64,000 bases of DNA from Eubacterium sp. (GTDB lineage: Bacteria; Bacillota; Clostridia; Lachnospirales; Lachnospiraceae): positions 124,001 to 188,000 of the forward strand of contig JAFUVQ010000060.1 in the NCBI GenBank assembly GCA_017477505.1. The letters are read 5' to 3'. Made by a program: the position numbers and the translations under genes. How positions within the stretch are numbered: position 1 is the first letter of the stretch; the number at the start of each line of letters is the position of its first letter. Below are positions 1 to 64,000 of this stretch, in pieces. The notes below the pieces were generated by a model. The model was given only the letters and a program-made list of their open reading frames with translations, did no database searches and had not been told where the DNA came from.

Positions 1-268
1 CAAGAACAAGGATTGATATTAACACAACCTGTCCGACTTTCGTTTCAGCCTTCTTATAATTTATCAATTCCCAATATGTCATATCATTCTTTTTCGATAC
101 AACAATCAACAGCAAAATTGTAAAAATATTTACAACAGTGGCTACAATAGTCCACCAGTTACTGATTGCACTAAGCTCTTTACCCGTTATTAGGGAGCCA
201 AGTACAAATATCAATAAGAACGCAAAAGAACGTACCGGAAGTAGATATGGTAATTTATCACGATTCAT
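1..268 (-). CDS. Membrane protein, partial (N-terminal part only; possibly CPBP-type)
   Basis: The C-terminal part lies outside the window. The minus-strand frame starting at the ATG at 266-268 is open to the window edge and has a GAGG-type ribosome site about 8 bases upstream. It encodes a basic N-terminus (MNRDKLPYLLPV) and then at least two hydrophobic segments separated by a WELINY-type loop. This resembles the N-terminus of CPBP-family (CAAX-protease-like) membrane proteins of Clostridia, but the catalytic motifs would lie beyond the edge, so the family is a guess. It starts 27 bases after the TetR-type gene on the same strand, so it is probably co-transcribed with it and a likely target of that regulator. 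Confidence 0.6.
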   Translation of the reverse strand, partial: MNRDKLPYLLPVRSFAFLLIFVLGSLITGKELSAISNWWTIVATVVNIFTILLLIVVSKKNDMTYWELINYKKAETKVGQVVLISILVL

Positions 269-295
269 ATTTTTTAACCTCATATATTATAAATT

Positions 296-892
296 TCATG
301 CTACAGGAGTAATATCATTCATTAGCATCGTAACTACATCTGAAATAAAGATATCTCTTTGTTCTTTACTTTTTAAGCTATATCCAATGATCAGCCCAGA
401 ATTATCACCGGCAAGGAAAGCTGTCTGCATTATAGACGCAAGTGAAAATGCAATAAGTTTTTTCTTTCTTTCCGAAATATCCCCCCTTAAAGCCATTTGA
501 AATCCCTTCTGGGTAAGAGAAGAATTTCCCGCCGGGTCATAATCCTTAAAGTCCGATATTATCGATATTTTTGCTATCGAAGGATTTGAATATATATAGT
601 CAAAGGTCTGTCTTGCAAATGAGATCAAACGTTCCAAGTCCGATAGTCCATCATCTGCCATGTAATCAACTTTATCAGGAGCTAATCCAAAAAGCTTTTC
701 ATTTATAATCTCCCTGCTGCACTGTGCTATCAGATTCTCTTTGCTTCCAAAGTGATAATTGATGAGTCCCAATGCCACTCCGCTTTTATCAGCAATCTTT
801 CTGGCAGTAATGTTTTTTATATCCCCGTCTGATTTTTCTATTATTTCTATAGTCGCTTTAATAATAGATTTTTTTACATCATCATTTTTCAT
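296..892 (-). CDS. TetR/AcrR family transcriptional regulator
   Basis: A DNA-binding repressor of the usual TetR length (198 residues). The N-terminal helix-turn-helix is clear (ITARKIADKSGVALGLINYH, followed by FGSKENLI). The rest is an all-helical ligand/dimerisation domain with no recognisable ligand. I chose the ATG at 892 rather than the longer reading frame to 937 because AAGGAGG sits at the right distance before it and the upstream extension is operator DNA. The promoter carries two identical-type palindromes, so autorepression is likely. The next gene downstream is a truncated membrane protein in the same operon. Confidence 0.88.
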   Translation of the reverse strand: MKNDDVKKSIIKATIEIIEKSDGDIKNITARKIADKSGVALGLINYHFGSKENLIAQCSREIINEKLFGLAPDKVDYMADDGLSDLERLISFARQTFDYIYSNPSIAKISIISDFKDYDPAGNSSLTQKGFQMALRGDISERKKKLIAFSLASIMQTAFLAGDNSGLIIGYSLKSKEQRDIFISDVVTMLMNDITPVA

Positions 893-904
893 ATGATAAC
901 CTCC

Positions 905-952
905 TTGAACAACGTTCAAATTTATTATATTGAACATTGTTCAAAATGTCAA
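905..952 (-). promoter_or_regulatory. tetR-type gene promoter with two TTGAACnnnGTTCAA operators
   Basis: On the minus strand a perfect TTGACA (947-952) is followed by a 17-base spacer and a perfect TATAAT (924-929). Palindrome 1, TTGAACATTGTTCAA (930-944), fills the spacer. Palindrome 2, TTGAACAACGTTCAA (905-919), lies just after the -10 box and abuts the AAGGAGG of the gene. Their centres are 25 bases apart. This layout is typical of autorepression by the encoded TetR-type protein; binding itself is inferred. Confidence 0.85.
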
Positions 953-996
953 TAAAAAAATCGGCATAGAATCCATTTCTGAACTCTTTGCCGATA
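953..996 (-). terminator. Rho-independent terminator of the epimerase operon
   Basis: On the minus strand ATCGGCA (989-995) pairs with TGCCGAT (960-966) around a loop of about 22 bases and is followed by seven T. It lies about 110 bases after the LacX-type gene. The loop is large, so the strength is uncertain. Confidence 0.6.
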
Positions 997-1101
997 TACC
1001 TATGCCACGCCTTTATAGTACGTTTATCCAGCGAAATATATAATAAATCTCAAAGCCTTTTTTAGCAAAATAAAGTGAAGACATCTAAAGTATTATTTCT
1101 T

Positions 1102-1995
1102 TCATTTCTTCTCTGACTTAAGTGTCGGGAATTCAATATCATACTCAGCCTCAAAAGCCTCATCAGGTTCAAGGGCGTTTCCGTACTCACGCTCTTCAAG
1201 CTTTTTGCTGAAGTCCTCTCTGTCTGCGCGGCCATACCATGGTTCTATGCAGACAAATGGAGCGTTTTTCCCGACCGGTGACCATATTCCGCAGAGCGGT
1301 GCAGTAAAGCTGACTTTCACAAGTCTGGTTCCGTCCTCTCTCGCAACTGTCACCTCGTGAATCTGTTCATCTTCGATTATCAATGCATCCTCACTGAAAA
1401 GCTCAGCTGACATTTTAATCTGGCTGTCCCTCACCTCCACGGTTTTAACCTTTGAAGAAAGTACACCCTTATCACTGAGTACATTTACTTTTAAATCCTT
1501 ATTGGTATCAAAGATGAGGCTATCCCTGTCGCTGTCGCAGTTGAATGCAGGGTGTGCGCCTATGGAGAAGTACATCTTCTTATCATTTATATTCTCCACC
1601 TTCCACATAACCTTTATGCTCCTGCCTGAAAGCACATACTTTATGAAAAGCCTGAACCTGAAAGGATATACCTTAAGGGTATCAACACTGTCGGTCAGCA
1701 TAAAGAGTGCTGCAGAATCATGATTCTCATCCGGTTCAGCTATTCTGACAAATTCCATATCTCTTGCAAAGCCGTGCTGTCCCAGTGTATAAGTCACTCC
1801 ATCATAGATACTCTCCTTATCCTTATACTGCCCTACAACAGGAAACAGAACGGGCGAAGTTCTGCCCCAGAACTCAGGGTCAGCCTGCCACATATATTCG
1901 TAACCGGTCTTATTATCTTTAACCGATCTCAGTTCTGCTCCATGGTATGAAATCCCAACTGTAAGTTCATCATTTTTCAGTATTACATCCACCAT
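1102..1995 (-). CDS. Aldose 1-epimerase family protein, LacX type
   Basis: A 297-residue beta-sandwich epimerase of the galactose mutarotase superfamily, expected to interconvert alpha and beta anomers of a sugar in the cytoplasm. Visible family features are the N-terminal GAEL(R)S motif, the GRTSPVLFPVVG segment, the GQHGFAR histidine motif, the SIGAHPAF histidine motif and a C-terminal CIEPWYGRAD glutamate motif. These supply the usual catalytic His and Glu. The LacX subgroup is less studied than GalM, so the substrate is not known. It starts 17 bases after the small Cys-rich gene, with GGGGG as ribosome site. Galactokinase and GalT lie 12 kb away, a possible but not operon-level link. Confidence 0.88.
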   Translation of the reverse strand: MVDVILKNDELTVGISYHGAELRSVKDNKTGYEYMWQADPEFWGRTSPVLFPVVGQYKDKESIYDGVTYTLGQHGFARDMEFVRIAEPDENHDSAALFMLTDSVDTLKVYPFRFRLFIKYVLSGRSIKVMWKVENINDKKMYFSIGAHPAFNCDSDRDSLIFDTNKDLKVNVLSDKGVLSSKVKTVEVRDSQIKMSAELFSEDALIIEDEQIHEVTVAREDGTRLVKVSFTAPLCGIWSPVGKNAPFVCIEPWYGRADREDFSKKLEEREYGNALEPDEAFEAEYDIEFPTLKSEKK

Positions 1996-2012
1996 TTTTC
2001 ATTTCCCCCTCA

Positions 2013-2195
2013 TTACATCTGGTGTCGAACCACTCGGTATTCGTCCCCGTTTGTATAATAAGGACAATCCTTATAGTTCCCCTGCATCAGCTTCACAAAA
2101 TCATCTTCATCTATATCCATGTCGCATATATATCCGTCATAATCTTCATCATAGTAATAATATGCACATGTATCACATGATATATTTCCCGGCAT
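2013..2195 (-). CDS. Small acidic Cys-rich protein (DUF6472-like)
   Basis: A 60-residue protein rich in Asp and Tyr with four cysteines: CDTC near the N-terminus, one in YICDMD and one in KDCPYY. It ends in a GDEYRVVRHQM tail. The Cys pattern suggests a small metal-binding (zinc-type) fold. It resembles short conserved Lachnospiraceae proteins that I believe carry the name DUF6472; that name is from memory and unchecked. I chose the ATG at 2195 because AGAGGTGA precedes it; the reading frame continues upstream to 2237 without a ribosome site. It lies between the S66 peptidase (23-base gap) and the epimerase (17-base gap), so it is in their operon. Function unknown. Confidence 0.75.
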   Translation of the reverse strand: MPGNISCDTCAYYYYDEDYDGYICDMDIDEDDFVKLMQGNYKDCPYYTNGDEYRVVRHQM

Positions 2196-2218
2196 TCTCT
2201 TCACCTCTCTTGCATAAT

Positions 2219-3361
2219 TCAGTTTGCATCCGGCCATTCAAGTGTAAAACTATCCTCAGTTACGGTAAGCCGGACATTCTCGCCCATCAGCAAAGGATAA
2301 TTCTTCTCCCCGTGCCCGCCAGGGAAGCCATAGGCGATAGGAACATCCAGATCCTTCAGAAACTGTCTGTAAATCATATCGTAAACCGAACTGAACTTTC
2401 CTCCTCTGGAATCCCCTATGTAATCTCCCGGCTCCGGATCAGTATCGATCCATTCACCCAGTATGATTCCGGATGCATTTTCAAGAATTCCACTATTCTT
2501 AAGAACAGTCATGCCATAATGTACCTGATGATAATCACACTCCACATCCTCCAGGAACAGAATATATGGCTGGTCTATTTTCGTACAGTCAAAATCTGTA
2601 TTTGCTACAGTCATCATGATCGTTACATTTCCGCCGACCAGAATACCCTCTGCAGTCCCCTGTCTGTCATACCCGCTGCCTGTACATTTATATTTCGGTA
2701 TCTCTCCCTGAAGCATCTTTCTTTCCACTTCTCTGCATTCCTCGGGAAGATCTGTAAATGCTGCGCTCATGGAAGCGTGTATGGATGGAATTCCTTCTCT
2801 GGTCCAGGCTGAGAGGCATGCTGTGATATCACTGTAACCGATGATAGGTTTCTTCGCCCTGGCGATAAGCTTACGGTCTAAGGCCTCTAAAACCTCACAG
2901 GATGCGTATCCGCCCCTTACGCAGAAGATCCCTTTGATCTCCGGATCTGAAAGCGCCCATTCCAGGTCTTCTTTGCAGTTATCCAGTGTACGATTCTCCG
3001 TACAGACATACTTTCCTTCTACCGGAACATATCCCCACTCGGTCAGGCCTTTGATCACGGCATCCGCCTGAGCTCTTGAAGGAAGAGCAGACGGTGAGAT
3101 AACAGCCACCTTATCGCCGGCCTTCAGAAAGAAGTCCGCATCTGTTCCTTTAAAACTTGCATATCCCGTCACCTCGATCGGAGTATCCACTCCTTCCGAG
3201 AATATCTTCGACTCTTCTACTGTTTCTTCAACGACCTGCGTATCTGCATTTCCTTCCTTATTCTCTACAGTACTTCCACAGCCGGCCAGGACAGCAGATA
3301 TCAGCATTGCAGAAACAGCGACCTTCAGCCTTTTCTTAAATATTAATCTCGTCCAAATCAC
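2219..3361 (-). CDS. Lipoprotein LD-carboxypeptidase-like protein (peptidase family S66)
   Basis: A 380-residue serine peptidase of the S66 (LdcA/MccF) family. The family cleaves the L-Lys/DAP-D-Ala bond of murein tetrapeptides or inactivates microcin C-type compounds. Seen here are the nucleophile motif GYSDIT, the FLEDVE glutamate segment and the FPGGHGEKNYPL histidine segment that complete the S66 Ser-Glu-His triad. Unusually it begins with a lipoprotein signal (LISAVLAGC), so the enzyme should sit outside the membrane, whereas classical LdcA is cytosolic. The start is uncertain: the GTG at 3361 directly abuts the GGGG ribosome-site-like sequence. The two downstream genes follow closely. 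Confidence 0.82.
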   Translation of the reverse strand: MIWTRLIFKKRLKVAVSAMLISAVLAGCGSTVENKEGNADTQVVEETVEESKIFSEGVDTPIEVTGYASFKGTDADFFLKAGDKVAVISPSALPSRAQADAVIKGLTEWGYVPVEGKYVCTENRTLDNCKEDLEWALSDPEIKGIFCVRGGYASCEVLEALDRKLIARAKKPIIGYSDITACLSAWTREGIPSIHASMSAAFTDLPEECREVERKMLQGEIPKYKCTGSGYDRQGTAEGILVGGNVTIMMTVANTDFDCTKIDQPYILFLEDVECDYHQVHYGMTVLKNSGILENASGIILGEWIDTDPEPGDYIGDSRGGKFSSVYDMIYRQFLKDLDVPIAYGFPGGHGEKNYPLLMGENVRLTVTEDSFTLEWPDAN

Positions 3362-3436
3362 CCCTTTAATCCATATCCAAAATAAAGTATGTCACTCGCA
3401 ACATGTGCCGGACATTCCTTTAATTACTATTTTTAA

Positions 3437-3469
3437 AAGGATGGTTCCGATACTGCTCAGAACCATCCG
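3437..3469 (-). terminator. Terminator after the chemoreceptor-like gene
   Basis: A perfect 9-base stem, GGATGGTTC / GAACCATCC (3439-3468), with a 12-base loop. On the minus strand it is followed by TTTTAAAAA. It sits about 100 bases after the stop of the minus-strand chemoreceptor gene. Confidence 0.8.
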
Positions 3470-3571
3470 TCCGTTTTATCCTATCGAATTCATCTCATAG
3501 AATTCATATTTATCGACTGATCAATGTCATTTTACTTATTAATCTTACCCGCATGAACTCTGCTTAAAGAT

Positions 3572-5074
3572 CTACAGATAATGATCCAGAGAGGAAGCGA
3601 CTTCCATAAGCTCATTCATGATCTTTACGGCTTCTTCAGCTTCTGCGTTGCTGTTTGTTCCGATCGCATATGCCTCTTCGGTATTAGCTGCAACTTCTTC
3701 ACTGAAGGTTGCTATCTGAGTAATGCTGTCCACAATATTATCATTTGCATGAAGAATATCTTCTATACTCTTGCTGATAGCCGTAACATTGTCACCGAGT
3801 GTACCCATATGGCACTGAATATCATTGAACTGGGCTCCTGCCTTCTCGATATCCTGCTTCTCCTGTACAGAAACATCAAGAACCTTGGAAACGCTGACCA
3901 TGGTCTTTTCAGTATTCTTATGAAGCTCTTCAACTATGTTCTGGATATTCTCGGTAAGCGTTCTTGTCTGCTCAGCAAGTATACGTATCTGCTCTGATAC
4001 TACGGCAAAACCTCGTCCTGCTTCTCCCGCACGGGCACTCTCTATAGATGCATTCAGTGCGAGAAGGTTTGTCTGATTGGAAATTGCGAATATCTGATTG
4101 GTTATTGAAACAACCTTATCGGTATTTGCCTTGAGAAGCTTCATCTCCTCGCTGACCTTGATATTTGCTTCTTCAATGATAGAAGACTGAACTGTCAGCT
4201 CCTTCATGGATTCCTGACCGTCCTTAACTGCCTCGAGACTTACTTCCGCTTCCTTAAGCATCTTCTCGGAAAGAGCCTTTGTCTCAGTGATCATCTTGTG
4301 GATATTATTTGTCATATCCGTCTGATTCTCTATGCTGACTGCAGTCGATGAATTACCTTCTGCTATCTCATTCAGTGCATCGGCAGTACTGGAAGTACCG
4401 TTCTGCAGATTAATGATCATCTCATTTGCAGCTGTGGAATTCTCCTTAACCTTTCCTGCGATATGAAGAACGTCCTTAAGGAGCATCTCGCTCTTTTCTC
4501 TCTCTGAATTTATGGTAATGAGTTTCTTTATATTGAGTGTATTTGAAACCTTTGTTCCCCAGGAAACAGCAAGTGCCAGCATGCCTATACCCAATGACTG
4601 GAGAAGAAGTGTTGAAACATCGGCTTCAACTCCAGAAGGCATCTTACCATCAAGGGTATACTTTATGCAGAAGCCAATGTTGATGGCAAAAACAAATATG
4701 CTTGTTCTAAGGATAAATGTAAAGTCAAAATAAAGCATCAAAATCGCGAGAAGCGGCACAGCAAGAATAAATACAAGGTCGTCAGTCGCTCCTACCAGCA
4801 TTATCACATACACAATACCATACACAATGACAACTACATGTCTGAGTGTAATGCTATAGTTATCCTGCATGAACATACCGAAAACAGCCATAGCCGCAAG
4901 AGCAGCTCCGCCCGCTACAATACCTGCGAACGCCCAGCTGATATCTCCGGTTCTGGCATCATTCAGATAACCTAAAACTACAAATGCGGATATCAATCCA
5001 CATACTATAACAACCAGCCGGTTAATTATGGCAAGCTCTTCTTCCTGGTTGTATGAATTATTATTTTCACCCAT
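3572..5074 (-). CDS. Methyl-accepting chemotaxis-like membrane protein
   Basis: A 500-residue signal transducer. The N-terminal part (about residues 20-185) has roughly six hydrophobic segments and no periplasmic sensor loop. This is followed by a coiled-coil and a classic MCP signalling domain with the hairpin tip [20 protein letters not shown], which binds CheA/CheW. No HAMP domain is obvious. Start: the ATG at 5074 has GGGAGG 7 bases upstream; a TTG-initiated form five residues longer is less likely. No che genes are in the window, so the signal and the target kinase are unknown; the membrane module may sense a lipid-soluble or membrane-energy cue (inference). It lies alone between proC and its own terminator. 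Confidence 0.9.
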
Positions 5075-5154
5075 GGATATACCTCCCAATTACTATTGAC
5101 GTCTTCCCCGGGACGTCATTTAAAGCCATCTGCCAACCCTTCGGACAACCCGGT

Positions 5155-5949
5155 CTATAAAGACCTTGATACAGCTGCTGCCGCTTCCACTGCATCGATA
5201 AGAGATGCCCTGAAGCCCATCTCTTCAAGAACCTGAACAGCTGCTATAGTCGTTCCGCCGGGCGAACATACCATATCCTTCAATTCCCCCGGATGTTTTC
5301 CCGTTTCCAGAACCATTTTGGCACTGCCCAGAACTGCCTGAGCTGCAAATGTATATGCTTTGTCTCTCGGCATTCCCTCTTTAACAGCCCCGTCAGCCAT
5401 AGCTTCTATCATCATAAATACGTATGCCGGTGAACTTCCCGATACCGCACATACCGCATCCATCAGTTTCTCATGAACAACTTCTGCCTTACCAAAGGAT
5501 GAAAGAAGCTTAAGTGCTTTCGCAAGTTCCTCTTCCGATACCAGTTCATTCGGAGTAACACCCGTCATGCCCTCACCTACGAGAGCCGGTGTATTCGGCA
5601 TAGTCCTTATAAGTTTGATATCCTTACCGAAAGCATCGCGGTACCACTGAATTGACTTACCCGCAACTATGGATATCAGCAGCTTATCGTCCGTAACATC
5701 ATCCTTTATCTCATTTACAACATCAGGAATCACATTTGGCTTTACAGCAAATATAATAACATCCGATGATGCGATAACTTCCCTGTTAGATTCAGTAGCA
5801 TTTATGCTAAATGAATCGATGACCAGCTTTCTCTCAGCTTCAACCGGAGACGAAGCTGTGATATCTCCCGGTTCGAGTACTTTATTACTTACAATTCCGC
5901 CTATAATGGCTCTTGCCATATTTCCGGAACCTATAATTCCAAGTTTCAT
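5155..5949 (-). CDS. proC: Pyrroline-5-carboxylate reductase
   Basis: Last step of proline synthesis: NAD(P)H-dependent reduction of pyrroline-5-carboxylate to proline in the cytoplasm. At 264 residues it has the normal family length. The Rossmann motif GIIGSGNMARAIIGG opens the protein. The dimerisation domain carries MPNTPALVGEGMTG and the ProC signature CSPGGTTIAAVQVLEEMGFR near the C-terminus. It stands as a single gene with its own upstream AT-rich region; proA and proB are not in the window. Confidence 0.95.
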   Translation of the reverse strand: MKLGIIGSGNMARAIIGGIVSNKVLEPGDITASSPVEAERKLVIDSFSINATESNREVIASSDVIIFAVKPNVIPDVVNEIKDDVTDDKLLISIVAGKSIQWYRDAFGKDIKLIRTMPNTPALVGEGMTGVTPNELVSEEELAKALKLLSSFGKAEVVHEKLMDAVCAVSGSSPAYVFMMIEAMADGAVKEGMPRDKAYTFAAQAVLGSAKMVLETGKHPGELKDMVCSPGGTTIAAVQVLEEMGFRASLIDAVEAAAAVSRSL

Positions 5950-6101
5950 GATCCAACTATTCCTTTCAATATATTCAAGCCCTGCTCATAATCCCGAAAA
6001 AAACACGGCATATAGGCATAGTAAAACACGTTTATACTAACATAAAACCGCCCGTTTTTCAAGACTGACTGCTCCGCTGACCGGCCTTCCTGTCAAAACA
6101 A

Positions 6102-6130
6102 ATAAGAGGAGCAGAAACCACTCCTCTTAC
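6102..6130 (-). terminator. Terminator after the sodium/solute symporter gene
   Basis: A perfect 8-base stem AAGAGGAG / CTCCTCTT (6104-6128) with a 9-base loop. On the minus strand it is followed by ATTTGTTTTG. It lies 20 bases after the symporter stop. Confidence 0.75.
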
Positions 6131-6149
6131 TACACATCTTTCAAATCAC

Positions 6150-7547
6150 CTATGGTGCCTCCTCCGGAGAAACCACAGCCTGATGATTCTTATCTGTTAT
6201 GGACAGAAGCGCCAGTATAAGCGACACTGCCATTCCGAATATATTTAAATTAGAAACCAGGAACCCCGGAAGAAAGTCCGTGAAGCCCGAAGGCAGACTT
6301 CCGATAATTCCGAAGCTTCCACCTGTGATGACCGCCGCCAGCCATATCGGTCTTCTGATATCTTTTTTCCCGTATACGATTATGGCTACAAGAAGAGGGA
6401 ATATTACTCCCGGTGTATATACCGAATAAGCCGCACTGAGAAGTGATATGATATCACCGCTTCCCATCAGCGCAAAGGTCATGGCCGTCACTCCTATCAC
6501 CAGTATAGTTATCCGCACGAGCAATACATTTTCCTTCTTAAGAATATCTTTTACAAATATTGTCGATGCATTTACAAGGCAGGTATCAAGTGATGAAAGC
6601 ATAGCAGAGAGAAGTCCCAGGGACAGCAGAAGTCCAACCGGAAGAGGTACGAATTTTATCACATAGAGCAATGTTTTCATATCACCCTTCTCAGCCGCCG
6701 GAATATTGAATCTTGCCCACATTCCCGTCATTACTATTACAATAGCAAAAACGATAAGTGCTGCCCCTCCGATCAGCGCCGCTTTTTTGGCTGTCTTCTG
6801 ATCCTTTGAAATGAAATTCCTTGATATAATGTCCGGTCCAAGGAAATACACGCCTCCAATCACGAAGAACTGTGTCACCAGACTGTGTCTACCATAATTC
6901 TCATTGATCAGTTCAATATTTTTGAAAACCTCACCTGACGCATCACCCTTCACCAGATAGAGATAAACCAGTATGACCACGAACCCGACGGCAATTACCA
7001 GAAACTGTACCATGTCCGTCTTTACTACAGACATCTGTCCTCCCGCCACCGTATATAATAATGCCAGGATGGTAACAATTATAAATACAAGTCTGCCTTC
7101 TTTTCCTGTTATAAATGTAACGAAGCTGCTCATAGCTACCAGCTGTCCCGCAATAACTCCGATCCAGGAAATAACTATGATAAATGAGATTGTTTTTTCT
7201 GCCGCCCCGCCGACAAGTTTCGAAGCAAGATCGGGTAATGTATCAGCATCCATCGACCTTACTTTTTCCGAAATCAGCAGAGCCTGAAGTATAAGGCCTA
7301 TACCACCGAAACATAGCCACCAGAATGCAGGGAATCCTATAGAGTATGTTGTATCTGCAATTCCTATTGTTGCTGAAGCTCCTATGGTTGTTGCGAGTAG
7401 TGTCATTGTGGTCATAAATGTACTCTGTTTCTTTCCCGCCACCGCAAAATCCTTGAATTCCTTAAGTTTTCCGCCTCCAAAGATTCCTATGGCACAAAAG
7501 ATAAGTGCATATATTCCCGGTATTATACTGTATGCCAGATTTCCCAT
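6150..7547 (-). CDS. Sodium:solute symporter family (SSS/SLC5) transporter
   Basis: A 465-residue integral membrane protein with about 12-13 hydrophobic segments, the size and layout of the SSS (PutP/PanF/SLC5) family with a LeuT fold. Typical features are the N-terminal FAVAGKKQSTFM segment after TM1, TLLATTIGASATIGIADTTY in TM2, TVAGGQMSVVKTDMVQF in the middle and LLSAMLSSLDTCLVNAST later, where sodium-binding Ser/Thr of the family lie. The substrate cannot be read from sequence. Its position next to proC makes proline one option, but clear PutP-specific residues were not checked. AGGA precedes the ATG. It ends at its own terminator. Confidence 0.88.
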   Translation of the reverse strand: MGNLAYSIIPGIYALIFCAIGIFGGGKLKEFKDFAVAGKKQSTFMTTMTLLATTIGASATIGIADTTYSIGFPAFWWLCFGGIGLILQALLISEKVRSMDADTLPDLASKLVGGAAEKTISFIIVISWIGVIAGQLVAMSSFVTFITGKEGRLVFIIVTILALLYTVAGGQMSVVKTDMVQFLVIAVGFVVILVYLYLVKGDASGEVFKNIELINENYGRHSLVTQFFVIGGVYFLGPDIISRNFISKDQKTAKKAALIGGAALIVFAIVIVMTGMWARFNIPAAEKGDMKTLLYVIKFVPLPVGLLLSLGLLSAMLSSLDTCLVNASTIFVKDILKKENVLLVRITILVIGVTAMTFALMGSGDIISLLSAAYSVYTPGVIFPLLVAIIVYGKKDIRRPIWLAAVITGGSFGIIGSLPSGFTDFLPGFLVSNLNIFGMAVSLILALLSITDKNHQAVVSPEEAP

Positions 7548-7638
7548 AATTATTCCTGTCTTTTGATATTATTCATCGCCTGCTATACTCTGATTATTTA
7601 TAGCCGCAACAGAGTTAAGTTATATCATACAAAAATTG

Positions 7639-7750
7639 CATTGTCAACTTTGAACTATATCCACGGTTGACAATTTGAGCTATGTCCGCGATTGACAATT
7701 TGAGCTATGTCCGCGATTGACAATTTGAACTGCACCCATAGTTGACAATG
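7639..7750. repeat. Array of four 25-bp direct repeats bounded by a 10-bp inverted repeat
   Basis: Four head-to-tail units of exactly 25 bases start at 7641, 7666, 7691 and 7716, followed by a partial fifth. The unit has the core TTGACAATTTGARCTATRTCC. The block is bounded by the perfect inverted repeat CATTGTCAAC (7639-7648) / GTTGACAATG (7741-7750), giving TG...CA ends. Multiple internal repeats next to TG...CA ends are a known trait of IS21-family insertion sequence termini. No transposase is present, so this may be a residual end or a small non-autonomous derivative (inference). Confidence 0.7.
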
Positions 7751-7822
7751 TACAGGTATCATTGCCGCTCTTCCGTAGCACCACCGGCAGAATGACATAT
7801 ATTTGTCATATTTGCAGTCATC

Positions 7823-8785
7823 TCAAAGTGCCAGTATCTCTCCCAGTTTTGAATCATAGAGATAGATTTTATCCGAAAGATTTCCCTGGACGCTTTTGAC
7901 TGTCTCAGCCAGCACCGATGGAGGAATTGTATTTCTGGCATGTATATATGCCCCGTCCTCGCCGGCAAAAAGTATATAGAAGCTTCCTTTAAAGAGCTCT
8001 GCCAGTTTCTCACATACACCCGGATAAAACATGGCTATTATACCTTCCCTGATATTTGCCGCAGTTACCAGAGGGACATTGTAGTTATCAAAACCTTCAT
8101 CCTTCCAGATTTTAGCTATATCCATGGATAAAAGGTCCACTCCTTTGGGATTCATAAGATCCGGAACAAATATGGCCGGATGTCTTTCCATCATATTCTT
8201 AAATGCCAGATCCCAAAGTTCTTCCTCAGACACTTCCCACATAGCCGGCATCCTGTCTGTTACGGCAGACGCTCCCAAAGACTTCTTACCGGAATCCTCA
8301 TCCTCAAAAATTACAAAAAAGAGACTCAGGAGCAGGTCTCCTACCTTCCGACAGACCTCCCCTTCCGGACTCTTTTTTCCGGCCTTTCCTATCTTTATAA
8401 AAAGATTCTTTTTGATATATTCAAAATCCTTTACTTTATCTGTGGAATTGCTTTTCTCAAGTTTCAAAAGCAGACGGTAATTCTGAGCGATAACATTTCC
8501 CACTGCGTCCCAGCCTTCTTTCTTGTATAATAGAAAGATATCATACATTCTGAAACGACACATCTTATCCTCACGTCCGAGAAGCAGATAATCCTCCCTC
8601 AGAGTTTCTCCGCTGTCCCCGTGATACCTCAGATTCAGATCATGGATATACTGCTTCTCCCTTTCATTTTCCCCGGATTCACCCTGCCGAAGGAATCTGA
8701 TATACAATCCTCCTCCTTCTTTTTCATTAAAATCTTCTACCTTTCTCTCAAAATACTCGATAAACTCACCATATTCGAATTCCAT
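7823..8785 (-). CDS. DUF5688-like cytoplasmic protein
   Basis: A 320-residue soluble protein without signal peptide or membrane segment. It shows the pattern of DUF5688 proteins common in Lachnospiraceae: a first half rich in acidic and aromatic residues, then a central VPLVTAANIREGIIAMFYPG segment followed by a FYILFAGEDGAYIHARN stretch near the C-terminus. The DUF assignment is from memory and moderately sure. No catalytic motif is recognised. GGGAGG precedes the ATG. It stands alone, upstream of the 25-bp repeat array and downstream of an unrelated regulator operon. Confidence 0.7.
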   Translation of the reverse strand: MEFEYGEFIEYFERKVEDFNEKEGGGLYIRFLRQGESGENEREKQYIHDLNLRYHGDSGETLREDYLLLGREDKMCRFRMYDIFLLYKKEGWDAVGNVIAQNYRLLLKLEKSNSTDKVKDFEYIKKNLFIKIGKAGKKSPEGEVCRKVGDLLLSLFFVIFEDEDSGKKSLGASAVTDRMPAMWEVSEEELWDLAFKNMMERHPAIFVPDLMNPKGVDLLSMDIAKIWKDEGFDNYNVPLVTAANIREGIIAMFYPGVCEKLAELFKGSFYILFAGEDGAYIHARNTIPPSVLAETVKSVQGNLSDKIYLYDSKLGEILAL

Positions 8786-8837
8786 CCAGCACCTCCCATA
8801 AGCCTTAATCGGATATTGTTTGGTCTATCATAAAAAA

Positions 8838-8876
8838 CAAATGATAGCATTTCAAGGAATAAAATGCTATCATCTG
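8838..8876 (-). terminator. Terminator of the lacI/EAL operon
   Basis: ATGATAGCATTT... and ...AAATGCTATCAT (8841-8873) form a stem of about 12 bases. On the minus strand it is followed by TTGTTTTTTA. It lies 45 bases after the stop of the large EAL-domain gene. Confidence 0.85.
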
Positions 8877-8918
8877 TTGCCTTTCCAGTATTTATGCGGC
8901 TTCGCGGGTTCAAAATTA

Positions 8919-11900
8919 TTACTTTTTTATCGTCCTTTGCACGCTTTTTCCATTTATTTCAGCCCTGTATCTGGACTGTATAAGCTTTACATTTTCATCT
9001 GATGCCCTTGTATCGGATGTTGTCTCCGGAGCGTCTATCAGAAGGTTAATGTCCGAACTATGGATATAAAGATCGGTATTTTCAGAGCTGCCGCCAAAAG
9101 TATCGGCAACCTTGCCCTTAGCCACAACCTTTAATGACGACCTTAGTATCCTTATTCCGGATGAACCCAGGACACTTCCAAGTGCGGACGAGTTATCGGC
9201 ACCTATATCCAGATTAATGGCTGAATCTTCAATATTTATATCCGATGTTCCGTCCCCGAGAGTTCCGACAGCAGTGATATGACGTCCGCCTATGTAGCAC
9301 TTGAGGGATGCCTTACTTATCTGCACCTTTGCTTCCCGGCCCAGCGAACCGACACCGACGCCGTTAAACATCAATATATCCGTATTCACTTCGCAGTTGG
9401 CAATCTCTATATCGGAATTTCCGTCAAATGAGCCGATGGCCACTCCATTATCCCCGTTCAGGTTAATACTATAACCACCCTTGGCTATCTTGATGGTGCC
9501 TCCAAGCCCGGACCCTATGCCTATCCCGTTCTTGCCGTTGGAATTAATCTCGATCTTCCCATCCTGGAAGAATTCCAGACTTCCGTGATGACTCTTCACG
9601 CCACCGCCGATTCCATAGTAATCATCGCCGGTGAGGTTCATGGTAAGATTGCCATCACCTTCAAAATAAATCCTTGAACCCTCGGGAACACGTATGCCTC
9701 CTCCGGAAATGTGGTTATCACCCACAAGAACTATAATTACATTTGCTTCTTCCTCAAGCTTTATGACCGGATGATTATCCCTGGTTGAAAGATACGCATT
9801 TTCAAGAGTGATGATACCGGTATAGCCATTCTGTACATTTACATGAATTCCTGATTTCACACCGGGAGTTCCGACAATGGTGATATCTCTGTAGGTAACT
9901 TCATTATTCGTAACAAGTATAGTTCCGACTCCGTCTCTCTCCAGGTTGCTCAGCATAACTCTGTTGGTCCTGCCTGCAACATAAGTTTCCTTGCCTTCAC
10001 CATTTTCATATTCTTTATAATATTTCTTTATCTCTTCAGCTATTTCCCCATCTATCTCAGTCTTAACTTCCGCCGATGGTTTTGCCGTATAGAAGCCCTG
10101 AATCAGATCCGCCCCAAGAAGTATGACTGTATGGAGTTCTTCAGAAGTCTCGACGCCTTCGGCAAGTGCCATTATATTATTATGATGACAGAAATCTATT
10201 ACTGATTTTACGAAATGCTGCTTTGAATTGCTGTTATGAATATCAGACAGAAGCGAACGGTCAATCTTGACATAATTAGGCATATAGCGAAGAAGATTGC
10301 TAATATTCGAGTAGCCCGTTCCATAATCGTCAACAGCCATTCCCACTCCGAGAGATTTACACCTGTCCTTAAGCTCATCAAGCTCCTCGTCACCTATCTC
10401 AGCCTGTTCGGTAAGTTCTACAATAAGCCTCTCACCGCACCGTCTCATCATCGAATCAACCTTCGTTGCATCTTCTCCGGAAAGTTTACATCCCGGAATA
10501 CTGTTTACGAAAACTCTGCTTTCCTTAAGATTCTCATCTGTTTCCATGCGGGATAGAACGTTGAAGAATGTATGCTTTTCTACCTCACTTAACCTTCCCA
10601 TTACATATGCATACTTAATGATATCCAGCGGTGCTATCATTTTCTCAGTGTCCGAACGCATAAGTGCCTCATAGGAGTAGATAGTTCCATCCTTCACATT
10701 TACAATCGGCTGGAAATGATAGGTCAGAAGGTTATTATCCAGAATATTCTGAACCAATGCCATATTCTCTTTGTCAGCATCGGAAAGCATTGCTCCGGCA
10801 GCTACTTTCTCCGGTGTCTTATAATCAACAACATCAGCCCCTTTAACCAGGCCCTTCTTGTTTATATGTGCCCTTCTCACCATTTCAAGGCCTCTTGAAA
10901 CGGCTTTTATCCAGAGTCTTGCAACTTCGTCATAACTCCTTGCTTCACTTCCGTAGCTCAGTACCGCATATCCATACGATCTGCTGCCGAAATGCACCGG
11001 CAGGAAGAAATATGAAACCGGTTCATCGCTTTCCGGGCTGACCGGAAGCATATCCTCTGAATTAAAGAATACATCAGTTCCGACACGGCGCTTCATATTG
11101 AGATTCTTATGATACTCTATGGCATGAAGCATGCTCTCACTATAACCGGCATCCGATCCGGCACTGACATTCATTTCATCATCAGTAACGAGCTCACTGT
11201 TCAGGCAGAGATGGAATGAGTCAATATCTCCGAGCTGATAAATATATGAGAAAACAATATCCAAAAATGAATCCAGTTCCTCATGTTCCATCATATCATC
11301 CATGAGATAATTGAATATCGAATAGTATCCCTCATCGGACATGCTGGTGCCCCAGCTGTCTCTTCTCTCACAGACAAATGATTTATCTTCATATTCACAA
11401 CCACAGCTGCTTCCGATGAAAAGATTGATATCAGGATGCGGTTCCCCGATATCCTTACCTTCAAACAGTCTTACAAGGGCATCTACAGCAAACCCGCCGT
11501 AATATTCCGATGGTATATAAGGCGACGTAAGAGGCTGGGGACTTGTCTGCCCCTCCTCACCGGATCCGTAACCGGTCACGGCTATATCTTCAGGAATGCG
11601 TACGCCTTTCCTGGTAAGCGCCTCGCAGAGTCCTATAGCCATACAGTCATTTGCACATGCAATAGCCTCAGGCATATCATTTCTGTTTCTAAGTATCTTT
11701 TCCGCACACAGGGCACCGCTGGTGTACCAGAAATCACCGTCAAAAAGCCTGTCCTCCCTTACAGTAAGCCCATGATCCTCCATAGCTTTTCTGTAGGCTC
11801 TGACTCTGGTTATGGAATGCGGATGCCATTTTTTACCCGTAAGGAATCCGATATCCTTAAACCCGTGAACTTCTATCAGATGAGAAACAGTGTTGTAGAT

Positions 11901-12254
11901 AAGATCATAACCATCCGTCCATATAACAGGAAAATCCTTGGACTGTCTGTCTATCAGTACTACCGGTCCCGAGAAACATTCCTTGATCTTTGCTTCCAGC
12001 TTTCCGGCAACTCCCGGAGTCTGAATGGAATCCATCATAACCGCTACTGCGTCGAAACGGTCATAATTAATAAGTCCGTAGATATTTGAATCACCTATCT
12101 CACGTCCTCTGGTATTCTGATATTTAATAAACATTGAGAATACGAAAACATCAAATCCTATCAGTCCGGCCTCCTTCAGGAATCCGGTTATAAACTCACT
12201 CTGATATTCCTCATCTCCCTGCGCAACAAGCAGTGCTATCCTCTTTTTTGTCAT
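8919..12254 (-). CDS. Sugar-sensor (LacI-like) / EAL domain protein with beta-helix-like C-terminus
   Basis: A 1111-residue cytoplasmic fusion. Residues 1-285 match the ligand-binding part of LacI-type proteins (FLTGK, IACANDCMAIGLCEAL, VTGYGSGE) but without the DNA-binding helix-turn-helix. Residues about 310-480 are a GAF-like linker. Residues about 500-735 are an EAL c-di-GMP phosphodiesterase domain with intact signature motifs: YEALMR, FVNSIP, VELTEQ, VDDYGTGYSN, KIDRSLL, AEGVET and QGFYTAKP. Residues about 770-1111 consist of repeated short beta-strand units (GIGIGSGLGGTIKI, GVGVGSLGREAKV, AVGTLGDGTSDINI), suggesting a right-handed beta-helix, possibly carbohydrate-binding. There is no signal peptide or membrane segment. 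GGAGGGG precedes the ATG. It lies 18 bases after the LacI regulator gene and shares its promoter, linking a sugar signal to c-di-GMP (inference). Confidence 0.85.
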   Translation of the reverse strand: MTKKRIALLVAQGDEEYQSEFITGFLKEAGLIGFDVFVFSMFIKYQNTRGREIGDSNIYGLINYDRFDAVAVMMDSIQTPGVAGKLEAKIKECFSGPVVLIDRQSKDFPVIWTDGYDLIYNTVSHLIEVHGFKDIGFLTGKKWHPHSITRVRAYRKAMEDHGLTVREDRLFDGDFWYTSGALCAEKILRNRNDMPEAIACANDCMAIGLCEALTRKGVRIPEDIAVTGYGSGEEGQTSPQPLTSPYIPSEYYGGFAVDALVRLFEGKDIGEPHPDINLFIGSSCGCEYEDKSFVCERRDSWGTSMSDEGYYSIFNYLMDDMMEHEELDSFLDIVFSYIYQLGDIDSFHLCLNSELVTDDEMNVSAGSDAGYSESMLHAIEYHKNLNMKRRVGTDVFFNSEDMLPVSPESDEPVSYFFLPVHFGSRSYGYAVLSYGSEARSYDEVARLWIKAVSRGLEMVRRAHINKKGLVKGADVVDYKTPEKVAAGAMLSDADKENMALVQNILDNNLLTYHFQPIVNVKDGTIYSYEALMRSDTEKMIAPLDIIKYAYVMGRLSEVEKHTFFNVLSRMETDENLKESRVFVNSIPGCKLSGEDATKVDSMMRRCGERLIVELTEQAEIGDEELDELKDRCKSLGVGMAVDDYGTGYSNISNLLRYMPNYVKIDRSLLSDIHNSNSKQHFVKSVIDFCHHNNIMALAEGVETSEELHTVILLGADLIQGFYTAKPSAEVKTEIDGEIAEEIKKYYKEYENGEGKETYVAGRTNRVMLSNLERDGVGTILVTNNEVTYRDITIVGTPGVKSGIHVNVQNGYTGIITLENAYLSTRDNHPVIKLEEEANVIIVLVGDNHISGGGIRVPEGSRIYFEGDGNLTMNLTGDDYYGIGGGVKSHHGSLEFFQDGKIEINSNGKNGIGIGSGLGGTIKIAKGGYSINLNGDNGVAIGSFDGNSDIEIANCEVNTDILMFNGVGVGSLGREAKVQISKASLKCYIGGRHITAVGTLGDGTSDINIEDSAINLDIGADNSSALGSVLGSSGIRILRSSLKVVAKGKVADTFGGSSENTDLYIHSSDINLLIDAPETTSDTRASDENVKLIQSRYRAEINGKSVQRTIKK

Positions 12255-12272
12255 GTACCCCTCCGAATATAA

Positions 12273-13274
<1,002 letters not shown>

Positions 13275-13350
13275 TTATGAGTCCTTACCCCCGGATCATA
13301 CAGAATAACCCTGAAAATACTATGTTTCATGGGTATAAAAATCCATAAAA

Positions 13351-13440
13351 ATTATACATTGTAATTTACTAAATTTCAAGTAAACTTTTATTTGTAATTT
13401 TAGTAAATTTCCGTTGACATTTTACTAAATATGTTATAAA
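13351..13440. promoter_or_regulatory. Divergent lacI / galK promoter region with TTTASTAAA operators
   Basis: For the lacI-type gene (minus strand), TTGAAA (13374-13379), a 17-base spacer and TATAAT (13351-13356) form a good promoter. For galK (plus strand), TTGACA (13414-13419) is followed by TATAAA (13435-13440) with a short 15-base spacer. The nine-base motif TTTASTAAA occurs at 13365-13373 (inside the lacI spacer), 13399-13407 and 13421-13429 (inside the galK spacer), with a weaker TTTACTCAT at 13442-13450. These are probable operators for the LacI protein, blocking both promoters. Confidence 0.75.
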
Positions 13441-13497
13441 GTTTACTCATAAAGAAAGTAGTGTAAATCATAGATGATAATGAAAAGGGAGGCTGAC

Positions 13498-14778
13498 ATG
13501 AGAAATCCGGACACTTTGAAAAACGGGATTTTGAACGGAGAATTTGATGATAGATTTAAAGATATTTATATCTCGGATGAAGAAGTAAGTTATGAGAAAT
13601 CAAGATACGCCGAAGCTGTAGAAGCTTACAGAGAGGTTTTCGGTGACGGCGAAGTAAGTATTTTCAGTGCTCCCGGAAGGAGCGAGATATCGGGCAATCA
13701 CACCGATCATCAGCATGGTTCGGTTCTGGCAGCTTCCATCAGCGATGATGCAATAGCTGTTACCGGCATAAGAAATGACGGCAACGTCAGAGTACTTTCC
13801 AAAGGTTACGATATGATTGAAGCTGACATTTCAGATCTTGAAAAGCTGGATGACGATGAAGGTACGACCAGAGCTCTTATAAGGGGCGTTCTTGCCGGTG
13901 CAAAGGAAAGAGGCTACAGGATAGGCGGTTTTGACGCATATATAACCAGCAATGTTCTGGGCGGTTCCGGTCTCTCATCTTCTGCAGCTTTTGAAACCAT
14001 CATAGGTTCCATACTGTCCGGCCTTTACAACGATATGAAAATCTCTCCTATCGAGATTGCCATCATAGGTCAATATGCGGAAAATGTATATTTCGGCAAG
14101 CCATGCGGTCTCATGGACCAGATGGCCTGTTCTGTGGGAAGCCTCTGCTACATTGATTTTGCAGATCCGGAGAACCCGGTAGTTGACAGAATCGAATTCG
14201 ACCTGGACGCTCATGGCTACAGCCTATGCATCACCGACACCAAAGGTTCTCACGCAGATCTCACAGATGATTATGCGGCTATTCCAAAAGAGATGAAAAA
14301 CGTTGCAGCCTGCTTCGGAAAGGAATATCTGAACGAACTCACCGAAGAAGATATACTTACAAACATTTCTTCACTCCGTGAGAAGACAAGTGACCGCGCA
14401 GTACTGAGAGCGATACATTTTTATGAAGAAGTGAAAAGAGTTGAGGAAGCAAGGAATGCTCTGAAGAATGATGACCTTGACTCCTTCCTCGGTGTTATCA
14501 GAGCTTCCGGAAACTCTTCTTTCAAATATCTGCAGAATGTTTATCCTAACCACGACATAAATAACCAGAACGTTTCTATAGCCCTGGCAGTAAGTGATGT
14601 AAATCTCAAAGATAACGGAGTCGCAAGAGTACACGGCGGCGGTTTTGCCGGAACCATCCAGGCTTTCGTTAAACACGAGGCTGTAGAAGCCTACAGAAAG
14701 GCCATGGATTCAGTCTTTGGAGAAGGAAGCTGCAAGGTACTCAACATCCGTAAATACGGCGGAATACAGGTATTCTGA
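13498..14778 (+). CDS. galK: Galactokinase
   Basis: Phosphorylates galactose to galactose-1-phosphate with ATP, the first step of the Leloir pathway. At 426 residues it has the expected length. GHMP-kinase motifs are seen: the galactokinase signature as APGRSEISGNHTDHQHG, the ATP-binding loop LGGSGLSSSAAFE and the C-terminal GGGFAGTIQAF. The serine-rich SEISGNHTD variant replaces the common NLIGEHTD, which is frequent in Clostridia. The start at 13498 has GGGAGG 5 bases upstream; the reading frame could extend to 13474 but without a ribosome site. galT follows 80 bases downstream. galE is not in the window. Confidence 0.95.
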   Translation: MRNPDTLKNGILNGEFDDRFKDIYISDEEVSYEKSRYAEAVEAYREVFGDGEVSIFSAPGRSEISGNHTDHQHGSVLAASISDDAIAVTGIRNDGNVRVLSKGYDMIEADISDLEKLDDDEGTTRALIRGVLAGAKERGYRIGGFDAYITSNVLGGSGLSSSAAFETIIGSILSGLYNDMKISPIEIAIIGQYAENVYFGKPCGLMDQMACSVGSLCYIDFADPENPVVDRIEFDLDAHGYSLCITDTKGSHADLTDDYAAIPKEMKNVAACFGKEYLNELTEEDILTNISSLREKTSDRAVLRAIHFYEEVKRVEEARNALKNDDLDSFLGVIRASGNSSFKYLQNVYPNHDINNQNVSIALAVSDVNLKDNGVARVHGGGFAGTIQAFVKHEAVEAYRKAMDSVFGEGSCKVLNIRKYGGIQVF

Positions 14779-14858
14779 GACATATCCATATAATCAGAAT
14801 AAATCACGCTGCCCGCGACATACGCTGCGCCGGGAAATAATCCCAGAAAGGAACAATC

Positions 14859-16382
14859 ATGGAAAAACTCATTTTCGAACTTGTAAGATATGGAATGGAA
14901 AACGGACTCATCGATGAGTTTGATAAAGTATATACAGTCAACAGACTTATGGAATTCTTCGGAATATCGGATATTAATACCGATGCAGAAGCAGAGGTGA
15001 CGGAGGCACGTGAAATCTCATTTATCCTTGAAGACATCATGACGGAATCCGCAAAGCTTGGCCTGCTTCCGGCCGATGCAACAGTTACCGAAAGAGATCT
15101 TTTTGACACTAAGGTTATGGGACTTATTACCCCTCCGCCTTCGGCTGTTATCAGAAAATGGAACGAGAAACTTGCTGAGTCAACAACTGCAGCCACCGAC
15201 TATTATTACAGCTTCAGCAAAGCTACAAATTATATACGCACGGACCGCATAAAGAAGGACGAAAGATGGTCTACGGATACAGAATTCGGTGCCATAGATA
15301 TAAGCATCAACCTTTCCAAACCCGAAAAGGATCCCCGTGATATAGCAAAAGCAGGCCAGGCCAAAAAGTCGGGCTATCCGGCTTGTCTTCTATGCAGGGA
15401 AAATGAAGGTTATGCCGGTACCATGACTCACCCGGCAAGACAGAACCATCGCATAATTCCGATAAAGCTCTGCGGAGAGGATTATTTCCTTCAGTATTCA
15501 CCATATGTTTATTACAATGAGCATTGTATCATTTTCAATAAAGAGCATATTCCAATGAAGATCGACCTGTCTGCCTTCAGAAAGCTGCTCTCCTTCGTAG
15601 GGCAGTTCCCGCATTATACAGCAGGCTCAAACGCTGACCTGCCTATAGTCGGCGGTTCCATTCTTGCCCACGATCATTTCCAGGGCGGTAATTATGAATT
15701 CCCTATGGTGAGGGCTCCATACGAGAAGGAATTTACGTTAAACGGTTTTGAGGATATTAAAGCAGGAATTATCAAATGGCCTCTTTCGACCATCAGGCTG
15801 AGAGGTGAGAATCCGGAAAGAATCGCTCTTCTCTCCGATAAGATTCTCAGCGCATGGCGCGGATATACTGATGAAGATGCATTTATCTTCTCCGAAACCG
15901 AAGGCGTGCCTCATAATACCATAACACCTATCGCGAGAATGCGGGACGGACTGTATGAGATTGATCTTGTACTCCGTAACAATATCACAACCGACGAACA
16001 TCCGATGGGTGTATACCATCCGCATCAGGAATACCATCATATCAAGAAAGAAAACATCGGACTTATCGAGGTTATGGGACTTGCCATCCTCCCTGCCCGC
16101 CTCAAGACGGAGCTTGCTTTGATACATGATATGATAGCCGAATATGGGGATGATACCGTAAAGCTGGGCGCTGCACTTCGTGCAAATGAAAAAACAGCAT
16201 CCCATGCAGACTGGGTGCTGTCGATACTCGCTTCAGATCCGATTGAAGAAAACGACGATATAACCGCATTTCTTCATGACGAAGTAGGAAAAGTATTCTC
16301 CAAAGTTCTCGAATGCGCCGGAGTTTATAAATGTAACGAAGAAGGAAGAAATGCCTTCATGCGTTTTATCAAATCATTATGA
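14859..16382 (+). CDS. galT: UDP-glucose (UTP)-hexose-1-phosphate uridylyltransferase, GalT2 type
   Basis: Transfers UMP between UDP-glucose and galactose-1-phosphate, the second Leloir step. At 507 residues it belongs to the longer Firmicutes GalT class rather than the 350-residue E. coli type. The active-site region GGSILAHDHFQGGNYEFPM contains the H-x-H histidines used for the covalent uridylyl intermediate. A later HPHQEYHHIKKENIGLIEVM segment is also characteristic of this class. GAAAGG precedes the ATG. It forms an operon with galK. After its stop come a copy of a dispersed repeat and a convergent tRNA gene. Confidence 0.94.
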   Translation: MEKLIFELVRYGMENGLIDEFDKVYTVNRLMEFFGISDINTDAEAEVTEAREISFILEDIMTESAKLGLLPADATVTERDLFDTKVMGLITPPPSAVIRKWNEKLAESTTAATDYYYSFSKATNYIRTDRIKKDERWSTDTEFGAIDISINLSKPEKDPRDIAKAGQAKKSGYPACLLCRENEGYAGTMTHPARQNHRIIPIKLCGEDYFLQYSPYVYYNEHCIIFNKEHIPMKIDLSAFRKLLSFVGQFPHYTAGSNADLPIVGGSILAHDHFQGGNYEFPMVRAPYEKEFTLNGFEDIKAGIIKWPLSTIRLRGENPERIALLSDKILSAWRGYTDEDAFIFSETEGVPHNTITPIARMRDGLYEIDLVLRNNITTDEHPMGVYHPHQEYHHIKKENIGLIEVMGLAILPARLKTELALIHDMIAEYGDDTVKLGAALRANEKTASHADWVLSILASDPIEENDDITAFLHDEVGKVFSKVLECAGVYKCNEEGRNAFMRFIKSL

Positions 16383-16385
16383 AAA

Positions 16386-16420
16386 TGGGATGCACTCGGC
16401 GCGAGTGACATGCTTTATTC
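16386..16420. repeat. Dispersed intergenic repeat, copy 1
   Basis: GGGATGCACTCGG... ending GCGAGTGACATGCTTTATTC. Related copies with the same order (GGGATGC, GC-rich core, GAYATGCTTTATTC) occur at 45929-46010 and, on the opposite strand, at 61995-62030. All three are in intergenic DNA just beyond a gene end or within a promoter region. Confidence 0.6.
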
Positions 16421-16429
16421 GAAGTTTAA

Positions 16430-16502
16430 TCGGAATGACAAGACTCGAACTTGCGACCTCTAGACCCCCAGTCTAGCGTTCTACCACCTGAACTACATCC
16501 CG
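16430..16502 (-). tRNA. tRNA-Pro (anticodon GGG)
   Basis: Read on the minus strand, the 73-base sequence folds as a full cloverleaf. The acceptor is CGGGATG / CATTCCG. The D arm is GTTC / GAAC with loop AGGTGGTA. The anticodon stem is CTAGA / TCTAG with loop CTGGGGG, giving anticodon GGG. The variable loop is AGGTC, and the T arm is GCAAG / CTTGT with loop TTCGAGT. The discriminator is A and CCA is not encoded. It decodes CCC/CCU proline codons. It lies about 70 bases after the aldo/keto reductase gene on the same strand. Confidence 0.95.
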
Positions 16503-16518
16503 TAATATGACCGGCGGC

Positions 16519-16547
16519 CCGGTGCATGTCATACAGACCTGCACCGG
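16519..16547 (-). terminator. Hairpin between the aldo/keto reductase gene and the tRNA
   Basis: A perfect 8-base stem CCGGTGCA / TGCACCGG with a 13-base loop follows the reductase stop by about 25 bases on the minus strand. There is no T-tract after it, so it may be a weak terminator or a processing/stability hairpin upstream of tRNA-Pro. Confidence 0.4.
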
Positions 16548-16572
16548 ACTCACCGTAACAGTATACTACATA

Positions 16573-17763
16573 TTATTTGGTTTTTCTACCCTCAAGCATA
16601 AATTTCCTGGCAATATTAATGCCGACCTTATATGGAAGCGGACGAAGTGCTTTGTCTGCTTCCTTTAATTTCTTTCTGATCTCGATATGCTGTGGACAGT
16701 GCATCTCACACTTTCCGCACTCTATACACTGTGATGCAAATGCCGGTTCCTTACGAACGCCAACAAGTCTTGCAAATTCAAATCTGGCTTCTGTCTTTCC
16801 GTCAGAAAACATATTATTATAGCATGCAAATATTGCAGGGATATCAACTCCCTTTGGACATGGCATGCAATAACGGCAGCCTGTGCAGCCTACCTTCGTC
16901 TTCTCCAGAAGTATCTTTTTTATCTTCTCAACCAGCTCATAATCTGCATCATCAAAACTGTCCGGTTCAGTGTTTCCAGCTATACGGCAGTTTTCTTCCA
17001 CCATTTCTATAGAATTCATTCCCGAAAGCACAACCGTTACCTCAGGCTGATTCCAGAGCCAGCGGAGTCCCAGCTCAGCTGATGACCATCCCTTGGAACT
17101 TTTCTCTATAAGTCCCATGGCTTCCTTCGGAAGATTTACAAGCTTGCCCCCGCGAAGCGGTTCCATGATCACAACAGGTATCCCTTTGGAAGCAGCATAT
17201 TTAAGACCTTCAACACCTGCCTGTGTAGTTTCATCCAGATAATTATACTGAATCTGACAGAAATCCCAGTCATAAGCATCTATTATCTGCTTAAACATTT
17301 TCGTATCGCCATGATATGAGAAACCTACATTTCTGATCTCGCCCCTGGCCTTCTTATCAGCGATCCATTCCTTTATACCCAGCTTCACAAGATTCTCCCA
17401 TGCAACCGTATCCGTAAGCATATGCATAAGATAGTAATCAATGTAATCTGTCCTGAGCCTCTGAAGCTCTTCGTTGTAATACTTATCAATAGCCGCCCTG
17501 TTTCTTATCATGTACTGAGGAAGTTTTGTCGCAATTTTTACCTTCTCACGGACATGATTACGTTCAAATATCTCACCCACAGCCACTTCACTGCCGGAAT
17601 AGATATATGCAGTATCGAAATAATTCACTCCGAGCTCGATAGCCCTCATCAATTCTTTTTCAGCCTTGTCCAGATCGATAGAATTTCCCTTTTTAGTAAA
17701 CCTCATGCAGCCATAACCCAGAAGTGACAGTTTCTCCCCTTTTTTATCATCTCTGTAATTCAT
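16573..17763 (-). CDS. Aldo/keto reductase with C-terminal [4Fe-4S] domain
   Basis: A 396-residue oxidoreductase. Residues 1-290 form the AKR barrel with the catalytic set visible: Asp and Tyr in NYFDTAYIY, Lys in IATKLP and His in YYLMHML. The C-terminus adds two cysteine clusters, CTGCRYCMPCPKG and CIECGKCEMHCPQ, typical of AKR proteins in anaerobes that carry bacterioferredoxin-type [4Fe-4S] clusters. It probably couples NAD(P)H or ferredoxin electrons to carbonyl reduction; the substrate is unknown. GGGGG precedes the ATG. The upstream LCP gene ends 60 bases away without an obvious terminator, so co-transcription is possible. Confidence 0.92.
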   Translation of the reverse strand: MNYRDDKKGEKLSLLGYGCMRFTKKGNSIDLDKAEKELMRAIELGVNYFDTAYIYSGSEVAVGEIFERNHVREKVKIATKLPQYMIRNRAAIDKYYNEELQRLRTDYIDYYLMHMLTDTVAWENLVKLGIKEWIADKKARGEIRNVGFSYHGDTKMFKQIIDAYDWDFCQIQYNYLDETTQAGVEGLKYAASKGIPVVIMEPLRGGKLVNLPKEAMGLIEKSSKGWSSAELGLRWLWNQPEVTVVLSGMNSIEMVEENCRIAGNTEPDSFDDADYELVEKIKKILLEKTKVGCTGCRYCMPCPKGVDIPAIFACYNNMFSDGKTEARFEFARLVGVRKEPAFASQCIECGKCEMHCPQHIEIRKKLKEADKALRPLPYKVGINIARKFMLEGRKTK

Positions 17764-17823
17764 GGTTACCCCCTTTTTATCCTTGCCTGTTCCCCCGTGA
17801 ACTGATTTAATAAATCCGCTTAA

Positions 17824-19338
17824 CTACTCGCCCTCAGGCTCCTCATAGGTTCCATTTATATACTGCTGAATAAGTTCTCTGTTCTTGTCAATGTCAGGAA
17901 CAAGCACTGCCATACCATCCACATAAGTAGGATTGTATGTACCGTCAGCAGGTATAAGATAACTGTCATTATCTCCGCTGAATATAACAGGAAGCGCACA
18001 GCTCAGCATTCCTGAAGTCTTTACATCTGTAGCGATGCTTGGCGCTGCAGCACTTGCCATCTTGTAGCCACTGATGAAATGTCCGTGCTTGACTTTGCTC
18101 ATCGCCGCAGAGATAACCTTTCTCTGTCTTGCTGTTCTGTCCCAGTCAGAATTTCCGACATATCTCATTCTTGAATATGCAAGCACCTGATTTGGATTAA
18201 GACTGTTCACACCTGCTGTCAGGTGCCACTCATCAACTCCGGAAACACCGTCATCCGCGTAACCAAGTCCCTGATTCGTATTCATGTAATCAGCCTCTTC
18301 CTGAGTAAGCTCAATATCCAGATCGCCTATGGCTGTCATGGCTGTAAGGAAGCCTTCGAAGTCAACCTCCGCATTTCCGTCTATGGTAATCCCGAAATTT
18401 TCTTCTATAGTCTGATCCAGAAGATCATAACCGCCGAATGCGAAAGCTGCATTTACACGGTTTCCGCCGTATCCCGGAATCTGAACATATGTATCTCTCA
18501 TTATAGAAATGAGGGTTACGCTCCGCTTTGTTTTATTGATTGAGCAGATGATCATACTGTCGGACCGCTGTCCGCCCTGACCTTCTCTTGCGTCCTGACC
18601 TACCAGTAGAATATTTACGATATTCCCCTGCATTGATGTGCTTCTTTTGGATACTTCCGTCTCAAGCTTATCAAACTTGCCTACAATCTTATGTATCATA
18701 ACGCCGCCGATGATACCAAGGATCAGAATTATGACCAGAAGTACAGTAAAGAATTTTGCAACAGGATGCTTCTTTTTCCTTTTGCGGTTAAGCTCTCTCT
18801 GAATCTCACGATTCTCCCTGTCCTGTTCCGCATCTCTTCGCTTTCTGTCTCTCTCGGCAAGTTTTCTCTCTCTTGCAAGAGCCTCTTCATCCCTCATCCT
18901 GTCACTTCTCTGACTTCTCGGCCTCTCTCCGCCGGCTTCCCTTCTTCTCGGTCTCTCTTCACCGGCTTCCCTGCGTCTTCTCGCCTCAGCCCTGTCGCGT
19001 TCCTCCATCCGACGGCTTCTCTCCTGTCTTTCTTCAAATGAAATGTCATCCACATCAGAAACTTTCTTGATGCTTTTTCTCTTCATATCTGCTCTCTTTC
19101 TGTCTTCCTGAACACGTTCAGAAGATCTTACCGGCCCATCGTCATACGAATCCCGGCGTCCGCCAAGATCCATATCATCAGGAGCATGAAAATCCTCACC
19201 AGCCATCTTGCGTCGTTCCATCTCACGTATCTGGTGAAGCTCCTCCATCTGAAGTCTTTCCAGTTCTTCCTTCTTCCTTCTCGTCTCCTCCTGAATCGCC
19301 CGGAGCCTTGCTTCATCCTGTTCGTCTCTTCTGCTCAT
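17824..19338 (-). CDS. LytR-CpsA-Psr (LCP) family cell-wall glycopolymer ligase
   Basis: A 504-residue membrane enzyme of the family that attaches teichoic acid or capsular polymers from lipid carriers to peptidoglycan. The first ~190 residues are an unusually long cytoplasmic region, very rich in Arg, Glu and Lys and probably coiled-coil, with repeats such as RRREAGEERPRRREAGGERP. One transmembrane helix follows (about 195-220). The extracellular LCP domain shows NILLVGQDAR, RSDSMIICSINK, SIMRDTYVQIPGYGGNRVNAAF and the arginine motif LAYSRMRYVGNSDWDRTARQ. The polymer may come from the polysaccharide operon at 47-62 kb (inference). Confidence 0.9.
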   Translation of the reverse strand: MSRRDEQDEARLRAIQEETRRKKEELERLQMEELHQIREMERRKMAGEDFHAPDDMDLGGRRDSYDDGPVRSSERVQEDRKRADMKRKSIKKVSDVDDISFEERQERSRRMEERDRAEARRRREAGEERPRRREAGGERPRSQRSDRMRDEEALARERKLAERDRKRRDAEQDRENREIQRELNRKRKKKHPVAKFFTVLLVIILILGIIGGVMIHKIVGKFDKLETEVSKRSTSMQGNIVNILLVGQDAREGQGGQRSDSMIICSINKTKRSVTLISIMRDTYVQIPGYGGNRVNAAFAFGGYDLLDQTIEENFGITIDGNAEVDFEGFLTAMTAIGDLDIELTQEEADYMNTNQGLGYADDGVSGVDEWHLTAGVNSLNPNQVLAYSRMRYVGNSDWDRTARQRKVISAAMSKVKHGHFISGYKMASAAAPSIATDVKTSGMLSCALPVIFSGDNDSYLIPADGTYNPTYVDGMAVLVPDIDKNRELIQQYINGTYEEPEGE

Positions 19339-19423
19339 TTTAAACTCTCCATCTGTTTTTGTTTTAAATCGTTGTTATTATAGCAAAGCACCCCTCAAAA
19401 CACAACAAAACATAACACAATCG

Positions 19424-19452
19424 AATGCGGCACCCGCGCGTGCCGCATTTTT
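19424..19452. terminator. Strong hairpin between Fe-S protein and LCP genes
   Basis: A perfect 10-base stem AATGCGGCAC / GTGCCGCATT with loop CCGCGC (19424-19449). The T-tract is on the plus-strand side, whereas both neighbours are on the minus strand. On the minus strand the downstream sequence is only T-rich. It may still end transcription of the upstream Fe-S operon. Confidence 0.5.
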
Positions 19453-19467
19453 CTAAGTAGTGTCCCA

Positions 19468-20292
19468 TTAGTGTTTTCGTCCGTAATGAATTGCATCCAC
19501 AGGACATGCCTTTATACATTTACCACAATGTATGCATTCTTTGTCGCAGACTTTCTTCGTATCCATCTGACATACTTTTATGCAGGCATTGCAATGTATG
19601 CACTTCGTCCCGTCTACTTTGATTCCGAAGAATGCTATTGGGTTGAAAAATGAATATATAGCTCCCAACGGACAGATGAATCTGCAGAATGCTCTGTAAC
19701 AGAACATGCAGATAAGAAGCACCGCTGCAAGCACAAAAACCTTCCACGTAAAAAGCAGTCCCAGAAGCTGTCTCAGTCTGCTGTCATAAAGCACATTGGG
19801 AATTCCTGCTGCCAGTGTTCCCGCAGGACAGATATATTTACAAAATCCCGGAGCAAGTTTAACCATAGGAATCAGCACTACAAACAGTGCCAGGATTATA
19901 TATTTAAGATATGATAAAATACTTGTCACTCTCCCCTTGGGAATCTTGGGAAATGGCATCTTATCCAAAAGATCCTGCAGCAGGCCAAAGGGACAGAGAA
20001 AACCGCATATGAATCTTCCCAAAAAAAGTCCCATCAGTATAAGTGTACCAAGCATATAATAAGGAATCTTGTACTTTGAAGAAACAAGCGCCATCTGCAT
20101 ACTTCCGAGAGGGCAGGACAAAACTGCCCCTGGGCATGAGTAACAGTTAAGCCCCGGAGCACACAGTCCTTTTACATTTCCCTGATAAATCTTACCATCA
20201 AGAAAGCCTCTGATATTGCAGTTATAGAGAACAGCTGTAATAAGCTGTGTGTATCTTCTCTTTGAAATACATTTGAATCCTTTTTCAGTCAT
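19468..20292 (-). CDS. NapH-like 4Fe-4S polytopic membrane protein
   Basis: A 274-residue membrane protein of the NapH/CcoG-like electron-transfer family. About four to five hydrophobic segments alternate with cysteine motifs: CAPGLNCYSCPGAVLSCPLG, GFLCPFG, CKYICPAGT and CRFICPLGA. Two C-terminal ferredoxin clusters follow, CIHCNACIKVCQMD and CIHCGKCIKACPVD. It probably moves electrons across the membrane to thiol or quinone partners. I chose the ATG at 20292 because it lies 5 bases after the stop of the 48-residue CXXC gene, with TAGG-type sequence upstream; the longer start at 20325 lies inside that gene. The operon also encodes a TlpA-like thioredoxin, suggesting extracellular disulfide reduction. 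Confidence 0.85.
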   Translation of the reverse strand: MTEKGFKCISKRRYTQLITAVLYNCNIRGFLDGKIYQGNVKGLCAPGLNCYSCPGAVLSCPLGSMQMALVSSKYKIPYYMLGTLILMGLFLGRFICGFLCPFGLLQDLLDKMPFPKIPKGRVTSILSYLKYIILALFVVLIPMVKLAPGFCKYICPAGTLAAGIPNVLYDSRLRQLLGLLFTWKVFVLAAVLLICMFCYRAFCRFICPLGAIYSFFNPIAFFGIKVDGTKCIHCNACIKVCQMDTKKVCDKECIHCGKCIKACPVDAIHYGRKH

Positions 20293-20297
20293 GGTCT

Positions 20298-20444
20298 TTA
20301 ACCTATTCCCATGCATTCGTAACATATCTGAACAGCCTTATTCTTTACGTCCCGGAAACCGCCATCACAAAGTCCCAGAATGAGTAACACCGCTCCAAGA
20401 AGCAGGAATACAATTCTTATGATCATTTTCGAATAACTTTTCAT
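20298..20444 (-). CDS. CD1871A family small CXXC membrane protein
   Basis: A 48-residue protein that automated length cut-offs would miss. It has one hydrophobic helix (IIRIVFLLLGAVLLILGL) and a C-terminal motif ICYECMGIG, where CYEC is a CXXC. This matches what I remember as the CD1871A family CXXC motif-containing protein of Clostridia, usually next to NapH-like 4Fe-4S and TlpA-like genes, exactly as here. TGGAGAA precedes the ATG by 5 bases. It starts 11 bases after the thioredoxin gene and ends 5 bases before the Fe-S gene, so the three are tightly co-translated. It probably relays electrons to the extracellular thioredoxin (inference). Confidence 0.85.
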   Translation of the reverse strand: MKSYSKMIIRIVFLLLGAVLLILGLCDGGFRDVKNKAVQICYECMGIG

Positions 20445-20455
20445 AAAATTCTCCA

Positions 20456-21196
20456 TTACTCTCTGCAGGCATCTATAGCACTTTTATAAGCCTTATACTG
20501 CATATCCGCGCCACGGGAACCCAGGAATACAGCCTTGACAACTCCTTTATTGATTAAAACCGTATATGGGATTCCCGATGAAGGATAATATGTTGTTATC
20601 CTTCCGTCCAAGTCATATCCGACATTGAATGAATAACCCAGCTCGTCTATAAAATTGTCAACCTTTTCCCGATCCTCATACCTGTTTATGCATATAATCT
20701 CAAGATTATCATAGCCATCAGCTTTGAGCATATCAAATGCAGGAAGCTCCGCTACACAGGGACCGCACCATGTTGTCCAGAAATTGATAAGAACTATCCT
20801 GTCATCATAGTCTGAAAGATGGAATGTCCCGCCTCCTCTAAGATCTACGGTGAAGTCAGGAGCCACATCACCTTCAGACAGTTCCTGGGGCATACCTGTT
20901 CCGGTATCCGCATCCGGTCTTTTAGCAAATGATGGCTGCTCAGTCGTCGTCCCCGTCTCATCCTTGGAAACATCGTCATTTCCGGCAGTATCCCTGGTCT
21001 TATCCGCATCCCTGTCCTTCTTTTCAGTCTCTTCAGAAATCGCTTCCGTAGCCTCAGTAGTCACTTCTGTCTCAGCCTCGGTAACCTCAGCATTTGTCGT
21101 ATCTTCCATTGTCGCATTCTCACTTCCGCAACCAGCCATAAAAAGCATGGATGCAGCAATCACAACCGCAGAAAGCTTTAATAATCTTTTCCTCAT
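20456..21196 (-). CDS. TlpA-like extracellular thioredoxin lipoprotein
   Basis: A 246-residue lipoprotein. The signal peptide ends in the lipobox FMAGC. A ~90-residue low-complexity Thr/Glu/Asp-rich linker follows, then a TlpA/ResA-type thioredoxin domain (about 110-246). That domain contains the active site FWTTWCGPCVAELP and the cis-proline segment SSGIPYTVLI. It should reduce or exchange disulfides outside the membrane. It is the first gene of the operon with the CD1871A-like and NapH-like genes, which could supply electrons. GAAAGGAAG precedes the ATG. Confidence 0.92.
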   Translation of the reverse strand: MRKRLLKLSAVVIAASMLFMAGCGSENATMEDTTNAEVTEAETEVTTEATEAISEETEKKDRDADKTRDTAGNDDVSKDETGTTTEQPSFAKRPDADTGTGMPQELSEGDVAPDFTVDLRGGGTFHLSDYDDRIVLINFWTTWCGPCVAELPAFDMLKADGYDNLEIICINRYEDREKVDNFIDELGYSFNVGYDLDGRITTYYPSSGIPYTVLINKGVVKAVFLGSRGADMQYKAYKSAIDACRE

Positions 21197-21245
21197 AATA
21201 CTTCCTTTCTCAGTGGAACACTGGGAACTGGCCTCAATTTCTCAT

Positions 21246-21294
21246 TAGTCCATAAGTGTAAGTGCCAGGTTTCCATTTAATCCATAAGTGTAAG
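21246..21294. repeat. Short direct duplication of a gene 3' end
   Basis: TARTCCATAAGTGTAAG occurs at 21246-21262 and again at 21278-21294, 32 bases apart with one mismatch. The second copy contains the stop codon and last codons of the adjacent small membrane protein gene; the first is a copy just beyond the stop. It looks like a local duplication. Confidence 0.55.
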
Positions 21295-21909
21295 ACCCCA
21301 GTTGATCCAACACCAGCGGACGTCCTTACCTTCAGGTGTTATTATATGCAATATTTCTTCTTCATCCAGAAAGAAATCCGCAGCTTCTATTCCCATCCTT
21401 GAAGATACCCATTCGGGTGCTGCACGTTCCGGTTTATCCACTTCATAATCATATATTCCTATATGCTGTGACCAGGTTTTCTCATCCTCTTTAATCCATA
21501 TCGGCTTATGGCGGCCAAAGCTTCCGATACGCCAGAACAGGATAACTATTTCGTCTTCTTCGTCGTGATCTATATCTCCTATGAAGTAATCAGATACCAG
21601 CCACCCGTCTTCTGTAGTCCATACCGGCGCCACGTCATCACATGAAATCGTAAAATTCTTATCCTTGAGATCGACAAAAGCATCCTCAACTCTGATTTCT
21701 CTTTCGGGGTCTTCATTTCTCCCGGGACGGTCTTCAAATGTATGTTTTTCCGACTTCTCTTTCCAACTTATCCATTTAGGAAGAAATGTGCCTCTCTTAT
21801 ACAGGAATCCATATAGTAACACACATAGCAAAACGGCTACTGCTATGCACAGTAGCCATATTGCTGTTTTAAAAATGATTTTTCCTGTATCAGTTCTATT
21901 TACTTTCAT
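21277..21909 (-). CDS. Membrane-anchored protein with calcium-loop-like motif, last gene of the rSAM operon
   Basis: A 210-residue protein of unknown function. After a short basic start (MKVNRTDTGK) comes one transmembrane helix (about 13-35) and then an extracellular domain of about 150 residues. It contains FIGDIDHDEEDEIVILFW, an Asp-rich loop typical of FG-GAP/VCBS-type calcium-binding repeats. The ATG at 21909 overlaps the 3' end of the DUF3160 gene by 14 bases, indicating translational coupling; an upstream in-frame start at 21960 would lie deeper in that gene. Being fourth in the operon suggests a role with the DUF3160 protein. Confidence 0.72.
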   Translation of the reverse strand: MKVNRTDTGKIIFKTAIWLLCIAVAVLLCVLLYGFLYKRGTFLPKWISWKEKSEKHTFEDRPGRNEDPEREIRVEDAFVDLKDKNFTISCDDVAPVWTTEDGWLVSDYFIGDIDHDEEDEIVILFWRIGSFGRHKPIWIKEDEKTWSQHIGIYDYEVDKPERAAPEWVSSRMGIEAADFFLDEEEILHIITPEGKDVRWCWINWGLTLMD

Positions 21910-24835
21910 ATCTGAAACTCTTGGTCCAGGCTTCCTGCTTTGGCTGGCTCTCCCGGTCATAGTTATATGTACCGTCCTCCCGCAGTTCTATTCCTAGCAT
22001 CTGTCTCCACTTGGAATCAGTAAGCCTGTCATTTATCGGCTGCTGGAACTGATAAAATGAATATACGCCACCCCAGGCAACCTTCTTAACGCCATCGACC
22101 TCGATTATTACCATAATTGTATTTATCCTTCCGGTTCCAAGTTCAAGACATGCACCGTTCGGATCTGTTGCAACGTCGGCAACTATTGCAGCAGGGAATT
22201 CCTCTGTCGTAAAATAATCCTTGCCTGCTTCTTCTTTATTTACTTCCTGCCAGAAATGTTCGATCTGTCCGCCATAACTTCTGATAAATTCAAACTCCTC
22301 ATCAGTAGGAAGTACATTCGTAAGTTCTTTCTCCGATATAGCCTGAAGCTTTGTTGTTATATCCGCAAGAAGTGCAAGATTTTCTTTATCTGCATCTCGT
22401 AGCGCATCATAATGCTGAAGTCCTTCTGAAGTAGCCTTAACAAGTGCAGTGAGTCTTGCATATACCTCCGGTTCAGGTTCAACATATCCTCTGTCATCTC
22501 TCTCAGGGATAGGTCCATCGCCCATCTCGGCCATCATCTGCTTGGAGTAAAGAATTGTATCATGCTTTAGCTCTGTATAACTTCCAAGGAATGTAACAAG
22601 GTTCTTCTTTCTCCATTCCTGTGACTGCATAAATACCGGATATCCTTCTCCTCTTTCCTCAAGTACAGGTCTGAGAGTATTCAGCCATTCAGAATAAAGA
22701 CTAGAATTCCATGTACTGTCCGGAGCCTCTTTGACCATAGTCCTGAGACTCTCCATATTTTCCGAATAACCCTTATAATCTTCGACACCCTGCTCCTTCA
22801 GTATATCCAGTGCCACATCTGAACCCATGGCAGCAGGAACATCCAGTGCATTTGGAAGCATTCTGGCCTGATTTGATGAATTCTCTTTTACTCTCGAATA
22901 ACAGAGATTCTGGAAGATAGCCTCGTCTATGGAGAATCTCTGTCCCATAAACCTAAAGCCGTTTATCTTTGCTTCTTTTTCTTCATCAGTATCGTCAACC
23001 AAAACAACTACAGAATTAATCTTAGGTGCCGGAAGCTGTCCTGTAAGATCGTGGAATTCCGTCCAGGCCTTATCATTTCCCGGAAGCTTATCAGCAGTTA
23101 TATCCGCACCATATACCTTATCGATAATAGGTCTGTACTCATAATAACCGCAGTCATCAGATGCTCCTGCAAAAAATGAAGTGATAGTATATATCTCTTC
23201 CCATAAAGGAAGTGTATCATTATCCATGGCAAGTGTCATAAGAAGGGCGGATCTGTCCTGATCTTCATCTTTTCTTGCGAAATTCCTTCTTCCGTACCAC
23301 ATCATTGTCTTGAAATATTTCTTGAGGTTCTCGTCAGTATCATAATATCCTCTCGGAATATACTGGCTGTAATCCTCCATGTTTTCCGGATCATCAAAAA
23401 GCGGTGACTGAGTAACTCCTCCTGCCTGCTCTATAAGATCAAGTTCTTTCTGTACAACATCCTGAACCTCGGCAGGTACCTCGGCATCCGGATTTGCAAG
23501 CTTATAGCCTACTGTAAAGAATGCAAGATTTCGCCATGCCGCAAGCTCCCACTCAGTTCCCTTCAGGACATCATACTGAGCTTTCGATTTCTGCTGCATA
23601 AGCCGGCTCATTTCCGTAACATCATCTATCAGATAAGTTTTCTCTGTATTTTTAAGAACATGAGCAAAGTAAAGATGATAGGTATGCATTATTGAGTCAA
23701 CTGTTACAAATGCAGGTCTGTAATCATATCTGAGGTACTCGTAACCCTCAAAAAACTCACAGTCCCATCCATCAGTCACCACGAACTGATTCTTAAGGAG
23801 CATATCCTTTTCGTCTTCAGGCATATAATCAATAAGATCGTAATTATCAAGATTTCCCAGATTATCCGATGCTGTATTCGGCACGGACGCCTCAATAGGC
23901 TTATATGAAACAAGCATGTAATCATTGATGATAGAAGGCCTCGGCATATAGGCGACCTCATGGGTGAAGTCCTTATCATCTCCCTTTTCCTTACCTTTAT
24001 CTGCCTTTTCTTTCTCCTGGGCTCTCTTTATGACTTCGTCCTCAGTTATGACATTTCCTTCCTCATCGACATATTCGCCTTCAGCATTTGTACTTGCCTC
24101 CTGGAGAATACTCTCGATATCCGGTTTGTCCTTCCGGAAGGTTCTTACAGCGACAATTCCGACGATTATCGCAAGCACAACAGCGGCTGCTATGGAAATG
24201 AAGAAAAGAGTCTTTGTCTTCTTGTCCATTCCCTGCTTCTTCGGATTATCTCTTCTGGAATCATCCCGCCTTGGCGGATCATTTCTCCTGGCATTCTGCT
24301 GAGGTCTTTCATTACGTGGTCTGTCATTACGTGGTCTGTCATTTCGAGGCCTATCATTACGTGGCCTGTCTGCCTGATAATCTCTTGTCTCAGCACCCTG
24401 ATGCATACTGTTCTGTCTGCCGTACCGGTCATCCTGACGGTAGCTGTCCTGCCCGCCATACTGATCATTCTGTCGGTAGCTGTCCTGCCCGCCATACTGA
24501 TCATTCTGTCGGTAGCTATCCTGCCTGCCGTACTGATCATCCTGTCTGTAGCTGTCCTGCCTTCCGTACTGATCATCCTGCTGAACGAATGCAGAATCAT
24601 CGGCAGGAGCAAACGCTGAATCTCCGCCAGTGGCATATTCATTTGCCCCCGTTTGATCAAATGCTGAATCTCCGGCATATCCGAAGACAGAATTGCCTGA
24701 TGGCGCACTATATCCTGTATTTCCGGAAAATGCAGAGTCAGCCGTATTTCCGGCAGTCCCTATAAGCTTAGAGCCACAGACCGGGCAGTAGGCCGCATTA
24801 TCCTCTACTTTACTTCCACAGGTTGAACAAAACAT
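21896..24835 (-). CDS. Zinc-ribbon, single-pass membrane DUF3160 protein
   Basis: A 979-residue protein. It opens with a zinc ribbon (FCSTCGSKV and YCPVCGSKL), followed by a low-complexity region with tandem repeats (four to five of QYGRQDSYRQND type, then RNDRPRND repeats). One transmembrane helix (about 205-228) follows. The large extracellular domain fits DUF3160 (FVTVDSIMHTYHLYFAHVLK, RNLAFFTVGYKLA, YTITSFFAGASDDCGYYEY). DUF3160 has no known activity to my knowledge. The ATG at 24835 is chosen because GAGGAGGA precedes it and the zinc ribbon starts there. It follows the radical SAM gene by 11 bases and overlaps the next gene. Confidence 0.82.
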   Translation of the reverse strand: MFCSTCGSKVEDNAAYCPVCGSKLIGTAGNTADSAFSGNTGYSAPSGNSVFGYAGDSAFDQTGANEYATGGDSAFAPADDSAFVQQDDQYGRQDSYRQDDQYGRQDSYRQNDQYGGQDSYRQNDQYGGQDSYRQDDRYGRQNSMHQGAETRDYQADRPRNDRPRNDRPRNDRPRNERPQQNARRNDPPRRDDSRRDNPKKQGMDKKTKTLFFISIAAAVVLAIIVGIVAVRTFRKDKPDIESILQEASTNAEGEYVDEEGNVITEDEVIKRAQEKEKADKGKEKGDDKDFTHEVAYMPRPSIINDYMLVSYKPIEASVPNTASDNLGNLDNYDLIDYMPEDEKDMLLKNQFVVTDGWDCEFFEGYEYLRYDYRPAFVTVDSIMHTYHLYFAHVLKNTEKTYLIDDVTEMSRLMQQKSKAQYDVLKGTEWELAAWRNLAFFTVGYKLANPDAEVPAEVQDVVQKELDLIEQAGGVTQSPLFDDPENMEDYSQYIPRGYYDTDENLKKYFKTMMWYGRRNFARKDEDQDRSALLMTLAMDNDTLPLWEEIYTITSFFAGASDDCGYYEYRPIIDKVYGADITADKLPGNDKAWTEFHDLTGQLPAPKINSVVVLVDDTDEEKEAKINGFRFMGQRFSIDEAIFQNLCYSRVKENSSNQARMLPNALDVPAAMGSDVALDILKEQGVEDYKGYSENMESLRTMVKEAPDSTWNSSLYSEWLNTLRPVLEERGEGYPVFMQSQEWRKKNLVTFLGSYTELKHDTILYSKQMMAEMGDGPIPERDDRGYVEPEPEVYARLTALVKATSEGLQHYDALRDADKENLALLADITTKLQAISEKELTNVLPTDEEFEFIRSYGGQIEHFWQEVNKEEAGKDYFTTEEFPAAIVADVATDPNGACLELGTGRINTIMVIIEVDGVKKVAWGGVYSFYQFQQPINDRLTDSKWRQMLGIELREDGTYNYDRESQPKQEAWTKSFRYESK

Positions 24836-24846
24836 ATTATTCCTCC

Positions 24847-25929
24847 TCAAAAAAGCACATCCTTAAAACAAACCTTCTGGTGATCATCATCATAGTCCCA
24901 GCTATGGTATGAACCACCACGACACCATTTCTTCTCAGGGCAGCTGCTGCACTTCTCGTTTAGTGTATCCAGCGGAGTCCTGAAAATCTTAAATTCATCT
25001 TTCCATATATCGGTGAAGCTTCTGTCATGGATATTTCCCTGGATTGTTCTTTCGTTCCTGGGAACATCAAGACAAGCACCCACATCTCCATTTACAAAAA
25101 TTCCGGCTACGTATATCCCCGCATTACAGAGGAAATACCAGTCCCTCACTTCTGCCTCATATTCTTTTCCAAGAAAATGACAGCAGGAGTATTCAACCGG
25201 AATCTTCTGTTCTCTCTTCTCCTTGATAAACTTCATAAGCCGGATATTGTCCTCCGGTGTGAGAAGCATCTCCGGATGTTCAAGCGCCCTTCCAATAGGT
25301 TCGATGCCGGTGAGGCGCCATTCATTTATATCTACATTGTCAAATATATCATATAGGGCATCCAGTTCGACGATATTCTCATGGTTCACCACAGTCGTAA
25401 CCATGATGCTGCCGATCCCGCCGGCATCTATCATATTCTGAATACCATCCATGGCTTTCTTAAAACCATTCGGAAATGACCTGTATCTGTCATGAGTATC
25501 AGGAAGTCCGTCTATACTGACCGATATTCCGCGCATTCCCGTGTCCCGGAGCCTTTCGGCCACACTCTTAGTGATAAGAGTCGCATTGCTGGTCATGCCC
25601 CATTTCATGCCGAGACTCTGTATATATCCGGTAAGCTTAAAGAAATCCTTGTACATAAGGGGTTCGCCGCCGGTCAAGGCTATATAAACTCCGGTTCCAA
25701 AGTTTTTCTTGACCTCATCCAGTATAGCCATATATTCTTCCACAGGAAGTCCGTCCGGCATATCCACGCTGCAGCCGCTGCCGCAATGGAAACAATGCTC
25801 ATTGCATTTCAATGTCAGCTCAAAGAACAGCTTCCGAAGCTCAGGTTCTTTACAAAGCTTTGCCTGATGCCCTGCAAGAATATCGAGATTCTTTGTCTTA
25901 ATCTCATTTTTAGTCAAAGCTTTAGTCAT
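24847..25929 (-). CDS. Radical SAM/SPASM enzyme, putative lipoprotein/peptide maturase
   Basis: A 360-residue radical SAM protein. The [4Fe-4S]-SAM motif is CNEHCFHC near residue 42 in the family context FELTLKCNEHCFHCGSGC, followed by the TGGEPLMYKDF glycine-rich motif. A C-terminal SPASM-type domain supplies further cysteines (CNAGIYV, GACLDVPRNE, CSSCPEKKWCRGG). SPASM enzymes mostly modify ribosomal peptides. The HCGS-x-C context recalls the Bacteroidales rSAM/lipoprotein system (TIGR04133-like, from memory). The ATG at 25929 has CGGAGG 8 bases upstream and is preferred to the ATG at 25947, which overlaps the stop of the lipoprotein gene. The preceding gene encodes a small lipoprotein with two VYGPP motifs, the likely substrate. 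Confidence 0.87.
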   Translation of the reverse strand: MTKALTKNEIKTKNLDILAGHQAKLCKEPELRKLFFELTLKCNEHCFHCGSGCSVDMPDGLPVEEYMAILDEVKKNFGTGVYIALTGGEPLMYKDFFKLTGYIQSLGMKWGMTSNATLITKSVAERLRDTGMRGISVSIDGLPDTHDRYRSFPNGFKKAMDGIQNMIDAGGIGSIMVTTVVNHENIVELDALYDIFDNVDINEWRLTGIEPIGRALEHPEMLLTPEDNIRLMKFIKEKREQKIPVEYSCCHFLGKEYEAEVRDWYFLCNAGIYVAGIFVNGDVGACLDVPRNERTIQGNIHDRSFTDIWKDEFKIFRTPLDTLNEKCSSCPEKKWCRGGSYHSWDYDDDHQKVCFKDVLF

Positions 25930-25946
25930 CTTAGAGACCTCCGGCA

Positions 25947-26198
25947 TTATTTCTCAAAATCCTCCGGAGGACCGTAAACATCAGGAAGCTCATTGTCCTC
26001 AACTTTGGTAGTAGCCTCAGTGGTTACTTCCTCAGTTGTTTCTGAATTCTCCTGCCAGGTTTCCTCCTGAACTGTCATGTCCTGGGGCGGTCCGTAAACT
26101 GTAGGCGCGTCATTATTATCCGCTCCACAGCCGGCTGTTCCGAACAGCGTACCGGCCGCAAGTCCTATAAGCATAGCCTTCTTTGGATTAATCTTCAT
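25947..26198 (-). CDS. Small lipoprotein with two VYGPP motifs, putative rSAM substrate
   Basis: An 83-residue secreted lipoprotein. It has a basic N-terminus, a hydrophobic stretch and lipobox GTAGC with Cys24. The mature part is acidic and Thr/Glu-rich and carries VYGPPQD at residues 34-40 and VYGPPED at 74-80, the second close to the C-terminus. Repeated short motifs in a small protein next to a SPASM radical SAM enzyme are typical of modified precursor peptides; Tyr or Pro of the motif would be the modified residues (inference). GGAGGGA precedes the ATG. It is the first gene of a four-gene operon. Confidence 0.82.
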   Translation of the reverse strand: MKINPKKAMLIGLAAGTLFGTAGCGADNNDAPTVYGPPQDMTVQEETWQENSETTEEVTTEATTKVEDNELPDVYGPPEDFEK

Positions 26199-26241
26199 GG
26201 TAATCCCTCCGTCATGTATGACATAAATATAGTTAGAGATA

Positions 26242-26270
26242 ATTTTACTATCCTTTAATGAAAATTACAA
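26242..26270 (-). promoter_or_regulatory. Promoter of the VYGPP lipoprotein / rSAM operon
   Basis: On the minus strand TTGTAA (26265-26270), a 17-base spacer and TAAAAT (26242-26247) lie about 45-70 bases upstream of the lipoprotein ATG and just after the terminator of the larBCE operon. Confidence 0.6.
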
Positions 26271-26271
26271 G

Positions 26272-26298
26272 AAATAAAGGGGCTGAACGATCAGCCCC
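26272..26298 (-). terminator. Terminator of the larBCE operon
   Basis: A perfect 8-base stem GGGGCTGA / TCAGCCCC (26279-26298) with a 4-base loop. On the minus strand it is followed by TTTATTTC. The stem begins at the larE stop codon itself. Confidence 0.85.
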
Positions 26299-27082
26299 CT
26301 CTTCTGTAACCCATAATATCAAGTTCAACGCCTTCAAAGCCAAGTCCGGTGAGATGGTCAATGACTTCGCTCATAACATCATTTTTCATTATCCTGGATA
26401 TTTCTTTTGCGTCTACCTCTATCTTTGCATCCTTACCTCTCATACGGACTCTCACGTGTCCGGTCACAAATTCTTTGATTTTCTCTTCACCCTGTTCGAT
26501 CATCTGTAACTTGGGGACAGTTATTTCCTCACCATACGGAATCCTCGTTGCAAGGCAGGCATTCTCCGGTTTATTCCAGACCTGAAGCCCTAGCTCTTTA
26601 GCAAGGTCTCTGACATCATTCTTATGAAAGCCTGCTTCCAAAAGGGGGCTTATGATCTTCAGCTCGGCGAGCGCTTTCATTCCCGGACGATAATCCCCTT
26701 TATCATCAACATTTGTACCATCTATTACATACGGGATTCCTCTTTCCTTCGCCACATCAAGCAGTCCCTGCATCAGAAGAAGCTTACAGTAATAGCATCT
26801 CAATTTGGAATTCTCCCTTACCTTCTTATCAGCGAGTGTATCCTTCTCTAAAATGATATGCTCAATGCCTTCATCCCTGCAGAACTCCTGTGACATTTCA
26901 AAATCAGAACTGAAAAATGTGGGGTGTTTCGCCGTTACAGCTATACATTTATCACCCAATGTATCATGAGCCACTTTGAGTAGCAGTGCCGAGTCAACTC
27001 CTGCTGAAAAAGCGACCACTACACTTCCCAGTTCTCTGAGATGTTCTTTAAGCTTATCTGTTTTTTCCTGTAATGTGGCCAT
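26291..27082 (-). CDS. larE: ATP-dependent sacrificial sulfur transferase LarE
   Basis: Completes the nickel-pincer nucleotide cofactor by donating sulfur to the dicarboxylated pyridinium made by LarB. A 263-residue PP-loop enzyme with the nucleotide motif VAFSAGVDSALLLKV near the start. The WNKPENACLATRIPYG segment holds the cysteine (about residue 174) at the position of the sacrificial Cys of L. plantarum LarE. A further RCYYCK pair lies near residue 95. The ATG overlaps the larC 3' end by 29 bases in another frame. It ends at a strong terminator. The substrate enzyme LarA is not in the window. Confidence 0.93.
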   Translation of the reverse strand: MATLQEKTDKLKEHLRELGSVVVAFSAGVDSALLLKVAHDTLGDKCIAVTAKHPTFFSSDFEMSQEFCRDEGIEHIILEKDTLADKKVRENSKLRCYYCKLLLMQGLLDVAKERGIPYVIDGTNVDDKGDYRPGMKALAELKIISPLLEAGFHKNDVRDLAKELGLQVWNKPENACLATRIPYGEEITVPKLQMIEQGEEKIKEFVTGHVRVRMRGKDAKIEVDAKEISRIMKNDVMSEVIDHLTGLGFEGVELDIMGYRRGG

Positions 27083-28517
27083 GTAACCCCTCCACTGATC
27101 TTACTTCATTAAGAGACATTTCCTTTTCATCTGCTATCCTTCTGAGATCCTCGAATTCCGCCTTGCTTCTCTCGACTCCGTAACCTGAAACCTTCTTGAT
27201 ACGGACCTGCCCCAGTTCAGTATCTGCCGTTTCAATTTCCCTGTCCAGAACATATCTTTTTGTGACAGCTTCGCGAACCCCTATGGTAGTTGTATACTTG
27301 AAGATAAGCTTCAGAATTTCTTCTTTCTTTTCATTATTGCAAATGACACGTATCATGGTTCCCGGTCTTGATTTCTTCATCCCCACAGGAACTGTAAAAA
27401 CTTCAAGTGCCCCACCTTCAAAGAGCTTATCCATGGCATAGCCTATCTCTTCACCGGTCATATCATCAACATTGCAGGAAAGCTGAGTCACTGTATCCGT
27501 ACTTCCTTCACTTTCACCCAGCATAACTCTTACACAGTTAGCCACTTCAAAATCCTTCATTCCCATACCGTACCCGATAGCTTCAGTCCTCATGACGGGC
27601 ATAGGTCCGAATTCATCTACAAACCTCCTGAGAAGCGCCGCTCCCGTAGGCGTACAGAGCTCGCTCTTAATACTTCCGCCATAGGATGGGATTCCTTTCA
27701 GGATATATGCTGTTGCAGGCGCCGGTACCGGAAGAATCCCGTGCGCACACCTTACCTGTCCGCTGCCCACATGAACCGGAGAGGCAACAACTCTGTCTGC
27801 GCCTATCTCTTCCATCAGCATCGCAACTGCAGTCACGTCAGCTATGGCATCCTTCGTACCTACTTCATGAAAATGTATTTCTGTTACAGGCACCCCGTGG
27901 GCATGGCTCTCCGCCTCTGCTATATATGAATAAACTGTAAGTATATCCTCTCTCACCTTTTCCGAAACATTCATATGATCACGGACAATATGCTCTATGT
28001 CATGCATACTGCTGTGGTGATGGTGATGATGGTGGCCATGCTCATGATCATGGTCGTGATTGTGGTCATGGTCATGATCGTGGCTGTGCTCGTGGTCATG
28101 GCTGTGCTCATACTCGTGGTCATGGTCATGGTCGTGGTCATGCTCATGCTCATGCTCGTGCCCATGCTCATGCCCGTGGTCATGGCTGTGCTCATACTCG
28201 TGGTCATGGTCATGGTCGTGGTCATGCTCATGGTCATGATCGTGGCTGTGTTCATGGTCATGGTCGTGCCCGTGCTCATGGTCGTGTCCGTGGTCATGGT
28301 TATGCTCACCCTCGACTACTCCGTCTACAATTACTCTCATATGTGAACCCGTGATCCCGCACTTTACCGACTTCTCAAGATTATAAGTCACGCCGGGTAT
28401 ACCCAGGTTATTAAGCTTATCAACAAAAGCCTGCGGATCGGGAAGCAGTTCCAGAAGTGCCGCAGTAAGCATATCTCCTGCAGCTCCCATGCCGCAATCT
28501 ATATATAAAGTTTTCAT
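27054..28517 (-). CDS. larC: Nickel-pincer cofactor biosynthesis protein LarC with giant His-rich insert
   Basis: Inserts nickel into the pincer cofactor (CTP-dependent cyclometallase in the L. plantarum system). A 487-residue single reading frame, so no ribosomal frameshift is needed, unlike larC1/larC2 of L. plantarum. It begins TLYIDCGMGAAGDMLTAAL. Residues about 70-170 are an insert made almost only of His, Asp and Glu (HDHEHGHDHDHEHSHDHDHE-type repeats ending in seven His), far larger than in most homologues and probably nickel-binding or nickel-storing. The C-terminal part has LSCNVDDMTGEEIGYAMDKL and VPVGMKKSRPGTMIRVICN. It overlaps larB by 4 bases (ATGA). Confidence 0.93.
   Translation of the reverse strand: MKTLYIDCGMGAAGDMLTAALLELLPDPQAFVDKLNNLGIPGVTYNLEKSVKCGITGSHMRVIVDGVVEGEHNHDHGHDHEHGHDHDHEHSHDHDHEHDHDHDHDHEYEHSHDHGHEHGHEHEHEHDHDHDHDHEYEHSHDHEHSHDHDHDHNHDHDHEHGHHHHHHHSSMHDIEHIVRDHMNVSEKVREDILTVYSYIAEAESHAHGVPVTEIHFHEVGTKDAIADVTAVAMLMEEIGADRVVASPVHVGSGQVRCAHGILPVPAPATAYILKGIPSYGGSIKSELCTPTGAALLRRFVDEFGPMPVMRTEAIGYGMGMKDFEVANCVRVMLGESEGSTDTVTQLSCNVDDMTGEEIGYAMDKLFEGGALEVFTVPVGMKKSRPGTMIRVICNNEKKEEILKLIFKYTTTIGVREAVTKRYVLDREIETADTELGQVRIKKVSGYGVERSKAEFEDLRRIADEKEMSLNEVRSVEGLHGHITGKNR
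27995..28310 (-). repeat. Low-complexity His/Asp/Glu codon repeat inside larC
   Basis: A 300-base tract of CAT/CAC, GAT/GAC and GAG codons (plus-strand ATG-GTC-type triplets), with longer near-perfect internal duplications of about 80-90 bases containing the HEYEHSHDH motif. Such tracts are prone to length change by slippage or recombination, so insert length may vary between strains. Confidence 0.8.
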
Positions 28518-29272
28518 TTTTTCGTCTCCATATGGTTTATCATACTAGCGAGATATCCCGCGCCAAAACCGTTATCTATATTAACAACAGAAACCCCGCT
28601 TGCACAGGAGTTCAGCATAGAAAGAAGTGCTGACAGTCCGTTAAAGGAAGCACCGTAACCGACGCTGGTTGGTACTGCGATAACAGGTGCATCCGCAAGC
28701 CCGCCTATGACGCTGGCAAGCGCCCCTTCCATTCCCGCAATAGCGATGATCACAGAAGCCGTCATTATTTCTTCTTTATGAGCCATAAGCCTATGCAGTC
28801 CTGCAACGCCAACGTCATAAAGGCGAACAACCTCATTTCCAAAGCATTCAGCTGTTACAGCTGCTTCTTCAGCAACAGGAATATCGCTGGTTCCACCGGT
28901 CGCCACTACTATCTTTCCGATACCATCCGTTTCCGGAAAACTGCCCAGGAATGCAGCCCTGGCCTCATTGAAATATCTTATATCAGTAAACCTCCCGGAA
29001 AGATATTCTGCAACATGGGAGTCAATTCTGGTGATCAGAACATTTCCCTGACCATTCTCTGCCAGAGTGTTCATGATTCCCACAATCTGCTCCGGGGTCT
29101 TACCTGCTCCGTATATAACTTCAGTCATACCCTGGCGGAGCTTTCTATGCAGATCCACCTTAGCATAACCTATATCCTCGAATGGCTCCGTTTTGAGTGC
29201 CAGAACCGCATCATCTACGGAAATCTCACCGTTTTTTACGCCTTCCAGGATTTCTTTTGTTTTCGTTCTCAT
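28514..29272 (-). CDS. larB: Nickel-pincer cofactor biosynthesis protein LarB
   Basis: Carboxylates and hydrolyses nicotinic acid adenine dinucleotide in the first step of nickel-pincer cofactor synthesis. A 252-residue protein related to AIR carboxylase PurE. Visible are the IYGAGKTPEQIVGIM segment in the N-terminal part, and in the PurE-like part VATGGTSDIPVAEEA, DVGVAGLHRL, IAIAGMEGALASVIGGL and PTSVGYGASFNGLSALLSML. AGGTGA precedes the ATG. First gene of larBCE, with an inverted repeat just upstream that may be an operator. Confidence 0.93.
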   Translation of the reverse strand: MRTKTKEILEGVKNGEISVDDAVLALKTEPFEDIGYAKVDLHRKLRQGMTEVIYGAGKTPEQIVGIMNTLAENGQGNVLITRIDSHVAEYLSGRFTDIRYFNEARAAFLGSFPETDGIGKIVVATGGTSDIPVAEEAAVTAECFGNEVVRLYDVGVAGLHRLMAHKEEIMTASVIIAIAGMEGALASVIGGLADAPVIAVPTSVGYGASFNGLSALLSMLNSCASGVSVVNIDNGFGAGYLASMINHMETKK

Positions 29273-29307
29273 ATCATAATCACCTCACGTGCGAGAGTGC
29301 CCCTCCA

Positions 29308-29340
29308 AATATAACAGGAAACGCCGTCACCTGCTATATT
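29308..29340. promoter_or_regulatory. Inverted repeat upstream of larB (possible operator)
   Basis: AATATAACAGG (29308-29318) and CCTGCTATATT (29330-29340) are inverted with one mismatch around an 11-base spacer, 36 bases upstream of the larB ATG. The site overlaps the probable promoter. The binding protein is unknown; it does not match the GTATGA-type NikR consensus. Confidence 0.45.
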
Positions 29341-29342
29341 AG

Positions 29343-29377
29343 AAAAAAGCGACCCCGCAAGACTCTTGCGAAGCCGC
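29343..29377 (-). terminator. Terminator of the four-gene redox operon
   Basis: GCGGCTTCGCAAG / CTTGCGGGGTCGC (with mismatches or G-U pairs in the lower stem) around loop AGT, followed on the minus strand by six T. It lies 13 bases after the 103-residue membrane protein gene. Confidence 0.85.
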
Positions 29378-29389
29378 ATAAAAAACTGA

Positions 29390-29701
29390 TCATTTACGCA
29401 TAAGCGTTTTTCTGACAACGCCCTTTGGATCCTTCACAAGTAGAACCACAACCCAAATGACAAGACCAAAGGCAACAACCGAAAAGCCTAAAAACGCATC
29501 ATTCAGCATATCCATTGGGGCAGGACTGAAGAAACTGCCCGGCTCTTCGATATACTCAACGATTGCATCGATAAGCCACATAAGTGAAGCGCCCCAGTAC
29601 ATAAGCGGGAGCATTCCCAGCTTCATGTCTGTCTCAAGTGACTTTCTGTACCATATCACTGTAGTAATAACGGCCGCGAATACTGTAATTAATAATGTCA
29701 T
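29390..29701 (-). CDS. Small membrane protein of the redox operon
   Basis: A 103-residue protein with three hydrophobic segments (N-terminal TLLITVFAAVITTVIWY, a central LPLMYWGASLMWLIDAIVEY and a C-terminal SVVAFGLVIWVVVLLV) and a basic tail. No cysteine pairs or haem motifs are seen. It follows the 124-residue membrane protein by 12 bases, with AAGGAGG as ribosome site, and is the last gene before a strong terminator. Function unknown; it is probably a subunit of the membrane complex formed with the FNR-ferredoxin fusion. Confidence 0.75.
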   Translation of the reverse strand: MTLLITVFAAVITTVIWYRKSLETDMKLGMLPLMYWGASLMWLIDAIVEYIEEPGSFFSPAPMDMLNDAFLGFSVVAFGLVIWVVVLLVKDPKGVVRKTLMRK

Positions 29702-29713
29702 ATCAGCCCCTCC

Positions 29714-30088
29714 TTATGCCTCGCTCTTCCCGGCTGCTTCTCTTTTCTCAATAGCAGTAGAAACGCCGACCATTCCAAGCCAGACAACTGTAACCAGAAG
29801 TGCCATAAGTGAGCCGCTGGTGGCCATCTCGTGCAGCATTTCAGACGCGCTGCCCGGCTCGTTCATAGCAGTCAGAAATGGAAACCATGGGACAACCTCA
29901 CCATGCCATACATGTTCAAATGCAAGAAGCCCTGAACCTCCCCAAAGCATGGTATTGAGCCATCCGAGTTTCTTTGAAAATGATGTTTTCTCCGGAGCTG
30001 AAGCCTCGGAGCCTTCTTTTTTCTTAACAACCTTTGTAATAACTGTAGTAACAATTGCCTCAGTAGCCGGAACTATAAAACATGCCAT
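29714..30088 (-). CDS. Small membrane protein of the redox operon (MACFIVPATEA type)
   Basis: A 124-residue protein starting MACFIVPATEAIVTTVITKV. It has a charged Lys/Glu stretch, a hydrophobic helix LNTMLWGGSGLLAFEHVWHG with two histidines, and a final helix SLMALLVTVVWLGMVGV. The histidines could bind haem or quinone (speculation). I recall close homologues in other Clostridia next to FAD and FNR-type genes, but have no name for them. AAAAGGAGGAGA precedes the ATG. Second from last gene of the operon. Confidence 0.75.
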   Translation of the reverse strand: MACFIVPATEAIVTTVITKVVKKKEGSEASAPEKTSFSKKLGWLNTMLWGGSGLLAFEHVWHGEVVPWFPFLTAMNEPGSASEMLHEMATSGSLMALLVTVVWLGMVGVSTAIEKREAAGKSEA

Positions 30089-30128
30089 ACTGATCTCCTC
30101 CTTTTCTAAAACCTCAGAGATTTATTAA

Positions 30129-31901
30129 TTACTCTCTCGGCATATCGCCATCAGTTGGAGGTCCGCCGAGTCCGACAGCCTGAACAACCATTGGAGAGAT
30201 AATAACTGCCAAAATATAACTTACTACTATAGCGATCGGAAGTGTCTTAAGATAATTGCCGATCCACATGATGAAAAGCGGCGGCTTATTCGGGTCCATT
30301 ATTTTACCATAGCTTGTAGCTACTCCGAGAAAACTGCAGATACCACCAACTATTATCGCATTGATAACTGCATATGGAATGCTGTTAAGCAATGTAAACT
30401 TGAATGATGGTGGAAATGCCCCTGCTTTTGCAGCAAGTCCTCGTCCCATCTTACCTATAGGAATCACTAATACCACTATAATACCAACTGTGATCGACTC
30501 AAGTACACCTGTGATAAACTGTACCGGTGCCGGCGGAAGCTGTGCATTAGGATTCTGTGCCAATGAATTGTGACGGGCAAGAGCAACAAATAAAATCCCC
30601 ATAACTGCAGACAGTATGACCGCCATAATCAGTCCGACCATTCTTTCTTTCTTCTGCATATCCTTCACCTTTCTAACTACTTCCCCCTGATCGTAGTTTA
30701 ATAATATATGTAAGTCACTTACAGGAAAGGCTGAACAAGCGTGAATATAATTATTCTTCACATCTGCACCCTTTCTGTGGTCGTAACTTTTGGGAGCATA
30801 ATACTCACCGGACTTAACCCTCACTCTGCAATAACCGCATTCACCGCTTCGGCAATGACTCTTTGCAGCTATTCCCGCTCTTTCAAGGGCTACCAGTACA
30901 CTCTCTCCCGACCTGGCAGGTATGATCTTCCTGCCATCAGGCGTATCGACTGTTATATTGTATGTCTTTCCGACAGCATCCTTCGGAAAGTCTGCATCAT
31001 TCTCAGGGTTCTTATATTCACCCGGCGCCTCGTAACGTACCCTTCTTCTCGGAAGTCCCAGCTTCTCAGTCTCTTTTCTTACGAAATCGTACATAGCCTT
31101 CGGGCCGCAGATGAAGAGACTGTAGTCTTCACTTCCCTCAGAATACTTCTTTATAAGATCACCCGTGATAAATCCTGATTCGTAACCATCTTTTGTCTCA
31201 TCGGAGAGAACATATACCACATTGAATTTTGAACACTCTTTTGCTATCTTATCCAGCTCATCCCTGAAGAGTATCTCCTTCTCCGAGCGGCATCCGTATA
31301 TAAGCGTAAGATCAAAATCCTCTTTACCGTCTCTTATAGCCTGCGCCATGGAATAAAGCGGTGTAATTCCGCTTCCACCGGCCAGTCCTATCACCTTTCC
31401 GGCATCCCTGAGAGGCTCATGGTAAAATGTACCGTCAGGCTCCGTGATCGTAACTTTCTCGCCAACCTTCCAGTTTTTCAGGATGTGCTGAGATGCAAAA
31501 CCGTCCTTAACCCCTTTAACTGTTATGGTATAGAAAGGTTTATCCGCATATGCGTCAACCGGTGAACTGGAAATGGCATAAGGTCTTGTGAAAACGCTTC
31601 CCTCCAACCGTAAAAGGATACAGACATACTGTCCCGCCGTAAACGGAGCCAGCCTTTTTGTTCCTGCTCCCGTATCAGGTTCAAGTCTGAAGGTCTTCGC
31701 ACCCTCCTGCTCTATTATTTCCGTAACTACCACATTCTGAACTCCGGGATGAAGCGTATGCATCGTTACATTTGTCTCATAATCATATTTTGGTATTTCG
31801 GATGCTCCGGCTGCTATCTTTTCCTGCCTTTTACCTAAGATAGCATCAACCTTATCGACAGATACATTCTTAAGAACATCTTTCACCTGTTCAGAACTCA
31901 C
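30129..31901 (-). CDS. FNR-type NAD(P)H reductase / [2Fe-2S] ferredoxin / membrane fusion protein
   Basis: A 590-residue electron-transfer fusion. Residues about 40-150 bind FAD (FTRPYAISSSP). Residues about 160-275 bind NAD(P)H (GLAGGSGITPLYSMAQ, SLFICGPKAMYDF). Residues about 305-405 form a plant-type [2Fe-2S] ferredoxin (CRSGECGYCRVRV ... HACSAF). Residues about 425-575 hold three to four transmembrane helices, an unusual addition. The start is GTG at 31901, overlapping the upstream stop (GTGA), with GGAGG 11 bases before it. It probably passes electrons from NAD(P)H to the membrane or to the CrtI-like flavoprotein encoded just upstream. Confidence 0.85.
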   Translation of the reverse strand: MSSEQVKDVLKNVSVDKVDAILGKRQEKIAAGASEIPKYDYETNVTMHTLHPGVQNVVVTEIIEQEGAKTFRLEPDTGAGTKRLAPFTAGQYVCILLRLEGSVFTRPYAISSSPVDAYADKPFYTITVKGVKDGFASQHILKNWKVGEKVTITEPDGTFYHEPLRDAGKVIGLAGGSGITPLYSMAQAIRDGKEDFDLTLIYGCRSEKEILFRDELDKIAKECSKFNVVYVLSDETKDGYESGFITGDLIKKYSEGSEDYSLFICGPKAMYDFVRKETEKLGLPRRRVRYEAPGEYKNPENDADFPKDAVGKTYNITVDTPDGRKIIPARSGESVLVALERAGIAAKSHCRSGECGYCRVRVKSGEYYAPKSYDHRKGADVKNNYIHACSAFPVSDLHILLNYDQGEVVRKVKDMQKKERMVGLIMAVILSAVMGILFVALARHNSLAQNPNAQLPPAPVQFITGVLESITVGIIVVLVIPIGKMGRGLAAKAGAFPPSFKFTLLNSIPYAVINAIIVGGICSFLGVATSYGKIMDPNKPPLFIMWIGNYLKTLPIAIVVSYILAVIISPMVVQAVGLGGPPTDGDMPRE

Positions 31902-33472
31902 TGTTTTCCACCTCCCATCACATATCCCATAACCATCTTCGCAACTGCGTCTCCGTCAGTATAGGTAGGTAAGAATCCACTGAGTCTGTTTCCGTGTGCT
32001 CCTATGAAGAAAAGCCCCGGCACAGACATTTCTCTGACACCTGCGAGAGCACGGGCAGCAAAGCCGTCCCAATCCTCGGCGAAATATCCGTAAACTGATC
32101 CCTGGGGAGTTCCCATGTATCTTGCAAATGTAACCGGCGTCGCAATCTCAATCTCTTCAATATGAGATTTTATATCTATGCCCATAACATTTTCATATCT
32201 GGTGAGCATCTTATCGGCAACCTTACTCTTAACTTTCACATAGTCTTCAGGCTTGATTTCCTTCCAGCATTCAGACATATATGAAGTAACTATTATAAAA
32301 ATGGTTGTTCCTTCAGGTGAACACTCCGGATTAACGATATTCGGACAGGAACAGGAAAGCCCGTCTGCTAATCCATCGAAATATACATCCTGACTATGAA
32401 TCTTATTAAATACCTTTTCAGTATCAACACTCGAACTAAGGAAAAGCGTATAATCCTTGATTCCAAGTTCTTCCGGCGAAGCATCGAGTCCGACATATAC
32501 GGAAACCGGTCTGAAACCGAAGTCTCTCGCATTTACCTTCTTAAGCTCAAATTCCGGGATAAGACTTTTATTGTCCAGAAGCTTTCCGTATACCACATCA
32601 GGGAATACATTTGCTATAACAGCGCATGTTTCAACCGTTCTCCCGTCCGCCGTAGTTACCGAGTTTATGGCCCCGTTCTTTGTCCCTATGGAAACCACTT
32701 CCGTATTGAACCAGAAATCACAGCCATATTCTCTGGCCTTCTTCTCTATGGCAGCAGCCATCTCATGAGAGCGGTATTTCGGCATATATGCCCCGCCTGT
32801 AAAAAAACTGCTTGTCATAAGTATGAATCTGCTGGCGTCGATATGCTCTATATCAACACCCTGATACGGCCAGTAAGCGCTTATTATATCTATAACCTTT
32901 TGAGGCATTCCTATTTCACGGAAATATTCAGCTGCGGAAAGGCCCAGGATTTTCATGAATTCAGGATATCTGGTTTTCATTTCATCCATAGTCCATCTTC
33001 CGCGTGACTTCCCCATGTATTCCATTCCTTCAGTAATAACGGAACATGAATCAAGGAATATCTCACAGGATTTTCTGCTTCCCGGAGAAACCTTTTCCAT
33101 GTAATCAAGAAATTCTTCCCGTCCATGCGGAACTGTCACATCAAGTTCGATATTATTGCCATCGGCAACTATATATCTGAATGCATTATGAATCGGATAA
33201 AAATCGACATCGATCTTAAGATCGTCAAAAAGATGGCCGAGCATTCCTCTCATCTTTCCTTCACCAAAATCAGGTATCTCATGAAGTGATGCTTCAAATT
33301 CGAACCTTCCTCTGACAAAGCTCTGGGCAGCTCCGCCTTCAAGATTATGTTTTTCGATACACAAAACCTTGAGTCCCATTTTAGAGGCACGACAAGCCGC
33401 CATAAGTCCGGAATTACCCGCACCTATGATAACTACATCATACCTGCTATATCGTTCAGATTTTGCAGACAA
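31898..33472 (-). CDS. CrtI/phytoene desaturase-like FAD oxidoreductase
   Basis: A 524-residue flavoprotein. The N-terminal dinucleotide motif VVIIGAGNSGLMAACRA is followed by EKHNLEGGAAQSF, and the C-terminal FAD motif FIGAHGNRLSGFLPTYTDGDAVA is typical of the phytoene desaturase / retinol saturase superfamily. No carotenoid genes are nearby, so the substrate may be another unsaturated lipid or isoprenoid (inference). The start appears to be TTG at 33472 with AGGGGG 7-8 bases upstream; no ATG fits. First gene of the operon, overlapping the FNR fusion by 4 bases. Confidence 0.82.
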   Translation of the reverse strand: MSAKSERYSRYDVVIIGAGNSGLMAACRASKMGLKVLCIEKHNLEGGAAQSFVRGRFEFEASLHEIPDFGEGKMRGMLGHLFDDLKIDVDFYPIHNAFRYIVADGNNIELDVTVPHGREEFLDYMEKVSPGSRKSCEIFLDSCSVITEGMEYMGKSRGRWTMDEMKTRYPEFMKILGLSAAEYFREIGMPQKVIDIISAYWPYQGVDIEHIDASRFILMTSSFFTGGAYMPKYRSHEMAAAIEKKAREYGCDFWFNTEVVSIGTKNGAINSVTTADGRTVETCAVIANVFPDVVYGKLLDNKSLIPEFELKKVNARDFGFRPVSVYVGLDASPEELGIKDYTLFLSSSVDTEKVFNKIHSQDVYFDGLADGLSCSCPNIVNPECSPEGTTIFIIVTSYMSECWKEIKPEDYVKVKSKVADKMLTRYENVMGIDIKSHIEEIEIATPVTFARYMGTPQGSVYGYFAEDWDGFAARALAGVREMSVPGLFFIGAHGNRLSGFLPTYTDGDAVAKMVMGYVMGGGKQ

Positions 33473-33556
33473 TGTTTTTCCCCCTAATATTTGCTGTCTT
33501 TACGACAAACCCCCAAATAACCAACGTCTATATTCTAAAATAAAATGAATTTTTTT

Positions 33557-34003
33557 TCAAGAAATACTATGTGCATCGGAGTAATCTTTCAGAGCCCTCT
33601 TAAGATATTCATATCTCCGGAATTTTTCTTCCTTTGCAAAATGAATCTCTCGAAACTGCTCCGGATTATTCTCATATGAAAGTACTTCATCTATAAACTG
33701 CTCGCTTGTAAGATCGAATATAACCCCGCCTACATCATTGTAGCAGTGGAAATTTCCACCCTGTCTGGGAACACCGTAAACCTTACCCCCGAAAATATCC
33801 TGAACAAGAAATGCAGTTATGGAGCACTGTCCCAGAGTCATATTCTCCCTGCTCCATTCCTGTCTCAATCTCGGAGCACATGTATACTCGCACCAGATAT
33901 GCGACAGTGCATCGTATAGCTGGTGCGGTGTCGTGATTTCTTTATATTCATCGGTTATTGCTTTTACATCAGCGGTTTCCCAGCCATAAAATCTGTATCC
34001 CAC
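33557..34003 (-). CDS. YunG-like protein
   Basis: A 148-residue soluble protein resembling B. subtilis YunG: CAPRLRQEW, NMTLGQCSITAFLVQDIFGGKVYGV, GNFHCYNDVGGVIFDLTSEQF. The conserved Cys (GQCS) and His (FHCYN) with an Asp (FDLTSEQF) are spaced like a papain-type catalytic triad, so a peptidase or transglutaminase-like fold is possible but unproven. The start is GTG at 34003 with AGGGG upstream. It lies 11 bases after the GGDEF gene, so it is probably in the same operon. Confidence 0.78.
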   Translation of the reverse strand: MGYRFYGWETADVKAITDEYKEITTPHQLYDALSHIWCEYTCAPRLRQEWSRENMTLGQCSITAFLVQDIFGGKVYGVPRQGGNFHCYNDVGGVIFDLTSEQFIDEVLSYENNPEQFREIHFAKEEKFRRYEYLKRALKDYSDAHSIS

Positions 34004-34014
34004 TTTATCATCCC

Positions 34015-35019
34015 CTACTTATATACAACGCGGTTTCTTCCGCTTTCCTTTGCAATATACAGGAATCCGTCAGCAACGCTGATATTCTCTTCAATAGTCT
34101 TAGCCGGGTCAAACTGCCTGCATCCAAAGCTCATGGTACAGCTTATATCATTTCCATCTGCATTTATGGTTGAATTCTGTATCTTCTCACGGACCATCTC
34201 TGCCTTGGCAACACACTCTTCCAGCTCTGTATCCTCCATCAGCATGATGAATTCCTCGCCGCCCCATCTGTAGCATGCATCTTTTTCAGTACATGAGCTC
34301 TCGATAAGAGAAGCGGTAAATGCAAGAACATCGTCACCGGCATTATGGCCGTATGTATCATTTACAGACTTAAATTTATCGATATCGCTGATGAACATTG
34401 AGAGAGGCTTGCCTGCATCAAGAACCTTTCCGAATCTTCTGGAGAAGTCACTGTAGAATCCCATTCTGTTCTTAAGCTTTGTAAGCTTATCATGGTGAGA
34501 TTCCTCAAGGAAGCTTTCACTCTCTAGAGCGATTCCGCACATCATGGCAGCAAATGAAAGCTTTCTTACATCCTCTACCTCATCATAACCTGTTCCGTCC
34601 AGCTTATTGATGATCTGGAAAGCACCTATAAACTCTCCGTTTATATCTGCAACAGGCATTACAAGAATTGACTTTGTAACATAACCTGTCTTCTTATCTA
34701 CATTTGAATTGAAATCAGGATCATTATACGGATCATTTGTAACAACAACCCTCTTCTCCTTGATTGCCTTACCTACAAGGCCTGTACTGTCAGGGATGAC
34801 TATCCTCTCGATTCCCGTTGCGGATGTAGTCCAGAGTTCTTTCTTGACTCTGTCCCATTTCCAGAAGCTTGCTCTGTCGGAATCTGTCATCATCCTTCCG
34901 AGTTCCGTAACATAGGCAAAAAGTGTGGCATGGTCGCTGGGTTTTGCAGCGCACATTTCCCTATAGAGCTTATCGCCTATATCATACATACTTTCCAATA
35001 ATTTCTTGTTGTCTTCCAT
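34015..35019 (-). CDS. GAF-GGDEF diguanylate cyclase
   Basis: A 334-residue cytoplasmic protein. Residues about 20-160 form a GAF sensor domain (SKILVM-like strand seen as TKSILVMPVADINGEFIGAF). Residues about 170-334 form a GGDEF domain with DKLTKLKNRMGFYSDF, ISDIDKFKSVNDTYGHNAGDD and active site RWGGEEF. All residues for c-di-GMP synthesis appear present, so an active cyclase is expected; a clear RxxD inhibitory site is not seen. GGGGGAAG precedes the ATG. It lies between an MBL hydrolase and the YunG-like gene and may oppose the EAL protein at 8.9-12.3 kb. Confidence 0.92.
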   Translation of the reverse strand: MEDNKKLLESMYDIGDKLYREMCAAKPSDHATLFAYVTELGRMMTDSDRASFWKWDRVKKELWTTSATGIERIVIPDSTGLVGKAIKEKRVVVTNDPYNDPDFNSNVDKKTGYVTKSILVMPVADINGEFIGAFQIINKLDGTGYDEVEDVRKLSFAAMMCGIALESESFLEESHHDKLTKLKNRMGFYSDFSRRFGKVLDAGKPLSMFISDIDKFKSVNDTYGHNAGDDVLAFTASLIESSCTEKDACYRWGGEEFIMLMEDTELEECVAKAEMVREKIQNSTINADGNDISCTMSFGCRQFDPAKTIEENISVADGFLYIAKESGRNRVVYK

Positions 35020-35056
35020 AAACTTCCCCCTCTTAATTGTGAATCATTTTTTAAAT

Positions 35057-35833
35057 CTATACCAGCGGAGCCAGCTCGTATCCGGCCGACTCTGCCATCT
35101 CTGCTATCTTATCCTCTATGTCAAGATGCATGAGAGTTACATGTATATCATTTTCCTTAAACCAGTCCTTCATATCATAAAGATCTGTCATGAACAGATG
35201 AACCGGTGACCTGAAGGCTGAGCACTCTGTATATAGATAAGTCCCCTTTGTTATGTAGTTCTTAAATGTATCCAGCGTTGAAGTATCTCCGGTATAGATG
35301 ATCTTCTTTCCCCAGAGAAAAAGCTCATATCCGAAGCACCTGCCTCTGAGTTCGTCAGCATGAACCGTAGGTATTGACTTGATCAGCCAGTCAAATTTCA
35401 CCTCATAGTTTACACGAACCTTATAAACACCATTTTCTTCTACACAGCCCTCAATATTGAGAACTTTTCTGAGATCATTCTGTAAGGTTCTTGACGGTGT
35501 GATTACCAGAACCGGAATTCCCCATTTGTAATGTGCAAGATGAATGAGCATTGATATTCCGCTTATGTGATCACTGTGAGTATGAGTCACAAGCACAACA
35601 ATCCTTTTCGGAACCCAGTCTTCACCTCTGATATCAGCATAATCCGGATCATCCTTTATGGCATCCCAGATACCGTCAATCTCCATATTTTTAAGTTTGA
35701 CAAATGTAGTAATAGAACAGTCTATCAACACGAGATCATTGCCGCTTATGAAGAATGCTGCATTGTGTTCATCCGAAAAGCCTGCCCCTCTTCCAAAGAA
35801 TTTAAGCAAAATATCATCTCCTTTTTTTGTCAT
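35057..35833 (-). CDS. MBL-fold metallohydrolase (RNase Z / cyclic nucleotide phosphodiesterase-like)
   Basis: A 258-residue metallo-beta-lactamase-fold enzyme with metal motifs VTHTHSDHISG (HxHxDH), a His in PTVHADELRG, Asp in IIYTGDTST and a final His in LMHLDIEDK. The KFFGRGAGFSDEHNAAFF start resembles RNase Z-like hydrolases. The substrate could be a phosphodiester, even a cyclic nucleotide, given the adenylate cyclase gene 42 bases upstream (inference). Start choice: ATG at 35833 has only a weak ribosome site; a TTG at about 35809 with AGGAGATGAT before it is an alternative. Confidence 0.82.
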   Translation of the reverse strand: MTKKGDDILLKFFGRGAGFSDEHNAAFFISGNDLVLIDCSITTFVKLKNMEIDGIWDAIKDDPDYADIRGEDWVPKRIVVLVTHTHSDHISGISMLIHLAHYKWGIPVLVITPSRTLQNDLRKVLNIEGCVEENGVYKVRVNYEVKFDWLIKSIPTVHADELRGRCFGYELFLWGKKIIYTGDTSTLDTFKNYITKGTYLYTECSAFRSPVHLFMTDLYDMKDWFKENDIHVTLMHLDIEDKIAEMAESAGYELAPLV

Positions 35834-35875
35834 AACCTGTTGCCTTAAACTTGCCGTCTTAGCCCGCAGATGACT

Positions 35876-37663
35876 TTATTCTCTCCCAAGGACTTTTGTT
35901 ACTTCGTAAACAAAGACTCCCTTGCTCTTACCCTTGAGAGGTATCTCCCCAACATCTTTAACTTCTATTCGGTCCTTAAGTCTTTCATACAGCACATCAC
36001 TTATGAGCACCTGTCCCTTCTTGGCATTTGCCTCAAGACGCGCCGCTGTATTAACTGTATCTCCTATAGCCGTGAAGTCCATTCTGAAATCGCATCCAAC
36101 GTTTCCCACAACGGCTGGGCCTACATTTACACCTACACCGAAGCCTACGCTCCTGCCATATTCCTTCATGAACTTCTCTTCTATTCTTTCGCCCCCCGCA
36201 ACTATGTCCATGGCAGCACATACTGCCTTATACTCATAGTCAGGAAGGTCAAAAGGAGAGTTGAACACCGCCATGGTGGCGTCGCCGACAAACTTATCCA
36301 GAGTACCGCTGTTATTAAATATTGACTCCGTAGTCAGTGCCAGATATTCATTCAATATCGATACAACCTGCTCCGGCTCAAGTGCCTCTGACATGGTGGT
36401 AAAGCCTCTTATATCAACGAAAAGAACCGCGATATCTCTGTTCTCTCCGCCGAGCTTGATATTAAAGTCACCCTTCTTCGCGATCTCTTCAACGATCTGA
36501 GGAGCCACGTACTTACGAAAGGCATTAAGTACCTTCTTACGCTTTGCCTGCTCCTGAATATAGCCTATTGCCAGTGAATAGCCATATGACAGCACCGCAA
36601 CTATAGGGAAGTAGATAACACTGAAGGCAAGACCTTTGTTATTGATAAAAATACAAGTAAATATAAAAGCTCCGAGTACCGCCAGAAGCACTATAAGTGC
36701 CTGCCATACCTTAAGCTTTCTGAACGCCAGGTGAAGCGCCATGGCAACCAGTGCGGTTATCAGTCCGAAAATGAAAGGATTTCCGTTTATGGAGAAACGT
36801 CCCTGCATGTAGGACTGAAGTATATTTGCATGAATCTCCACTCCGAACATCTGCTGGTCTCTTCCGAGAGGAACCTTGAAATTATCCTGCATCCCGGCTG
36901 CATATGCACCCACCAGAACTATACTGTCCGAAAATGTATGAAGATCGATATTTCCGTTTAATACATCCACCATGGAGATATATTCATAATCTCCGGATTT
37001 TCCGGAATAGTTGATAAGGCTTCTTCCGTACTTGTCAAGAGGTATCTCATTTGGTGTGGTATCTGTCAGTTCACAATATTTGTTATAAAGTTCCTTGGAG
37101 AACATTTCGTATGTTTCTCCGTTAAATGTCTCGCTGGGCGCGATTTTCCTGACTATACCGTCCGAATCCTCCGCTACATTGCTGTACCCCGACTCCGTAA
37201 CATCGTCCAGTGCCTTAAAAGGTTCTTCGACATCTATAACAGGCTGTACCAGAAGTCCCTTTTCATTTAATTCAGGTCTCTTACCATATAACAGATGATT
37301 TACGATGACTACATTTCCACTCTCTTCGGCAGCCTTTACAAATACCGCATCCCCTTCTCCTGTCTCTCCCGAAAACTGAATATCGAATCCTACCAGAAGA
37401 GGCTTGGTTTCATCAGAGGAATTAAGCTTTGTGAGAAGGTCTCCGTAGTACGAACGGGACCAGGTCTGTATCGGTCCCAGTTCGTTCAGTGTCTTTTCAT
37501 CTATTCCGATGATCTTTATGTCACTGTCGATACCTCTGGCTCTCTGGTACAGCGCATCACGCGCCATATAATCCAGAGAGCTGAAAAGGTCTAAGGATGT
37601 CAGCAGGAATACCAGTACTCCTACTACTATCATTTCATAAACAACTAAAAGTTTTTTCTTCAT
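35876..37663 (-). CDS. CHASE2 domain adenylate/guanylate cyclase
   Basis: A 595-residue class III nucleotide cyclase. After an N-terminal membrane helix comes an extracellular CHASE2 sensor (about 25-290; LDYMARDALYQRAR, KIIGIDEKTLNELGP), then three membrane helices (about 305-385) and a cyclase domain (about 410-595). The catalytic segments are VLFVDIRGFTTMSEAL, DKFVGDATMAVFNSP and MDFTAIGDTVNTAARLEANA; the Asp and Arg residues for metals and transition state appear present. It should make cAMP (cGMP cannot be excluded) in response to an extracellular cue. It starts 3 bases after the C-terminal part of the giant repeat protein, suggesting functional linkage. Confidence 0.92.
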   Translation of the reverse strand: MKKKLLVVYEMIVVGVLVFLLTSLDLFSSLDYMARDALYQRARGIDSDIKIIGIDEKTLNELGPIQTWSRSYYGDLLTKLNSSDETKPLLVGFDIQFSGETGEGDAVFVKAAEESGNVVIVNHLLYGKRPELNEKGLLVQPVIDVEEPFKALDDVTESGYSNVAEDSDGIVRKIAPSETFNGETYEMFSKELYNKYCELTDTTPNEIPLDKYGRSLINYSGKSGDYEYISMVDVLNGNIDLHTFSDSIVLVGAYAAGMQDNFKVPLGRDQQMFGVEIHANILQSYMQGRFSINGNPFIFGLITALVAMALHLAFRKLKVWQALIVLLAVLGAFIFTCIFINNKGLAFSVIYFPIVAVLSYGYSLAIGYIQEQAKRKKVLNAFRKYVAPQIVEEIAKKGDFNIKLGGENRDIAVLFVDIRGFTTMSEALEPEQVVSILNEYLALTTESIFNNSGTLDKFVGDATMAVFNSPFDLPDYEYKAVCAAMDIVAGGERIEEKFMKEYGRSVGFGVGVNVGPAVVGNVGCDFRMDFTAIGDTVNTAARLEANAKKGQVLISDVLYERLKDRIEVKDVGEIPLKGKSKGVFVYEVTKVLGRE

Positions 37664-37666
37664 AAC

Positions 37667-38674
37667 TTATCTAACCTGAGTAAATGTATAATTTCCATCA
37701 GACCTTACAAACACTGAGCTTCCTCCGGAATATACAGTGCTGTCGCCTGAAACACGCCACATACCGCTTCCAAGTCTGTAGTTCTCTCTCTTAACGAGTG
37801 GCAGACGCTTGTTAGCAGGAATAATCTTGGTCTTCAGCCATGCTGCCATAACTGTAACTCTGAGAGTGCTTACATTTCCGGCCTCATCCTCAGCCCTTAT
37901 ATTAAATGTCTTTGTTCCGTTCTCCGGATCAAGAGTGATGGTTGCTTTGCCGTTAGTTACATTTACACTTGAACCGTTTACTGTAAGACGTGCAAGACTT
38001 GGATCAGAAACACTGATACCCACACCATCTGAATAAAAGCTGCTTCCGTCAATTACACTGCTTTCTGTACCTGCTATCTCCGGTGCGTCCTTATCAACCT
38101 TAAGCTTCAGGCTGACTCCGACTGATGTTGTACGTGCACCGTCATCTATTCTTTCAAGATAAACGTTGCCGTCACTGTATGGAACAGTATCTCTGTAAGG
38201 TCCGTTCGAATCAGTTGAAATCCTGTAACCCGGTGCAGCCTTAAGATAAACATCACTTGTATAGTAACCATTATTACCCTTTGTTCCGACTATTGTATAT
38301 GCCGTCTGCGGTGTATCAAGATAAATGATATCAAAGTTTGTCGCTGCAGATGCTGCATAGAAGTTATCTGTTCCTGATACATCCACACGAACTGTATAAC
38401 TGCCGATTGCTGAAGGAACTGCTTCTGTATAAGCACTGTCATCTGCGCCGTAAGGCTTGAATCTTATAAGTTTCTCCCCGTCTGAATCTGTATCAACAAA
38501 TACACGGACTGTCTGACCTACATAAGTACCTCTTATGGTAATATTCAGTCTTGACGGAGCCTTTCTCGGATCCACAGGTTCTTCAGGCTCCTCAGGTTCT
38601 TCAGGTTCTTCAACCTTGTTTATCTTAAATTCTTTTGTAGTAATAATCTCAGTATACTTTGCTGTTTCTGCCAC
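37667..38674 (-). CDS. C-terminal part of the interrupted giant repeat protein
   Basis: An open frame of 335 codons that is in the same frame as the giant gene just upstream, separated only by a TAA at 38690-38692. It continues the last repeat (TVRATVAETAKYTEI), then an EEPEEPEEP linker, one more repeat of the same family (about 40-130), a bacterial-Ig-like section (GYRISTDSNGPY, DEAGNVSTLRVTV) and a tail ending YTFTQVR. The apparent GTG start at 38674 is only the first possible start after the TAA, without a ribosome site, so independent translation is unlikely. Either the gene is broken by a point mutation, or the stop is read through, or the base is a sequencing error. Confidence 0.75.
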   Translation of the reverse strand: MAETAKYTEIITTKEFKINKVEEPEEPEEPEEPVDPRKAPSRLNITIRGTYVGQTVRVFVDTDSDGEKLIRFKPYGADDSAYTEAVPSAIGSYTVRVDVSGTDNFYAASAATNFDIIYLDTPQTAYTIVGTKGNNGYYTSDVYLKAAPGYRISTDSNGPYRDTVPYSDGNVYLERIDDGARTTSVGVSLKLKVDKDAPEIAGTESSVIDGSSFYSDGVGISVSDPSLARLTVNGSSVNVTNGKATITLDPENGTKTFNIRAEDEAGNVSTLRVTVMAAWLKTKIIPANKRLPLVKRENYRLGSGMWRVSGDSTVYSGGSSVFVRSDGNYTFTQVR

Positions 38675-38689
38675 AGTCGCACGTACCGT

Positions 38690-41600
38690 TTAGGTTCCCG
38701 GTGCTGTAGGCTTGGTTGCTGTATAAGCCGTGTCATTTTCAGAGCTCAGTTTATAAGCATAACTAACACTTCCGTCTGATACAGTTACAAGCTCAGGATT
38801 ATAGCTGTCACCTTCATTTGTATCAGGAACTATAATCTCTGCACTCACTGTAAACTTGCTGATAGTAAATGTATCTGTGCAGCTTACAGCCCTATATGTT
38901 GCTGTTTCAGGAACTGTTGCTCGTACTGTGTAGGTTCCTGCTACCACAGGCTTAGTTTCTGTATATTCAGAATCCTCCGCCGTACTTGGTTTATATTCAA
39001 ATGCTGCAGAAGCCTTTCCGTCTGAATCAGTCGTAAGTACAGGTTCGTATGTATCTCCTACCTTTGTATCCTCTACACTGACTGATGCAGTTACTGTCCT
39101 CCTGCTTATGGTAAATGTCGCTGTGCAGCTGATCTCTTCATACGTTTCCGATGCTGCTACCGTTGCCTTTACCTTATAGGTTCCGGCTGCACTTGGCTTT
39201 GCTGCTACATACTCACTGTCATCTGCCGTGCTCAGTTTATATGCAAATGTAATGTTGCCGTCTGATTCTGTAGTAACTACAGGTTCATATGCTGCCCCGA
39301 CATATGTGTCATCCACATCTACAGTTGCAGTTGCTGTCCTCTTTCTGATAGTAAATGTTGATGTACAGCTTATCTCTTCAAAGCTTGCTGTAGCAGGTAT
39401 GGTAGCACGTACCATATAGGTTCCTGCTGCTACAGGTTTAGTTGACTGGTACATCATATCATCAGCCGTGCTCGGCTTATATTCAAATACCGCACTGTCC
39501 TTTCCGTCTGAATCGGTTGTGAGTGTAGGCTCATATGTATCCCCTACCAGCGAATCAGGAACAGCAACTGTAGCTGCGGCGCCATTTCTGCTTATCTCGA
39601 AATCATCATAGCAGATGACTTCGTTATATGTATCAGTTTCAGGAACTGTTGCTCGTACTGTATAGGTTCCTGCTGCTGTTGGCTTGGTTTCTGTATACTC
39701 AGAATCCTCTGCTGAGCTCAGCTTATACTCAAACTTAGCCGCATCCTTTCCATCTGAATCTGCTGAAAGTGAAGGTTCATAGGAATTACCTACATTTGAA
39801 TCAGGAACAACAACTGATGCAGTTGCAGTTCTTCTGCTGATAGTAAACTCGTCTGTACAGCTTACTTCTTCATATGTATCCGTTTCCGGAATAGTAGCAC
39901 GTATCGTATAAGTTCCTGCTGCTTCAGGCATATCTTCTGAATACTTGCTGTCATCATCCGTACTCTTTTTATACTCAAAGTATGGTATACCGTCTGAATC
40001 TGTATCAACTGTCGGAATATACTGATCTCCGACCTTTGAGTCATCAACTGATACTGTTGCTGTAGCAGTTTTTCTGCTGATAGTGAACTCATCATAGCAG
40101 ACTGCTTCTTCGTATGTTTCCGTCTCTGGAACTGTTGCTCGTACTGTATAGGTTCCTGCTGCTGTTGGCTGAAGTGATGTATATTCACTGTCCTCTGCCG
40201 TGCTCAGCTTATATTCAAATACTGCGTCATCCTTGCCGTCTGAATCTGTCGTAAGAACAGGCTGATAAGCTGTTCCGACAACTGTATCAGGCACCTCAAC
40301 CTTTGTTTCCCCGACTGAATTAAGGCTTATGGTAAATGTACTTTCACATACTGTTTCTTCGTAAGTATCAGTCTCGGGTATAGTTGCCCTTACTGTATAA
40401 TCGCCTGCTGCTGTAGGCTGTGTTTCTGAATATTTCTCTTCAGAGTCAGCATTCAGCTTATATTCAAATACTGCATCATCCTTACCATCTGAATCTGTGG
40501 TAAGTGATGGTGAATATGTCTGTCCGACCTTTGTATCCGAAACTATTACTGAAGACGTTGCTGTCTTCTTGCTTATCGTGAAATCATCGTAGCATACTGC
40601 CTCTTCATAATTCTCTGTCTCAGGAATTGTTGCTCTTACAGTATAGGTTCCGGCTGCCGCAGGCTTATCTTCAGAATAATCAGTATCTTCGGCATCCTTT
40701 AACTTATACTCAAATACAGCATCGTCCTTCCCGTCTGAATCCGTTGTAAGAACAGGCGCGTATTCTGTACCGATCACGGTATCAGGTACAGTTACAGTTG
40801 TTTCACCGACTGAATTGAGACTAATCGTAAATGTATTCTCGCATGCCGTCCCTTCGTAAGTATCAGTTTCAGGCACGGTTGCCCTTACTGTATATTCACC
40901 TGCTGCTGTCGGCTGTGTTTCTGAATATTCTTCTTCAGAGTCAGCAGTCAGCTTATATTCAAATACTGCATCATTCTTACCATCTGAATCTGTGGTAAGT
41001 GATGGTGAATATGTCTGTCCGACCTTTGTATCCGAAACTATTACTGAAGACGTTGCTGTCTTCTTGCTGATGGTGAAATCATCATAGCAGATTGCTTCTT
41101 CGTAAATATCAGTTTCAGGAACTGTTGCTCTTACCGTATAAGTTCCGGCTGCCGTTGGCTTTTCTTCTGAATAATCAGTATCTTCGGCATCTTTTAACTT
41201 ATACTCAAATACAGCATCGTCCTTCCCGTCTGAATCTGTGGTAAGAACAGGTGCATATTCTGTACCGATCACGGTATCAGGTACTGCTACAGTTGTTTCA
41301 CCGGCAGAATTAAGACTTATCTCGAAATCATCATAGCAGATAACCTCGTCATAAGTATCAGTTTCAGGTACAGTAACTCTTACTGTGTAACTTCCGGCTG
41401 CTGTTGGCTTTGTATCTGTATAAGATTCATCTATCGCACCGGTAACCTTATATTCAAATACCGCATCATTCTTACCATCAGAATCCGTGGTGAGTGTTGG
41501 TTCGTAGGCGGTTCCGACCTTAGTATCCGGAACAATTACTGTTGACACCGCTATATTTTTGCTGATAGTGAATTCATCAGTAGCTGTTACTTCGTCATAA

Positions 41601-44600
41601 GTATCAGTTTCAGGTACTGTTGCAAGAACTGTATAGGTTCCTGCTGCAACAGGCTTTTCCTCTGAATACTCACTATCCTCATCATTACTCAGCTTGTACT
41701 CAAATGTTGCATCATTCTTGCCATCTGAATCTGTTGTAAGTGATGGTGAATATGTCTCACCCACTTTACTGTCAGGAACGGTTACTGTTGCTGTTCCTGT
41801 CTTCTTACTGATGGTGAAATCATCATAGCATACAGCTTCTTCGTAGGTTTCTGTTTCTGGTATAGTTGCTCTTACTGTATAAGTTCCGGCTGCTGTTGGC
41901 TTATCTTCTGAATAATCGCTGTCTTCGGCATCCTTTAACTTATACTCAAATACTGCATCATCTTTGCCATCAGAATCTGTGGTAAGAACCGGCTCATAAT
42001 CTGTTCCGATCACAGTATCAGATACTGTAACTGTTGCTGTTCCGACCGGATTAAGACTGATAGTAAATGTATTCTCACATACTATCTCTTCGTATGTATC
42101 TGTCTCCGGTACGGTTGCCCTTACTGAATACTCACCGGCTGCCGTAGGCTGAGTTGTTGAATATTCATCTTCCGGATCATCTGTCAGCTTATACTCAAAT
42201 ACCGCATCGTCCTTACCGTCAGAAACTGTGGTAAGTGTTGGCGAATACGTTTCTCCAACCTCAGTATCCGGAACAGTAACTGTTGCTGCTACTGTATTCT
42301 TGCTGATAGTAAACTCTGCAGTAGCTGTAGCTTCTTCATAAGCTTCAGTTTCAGGTACTGTTACAAAAACTGTATAAGCTCCTGCTGCTGTTGGCTGAGT
42401 TTCTGAATATTCTTCCAGCGGATCATCTGTCAGCATATACTTATATGTTGCATCGTCCGCTCCATCTGAATCTGTGGTAAGTGTTGGTGAATATGTCTCA
42501 CCTACCTTACTATTCGGAACGGTTACTGTTGCATCTGCCGTATTCTTGGTAATCTCAAAATCAGCAGTACCGCTTATCTCGTCATAGTAGTCAGTTGCTG
42601 CGATAGTTGCCTTTACAGTATACTTTCCTGCTTTCGTTGGCTTCGCATCAGTATAAGTACTGTCATTTGCCCCTCTGACTTTATATACAAATGACCTTGT
42701 TCCGTTTGATTCGGACTCAACTACAGGTGAGTAGGTCTGTCCGACCTTTGAATCCGCAACCGTTACAGTGATATTTGCTTCATTCTTTGTTATTTCAAAG
42801 TCTGCCTCGTCACTGCCTGAAAGATAAGCAGCGGTTTCGGAAACAGTAGCCTTTACAGTGTAGAGTCCTGCTGCTGTTGGCTTTTCAGATGAATATTCAT
42901 CATCCTCAGCGTCAGATAGTTTATACTCATAACTTACTATACCGTTTGAATCAGTATTTGTCTCAGGAGCATACTCTTCGCCGACCTTGGAATTCCCGAT
43001 AGTTACTGTAACTGTCGACTCATGCTTACTGAGCGTAAACTCATATGTGGCAGTAACTGATTCATAAGTATCTGTCTCAGGAACTACCGCACGTACTATA
43101 TAGGTTCCCACAGTCGATGGCTTTTCAGATGAATACTCATCATCCTCTGCATCACTCGGCTTATAGCTGAATACTGCGGTTGCCTTACCATCTGATTCTG
43201 TGGTAAGTGTCGGTACATATTCTGCATCAACATAAGTATCAGCTATATAAACATCAGCATCTACTGTCTTTTTGCTTATCGTGAAATCATCGTAGCATAC
43301 TGCTTCTTCGTAATTCTCTGTCTCAGGAATTGTCGCTCTTACTGTATAGTCTCCGGCTGCCGTAGGCTTGTCTTCTGAATAGGTACTGTCCTCGGCGTCC
43401 TTAACCTTATATTCAAATACCGCATCGTCCTTACCATCTGAATCTGTGCTAAGAACAGGCTCGTAATCAGTACCAATCACTGTATCCGGAACCGTTACAG
43501 TTGCTTCACCGACTGAATTAAGGCTGATTGTAAATGTATTCTCACATACAATCTTTTTGTAGGTATTGGTCTCGGGCACGGTCGCCCTTATTGTATATTC
43601 ACCTGCTGCTGTAGGCTGGGTTTCTGAATAATCATCTTCCGTCTCATCAGTCAGCTTATACTCAAATGTTGCAGTATCCTTACCATCCGAAGCTGTTGTA
43701 AGTGATGGTGAATATGTCTGTCCGACCTTTGTATTCGGAACTGTAACGGTTGCAGTCGTTTCTCTCTTACTGATAGTGAAACTGCTTTCACATACAACCT
43801 CTTCATACATATCTGTCTGCTGTACAGTTGCACGGACCGAGTATGTTCCTGCCAGAACAGGCTTAGTATCTGAATATGCTTCCTCAGGAGCGCTGAGGGC
43901 TTTATACTCAAATACCGCACCGTCCTTGCCGTCTGAATCTGTAGAGAGAACAGGCTCGTAGTCATCACCGACCAATGAATTTGCTACTGTTACAGTTGCA
44001 TCATCATCTGTAAGCCTGCTGATAACAAATGAGGAAATGTCACTTGTTTCAGCCTGGTGAGTAGCTGTTGCAGCAACAGACGCACGCACGTTATACTCTC
44101 CTGCAGCTGTAGGCTTAACAGTGGTATATTCGCTTTCTTCTTCATCAAGGAGCTTATACTCTACAACAGGCTCTCCATCAGAATCAGTTTGCACTTTAGG
44201 ATCAACTGTTTCTCCTACCAGAATATCCTCAACCGATACTGTTATAGAAGTTGTTAATTTCATGATTGAGAAATTCGCTGTAGTAGTTAATTTCGCATAT
44301 GTGTCTGTCTCAGGCACAACAGCCATTACTGTATATTTTCCAACAGCCGTCGGAACGTCTGTCGTATAAGTAGTGTCGTCGGCTCCCTGAACCTTGTACC
44401 AGAATGCTGTGTCATTCTTTCCATCAGATTCAGTTACAACCTTAGGTTCCGGTGAAGCACCATAATAGACATCCGAAACTGATAAGGATACAGAAACCGT
44501 CTCCTTATTCTTGATGGTAAATGTACCGTAGCATACAATCTGTTCGAACTTATCTGTTTCCGGTATAGTTGCTTCTATGTCGTATTCACCTGCAGCTGTA

Positions 44601-45802
44601 GGCTTCTCTTCAGTATATAGATCTTCAGGCTCATCCACTGACTTATATCTGAAGGTTGCAAGACTCTTACCGTCAGATTCTGTTTCAACCACAGGAGTAA
44701 AATCCTGTCCAACGTAAGCATCAGGAACTGTAACAGTTGCTGTTGTTTCTGAAAGAGGATACTTAAGGGTAAAAGATTTTGCAGTTTCCCATCCTGCGAG
44801 GTCAGTAGCTGTTACTGTTATATTCTTAGGAGTACCAAAAACCGCTTCGATAGAAATATCCTTACTGTACCCGTAACCATCACTGTCAGTTTCAAGTTCA
44901 TTATTCGCCCTGCTGTAAGTGGTGGTTGTAGTACCATCGGATACGGTCACTGTATCCAGATACAGATCCCATATGGAAAATTCAACTGCGGTTGCATAGA
45001 TAGTGTCTTCAAGAGATGCTTCATTCCACTCCTCATGATCATCGTCGCGGTAGGCATATACATCGCCAGTGTATGGCACCTCATCATCAAATACTATATC
45101 TCCTGGATCCAGATTGCCAAAAAGTGTATATATGTCCACATATTGAGTTTCAGCGTTGTCACTTACTCTCTTGAAATAGAATCCATAATCTGCATTAAAA
45201 TTATAACCATTATCCTCCGGATACAGGTCGTCATACCCCAGTTCCAAAGCAGAAGTATATACCGAATCCCCCATATAGGTTTTTATCTGAAAACCCTCTG
45301 CCGGCTTGATAACAATCTTACCCTTTGCATAATAAGTATTGCTTAAGCCCTCAATATCTGCAAGATTCCCCGTGGATGTGCGCGTCACTTCAGAAAGAGG
45401 AAGTGTTTCAATACTGAAGGTCTTTTCGGCGGATTCTGAACTGTTATAATTATCAGTTGCCGGGGCAACAGCTCTTACCTTCCAGGTTCCTGAATATGCT
45501 CCGAAGTCTGTCGAATAATCACCGCCATACGGGCTTATATATTCAAGATAAACCTCTCCATCATAGCCGTCGGCAACAGATATACAGCTTTTAATCTTGG
45601 TGGCAACATCCGTACCGTAATAATATGTCTCTTCAAGCCCATCCAGCATGACTGACGAATCTGACTTGGACGGATCATCCCCATCTGCAGCGTATATACT
45701 GACACCGCCGGGATACGATACCGAACTGGCCAGAATCATGATTGCGGCAATAAATATACTGATTGCCTTTTTTAGTCTTTTTCTTTTATTTAAACTCTCC
45801 AT
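38690..45802 (-). CDS. Giant secreted repeat protein (about 25 repeats of ~82 residues), ended by an in-frame TAA
   Basis: A 2370-residue extracellular protein. The signal peptide is clear (KKAISIFIAAIMILASSVSY, cleavage near YAA-DG). After about 350 residues of Ig-like N-terminal region come about 25 repeats of 80-84 residues with consensus VPDTKVGETYSPTLTTDSDG, then K(D/N)DAVFEYKL, TAAGTYTVRATVPETDTYEE and FTISK. Many repeats have one or two Cys (IVCENTFTIS, AVCYDDFTIS). It is probably a surface filament or adhesin. No LPXTG anchor is seen. The frame ends at TAA (38690-38692) where every other repeat has TAT (Tyr), and the same frame continues for 340 codons to 37667. AGAGAGG precedes the ATG. 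The CHASE2 cyclase follows. Confidence 0.88.
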   Translation of the reverse strand: MESLNKRKRLKKAISIFIAAIMILASSVSYPGGVSIYAADGDDPSKSDSSVMLDGLEETYYYGTDVATKIKSCISVADGYDGEVYLEYISPYGGDYSTDFGAYSGTWKVRAVAPATDNYNSSESAEKTFSIETLPLSEVTRTSTGNLADIEGLSNTYYAKGKIVIKPAEGFQIKTYMGDSVYTSALELGYDDLYPEDNGYNFNADYGFYFKRVSDNAETQYVDIYTLFGNLDPGDIVFDDEVPYTGDVYAYRDDDHEEWNEASLEDTIYATAVEFSIWDLYLDTVTVSDGTTTTTYSRANNELETDSDGYGYSKDISIEAVFGTPKNITVTATDLAGWETAKSFTLKYPLSETTATVTVPDAYVGQDFTPVVETESDGKSLATFRYKSVDEPEDLYTEEKPTAAGEYDIEATIPETDKFEQIVCYGTFTIKNKETVSVSLSVSDVYYGASPEPKVVTESDGKNDTAFWYKVQGADDTTYTTDVPTAVGKYTVMAVVPETDTYAKLTTTANFSIMKLTTSITVSVEDILVGETVDPKVQTDSDGEPVVEYKLLDEEESEYTTVKPTAAGEYNVRASVAATATHQAETSDISSFVISRLTDDDATVTVANSLVGDDYEPVLSTDSDGKDGAVFEYKALSAPEEAYSDTKPVLAGTYSVRATVQQTDMYEEVVCESSFTISKRETTATVTVPNTKVGQTYSPSLTTASDGKDTATFEYKLTDETEDDYSETQPTAAGEYTIRATVPETNTYKKIVCENTFTISLNSVGEATVTVPDTVIGTDYEPVLSTDSDGKDDAVFEYKVKDAEDSTYSEDKPTAAGDYTVRATIPETENYEEAVCYDDFTISKKTVDADVYIADTYVDAEYVPTLTTESDGKATAVFSYKPSDAEDDEYSSEKPSTVGTYIVRAVVPETDTYESVTATYEFTLSKHESTVTVTIGNSKVGEEYAPETNTDSNGIVSYEYKLSDAEDDEYSSEKPTAAGLYTVKATVSETAAYLSGSDEADFEITKNEANITVTVADSKVGQTYSPVVESESNGTRSFVYKVRGANDSTYTDAKPTKAGKYTVKATIAATDYYDEISGTADFEITKNTADATVTVPNSKVGETYSPTLTTDSDGADDATYKYMLTDDPLEEYSETQPTAAGAYTVFVTVPETEAYEEATATAEFTISKNTVAATVTVPDTEVGETYSPTLTTVSDGKDDAVFEYKLTDDPEDEYSTTQPTAAGEYSVRATVPETDTYEEIVCENTFTISLNPVGTATVTVSDTVIGTDYEPVLTTDSDGKDDAVFEYKLKDAEDSDYSEDKPTAAGTYTVRATIPETETYEEAVCYDDFTISKKTGTATVTVPDSKVGETYSPSLTTDSDGKNDATFEYKLSNDEDSEYSEEKPVAAGTYTVLATVPETDTYDEVTATDEFTISKNIAVSTVIVPDTKVGTAYEPTLTTDSDGKNDAVFEYKVTGAIDESYTDTKPTAAGSYTVRVTVPETDTYDEVICYDDFEISLNSAGETTVAVPDTVIGTEYAPVLTTDSDGKDDAVFEYKLKDAEDTDYSEEKPTAAGTYTVRATVPETDIYEEAICYDDFTISKKTATSSVIVSDTKVGQTYSPSLTTDSDGKNDAVFEYKLTADSEEEYSETQPTAAGEYTVRATVPETDTYEGTACENTFTISLNSVGETTVTVPDTVIGTEYAPVLTTDSDGKDDAVFEYKLKDAEDTDYSEDKPAAAGTYTVRATIPETENYEEAVCYDDFTISKKTATSSVIVSDTKVGQTYSPSLTTDSDGKDDAVFEYKLNADSEEKYSETQPTAAGDYTVRATIPETDTYEETVCESTFTISLNSVGETKVEVPDTVVGTAYQPVLTTDSDGKDDAVFEYKLSTAEDSEYTSLQPTAAGTYTVRATVPETETYEEAVCYDEFTISRKTATATVSVDDSKVGDQYIPTVDTDSDGIPYFEYKKSTDDDSKYSEDMPEAAGTYTIRATIPETDTYEEVSCTDEFTISRRTATASVVVPDSNVGNSYEPSLSADSDGKDAAKFEYKLSSAEDSEYTETKPTAAGTYTVRATVPETDTYNEVICYDDFEISRNGAAATVAVPDSLVGDTYEPTLTTDSDGKDSAVFEYKPSTADDMMYQSTKPVAAGTYMVRATIPATASFEEISCTSTFTIRKRTATATVDVDDTYVGAAYEPVVTTESDGNITFAYKLSTADDSEYVAAKPSAAGTYKVKATVAASETYEEISCTATFTISRRTVTASVSVEDTKVGDTYEPVLTTDSDGKASAAFEYKPSTAEDSEYTETKPVVAGTYTVRATVPETATYRAVSCTDTFTISKFTVSAEIIVPDTNEGDSYNPELVTVSDGSVSYAYKLSSENDTAYTATKPTAPGT

Positions 45803-45846
45803 AATATAACCTCTCTAAACCAAAACAATGGGTTATATTCTCTTAA

Positions 45847-46003
45847 TCCGCCCTGTGGCGGAGCATGCCACGATGGGCATGCTATACCTTATAATTGGAA
45901 ACTGCGTTTCCAATTAAAGACCCTCCGGGGGATGCGCACTCGCGCGATAGGTATGATGCTTCGCATCCCGCGCTCGGCGCGGCGCATGTCGCGAGCGACA
46001 TGC
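45847..46003. repeat. Cluster of five hairpins, including dispersed repeat copy 2
   Basis: Five consecutive inverted repeats fill the gap between the FecR-like and giant repeat genes: TCCGCC/GGCGGA (45847-45862), GCATGCC/GGCATGC (45863-45882), AATTGGAAA/TTTCCAATT (45893-45915), GGGATGCG/CGCATCCC (45929-45969) and GCATGTCGC/GCGACATGC (45984-46003). The last is followed by TTTATTC, as in the copies near 16.4 kb and 62 kb. None has a proper T-tract on the minus strand. Confidence 0.7.
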
Positions 46004-46016
46004 TTTATTCTTTATG

Positions 46017-46895
46017 TCACTTCCACTCGATAGTCGTATCTTCGTCAATTGTCTTATTGAAGTCCCAATTCCAGTCACCGGATGCAGCAGGTGCGAGTGA
46101 AGGTCTCACAACCTTATCACCCTTTGAGACTGTCTGTGTTCCAAATACTTTTCCATTATACATAAATGTAACTGTTACAACGTCGCTCTCCATAAGTGCA
46201 ACGTCACGTCCTGCATCTCTGGCTTCTGTTACCACATCGATGACTTCGGCAGGTATTGTTGAGAAGTCAATGTCTGTAGGATCTGATACATAATCGGTAG
46301 TATTACCATCCTCATAGATGATTACTTCCTTACCTTTTTCAACTTCTACTTCTTTGTCAGAAACTGTTCCGTCTTTATAAACAAGTCTTGTGGTAACCTT
46401 GCCTTCAAATACTGATACTCTGGTGTATGTAACATCGCCAATCTTATAAACATAAACACGGTAGATAGTACCTCTTACCATCATAGTTGAGTTTGGTGTA
46501 TTGATGTCGTATGAAGAATCATTTGAAAGCTTGTTCTTTATATCATTCGTAATGGCACCCTTCTGGAGATTGATTGTTGTCTTGCTGTTCTCACTGTTAC
46601 CTGATGCAACAAGAGTAAGCTCGGTATCATCCTCAAGGTAAATAAACTTATCTTCATCAGCCTGAAGACACATATCACCCTGAACCAGCTTTACTTTATC
46701 TCCGGACTTAAGAACCATATTGTTATACGGGGTGAGATCCCCCTTCTTGTCCCTTGTAACTGAGCCCTCGCCTGTGAATTCATAGACCTTCAGCAATCGG
46801 TAAGTCTTTTTCCTCAGAATAGCAAAACTGATCACGAAAATGACTAACGCAACTACTGCTAAAACGCCTACAATGATACCCACTTTTTTACTCAT
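46017..46895 (-). CDS. FecR-domain membrane protein with C-terminal InlB-type repeat
   Basis: A 292-residue protein with one N-terminal transmembrane helix (VGIIVGVLAVVALVIFVISF) and an extracellular part. The middle (about 50-190) fits the FecR fold: VKLVQGDMCLQADEDKFIYL, LQKGAITNDIKN, INTPNSTMMVRGTIYRVYV. The last 55 residues (VTVTFMYNGKVFGTQTVSKG ... EDTTIEWK) match a Listeria-Bacteroides/InlB B-type repeat, often found in surface proteins. The ATG at 46895 has GAGAGG upstream; a longer frame to 46970 lacks a site. It has its own promoter and precedes the giant repeat protein and CHASE2 cyclase genes, with which it probably forms a surface-sensing unit. Confidence 0.83.
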   Translation of the reverse strand: MSKKVGIIVGVLAVVALVIFVISFAILRKKTYRLLKVYEFTGEGSVTRDKKGDLTPYNNMVLKSGDKVKLVQGDMCLQADEDKFIYLEDDTELTLVASGNSENSKTTINLQKGAITNDIKNKLSNDSSYDINTPNSTMMVRGTIYRVYVYKIGDVTYTRVSVFEGKVTTRLVYKDGTVSDKEVEVEKGKEVIIYEDGNTTDYVSDPTDIDFSTIPAEVIDVVTEARDAGRDVALMESDVVTVTFMYNGKVFGTQTVSKGDKVVRPSLAPAASGDWNWDFNKTIDEDTTIEWK

Positions 46896-46978
46896 AAAAA
46901 CTCCTCTCCGGAATGCCGGAAACACCTTGAAAAACAACACCTGAAATTCTAACTTCAAGGCAAAAAACATTCCGTTTT

Positions 46979-47008
46979 ATTGTACCACTTTTCGCTCATT
47001 TGCGTCAA
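46979..47008 (-). promoter_or_regulatory. Promoter of the FecR-like gene
   Basis: On the minus strand TTGACG (47003-47008), an 18-base spacer and TACAAT (46979-46984) lie about 85-115 bases upstream of the ATG, directly after the polysaccharide-operon terminator. Confidence 0.65.
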
Positions 47009-47009
47009 T

Positions 47010-47050
47010 AAAGAAGGCCGAACTCACTTAATATGAGTTCAGCCTTCTTT
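47010..47050 (-). terminator. Terminator of the polysaccharide/acylation operon
   Basis: A long stem AAAGAAGGC-c-GAACTCA / TGAGTTC-a-GCCTTCTTT with a 7-base loop and U-rich 3' arm. It lies just after the AlgX-like gene and marks the end of the 15-kb operon. Confidence 0.88.
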
Positions 47051-47056
47051 ACTCTT

Positions 47057-48244
47057 TTATCTAAAATCAAATGGGCTTATGTAACTACTGTAATCAGGTG
47101 CCATAATATTTCTTTCGGCGTACATCACAAGCACCATATCAGGTTCTGATTCTTCTATGTATTTTCGGACGCTCTCGTCAGTGTTGGGAAGGTGTATGAT
47201 ATCCATATTTTCTATTCCGAGCGCAAGATATGAAGCGATATAATGTGAATAAGAATCATACAGAAGAAGTATCTTCTTCCCTTCATTTCCTGTTGCAAGA
47301 TTATTATGAACGTGGGCAAGCCTTTCATTTCCAATACGAATGCAGCTATAGGCATCGGGCTTATTAAGATAATCATCGTCAGTATATGACGCTATATCAT
47401 CAAAAAGCTCACGATTGAAATATGAATCGGCGTAAGGTCCGGTTATATCTTCACCTCGGGAAGGCACTGTAACTGTAAGGCTCGTTTCAAACTTAGGCGT
47501 GATGATTTCAAAGTCATCGAGCGGAGCACGCTTTGCTGTGACTGCACGTCCCTGCGAGCCGAGCCAATAGGTAGGATGCACCTCGGAATTGTAATTTGTC
47601 TTATCAAATGTTGAGAGGTCGAAGTTGTAGCCGTAATCTTTGTTCAATATTCCGGCTATATCGCCTGCCAGCCAGAGCTGTGTATCTGTGGTCCAGTGAT
47701 TATCTGCAATGTAAAATGAGCCGTACCAGTCACGTCCGCTTTGGAGCAGTTCATCACGCATATCGACGTATTCTATACCACGCGTTTCGAGTGCAGTCTG
47801 GAATCGGTCACCATTTTCATTCGTACATTCCATATTTGTTATAGGCATCTGCCTGTCCACAGGACTGGTCTTTGATCCCATATTGAAGTACAGATGATCT
47901 ATACCCTTTTCATCAAGAAAACCGAAGAATTCCTGAAGTGAATCAGCTGCAGCTTCGATGTCCGCATCACTTTCCGGAAGCTCCGAATAACAGAGATAAT
48001 GATTGTCCATCTCTATTACCATACGGTCCTCTCCGATCTTGTCCAGCTTCCATCCGCCGTAGGCTTTGATATCTCTGTCCATACCTATTACATCCTCCCT
48101 GTATGGGATGTAATACGAGATATCTGACGGCTCCTTCGCCGCCTTATCCCGTCCCAGATATCCCTTCAGAACCGAGAATGACAAAGTAAGGATCAACGCG
48201 AGAATCAGAACTATATATATAATTTTCGCTGTGTTGTTTTTCAT
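47057..48244 (-). CDS. AlgX/AlgJ-like SGNH hydrolase-type membrane protein
   Basis: A 395-residue extracellular protein anchored by one N-terminal helix (IIYIVLILALILTLSF). It resembles AlgX/AlgJ-type acetyltransferase-like SGNH proteins: YIADNHWTTDTQLWLAG carries the His-Trp-Thr motif, and KKILLLYDSYSHYIASYLAL carries the nucleophile Ser. Such proteins take acyl groups exported by an MBOAT partner and place them on an exopolysaccharide. It is the last gene of the operon, following another SGNH-like gene by 64 bases and an MBOAT gene further upstream, which fits this role. Confidence 0.82.
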   Translation of the reverse strand: MKNNTAKIIYIVLILALILTLSFSVLKGYLGRDKAAKEPSDISYYIPYREDVIGMDRDIKAYGGWKLDKIGEDRMVIEMDNHYLCYSELPESDADIEAAADSLQEFFGFLDEKGIDHLYFNMGSKTSPVDRQMPITNMECTNENGDRFQTALETRGIEYVDMRDELLQSGRDWYGSFYIADNHWTTDTQLWLAGDIAGILNKDYGYNFDLSTFDKTNYNSEVHPTYWLGSQGRAVTAKRAPLDDFEIITPKFETSLTVTVPSRGEDITGPYADSYFNRELFDDIASYTDDDYLNKPDAYSCIRIGNERLAHVHNNLATGNEGKKILLLYDSYSHYIASYLALGIENMDIIHLPNTDESVRKYIEESEPDMVLVMYAERNIMAPDYSSYISPFDFR

Positions 48245-48308
48245 ATCATTAATCCAGCTAACAAACTACATGAAATAAATCGGCAAATTCAGTTGTTCCT
48301 ACTAACAG

Positions 48309-49748
48309 TTAGTAGTTCACAGTGATATTACCCGATTCACCCACCACTTCAATACTGCCATGGCTGTCAGCAGGAAGCGTGAAGCTGTTTACATTTTCAA
48401 ATGAAATGGTTTCACCGTCCGAAGTTGTAACTGTAATGTCATACACATCATCACGGTTTGCTGCTACATGATACTCTCTGCTCTTATAAACCGGAGCACC
48501 TTTGGCATCCATGGTTCCGTCGGGTTCTGTGTAGAAATAATAAAGTCCGAAGATTTCAGATGGTTCTGCAGCGAGCTTATCTTTGTATGAGTCATAGAAT
48601 CTTTCTTTTTCCGTCTCATTTACAGTCTCCCAGAAAGCCTTGGTGAACTGCTCTGCTCCGACAGAATTGAGGTGACCCATATTCATGAAATATTCACCAT
48701 GTTTAATATCCAGATATTCGTTCTTCATAAGATTGAAATCATAATACTCTATTCCGTACTCATCGGCAACTGCCCGAAGTTCTTTAACATATCTATCATA
48801 ATCACCCGTGCTTATAAGCTGCAGGTCATACATCGGTGCAGTAAAAAGTGTGATCTCCACGCCCTTCTTCTGACAGAGACTGATGATCTTTCCGAGCCAC
48901 TTCCTGCTTTCCGTTCCCATTCCATAATCCGAAAGATTTCTTACACGGTTATAAAGCTTTTCTGAATCACAGAGCTTTCCGCCATTATCAGAAAGATAGC
49001 CTTTCGGACAATACTCTTTTGTATAAACAGTGCCGTCAGCATCAGTTTCTTCATACTTGTAAATGTAATTCTTATAGTCATCCGACTTCTTTGTAGCGAT
49101 AGTTTCTTTTATGTATTCCCCATCAAAAAGCTTCTCTCTGTATCTTACAAATGGAAATACAGTCTCCATGCCATGCTCTACATCTGCTGCCCCAAGCCTT
49201 ATGGCTGCCGACTCCGCGGTAGGCTTCATGGCGTAACTGAGCGCCCATGAAGTAGCATAATTAGCAGGATCTTTTGTAACCTCGGTCTTTACATACTCTG
49301 CCGCTGTCTTATCCCATATCTCATACTCTGCTCCGCACCAGTAATAGCATTCTATATAAACCTTCTTAAGGTCATGCTGACGGAGCGCTTGCTTCAGAAG
49401 ATAATAGGTGCAGTCCAGTCTCTGTGACGGGGTTGCGAGATTAAAGCTCTTCATCCCGCTTTCCGCGTCAAGAACCTCTGGACTAATGTCACAGAACACA
49501 TGCGATGATCCGAGAGTTACGATATCTATATCCTTCTCAGACTCATACGAATGCATCAGAATCCTGTCCCACATATCATGTGTCGCATACATATAATCCA
49601 GCTGCTTCGTAATGGCAACAAAAAGAATAACGCCTGCCAGGATTGCAGCGATAGTGCGAATAAGTGTGGATTTTCTGTTTGTTCCTGACACTTTATCGGA
49701 ATCATTTATTAAGTTTTCAGTCGCTATATTTGTAACTGAACCTGACAT
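48309..49748 (-). CDS. SGNH-like membrane protein, partner of MBOAT (DltD/AlgJ-like role)
   Basis: A 479-residue protein with one transmembrane helix (about 30-47) and an extracellular domain beginning IDIVTLGSSHVFCDISPEVL, a GxSH-type nucleophile motif seen in SGNH proteins that accompany MBOAT acyltransferases. A later FMNMGHLNSVGAEQFTKAF supplies the His of the catalytic pair. The C-terminal ~80 residues form a small beta-rich domain (YHVAANRDDVYDITVTTSDG). AGGTAAG precedes the ATG. The MBOAT gene upstream is 164 bases away. It probably transfers the acyl group to the glycan. Confidence 0.82.
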   Translation of the reverse strand: MSGSVTNIATENLINDSDKVSGTNRKSTLIRTIAAILAGVILFVAITKQLDYMYATHDMWDRILMHSYESEKDIDIVTLGSSHVFCDISPEVLDAESGMKSFNLATPSQRLDCTYYLLKQALRQHDLKKVYIECYYWCGAEYEIWDKTAAEYVKTEVTKDPANYATSWALSYAMKPTAESAAIRLGAADVEHGMETVFPFVRYREKLFDGEYIKETIATKKSDDYKNYIYKYEETDADGTVYTKEYCPKGYLSDNGGKLCDSEKLYNRVRNLSDYGMGTESRKWLGKIISLCQKKGVEITLFTAPMYDLQLISTGDYDRYVKELRAVADEYGIEYYDFNLMKNEYLDIKHGEYFMNMGHLNSVGAEQFTKAFWETVNETEKERFYDSYKDKLAAEPSEIFGLYYFYTEPDGTMDAKGAPVYKSREYHVAANRDDVYDITVTTSDGETISFENVNSFTLPADSHGSIEVVGESGNITVNY

Positions 49749-49912
49749 ACGTCTTACCTAATCAATTATCTATTTATATCTGAATAAAGCTATTCAACAC
49801 TGATACATAAATACTGTTCAGGTCTGAATACCAAATACATGTGAATAATAATCAATCCATATTAATCATCGAGCCTAAAACAGGAGATTTCGATTATTGT
49901 CACTGATCAAAT

Positions 49913-51457
49913 TTAGAACTGGAAATATATAAACTGCTGTGTATCATAAGCGCTGCCGTAACATCCGAAGAGAATAATGGCAACGAGGAGAAACACCGTA
50001 AGTACTACTCTCAGAACGACATTCATCTTGAGATAACTCTCAGCAACATCGATTTTTTTATACTTCAGTATATCTACAATCAAGAGAATCAGAGTTGCCA
50101 CCGCGACAACTATAAAGTATTCAGCACTGACTCCGAGTCCCGTAAATGTCGTCAGGTTAAAACTCTCTCCATCTCCTGCAAACAGCCTGCCGATCAATGT
50201 AACGGACTTGCTGAGACTGCCGGCTCTGAAGAGAAGCCACGCCGCAGCTACAAGGATGAAGTTAATCACCACCGAACATACTCTAATTAGTATTTCTTTT
50301 CCTTTATGTTCTCTACCCTGATACGCTGTTTCAGTACTAGTTTCTTTATTCCCAACTTTTTCAATGTCAGCGGGCAGATTGTCAGAGCCCTTCAGTTTAT
50401 CATTAGATCGTCCGACCCCCAGCAGTCCTTCAACTACCTGGTAGAGTCCGTGCAGAACGCCCCATGCAACAAATGAAAGTGAAGCTCCGTGCCAAAGACC
50501 GCTCACGGCAAATACTATCATGAGATTGATGTAAGTTCTTGTACGTCCCTTCCTGCTTCCGCCAAGCGGAATATAGAGATAATCTCTGAACCATGTTGAA
50601 AGCGAGATATGCCATCTACGCCAGAATTCTTTGATGCTGCCTGCAAGATAAGGAGCATCGAAATTATCCATAAGACTGATACCGAGTATACGTGCCGCCC
50701 CCTTGGCGATTGTGGAATAACCGTAAAAATCACAATAAATCTGAAGTGTGAAAAGCAGTGTCGCAACAACGACAAATGCACCGCCAAACTGCTCCGGACT
50801 GTCGTAAACCGCATCCACGAAGATAGCGATTCTGTCTGCTATCACAACCTTCAGAAGATATCCGTACAGCATGGTTATAAAGCCATGCCTTACATTTTCA
50901 AATGAAAAGCTTTTTGGAACTGCGAGCTGCTTCAGAAGCCCGCGGGATCTTTCGATAGGTCCAGCTACGAGCTGCGGGAAAAATGAGACGAAGAGAGCGT
51001 AACGAAATACATTTTTCTCTGCGTAAATGTCGCCTCTGTAGACATCGATAAGGTAGCCCAGTGCCTGAAGTGTAAAGAATGAAATGCCTACGGGAAGAAG
51101 GATATTGAAGCTGAATCCGAGATCATCTGTGCCGAAGAGTTTTGCAAGACTTGCTGCGAGAGACATAAGCATATTCATGTATTTGAAATATGCCAGCATC
51201 AGAAGATTCGCCGTAAGTGCCGTTATCAGTACAATTCGCTTCGTACGGGGCTTCGATGTCTTTTCGATAGCAAGCGCACCGGCGTAGGTAACCAGCGTGG
51301 TAACAAGAAGAAGCAGTACATAAACCGGATTCCACTGCATATAGAAATAGTAACTTGCAGCGAGAAGCCATATGTACCGCACCTTCTTCGGCAATATGTA
51401 ATATATCACAGCCACTATGGGCAGAAATATCAGAAAATGAAATGAGTTAAAAAGCAC
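49913..51457 (-). CDS. MBOAT family membrane O-acyltransferase (AlgI/DltB-like), first of two
   Basis: A 514-residue polytopic membrane enzyme. MBOAT features are the N-terminal FNSFHFLIFLPIVAVIYYIL, PQLVAGPIER, LQIYCDFYGYSTIAKG, FWRRWHISLSTWFRDYLYIP and the catalytic His in VSGLWHGASLSFVAWG. It moves an activated acyl group from an intracellular donor to an acceptor across the membrane. The start is GTG at 51457 with AGGAGG 6 bases upstream, 18 bases after the SDR gene. The neighbourhood of an acyl carrier protein and two SGNH proteins downstream suggests the Dlt mode of action. Confidence 0.92.
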   Translation of the reverse strand: MLFNSFHFLIFLPIVAVIYYILPKKVRYIWLLAASYYFYMQWNPVYVLLLLVTTLVTYAGALAIEKTSKPRTKRIVLITALTANLLMLAYFKYMNMLMSLAASLAKLFGTDDLGFSFNILLPVGISFFTLQALGYLIDVYRGDIYAEKNVFRYALFVSFFPQLVAGPIERSRGLLKQLAVPKSFSFENVRHGFITMLYGYLLKVVIADRIAIFVDAVYDSPEQFGGAFVVVATLLFTLQIYCDFYGYSTIAKGAARILGISLMDNFDAPYLAGSIKEFWRRWHISLSTWFRDYLYIPLGGSRKGRTRTYINLMIVFAVSGLWHGASLSFVAWGVLHGLYQVVEGLLGVGRSNDKLKGSDNLPADIEKVGNKETSTETAYQGREHKGKEILIRVCSVVINFILVAAAWLLFRAGSLSKSVTLIGRLFAGDGESFNLTTFTGLGVSAEYFIVVAVATLILLIVDILKYKKIDVAESYLKMNVVLRVVLTVFLLVAIILFGCYGSAYDTQQFIYFQF

Positions 51458-51475
51458 CGCGTGCCTCCTCTAACA

Positions 51476-52225
51476 TTAGTGACGGATAATGCCTCCGGTT
51501 ATGGCGATGTTCTCACCCGTCATGGCAGCGCCGCTGTCTGAAAGCATATACAGCATAATTGGGATGATCTCATCGAGCTTTACATTACGTTTGAGCGGAC
51601 TGGATGCACGATTCTGCTCTATCAGAAGCTCAGGCAGATCTGATATGAACTTTGTGTCCATCATTTCCGGAGAGATTCCGTTTACCGTGATGCCTTTGTC
51701 GGCATATTCCACAGAAAGTGATTTCATGAGTCCGAGAAGTGCATATTTAACCGTAACGTAGGATGACTGGAATTTGGCAGGACTGCCTTTGGTGCAGCTT
51801 GTCAGCATGAAAATGATACGACCGTATTTCTGCCTGCTCATATGAGGGATAAACTTTTCAAGAATCTTCACGATGGAGCGGACAGAGATATCCCAGCCCC
51901 TGTCAAAATTCTCCCAGTTATCCTTATGGAATCGCTGATTGTACGGTCTCGGAGCCGGAAGATGAATAATATGGTCAGGTATGTGACGCGTCTGTTCAAT
52001 AGCATTGATCATGGCATCAACTCTTGCTTCGTCTTCAAAATCCGACTGCAGCAAAGTGATATGAGGCGGTTTACTGTCTTCCTTTATCCCATTAACAACC
52101 TTCAGAAGAGCCTCATTTACATTTCTGTACTGCAGAAAAATCTCAGTATAATCACTGTAAATATTCTTCAATAATTCTACTCCCACATCGGAAGCTGCCC
52201 CTGTGATTAAAAGTGTTCTTGCCAT
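51476..52225 (-). CDS. Short-chain dehydrogenase/reductase (FabG-like)
   Basis: A 249-residue NAD(P)-dependent SDR. It starts ARTLLITGAASDVGVELLKN (TGxxxxxG cofactor motif). The active site has Ser in FMLTSCTKGS and Tyr-x-x-x-Lys in SSYVTVKYALLG, then the usual GITVNGISPEMMDT segment and a FabG-like TGENIAITGG end. The ATG at 52225 has GGAGGAGG upstream; a longer frame to 52288 contains the duplicated hairpins and is unlikely to be coding. With ACP and MaoC proteins in the same operon it could reduce a 3-ketoacyl or other ACP-bound group (inference). Confidence 0.88.
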   Translation of the reverse strand: MARTLLITGAASDVGVELLKNIYSDYTEIFLQYRNVNEALLKVVNGIKEDSKPPHITLLQSDFEDEARVDAMINAIEQTRHIPDHIIHLPAPRPYNQRFHKDNWENFDRGWDISVRSIVKILEKFIPHMSRQKYGRIIFMLTSCTKGSPAKFQSSYVTVKYALLGLMKSLSVEYADKGITVNGISPEMMDTKFISDLPELLIEQNRASSPLKRNVKLDEIIPIMLYMLSDSGAAMTGENIAITGGIIRH

Positions 52226-52249
52226 ATTTGTCCTCCTCCCGTATCCTGT

Positions 52250-52317
52250 AGTCCCCGGATGATTCCGGTAATTACTTAGACATATCATCTAGTCCCCGGA
52301 TGATTCCGGTAATTACA
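52250..52317. repeat. Two tandem copies of a 27-bp hairpin-forming sequence
   Basis: TAGTCCCCGGATGATTCCGG plus TAATTAC occurs at 52250-52276 and 52291-52317, a 41-base period. Each contains the inverted repeat CCGGA/TCCGG. The second copy includes the stop codon of the 80-residue protein gene. Probably a local duplication that places two small hairpins between genes. Confidence 0.65.
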
Positions 52318-52555
52318 TTGACGTATCCTTCAGTGACCCGATAACACGGATAGTCTCCATATCTTCCGGTGTTACCTTAATATTGGTCACGTATTCATCC
52401 CCGTCAGGTGATGTAACCTTAATCTCAATGATTGAACCTACTTTTACAGCATCCTGACTGACAGCTTTGAGAAACATCGGAACCTTCGGATGCTGTTCAT
52501 TGAATATGCTGAAACGGCTTGTAAGCTGCATCAGTGCCATTGGATTGATTGCCAT
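52313..52555 (-). CDS. Conserved small protein of the acyl-carrier cluster
   Basis: An 80-residue soluble protein starting MAINPMALMQLTSRFSIFNEQHPKVPMF, with a beta-rich second half (GSIIEIKVTSPDGDEYVTNI, VTPEDMETIRVIGSL). I recall similar small proteins in Lachnospiraceae but no domain name. No cysteine, signal or membrane segment. GGAGG precedes the ATG. It lies between the MaoC and SDR genes in the operon; its role there is unknown. Confidence 0.68.
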   Translation of the reverse strand: MAINPMALMQLTSRFSIFNEQHPKVPMFLKAVSQDAVKVGSIIEIKVTSPDGDEYVTNIKVTPEDMETIRVIGSLKDTSM

Positions 52556-52626
52556 TGTGGGCCTCCTTTTTTATGCTTAATCAATTATTTACTGTACTAT
52601 TTCAGAAATCCGGTTTTGAGAGTTCC

Positions 52627-53013
52627 TCACACAACCTTCACGCCGTCCTGATTACGGATTTCAACCTTTGTTACGACCTGTTCAACCGTGTCATTCATTT
52701 CCTTGACTGTACCTGTCACGGTAAGAGTATCTCCCGGATAAACAGGTCTGAGGAACTTAGTCTCAACCTCCTGTATGATACAATACTTTCCCGGAAGGTA
52801 AACACCTCCCAGCGTTGATATAAGAGATGCCGTAAGCATTCCGAAAACAACCTTGTCATTAAACCCTCTTTCAGTCGCAAAGCCACTGTCCATATGAAGC
52901 GGATTCACATCCCCCGAGAGTTTTCTGAAGACGTCCATATCCTCTTCTGATATGGTTCTCGTGAATTCTTCTTTATGACCTACGCTGAGATCACTGAATC
53001 TAAATTCGTTCAT
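52627..53013 (-). CDS. MaoC-like hotdog-fold dehydratase/hydratase
   Basis: A 128-residue single hotdog domain. The catalytic dyad region SGDVNPLHMD (Asp and His) and FNDKVVFGMLTASLISTLGGVYLPG are typical of MaoC/(R)-specific enoyl hydratases, which interconvert 3-hydroxyacyl and enoyl thioesters on CoA or ACP. The ATG at 53013 has GAGG upstream and is preferred to 53025. The ACP gene ends 23 bases upstream. Together with the SDR it could make or reduce a hydroxyacyl-ACP donor for the MBOAT enzymes. Confidence 0.86.
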   Translation of the reverse strand: MNEFRFSDLSVGHKEEFTRTISEEDMDVFRKLSGDVNPLHMDSGFATERGFNDKVVFGMLTASLISTLGGVYLPGKYCIIQEVETKFLRPVYPGDTLTVTGTVKEMNDTVEQVVTKVEIRNQDGVKVV

Positions 53014-53036
53014 TTTAATCCTCATTTATATAAGTG

Positions 53037-53276
53037 TTATACTCTGGCTAGAATTATGTCGACCATCTCTCCGACATTCTTGAAGGAGTTTACTTCGCCC
53101 ATGTTAAACTTGATTCCGAATTCTTTCTCGACCGCAACTACAAGGTTGATATGCTCGAGTGAATCCCAGTCCTCGATATCATCCGCAGTTGTAGCGTCAT
53201 TCACTGTTATATCCTCGTCATCAAAAACGTCTCTGAACACTTCGTTTAATCTTTCATATACTTCTTCTCTTGTCAT
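53037..53276 (-). CDS. Acyl carrier protein
   Basis: A 79-residue acidic four-helix carrier protein with the phosphopantetheine attachment Ser in DWDSLEHINLVVAVE. It is not the fatty-acid AcpP, whose site is normally DSLDTVEL. It is a dedicated carrier next to an FkbH-type gene, with which it overlaps by 4 bases (ATGA), indicating coupled translation. In FkbH systems the carrier is loaded with a glyceryl group from 1,3-bisphosphoglycerate. Here the loaded group probably goes to the MBOAT acyltransferases. Confidence 0.92.
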   Translation of the reverse strand: MTREEVYERLNEVFRDVFDDEDITVNDATTADDIEDWDSLEHINLVVAVEKEFGIKFNMGEVNSFKNVGEMVDIILARV

Positions 53277-55132
53277 CGATTTTCTCCTTCAATCATTTTT
53301 ATATAATACGGTTCAAATTTCTGCTCACCGTCTACCTGCAATATCCATGTTGTGGTTCCGTCTTCGGATTCTTCTTCAAATGTGAATCCCATGGTTCCGT
53401 AAAAATCTTTTACCATGCCGTTTTTAGCGGTTGGGATATAGATTCCGCGAACAGTTTTTATTCCACGTTTCTTACATTCTGTAAGCAGTGCATCCAGCAT
53501 TGCATTTTCCATGCCACGCTTTAAGACGCGGCAGCTCATAAGCCAGAGTTCTATCAGGCATTCATCTCCCTTGATCTGTCCGATTATCACCGACACAACT
53601 CCATTATCTCCGAACTTATCAGCAAGCTTTCCATACAGTGTGATTCTCGAAGGATCATCTGCCGCCAGGCGGATTTCATCTTCTGTGTAACGTTTTGTTG
53701 TAAGGTTGAACTGATTGCTCTTGTTGGTAAGCTGAGCGATTCTCGGCATATATAATGGGACAAATGGACCGATTTCTGCCTTCATCTCCAGTGACTTAAG
53801 ATAGTCGGAGTAATCAGTAAAACGTGACATTTCTGCGGAGCGCTTTGCATTTTCCTTGTACATCTCTGTACGCTTAGCATCATCTGCCGTGAAGAGAGTA
53901 GTTTCGAAATATCCTCCTCTGTCCAATCGCTCTATATACTGATACGCTTCACCCATCTCTGGAGCTGTGACCCCGGGCAAGAATCCCTCAACATTCGCAC
54001 GTTCTGCAGGATTATCATCTACAAAAACAAGGGACTCCGGAAGCAGATTCAGAGTATTCGCTATCTCAGAAAAGTTCTGTCCTTTCGGCTCCCAGTTAGC
54101 CTTGATGACCGCAAAATCATCGGGATGAAGTACGTTATCTGAAGACTCCAGTCCGGCAAGCGCCACATTCTCATCATTTTTCGAATTAACTGCAAGCAAT
54201 ATTCCAAGTCCTGAAAGATTTTTCAGGTAATTCTGAAATTCCCAGTATGCCTGTCCTTCAGATTCTTCCGGTCCTATCTTGATGCCTTCAACTCCGTCAT
54301 CACCGATGACTCCGCCCCAAAGTGTATTATCAAGATCGAGCACCAGACCTTTCTTGTTCTTACCAAAAATCGACTTTATGATATTGCTCACATTGAAGGA
54401 AAGATACGGAATCGCCGGCACTGCCACAGCATATTTATACATATGCCAGTAGAAAGGATCCGACCACGCCTTAAGTCCATAATCAGCAGAAATATACTCT
54501 ATATCACAGATATAGAATCCTTCGTGGCTAGCCGCGTATTCTGCAAATCTTTCATTCATTTTTCTAAGAAAATGAACCCTTCCGGAAGGATCCCACGCAT
54601 CACGGTTACCCATCAGACGGAAGTATGGCATCTCGAAATTATTCTGAATAATCGGACAGTTAAACTTCTGCCTGAGTGTCTCCCACATAGTTTCGTAACG
54701 GGAGAACTCTACGTTAAGCAGGTCTTCCGCAGTAACCTTATCCATGGCACCATCTGCAGATTCCATTTTTTTATCAGAAACATTGTGGGTTGTCTCCGCG
54801 TTATCTGACATTCCAACAGTCGGATAGTTTTGAATGTTATGATTTGATGTACAGATATAGATAATATCAGGATGAAAATTGTCCAGCTCCTCATTTCCGA
54901 ACATCGCATCCTCATAGAACATGTTATATTCGCTCTCATAAAACGAAGGACGGATTCCCTGATTCAGAAGAAAAAGTTCGAGGCAGAGTTTAATATTTGC
55001 AGTTGTACTTCCACCCAAAATCGCAATCCTCTTATCCGTAAAATCATTTCTCTCTTCGAGCAGCTTGCGTCTTATACTTTTTTTCTTTTTTAAAATGTAT
55101 TCCGCATCAAACGGATATTCCAGTTCATGCAT
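53273..55132 (-). CDS. FkbH-type HAD-IIIC phosphatase / GNAT fusion
   Basis: A 619-residue protein. The N-terminal ~250 residues are an SGNH-like domain (IAILGGSTTANIKLCLELFL). The HAD-IIIC domain follows near residue 264 with VLDLDNTLWGGVIGDDG and ILLAVNSKNDENVA, then a C-terminal GNAT acyltransferase domain (about 470-610; LMSCRVLKRGMENAMLDALL). FkbH homologues transfer and dephosphorylate the glyceryl group of 1,3-bisphosphoglycerate on carrier proteins in polyketide pathways. No polyketide synthase is present, so a glyceryl-type acyl for glycan decoration is a reasonable guess. GGGGAG precedes the ATG, 1 base after the upstream stop. Confidence 0.9.
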   Translation of the reverse strand: MHELEYPFDAEYILKKKKSIRRKLLEERNDFTDKRIAILGGSTTANIKLCLELFLLNQGIRPSFYESEYNMFYEDAMFGNEELDNFHPDIIYICTSNHNIQNYPTVGMSDNAETTHNVSDKKMESADGAMDKVTAEDLLNVEFSRYETMWETLRQKFNCPIIQNNFEMPYFRLMGNRDAWDPSGRVHFLRKMNERFAEYAASHEGFYICDIEYISADYGLKAWSDPFYWHMYKYAVAVPAIPYLSFNVSNIIKSIFGKNKKGLVLDLDNTLWGGVIGDDGVEGIKIGPEESEGQAYWEFQNYLKNLSGLGILLAVNSKNDENVALAGLESSDNVLHPDDFAVIKANWEPKGQNFSEIANTLNLLPESLVFVDDNPAERANVEGFLPGVTAPEMGEAYQYIERLDRGGYFETTLFTADDAKRTEMYKENAKRSAEMSRFTDYSDYLKSLEMKAEIGPFVPLYMPRIAQLTNKSNQFNLTTKRYTEDEIRLAADDPSRITLYGKLADKFGDNGVVSVIIGQIKGDECLIELWLMSCRVLKRGMENAMLDALLTECKKRGIKTVRGIYIPTAKNGMVKDFYGTMGFTFEEESEDGTTTWILQVDGEQKFEPYYIKMIEGENR

Positions 55133-55133
55133 T

Positions 55134-56273
55134 TTATTGCTCCCCGCCGATCACCACGGCAGCTCTTTCTTCAGTATACTTCTCATATGTCTCATTCCAG
55201 TGCTTTTTAACAGCCTCTGTTTTCTCTGTCACAGAAGGAAATGCCGCCATAAGCTTATCCCCGAGATAAGTGGTATACTTCTCGGCTCCGAGAATATTTA
55301 CGTGATCCAGATTGTAAAAATCCGTCGCTGGGTCGATTCCCATCTCCTCCATATCCTCTACTCCGTTTGCAAATGGAATGTTATATGATGCAGCCATCTC
55401 CTGCATCTTCACAATTCTTTTTGCCTGGTCCGGGGTAATACCGCACGGGGAAATGACTATAAAAAGTTTGATATTATTCTCTGAGGCATATTCCAGTAAT
55501 TCTTCATAATACGGAGTTATGTAAACTGATGCATCTTCTGTGCCATCTGTGCCATCTGTGCCTGCCGTGCCTGCCGTGCCTGCCGCATCATCCGCAACTG
55601 TCACTCCGCTTAACGCATCTTCCCATTTCAGTATCTCAATACTCTTCTGCTTTCCGGAAAGCGCAAATCCCTTGAAGAAACTGTCGCCATCTATATTTCC
55701 ATTTACCCTGTTATCACTGAGTTTCCAATGTGTCTCATCCCCCAGAGCTGCATAATTATCATGGTATTCTATAAGGTCGATATACTCTGACTGTTTCTCT
55801 TCACGGCTGAGATTGCTGTGAGAAACAAGATAATTCACAGCTTTAAGTCTGTCATAACCTATATCAAGAGAATCGAGTACATTTCTTTCAGACATTCCAA
55901 GCTCGGTCTTCTCTATATCTTCCGCATAGAAAAATGCCCTGCCGTCAACAACGATTGCAGCATCCGGCTGATGCTTTCTGATATCTGTAACAGCTGTCTT
56001 CACCACCGAAACGCCCATAGCTGAAACCGAATAATCATACGATGTTATTCCGAATTCCTTCCATGCCTCCATAGGTGACCAGTACCTGTAGACACTGCTT
56101 CCGCCCACAACAACTACGTCCAGGCTTCCTTCAGGTTCTTCATAAAACCCGAGCACATTCTGTCTGGAATTCCTGTCAGTATTCCTGAAGAGGTAGGTCA
56201 TCTGAATTACCAGAAGTACCACCAGTGTCGCAAATATTATGAATTTTACCAGATTTTTAACTCTATCCTTCAC
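55134..56273 (-). CDS. SGNH-like membrane protein paired with MBOAT 2
   Basis: A 379-residue protein with one N-terminal helix (LVKFIIFATLVVLLVIQMTY) and an extracellular domain starting LDVVVVGGSSVYRYWSPMEAW, with a GxSS nucleophile motif. The region FYNLDHVNILGAEKYTTYLG carries a DxxH-like pair, as in DltD/SGNH partners of MBOAT proteins. A micro-repeat of Gly-Thr-Ala/Asp (GTAGTAGTDGTDGT) lies near residue 235, encoded by 9-base tandem repeats. The start is GTG at 56273; the ribosome site is weak. It follows MBOAT 2 by 32 bases. Confidence 0.82.
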   Translation of the reverse strand: MKDRVKNLVKFIIFATLVVLLVIQMTYLFRNTDRNSRQNVLGFYEEPEGSLDVVVVGGSSVYRYWSPMEAWKEFGITSYDYSVSAMGVSVVKTAVTDIRKHQPDAAIVVDGRAFFYAEDIEKTELGMSERNVLDSLDIGYDRLKAVNYLVSHSNLSREEKQSEYIDLIEYHDNYAALGDETHWKLSDNRVNGNIDGDSFFKGFALSGKQKSIEILKWEDALSGVTVADDAAGTAGTAGTDGTDGTEDASVYITPYYEELLEYASENNIKLFIVISPCGITPDQAKRIVKMQEMAASYNIPFANGVEDMEEMGIDPATDFYNLDHVNILGAEKYTTYLGDKLMAAFPSVTEKTEAVKKHWNETYEKYTEERAAVVIGGEQ

Positions 56274-56305
56274 CGCGCTGCTCTTTCTCTAATGTTTCAG
56301 TTTAT

Positions 56306-57796
56306 CTAGAATCCCTCGTATATAAATGCAGCAGCATCATAACCGGGACCGTATTTTCCAAAAATAATAACGAAGGCCAGAAGCAGGAGCCAGAGCAGCC
56401 ACCTTGCCGGAAGTATCTGACGTGATACAGCCTTTCTGAGATAGAATCTGTCCTCACTGTCCTTGCCTGCCGCCCTGTTCTTAAGACTGCCGACTATTAT
56501 CAGAACTGCAAGTCCGAAAATGAGTATATTAAGGTCAGCTGTTGAAAGACCCATTTCCGTCACAGCATTAACATCAAAGAGGGCCCATGGATTCCATACT
56601 GAGAATGCATTTCCCATCTCCGCCAGTGCCAGTCTGAAACTCGGAAGCCTGAAGAATATATTTCCAAATGAAACCAGGAGCAGTACCTTCAATGAATCCA
56701 GCATCTTCACGCTGATAAGCTCCTCATTTATATTCATTTTCTTAAAAAGCTTCTCACGGAGCGGTCTTAGTTCACGTTCAAGTATGATACAGAGCCAGAA
56801 CCAGATTCCGTTTCCGATCACGTACTTAACAGCACCGCCGTGCCAGAAACCTATGCAGAGCCAAACCGCCAGCATACTGATGTATGAAGTCACTTTCCTG
56901 GATGTCTTCTTCCCGAAATGTTTCTTTGCAAAGTCACCTAGGGAAACCATAAGCTTACTCTTCATAACAGGATAGAGTATATAATTCTTATGCCATGCCC
57001 CAAGGGTAACATGCCATTTCTGCCAGTATTCCTGAACTGTTCTTGCTGCAAAAGGACTCTTGAAATTCTCCGGAAGTTTAACTCCGTAACACTCGGAAGC
57101 ACCGAGAATTATATCCATGCAGCCCGAGAAATCAGCATAGAGCTGGAGCATAAAAATGGTGGCTGCTATCCATACATAAAATCCCCTGTACTTCTCCGGG
57201 TCCGCGTAAATAGTATCAACTATCACCGCTGCCCTCGGCGCGATACAGAGCTTCTTAAAAACTCCGAAAAGAATCCTCTGGGCTCCGAAGCAGAGTCTTT
57301 CATAACTGAAGCTGTGCCCCTCAAAAAGGCTCGTGCCATAACCCTCATATCTCGCGATAGGGCCTGAAGTCATAAAAGGATAATAGCTGATGTATAGAAG
57401 ATTTTTGGCCGGATTCGCGCTGCCCTTCGCCACTCCCCAGTAATTATCCAGAACGTAACCTATGGCCACCAGTGTATAATAACTGATGCCTATAGGCACT
57501 GCGGGAAGCAGAGCGATATAGCGGAGCAGCACAAGAAGCAATACATTTGTCAAAACTGTAATTACAACTACCGCTTTTGCAGCTTTGCTGCTCTTTTTGA
57601 TAAGATAAACGGAAAATGAAACGAGGATCGTCGTCAGAAGAACATAGCCGGCTGACCACAGATTTGACACCGAAAGAGCAAACCATACGATGCCGGATAT
57701 AAGCAGGACGATCCACTGAATCTTCTTCGGGACAATATAATATAGAATTATGGAAATGGCCAGAAAGACATAAAAGTCCGGCGAGGTTAGTATCAT
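56306..57796 (-). CDS. MBOAT family membrane O-acyltransferase, second of two
   Basis: A ~496-residue polytopic acyltransferase. Landmarks are MILTSPDFYVFLAISIILYY at the N-terminus, PFMTSGPIARYEGYG, LQLYADFSGCMDIILG, EYWQKWHVTLGAWHKNYI and the catalytic His in CIGFWHGGAVKYV. The HVTLGAWHKNYILYPVMKS segment differs from the RDYLYIPLGG of the first MBOAT, so the two probably handle different acyl groups or acceptors. The start is one of three nearby ATGs; GGAG 7 bases before the ATG at 57796 favours that one (57799 and 57814 are alternatives). Confidence 0.9.
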   Translation of the reverse strand: MILTSPDFYVFLAISIILYYIVPKKIQWIVLLISGIVWFALSVSNLWSAGYVLLTTILVSFSVYLIKKSSKAAKAVVVITVLTNVLLLVLLRYIALLPAVPIGISYYTLVAIGYVLDNYWGVAKGSANPAKNLLYISYYPFMTSGPIARYEGYGTSLFEGHSFSYERLCFGAQRILFGVFKKLCIAPRAAVIVDTIYADPEKYRGFYVWIAATIFMLQLYADFSGCMDIILGASECYGVKLPENFKSPFAARTVQEYWQKWHVTLGAWHKNYILYPVMKSKLMVSLGDFAKKHFGKKTSRKVTSYISMLAVWLCIGFWHGGAVKYVIGNGIWFWLCIILERELRPLREKLFKKMNINEELISVKMLDSLKVLLLVSFGNIFFRLPSFRLALAEMGNAFSVWNPWALFDVNAVTEMGLSTADLNILIFGLAVLIIVGSLKNRAAGKDSEDRFYLRKAVSRQILPARWLLWLLLLAFVIIFGKYGPGYDAAAFIYEGF

Positions 57797-57862
57797 CATT
57801 TTACTCCAAAACAAGACCGGTTAATGTCAAATACAACTTAATGTACTGCCGGTAATCATTAA

Positions 57863-58348
57863 TCAAAAACTCACGGATTCTAGGTAATTCTCGATGTCAC
57901 GCACAAAATTGTCCGTGTTGGATTCATAAGGTCTGTATTCCTTCTCCATGGCATTCCTAAGTGCCTGCTCCAGGTCCTCAACCTGATAACAGGGTTCGAT
58001 AACACCCATCTCAGCAAATCTTTCGACAATCTGAAGCTGATGATCATCCACGTGCTCGCCATATTTTGCATAACGCGGCACAGCGATAACCTTCTTCCTC
58101 ATACGAAGAGCTGTAATGATATTTCCGGTGCCCGCATGAGTTACGATTATACGGGACATCCTTATCTTCTCTTCAAATTCCTTGTTATTTATATATCTTG
58201 CGAAACCATAATTCTTCGGCTTATAGTCACTGCAGCCTGTCTGTGCAAAAACGGTTTCATTTATAAACTTTTCACCTGTAAGTCGGTCGACCTCCTTCAG
58301 CAATCTGTCAAAGCTGAACTCCTGGGACCCGGTCATTACAAAAATCAT
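57863..58348 (-). CDS. PssE/Alg13-like glycosyltransferase subunit
   Basis: A 161-residue protein with the Alg13-type GT28 C-terminal domain: IFVMTGSQEFSFDRLLKEVD, IVTHAGTGNIITALRMRKKVIAVPR and EHVDDHQLQIVERFAEMGVI. It provides the nucleotide-sugar binding half of a two-subunit glycosyltransferase; the membrane-associated half is the PssD-like protein encoded just upstream. Such pairs add the second sugar to undecaprenyl-PP-linked glycans. AGGGAG precedes the ATG. Confidence 0.9.
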   Translation of the reverse strand: MIFVMTGSQEFSFDRLLKEVDRLTGEKFINETVFAQTGCSDYKPKNYGFARYINNKEFEEKIRMSRIIVTHAGTGNIITALRMRKKVIAVPRYAKYGEHVDDHQLQIVERFAEMGVIEPCYQVEDLEQALRNAMEKEYRPYESNTDNFVRDIENYLESVSF

Positions 58349-58435
58349 ATGTACTCCCTGAATTTAAACCAAAATATGAACCTGAATACGGCATGAACTA
58401 TCTACATCACGCCATAGTCTTTAGAGTTATGTTAA

Positions 58436-58903
58436 CTAATATACGCCACCGATATATATCGCATCCGGATAAAACTTCAGCAGATATTTCCACTGCACGT
58501 AGAAACGGTCTGCATATTTATACAAAAGCTTTCCTGTACGCGATTCGGTACGCACGCGCGCAAATGACTCGATATATATAAGCTTTACTCCTCTCTTTTT
58601 CGCAAGGATACAGAGGGGAATCACAGCCAATGCACCGGTTGTGATTATGACGTCAGGTTTTTCCTTGCTGAGAATACGAAGACTCCTCAAACTGTTGACC
58701 AGCATTTTCAGAATCATATTCCATTCCTGGCGGTTCACCTGCATGAGATAATAGGTCTTCCTGTCGTGGCTTCCCACGTCATAGCCTTTTTTTTCAGTCA
58801 CAATGAAGCTGTCATATGATGTCATCTTGTCTGAGAGACTCATCAATTGTTTAAAATGCCCCCCCGAAGATGACGCGAAACATATCTTTAAATCTTTTTT
58901 CAT
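58436..58903 (-). CDS. PssD/Alg14-like glycosyltransferase membrane subunit
   Basis: A 155-residue protein with Alg14-type features: KICFASSSGGHFKQLMSL, PDVIITTGALAVIPLCILAK and IYIESFARVRTESRTGKLLYKYADRFYVQW. It recruits the catalytic PssE-like partner to the membrane lipid-linked acceptor. The ATG at 58903 is used; upstream codons of the frame start from TTG and have no better site, and the ribosome site here is weak. The PssE-like gene follows 87 bases downstream. Confidence 0.9.
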   Translation of the reverse strand: MKKDLKICFASSSGGHFKQLMSLSDKMTSYDSFIVTEKKGYDVGSHDRKTYYLMQVNRQEWNMILKMLVNSLRSLRILSKEKPDVIITTGALAVIPLCILAKKRGVKLIYIESFARVRTESRTGKLLYKYADRFYVQWKYLLKFYPDAIYIGGVY

Positions 58904-58973
58904 TTTCAATACCAATGCCGAAACTTATAGAGACAATTCCCCGGCACGGGAGCTGCCACTGTATAACTCAATT

Positions 58974-60530
58974 TTATTTACTGTGAGTGAGTTTTTTCCT
59001 GATCCCGTTCAGTTTCTTTATTATTCCATCCGCATGATCCATGATATATCTGTATTCATCGCTCTTATGATATATCAGATAGAATACTGCTGTTGTGAAA
59101 AGCACGCCTGCCATTCCACGGAGCAGAACACACAGGATTCCGGTTACGGGGATGTAGCTGAACAATATAAATATTACAGCTGTAATAACTGTTATGATCA
59201 GCAGGCTCAGAACGTACTGTGCATAATAATATGCAGGTGATTTGTCAAATGCCCTGCGACAGAGCAGCCAGGAATCATACCAGAATGCAGTGAGCATTCT
59301 GCTGATTATGGAACCGAGGAACACACCCGGAAGTCCTATCCTGTCAGTGAGAAAGATGGAAATGATAAGATTCAGCACAGCTGAAACCAGCGCTCTGTAT
59401 CGCCCTTCCACAAAAACACCGCTGGCGTCTTTGAATATCTGAACCGCACTCTGCAGGTAATTTGTAGTGAAGTTAGCCACTACGATGACCATAGTCACAT
59501 TATCGAGAAGATAATCCTCACCGATCCAGACTTTTATGAATGGCTGGAAAACAACAAGGAAGCAAACCGAAAGCATCGACACAAGGTAGGAAGCCAGAAG
59601 GTTTATTCCTCGAAATGAAAGCCAGCTTTTCTCTTTCCCCTCAGTCACATACAGATTTCCGATACTGGAAATGAAGGACTGAAAGACTCCCGACATCATC
59701 CTCTGGAATATCTGCACTATAAGGAAATAGTTGTTATAAAGACCGACCATTTCAACACCTTTAAAAGCAGAAATGATCAGGTTGTCCGTTGCATTTCCGA
59801 GCGCTCCGCCGATCTTATAGAGAAACATGGCATAGGTCCGGTCAAAAACATTTTTCTTCAGATCCGGTGGAAGTGCCTCCGCCGGCTCACGAAGAAATGT
59901 ATATCTTTTATCTACTGCCCTGGCAACGAATATATTTGTTGCTATATCACCAAGGATGGCGATTATGGTATAAATCAGGAATGACCTGATCAGAACAAGA
60001 CTGAGAATCTGTATGATATTTACCGAAATCTTGGTAACATAGCTTACTACGTCTATGACGTATTTTTGCTGGTCAGCTGCCAGAAGCACGGATTTATAGG
60101 CAAAAAACCAGTAGCTAACGACAGTCTGAGTCAGATAAAGTATATAATAGAGATAAATGTTTATATTATCATTTGTCCCTGTCATCAGCTTCGGAAGGAA
60201 CGGGATTAAAGCAAGTCCTATTCCAAGAATTGCAAATCCGACATAGCGATATGCCTTTTTGAAGAAGGCCATCAGACTTCTGACTGTTGCCTCATCCCCA
60301 TCCGCCAATGGTTTATAAAGGCTGAATGTGATGGCTGTACTGAGCCCCAGTTCTGAAATACTGAGCAATGTCAGGATATTGGTATAAAGGCTGGAAATAC
60401 CGAGATAACTGTTACCAAGGGTATATATAAAAACCGTCCTGCATATAAACCTGAGGGCATTATTCAGAAGCTGTCCACCCAGAGAGGTTGCTACATTTCT
60501 TATGGAGTTTTCAGTTCTGGTTCTTCCCAT
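58974..60530 (-). CDS. Wzx-like oligosaccharide flippase (MOP superfamily)
   Basis: A 518-residue membrane protein with about 12-14 hydrophobic segments. The N-terminus (IRNVATSLGGQLLNNALRFICRTVFIYTLG) and LGISSLYTNILTLLSISELGLSTAITFSLYKPLA are typical of polysaccharide-type MOP exporters that flip lipid-linked oligosaccharides outward. AGGAAAC precedes the ATG. It lies between the pyruvyl transferase and PssD-like genes, consistent with export of the glycan assembled by this operon. No Wzy polymerase is recognised in the window. Confidence 0.92.
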   Translation of the reverse strand: MGRTRTENSIRNVATSLGGQLLNNALRFICRTVFIYTLGNSYLGISSLYTNILTLLSISELGLSTAITFSLYKPLADGDEATVRSLMAFFKKAYRYVGFAILGIGLALIPFLPKLMTGTNDNINIYLYYILYLTQTVVSYWFFAYKSVLLAADQQKYVIDVVSYVTKISVNIIQILSLVLIRSFLIYTIIAILGDIATNIFVARAVDKRYTFLREPAEALPPDLKKNVFDRTYAMFLYKIGGALGNATDNLIISAFKGVEMVGLYNNYFLIVQIFQRMMSGVFQSFISSIGNLYVTEGKEKSWLSFRGINLLASYLVSMLSVCFLVVFQPFIKVWIGEDYLLDNVTMVIVVANFTTNYLQSAVQIFKDASGVFVEGRYRALVSAVLNLIISIFLTDRIGLPGVFLGSIISRMLTAFWYDSWLLCRRAFDKSPAYYYAQYVLSLLIITVITAVIFILFSYIPVTGILCVLLRGMAGVLFTTAVFYLIYHKSDEYRYIMDHADGIIKKLNGIRKKLTHSK

Positions 60531-60563
60531 GACAAGTTTCCTGCAACTAAGAGGCCAATCTCC

Positions 60564-61919
60564 TTATTCTAATTCAAGTGGCTCAATTCCACTAAGTAAA
60601 GTACGTCGTGAGTGATCTTTCATTTTCTCTATAACACTCATATCGACACCTTCATCAACAGCTTTGGTTAATGCTGCGTAGATTTCATCAGCACCGGACT
60701 TGATGGTATAGCATCTTTCCGGATGTCCAAGGTCACCGAAAAATTCCGTAACCTTATCATCCCAGTATATTGCAACCGAAGGTATGCCCAGCGACGCCGC
60801 GATGATATGACTGTGAAGTCGCTGTGAAATGATTGCTCTGTATTCCGCAATCTCCTGCACCAATTCTCTCGGTTCTCTCGGTCTTTTGTGAAGGTATCTG
60901 TTTCTGAGATTGTTGGTCAGATCCCCCGATGTAAGGTAATCAGTAGGTGCATCAATACCGACAGACTTTTCATCTGTCCCGGGAACTCTGTCATTTATGC
61001 TGCTGATGATTCCCCGCTTAAGAGCTTCTTCCATAACATAAACCGCGTATGCCATATCTCTTGGCGAACCATTTACAAAAATCTGCCATTCAACCTTCTC
61101 TTCTTCCAGCTTCTTTAATATTTCAAGCCAGAATTTAGTTGCTCCGGAAAATGAAATATTAGTCGGAAACATCATTCCAAGTCCGATCAACCCCTGCCCG
61201 TAAGTGCTATCCGGTATCTTCTCCGGATTGTAAACATCCGCAGTCCATACGGCGGTATCATAAGTTTTCACAAGTCTGTTTTCCGGAACTCCGAATACCT
61301 CACTGATCTTACCCAGTGAATCCCTGACGGAAATGCTTTTTACATTTGAAAGCATCAACGCCCTGCCCGACATTTCTTTAACTCTTTTGCTGTAAACAGG
61401 CCCAAGCCCCACCGCCTGAATTATAACAGGCACATTGGTCTTCTCAAATTCTGTTATATAATCAGCGAGCACAGGTGCAAATTCATTCATCAGCATCTGG
61501 CCGCCTGCAAAAACAACAAGGTCAAAATGTTCCTTTGCAATTTTTTCAACATTTACCATGTTACGGGCAAGTTTCCTTGCTATATGCTTATACTCTTTGT
61601 CTATAAGGCCTGTTCTGGTGGCAAATGCTCTAGCCTTTGCCCTGTCCATATCCTTCCTGGTAGCCCTGAGGAGTGCCTCAGTATCCTCTTCGGCACCCGG
61701 AACACGGCTGTCATCAGCAGATATCTTCATCTCATGATATCTTATACCCTCAAATTCAGTCTTTCCGAAAAGGTCATGAAGCACGACTTCGGCATCAGGA
61801 AATTCCTTCTTAAGGAGCGTGGCAACACATTCACAGATCACACCGTCACCATTTCCGATAGATCTGTAAATACCAGTAACAAGTATCCTTTTTTTCTTTG
61901 AATTTCCGGCCAAACTCAT
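60564..61919 (-). CDS. Polysaccharide pyruvyl transferase family protein (CsaB/WcaK-like)
   Basis: A 451-residue cytoplasmic protein of the family that transfers pyruvate as a ketal onto glycans. It begins KKRILVTGIYRSIGNGDGVI. Further motifs are VNVEKIAKEHFDLVVFAGGQ, VPVIIQAVGLGPVYSKRVKE, SVRDSLGKISEVFGVPE and, near the C-terminus, AIISQRLHSHIIAASLGIPSVAIYWDDKV with the conserved His of the family. The ATG at 61919 has AGGAAG upstream and is preferred to a start at 61955. First gene of the polysaccharide operon, behind a good promoter. Confidence 0.88.
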   Translation of the reverse strand: MSLAGNSKKKRILVTGIYRSIGNGDGVICECVATLLKKEFPDAEVVLHDLFGKTEFEGIRYHEMKISADDSRVPGAEEDTEALLRATRKDMDRAKARAFATRTGLIDKEYKHIARKLARNMVNVEKIAKEHFDLVVFAGGQMLMNEFAPVLADYITEFEKTNVPVIIQAVGLGPVYSKRVKEMSGRALMLSNVKSISVRDSLGKISEVFGVPENRLVKTYDTAVWTADVYNPEKIPDSTYGQGLIGLGMMFPTNISFSGATKFWLEILKKLEEEKVEWQIFVNGSPRDMAYAVYVMEEALKRGIISSINDRVPGTDEKSVGIDAPTDYLTSGDLTNNLRNRYLHKRPREPRELVQEIAEYRAIISQRLHSHIIAASLGIPSVAIYWDDKVTEFFGDLGHPERCYTIKSGADEIYAALTKAVDEGVDMSVIEKMKDHSRRTLLSGIEPLELE

Positions 61920-61960
61920 ACCTCTTCCTACCGATATCCCGTTGCGACAAAACAACTTTT

Positions 61961-61989
61961 ATTATAACATAGTCAATTATCTTTTTGAA
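61961..61989 (-). promoter_or_regulatory. Promoter of the polysaccharide/acylation operon
   Basis: On the minus strand TTCAAA (61984-61989), a 17-base spacer and a perfect TATAAT (61961-61966) lie about 45-70 bases upstream of the pyruvyl transferase start. No other clear promoter or terminator is seen until 47 kb. Confidence 0.65.
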
Positions 61990-61994
61990 GCACT

Positions 61995-62030
61995 GAATAA
62001 AGCATATCACGTGCGGTCAGGCATCCCCCT
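61995..62030 (-). repeat. Dispersed intergenic repeat, copy 3
   Basis: Read on the minus strand it runs GGGGGATGCCTGACCGCACG then TGATATGCTTTATTC, matching the layout of the copies at 16386-16420 and 45929-46010. It directly precedes the operon promoter. Confidence 0.55.
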
Positions 62031-62057
62031 TATGGTTTCTGATCCATAAAATGTAGA

Positions 62058-62086
62058 TTGACGTTGCCCCGTCACTCTAATATTAT
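62058..62086 (+). promoter_or_regulatory. Promoter of the DUF975/CmpB-type gene
   Basis: TTGACG (62058-62063), a 17-base spacer and TATTAT (62081-62086) on the plus strand, about 125 bases before the ATG at 62210. It leaves a long leader in which I see no known riboswitch. Confidence 0.6.
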
Positions 62087-62209
62087 ATAGGCGTATGAGG
62101 GCTCGATTCGTTCGTATGCCTTAATCCCTGTCAGACTGCAACGGTTGACTCTCCACTTTTATCTGTTGCTGATGGGCTCAAAAAAGAAATCAAGTGAGGT
62201 ACACAATCA

Positions 62210-63946
62210 ATGCTTAATGCAAAAGAACGTCTTTCCATAATGAAGGAGGCTTTCAGAAGCCTCAGAAGACATTATTTCATCAACATCATGGTCATCTTCA
62301 TTTTCGGAATCGTGATAAATGGTGGCTATCAGTACGCAACTAACACATCAGTATCCGGAAACAAGGCTATGAGACCATATGACGTTGAGGGTAATACAAA
62401 AGTTATTCAGACTGCAGAGAACCTTAACAAAGTTGTGGAGAAAGAAACCCAGAAAAAGAAAGGGACAGAAATCACCACTTCTGACGACTCAGAAGAAGAA
62501 CTTCTGACATCCACCAAGCGTTCCAATGCTGATATAGCCATTTCATTTATTGAAAATATATTTCATATCTCGATCAAAACAGAAAGCACCGGTACCAAAT
62601 ATACCAAAGGTGTTTTTTCCGTATTTGTAAATGAAATTTCAGGCAGCAATTCCTTCATTTTCGGAATACTCAATGGTGTAAATAAACTTGTATTTGGTGG
62701 AAAGGTTGCTTCCTCAGTTATTATTTTCGTATTCTCCGTATTATCATTTCTTGCAGTCATTTATATACACAATGTGCTCAAGGTGGGCAAAAACCGTTAC
62801 TATCTGGAGGAGCGTCGATATACTGAAACCCATCCGTCTCTTCTCCTTTTCGGTTACCGTGAAGGACGTATGAAGAATATAGTCTGGGTTATGTTCAACC
62901 GTTATCTACTTCAATTTCTCTGGGATCTCACTATCATAGGAGGTCTCATAAAGCACTATGAGTATCTTATGATTCCATACATTCTGGCTGAAAATCCGGA
63001 TACAGATCTTAGAAAGGCCTTCAAGCTTTCAAAGGCTCTTATGAGGGGAGAAAAATGGAATGCTTTCCTTCTTGACCTTTCTCTGCTTCCTCTGGATCTT
63101 CTTTCGCTCGTATCATATAATCTTTCATCCCTCTTCTTCTCAGATGCATATAAGGAATGTATATATGCCGAGCTTTATATGAGACTCAGAGCCGCAAAGA
63201 CCGAAAGCATCGAGGGTGCGGCTGATGTACTGAATGACTTCCTGCTGGATATTTCCGAGCCCGTGAAACGTGCTTATCCGACTGACAGGGAACATATCGA
63301 TATTCCGGACAAGCTTCAACGCGCAACCATGAGATATGACTATATGAGAAACTACAGTTTTTCCTCTATAGTACTGCTTTTCTTCACATATTCCTTCGTA
63401 GGCTGGATGTGGGAGGTCATCTATACACTGGCAACAGAAGGTGTACTGGCCAACCGTGGCACCATGAACGGCCCATGGCTCCCGATCTACGGAGTAGGCG
63501 GTCTTCTTATAATACTGCTTCTGAAACCATTACGTGAGAAACCATGGGTTCTCTATATGGCTTCATTTACCGTCTGCGGTATAGTTGAATATATAGCAGC
63601 CTGGGGACTTGAATACTTCTTCCATAAGAAATGGTGGGATTACACCGGATTTTTCCTCAATATCCACGGAAGAGTCTGCCTTGAGGGACTTTTCGTCTTC
63701 GGCCTTGCCGGTGTAGCCTTTACTTATATATTCTCACCCGCCCTGGATGAGCTATACAAAAAGATTGCTCCAAAGCCCAAGAAACTGGTATGTACAGCAC
63801 TGCTCATTCTTTTCGCCATAGATCTGGCTCTTTCAGCCATTCATCCAAATGAAGGTGCCGGAGTCACTACCGGAAGCATCACAGATGAAACTGCCGGTGT
63901 AACTACCGGAAGCATCACAAATGACAGTGCGTGCATGCAGCTGTAA
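62210..63946 (+). CDS. DUF975-like / putative ABC-transporter type IV (CmpB-like) membrane protein
   Basis: A 578-residue membrane protein. The N-terminal half resembles DUF975 proteins (LNAKERLSIMKEAFRSLRRHYFINIMVIFI, later WDLTIIGGLIKHYEYLMIPYILAENP). The C-terminal half fits the putative ABC-transporter type IV family PF06541 (FVGWMWEVIYTLATEGVLANRG, MNGPWLPIYGVGG, GIVEYIAAWGLEYFFHKKWWDY, NIHGRVCLEG). The two are usually separate proteins, so this looks like a fusion. The tail has a duplicated GVTTGSIT motif. GTGAGG precedes the ATG. Substrate unknown; no ATPase gene is adjacent within the window. Confidence 0.8.
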   Translation: MLNAKERLSIMKEAFRSLRRHYFINIMVIFIFGIVINGGYQYATNTSVSGNKAMRPYDVEGNTKVIQTAENLNKVVEKETQKKKGTEITTSDDSEEELLTSTKRSNADIAISFIENIFHISIKTESTGTKYTKGVFSVFVNEISGSNSFIFGILNGVNKLVFGGKVASSVIIFVFSVLSFLAVIYIHNVLKVGKNRYYLEERRYTETHPSLLLFGYREGRMKNIVWVMFNRYLLQFLWDLTIIGGLIKHYEYLMIPYILAENPDTDLRKAFKLSKALMRGEKWNAFLLDLSLLPLDLLSLVSYNLSSLFFSDAYKECIYAELYMRLRAAKTESIEGAADVLNDFLLDISEPVKRAYPTDREHIDIPDKLQRATMRYDYMRNYSFSSIVLLFFTYSFVGWMWEVIYTLATEGVLANRGTMNGPWLPIYGVGGLLIILLLKPLREKPWVLYMASFTVCGIVEYIAAWGLEYFFHKKWWDYTGFFLNIHGRVCLEGLFVFGLAGVAFTYIFSPALDELYKKIAPKPKKLVCTALLILFAIDLALSAIHPNEGAGVTTGSITDETAGVTTGSITNDSACMQL

Positions 63947-63950
63947 ATAG

Positions 63951-64000
63951 TCAGTTAAAACGCACTTTGAATTTTGTTTCGTCCTCCTCCACTCTGATGG
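63951..64000 (-). CDS. Possible C-terminal end of a truncated gene
   Basis: The minus-strand frame ending at TGA (63951-63953) is open to the window edge and would encode a tail IRVEEDETKFKVRFN. It is only 15 codons, so the call rests on plausible composition and the convergent layout. It cannot be identified. Confidence 0.3.
   Translation of the reverse strand, partial: IRVEEDETKFKVRFN

Follow-up and report, generated by a model that had tools for sequence, protein, structure and literature searches.

A radical SAM/SPASM enzyme and a VYGPP lipoprotein of Eubacterium sp. form a pair, with the enzyme a probable maturase of Tyr-Gly-Pro-Pro motifs

Among the described systems closest to the locus analysed here are the spliceases, in which the enzyme PlpX works together with PlpY, a truncated RRE, and each processed site loses C8H9NO (135.0757 Da). 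A 2022 article on spliceases by Scott et al. in Chem, reportedly with beta-amino acid 'peptides and proteins' in its title, may contain part of the present findings. We take IPR026482 to be the same family as TIGR04103 (nif11-class peptide radical SAM maturase 3). One paper places PlpX in IPR026482 and addresses protease inhibition (PMC11002830). Another describes PlpXY as acting at XYG, naturally MYG and LYG, with a change of -135.0757 Da and no need for a leader, and as accepting FtsZ tags in two of 16 placements, both of which hold PIRPGYGLPI; PlpXY is not known to need the proline, and tags with YGVVFP also appear in the list, none of them accepted in FtsZ (PMC10533398). The other close system, the enzyme and lipoprotein families TIGR04133 and TIGR04134, is known in NCBIfam only by number and neighbourhood. 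In the literature searched, with most subscription journals outside its scope, we found no mention of TIGR04133, TIGR04134 or 'radical SAM-associated putative lipoprotein', no paper linking YGPP with radical SAM and, from 2024 on, nothing on these YGPP lipoproteins.

The window, a stretch of 64,000 nucleotides from a Eubacterium sp. contig, carries four minus-strand genes between positions 21277 and 26198 (Table 1). ORF analysis bore out the close, co-directional layout given in a preliminary description of this DNA, with gaps of 17 bases between the lipoprotein and enzyme genes and of 11 bases between the enzyme and DUF3160 genes, followed by an overlap. The enzyme start was assigned to an ATG behind GGAGG; an alternative earlier ATG at 25947 would overlap the lipoprotein stop. 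The fourth gene overlaps the DUF3160 gene with either of its starts, and the inner one is more likely. Hexamers matching 9 of 12 positions do occur where a promoter had been proposed, but such sites are no commoner in the region than in shuffled sequence (13 versus 11.0 +/- 3.6), so this promoter carries no weight. Terminator-like stems were likewise found about as often as expected (4 versus 3.6 +/- 1.9), and the stem after larE makes a separate transcript plausible at most.

Table 1. Features of the locus, in window positions.
Feature	Position	Strand	Basis or remark
Lipoprotein, 83 aa, likely substrate	25947..26198	-	ORF; motif and homologue alignment
Radical SAM/SPASM enzyme, 360 aa, predicted YGxP maturase, TIGR04133-like	24847..25929	-	profiles, tree, cysteine set
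Membrane protein, N-terminal zinc ribbon then DUF3160	21896..24835	-	neighbour, probably not core
Small membrane protein, DUF3160 partner	21277..21960 (likely start 21909)	-	neighbour, probably not core
Promoter-like hexamers, 9/12 match	26242..26270	-	weak
Terminator-like stem, larE/lipoprotein gene interval	26276..26301	-	

Both motifs claimed for the lipoprotein were located, VYGPPQD (VYGPP codons 26085..26099, minus strand) and, close to the C-terminus, VYGPPED (25965..25979, minus strand). The codons of the two copies differ synonymously (gtt tac gga ccg ccc and gtt tac ggt cct ccg), which indicates that they are kept at the protein level. In an alignment of 8 homologues with a mean column identity of 49%, both VYGPP motifs are invariant, as are 10 positions of the conserved signal sequence MKINPKKAMLIGLAA..GC up to Cys24, and Cys24 itself (codon 26127..26129, minus strand), the lipobox cysteine and predicted lipidation site. 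Relatives carry two to seven VYGPP copies in an acidic chain. The window lipoprotein matched no NCBIfam or Pfam family, including the Nif11 and NHLP leader profiles, and nothing of weight in PHROGs. TIGR04134 did not match it either, nor any of 21 relatives in a run whose control was likewise silent, though the same search elsewhere recovers members of that family.

The enzyme presents Radical_SAM (84 bits) and SPASM (36 bits) Pfam domains, and its top NCBIfam model is TIGR04133, at 263.5 bits against a curated cut-off of 425. Three Bacteroidales enzymes pass this cut-off (L209, 551; L210, 539; L206, 457) and one falls below it (L203, 379). The heme-pathway models AhbD (141 bits) and NirJ2 (135 bits) rank second and third, and a score of 110 bits against a cut-off of 725 places the enzyme outside TIGR04103. 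The kinship with TIGR04133/TIGR04134 that had been pointed out is real, and those pairs also carry YGxP. In a quick tree, from which 21 rows of the 80-member family and four further rows were left out, the window enzyme and true TIGR04133 enzymes share one clade (support 99); the tree label 'lipo_YGPP' was assigned by default, and L162, L189, L190 and L192 bear it with no adjoining motif protein. Three entries named as planctomycete, Thermoguttaceae and Anaerolineaceae (L182, L184, L191) come from metagenome bins; their enzymes closely resemble one from Bacillota, and wrong binning is possible.

The wider family was surveyed through the best 80 of 454 confirmed loci, headed by the L119 enzyme and including two (L186, L195) that repeat genomes G011 and G002. 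All 80 enzymes contain CxxxCxxC, and in all 80 the fourth cysteine of the SPASM pattern CX2CX5CX3C is replaced by Ser, Ala or Gly; C249 is present in 76 and C53 in 78. The TIGR04103-like enzymes compared retain the fourth SPASM cysteine. C53 and C249 were rejected as marks of YGxP enzymes, since the Nostoc TIGR04103 enzyme has neither, yet its Nif11 precursor ends in ALYGLPPELF. The outside enzymes closest to the family profile are extended TIGR04103-like ones (214-222 bits), compared with 171-186 bits for other TIGR04103-like enzymes and 62-189 bits for 17 other SPASM enzymes (those recovered from 20 control loci).

The proposal that the SPASM enzyme and the YGPP lipoprotein belong together is supported by their distribution in the genus. 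In counts that, here and below, include shared ancestry, at least two VYGPP matches in DNA were found in all 16 genomes whose close enzyme is intact, versus 2 of the 45 others; the reversed DNA pattern, with 89 matches versus 15 for the VYGPP pattern itself, is not matched in rate. Among 41 relatives, the same 10 also hold both partners, the enzyme at 68-100% identity and the lipoprotein at E <= 8e-16. The enzyme profile (A1) was built from 9 enzymes and the lipoprotein profile (A2) from 8 of these 10 lipoproteins, which match by construction, so the new information lies in G001, G007 and the 31 empty genomes. In G053 the YGPP repeats and the catalytic core of the enzyme have been lost together, and the enzyme homologue of G117, which lacks CxxxCxxC, has no YGPP within 1.5 kb. 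Pattern searches found partners in two enzyme genomes that had seemed to lack one: G060 holds a lipoprotein tail of 29 codons at a contig end, and in G196 (L119) other contigs encode a DUF805-YGPP protein and a zinc ribbon. The pairing is real and goes beyond chance.

In the best 80 of the 454 loci, a protein with YGxP or YGPxP lies close to the enzyme in 73, versus 12 for the reversed motif, and 45 loci have at least two copies in one protein, versus none for the reversed motif; about 12 single matches are expected by chance. Control SPASM loci showed YG.P in 2 of 20 and never two or more copies. The motif matches of L162 and L211 fall in unrelated-looking proteins and are probably chance, and in seven of the 80 loci, including two located at a contig edge, the motif is absent within 1.5 kb. 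The carriers comprise the lipoprotein, a DUF805 membrane protein (PF05656), a dockerin protein (PF00404) and a zinc ribbon, and the YGPP lipoprotein was accordingly rejected as the sole substrate. Enzymes regularly found without it had been named as refuting evidence, and here the outcome was mixed: a paralogue clade has no adjoining YGPP lipoprotein but instead a zinc-ribbon protein that contains IYGPPP or IYGPxP, which indicates that what stays constant is the motif rather than the lipoprotein. The same motif adjoins related enzymes in several other bacterial groups, on quite different proteins.

We propose that the pair consists of a substrate and its maturase. The enzyme probably rewrites Tyr-Gly-Pro-Pro chemically, and we give somewhat better than even chances to a change made at X-Tyr-Gly prior to export, with splicease-type excision of tyramine to leave a ketoamide as the likeliest route. 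A cytoplasmic SPASM enzyme would recognise X-Tyr-Gly-(x)-Pro, here V-Y-G-P-P twice and probably with no leader peptide, and would alter the tyrosine-glycine site; the modified lipoprotein would then be exported, lipidated at Cys24 and displayed, presenting two electrophilic Val-ketoamide-Gly-Pro-Pro sites at the cell surface. Ketoamide-type electrophiles are the kind of group known to inhibit proteases, and the surface ketoamides may serve as protease inhibitors. The data themselves show that enzyme and lipoprotein are inherited together, that the motif is conserved and keeps its form while its carrier changes, and that the enzymes are related; the action of the enzyme on the motif, the reaction, its timing before export and the inhibitor role are inferred. 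The different set of Fe-S cysteines (the missing fourth cysteine, C249 and C53) allows for another chemistry and, together with the lack of an evident PlpY partner, argues against identity with the splicease. A further point against it is that, by bit score, the enzyme is nearer to the AhbD and NirJ2 models than to TIGR04103. More tentatively, a leader-free system spanning several phyla might install electrophilic ketoamides at YGxP tags in ordinary proteins (arrays on surface lipoproteins and DUF805 membrane proteins, Ruminococcus-type dockerin proteins, the segments between the ribbons of cytosolic zinc-ribbon proteins) as fixed protease-inhibiting or covalent-binding sites.

Other reactions at the same motif have to be weighed. 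The enzyme could cross-link the Tyr ring with the side chain at position +2, generating three-residue Tyr-Gly-X cyclophanes as small rigid loops. The central Gly and the constant spacing would fit, the +2 position is Pro in 186 of the 206 motif copies from the best 80 of 454 loci, and this type of SPASM chemistry is already known from triceptides and their WGK-type links. Yet that position varies across the same loci (P, A, M, V, C, T, L and I occur among others), Ala or Pro beta-carbons are unusual cyclophane partners, and the closest outside enzymes are TIGR04103-like, so that we consider this route unlikely. A little less probable is a different change at Tyr or Gly, be it oxidation, epimerisation, dehydrogenation or cleavage with no rejoining; the Fe-S ligand set, unlike that of TIGR04103-like enzymes, and the ranking of AhbD and NirJ2 next after TIGR04133 speak for it, but it does not predict the proline run after YG, which is common to tags used with PlpXY such as PIRPGYGLPI (PMC10533398).

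The role of the neighbouring genes is the other point of dispute, as all four had been read as one lipoprotein maturation pathway, with the DUF3160 and fourth proteins acting outside on the lipoprotein. The DUF3160 domain scores 707 bits and is preceded by an N-terminal Zn_Ribbon_1 (Pfam), and the fourth protein returned sub-threshold NCBIfam and Pfam matches alone. The genes are close and co-directional, and the 8 of 61 genus genomes with DUF3160 all have the enzyme (4.4e-6 were genomes independent), a sharing that may reflect the ancestry of one clade. Against this, DUF3160 stands beside the enzyme only in the window and G023, the fourth gene pairs with DUF3160 in 8/8 genomes (similarity of partners judged by eye), and half of the 16 enzyme genomes lack DUF3160. 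We hence reject DUF3160 as a core member and judge the four-gene pathway improbable; DUF3160 and the fourth gene are probably a separate module of neighbours. Less probable still is that nothing is modified, the enzyme having another substrate and YGPP being a structural or binding motif merely nearby. Biochemical proof of modification by this enzyme family was not found in the literature searched, but the motif follows the enzyme across unrelated carriers and phyla, and in some genomes that carry the enzyme, G007 and G196 among them, it occurs unlinked.

These observations tie TIGR04133/TIGR04134 and a lipoprotein family lacking a model to one short motif, whose resemblance to the sites of a characterised splicease leads to one prediction, a change of -135.08 Da for each YGPP. 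Were the ketoamide reading true, it would provide a first function for TIGR04133/TIGR04134 and extend backbone ketoamides beyond secreted peptides to proteins of the membrane and the cytosol as well as secreted ones. With a different reaction, the family would still represent motif-driven enzymes acting on unrelated carriers.

Compared with known systems, the 'GDL' peptides of TIGR03913/DUF1843 are accompanied by related SPASM enzymes, which score 163-199 bits against the family profile, and have, in 3 of 6 DUF1843 peptides inspected, Tyr-Gly near the N-terminus, but no proline follows YG. The splicease PlpX/TIGR04103 shares with this locus a SPASM enzyme, an X-Tyr-Gly target (VYG twice in the window lipoprotein), often then x-Pro, and the possibility of several sites. 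It differs in that the window substrate is a lipoprotein lacking a Nif11 or NHLP leader, the fourth SPASM cysteine is missing and no peptidase-transporter lies beside the enzyme; inspection by eye detected no small conserved gene for a PlpY-like partner beside the window enzyme or its relatives. Among the extended TIGR04103-like enzymes closest to the family, L131, L133, L134 and L224 adjoin KYGxP-repeat proteins and L130 and L132 do not; seven of 11 TIGR04103-like loci have no YG.P/YGP.P ORF resembling a substrate repeat on either strand, and one more, L132/L225, shows the pattern in a chance ORF alone. With respect to TIGR04133/TIGR04134, the window enzyme scores below the cut-off and its lipoprotein falls outside TIGR04134, most members of which, among those inspected, have a single YGxP ahead of a stretch that resembles CarboxypepD_reg (sub-threshold Pfam hits), as opposed to the two to seven VYGPP copies of the window relatives. 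YGxP is nonetheless present in 24 of 29 TIGR04134 lipoproteins, the reversed motif in none, and in both cases a SPASM enzyme of the same tree clade adjoins a lipoprotein with YGxP near its lipid anchor.

Sequence inspection confirmed that the four minus-strand genes of the window are separated by gaps of 17 and 11 bases followed by an overlap, and that the 83-residue lipoprotein carries the VYGPP motif twice; the promoter claimed in the preliminary description scores no higher than in shuffled sequence. Radical_SAM and SPASM domains were found in the 360-residue enzyme, whose top NCBIfam match is the SPASM enzyme family TIGR04133 (263 bits, below the cut-off of 425), and the DUF3160 domain was matched at 707 bits. 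No Pfam or NCBIfam family matched the lipoprotein, and the fourth protein returned only sub-threshold matches. Upstream of the lipoprotein gene, between larB and larE, is a LarC gene whose product has a very long insert rich in His, Asp and Glu (HDHDHEH... repeats), perhaps a nickel-binding linker. The operon is followed by genes for a ResA/TlpA-like lipoprotein, a 52-residue membrane ORF and a NapH-like polyferredoxin, and their identical order in genome G023 (L034) suggests a membrane redox module.

Coordinates of the features discussed in the window and at other loci
Feature	Location	Coordinates	Strand
Lipoprotein gene	window	25947-26198	-
Radical SAM/SPASM enzyme gene	window	24847-25929	-
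DUF3160 gene	window	21896-24835	-
Fourth gene	window	21277-21960	-
LarC gene	window	27054-28517	-
ResA/TlpA-like, membrane ORF and NapH-like genes	window	19468-21196	-
Motif gene series	L140	47-4979	
Enzyme homologue	L127 (G117)	1495-2532	
Enzyme match	L128 (G341)	1333-3295	

A close enzyme was present in 10 of 41 relatives (68-83% identity, the window itself apart), and strong matches to the lipoprotein profile A2 (E <= 8e-16) occurred in precisely these 10 genomes, the best match in the next genome reaching only 5e-5. Because A2 was built from eight of the 10 positive lipoproteins, the new evidence here is limited to G001, G007 and the 31 genomes without the pair. In the eight-row lipoprotein alignment, where column identity averages 49%, there is no variation in either VYGPP motif or at ten positions of the signal sequence. 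Across 61 genomes of the genus, all 15 lipoprotein-positive genomes (E <= 1e-6) fall within the 18 enzyme-positive ones (E <= 1e-40). Among enzyme-positive, profile-negative genomes, G046 encodes a diverged lipoprotein with four VYGPP motifs adjoining the enzyme, G042 has only a paralogue, next to a zinc ribbon with IYGPPP, and G060 presents a lipoprotein tail at the end of a contig. In G053 (C103; L082, L108), one of the 15, the lipoprotein signal sequence immediately precedes the C-terminal (SPASM) half of the enzyme, the YGPP repeats and the radical SAM core having apparently been lost in a single deletion.

Leaving out G042 and the wrecked G053, 16 genus genomes encode an intact close enzyme (49-100% identity). 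The DNA pattern GTNTAYGGNCCNCC, which is blind to lipoproteins, had at least two matches in all 16, versus 2 of the 45 others (Fisher value 7.5e-13, not a true probability since the genomes share ancestry). Total matches were 64 and 15, respectively, and 39 and 89 for the pattern read backwards, which is not rate-matched. In 11 of the 16 genomes the lipoprotein gene immediately precedes that of the enzyme; in four (G001, G021, G045, G060) the two share a contig, with the lipoprotein gene about 6 kb upstream. In G007 the lipoproteins are on other contigs than the enzyme: five paralogues are scattered there, of which some are extended at the C-terminus and show variants such as VYGAP or VYGPD, and a sixth lacks YG. 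Judging by these arrangements, the enzyme is probably able to act on its substrates in trans.

The proposed pairing of lipoprotein and enzyme is upheld by the GTNTAYGGNCCNCC counts, but the inclusion of DUF3160 in the system is not, as DUF3160 adjoins the enzyme only in the window and G023. DUF3160 was detected in 8 of the 61 genus genomes, all eight of which also encode the enzyme and have a small membrane gene of similar kind following DUF3160. A functional link is possible; common clade ancestry explains this sharing just as well.

Beyond the genus, 21 of 299 family genomes presented a match at E <= 1e-40, three of them merely TIGR04103-like (TIGR04103 being the nif11-class peptide radical SAM maturase 3). 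For the remaining 18, a YGxP or YGPxP protein was located within 1.5 kb in the window and 14 more. The two motif proteins of G196 (L119) lie elsewhere in its genome, G264 (L126) has a lipoprotein with LYAPPP, and G117 (L127) encodes an apparently decayed homologue without CxxxCxxC and with no YGPP protein within 1.5 kb.

Named genomes were scanned with 13 enzymes, and the best 80 of 454 confirmed loci were used. Same-strand neighbour ORFs within 1.5 kb contained YG.P or YGP.P at 73 of these 80 loci (238 copies); 45 loci had a single ORF carrying two or more. The reversed motif was found at 12 loci (13 copies, never two in one ORF), five further controls at 8 to 26 loci (two copies in 0 to 2), and YG.P alone on the opposite strand at 7. 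At other SPASM enzymes, YG.P alone occurred at 2 of 20 loci, with two copies in none. No such ORF was found within 1.5 kb at L166, L176, L180, L189, L190, L192 and L205; L166 and L180 start less than 130 bases from a contig edge. At L128, the enzyme match runs through an in-frame TAA and is flanked by two tiny lipoproteins ending YYGCPNS..KKLNL.

The carrier protein varies while the motif is constant. Lipoprotein carriers have one to seven motif copies, and small ones display YYGCPN. DUF805 membrane proteins have YGPP tails (PF05656 in L136, L121, L201 and L231), Ruminococcus-type loci encode dockerin proteins (PF00404 in the three tested), and twin zinc-ribbon proteins hold IYGPPP, IYGPMP, IYGPKP or VYGSPM between ribbons. 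In L140, a rumen Oscillospiraceae record, eight YGPP/YGPxP genes stand in series upstream of the enzyme (dockerin domain in 2 of 2 tested). The window's own genome encodes a second enzyme, 42% identical, on another contig (C40; L031, L103), beside a zinc-ribbon protein with VYGSPM.

The residue preceding Tyr was Val in 132, Leu in 34 and Ile in 11 of 206 motif copies at the best 80 of 454 loci, which would place an aliphatic residue at P1. Serpins bearing dockerins occur in cellulosomes, and the dockerin carriers would fit these. Splicease products are reported to be protease inhibitors (PMC10373908, PMC11117315), as are spliceotide ketoamides (PMC11117315). By analogy, a protease-inhibitor role for the carriers may be conjectured.

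The nearest non-family enzymes among those tested were C-terminally extended TIGR04103-like proteins (214-222 bits), other TIGR04103-like enzymes scoring 171-186 and 17 other SPASM enzymes 62-189 bits. In a quick tree with long outgroup branches, support was 99 for TIGR04133-like enzymes, 100 for TIGR04103-like enzymes and 93 for both together against other SPASM enzymes. KYGYP or KYGVP repeat proteins adjoin four extended TIGR04103-like enzymes (L222, L224 and L226, of 11 TIGR04103 loci, and L134); none was found in the neighbourhoods checked of L130, L132 or the shorter enzymes. On a Nostoc plasmid, a locus carrying the annotation nif11-class maturase 3 encodes a precursor that ends ALYGLPPELF, and a 71-residue ORF follows the enzyme. 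DUF1843 'GDL' peptides adjoin related SPASM enzymes at L287 and L288, with Tyr-Gly near the start in three of six (MLYGGAM, KPYGVAI, QPYGAGI) and Tyr-Ala or Tyr-Met in the rest.

From the motif and this enzyme kinship we infer that window-family enzymes probably perform tyramine excision as the splicease PlpXY does. According to PMC10533398, PlpXY excises tyramine at XYG (natural sites MYG and LYG) with a mass change of -135.0757 Da and no leader requirement; two of 16 listed FtsZ tag placements were accepted, both containing PIRPGYGLPI, and the LYGLPI and YGVVFP tags tried there were not. PMC11002830 assigns PlpX to IPR026482, names the truncated RRE protein PlpY alongside it and refers to inhibition of proteases. 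Several features count against the same reaction: the last cysteine of CX2CX5CX3C, kept by the compared TIGR04103-like enzymes, is absent from the window family in all of the best 80 of 454 loci (C249 being retained in 76 and H342 in 80); no PlpY-like gene was evident by eye beside the window enzyme or its relatives; and AhbD and NirJ2 models score above TIGR04103 on the window enzyme.

The known pairing of TIGR04133 with the lipoprotein family TIGR04134 shares the motif, since YGxP is present in the lipoproteins of L209, L210, L206 and L203, as at window-type loci. True TIGR04133 enzymes occur among the Bacteroidales (L209, 551; L210, 539; L206, 457 bits), the deltaproteobacterial L203 enzyme scores 379 bits, and true TIGR04134 lipoproteins score 110 (L209), 76 (L210) and 79 bits (L203; cut-off 39.8). 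An order-wide sample placed TIGR04134 in 18 of 149 genomes, at 29 places, with YGxP in 24 of the 29 lipoproteins and the reversed motif in none. Treponema saccharophilum (SCYGMPEN) and Parabacteroides distasonis (CEYGSPHA), both annotated TIGR04133/34, also display it. At L206, L212, L215, L273, L277, L279 and L285, the TIGR04134-type lipobox Cys immediately precedes YGxP (ACYGxP), where a splice would change the lipidated residue. As judged from sequence, the enzyme-motif system is real and widespread, with a predicted reaction and role, and is a new variant close to two known kinds.
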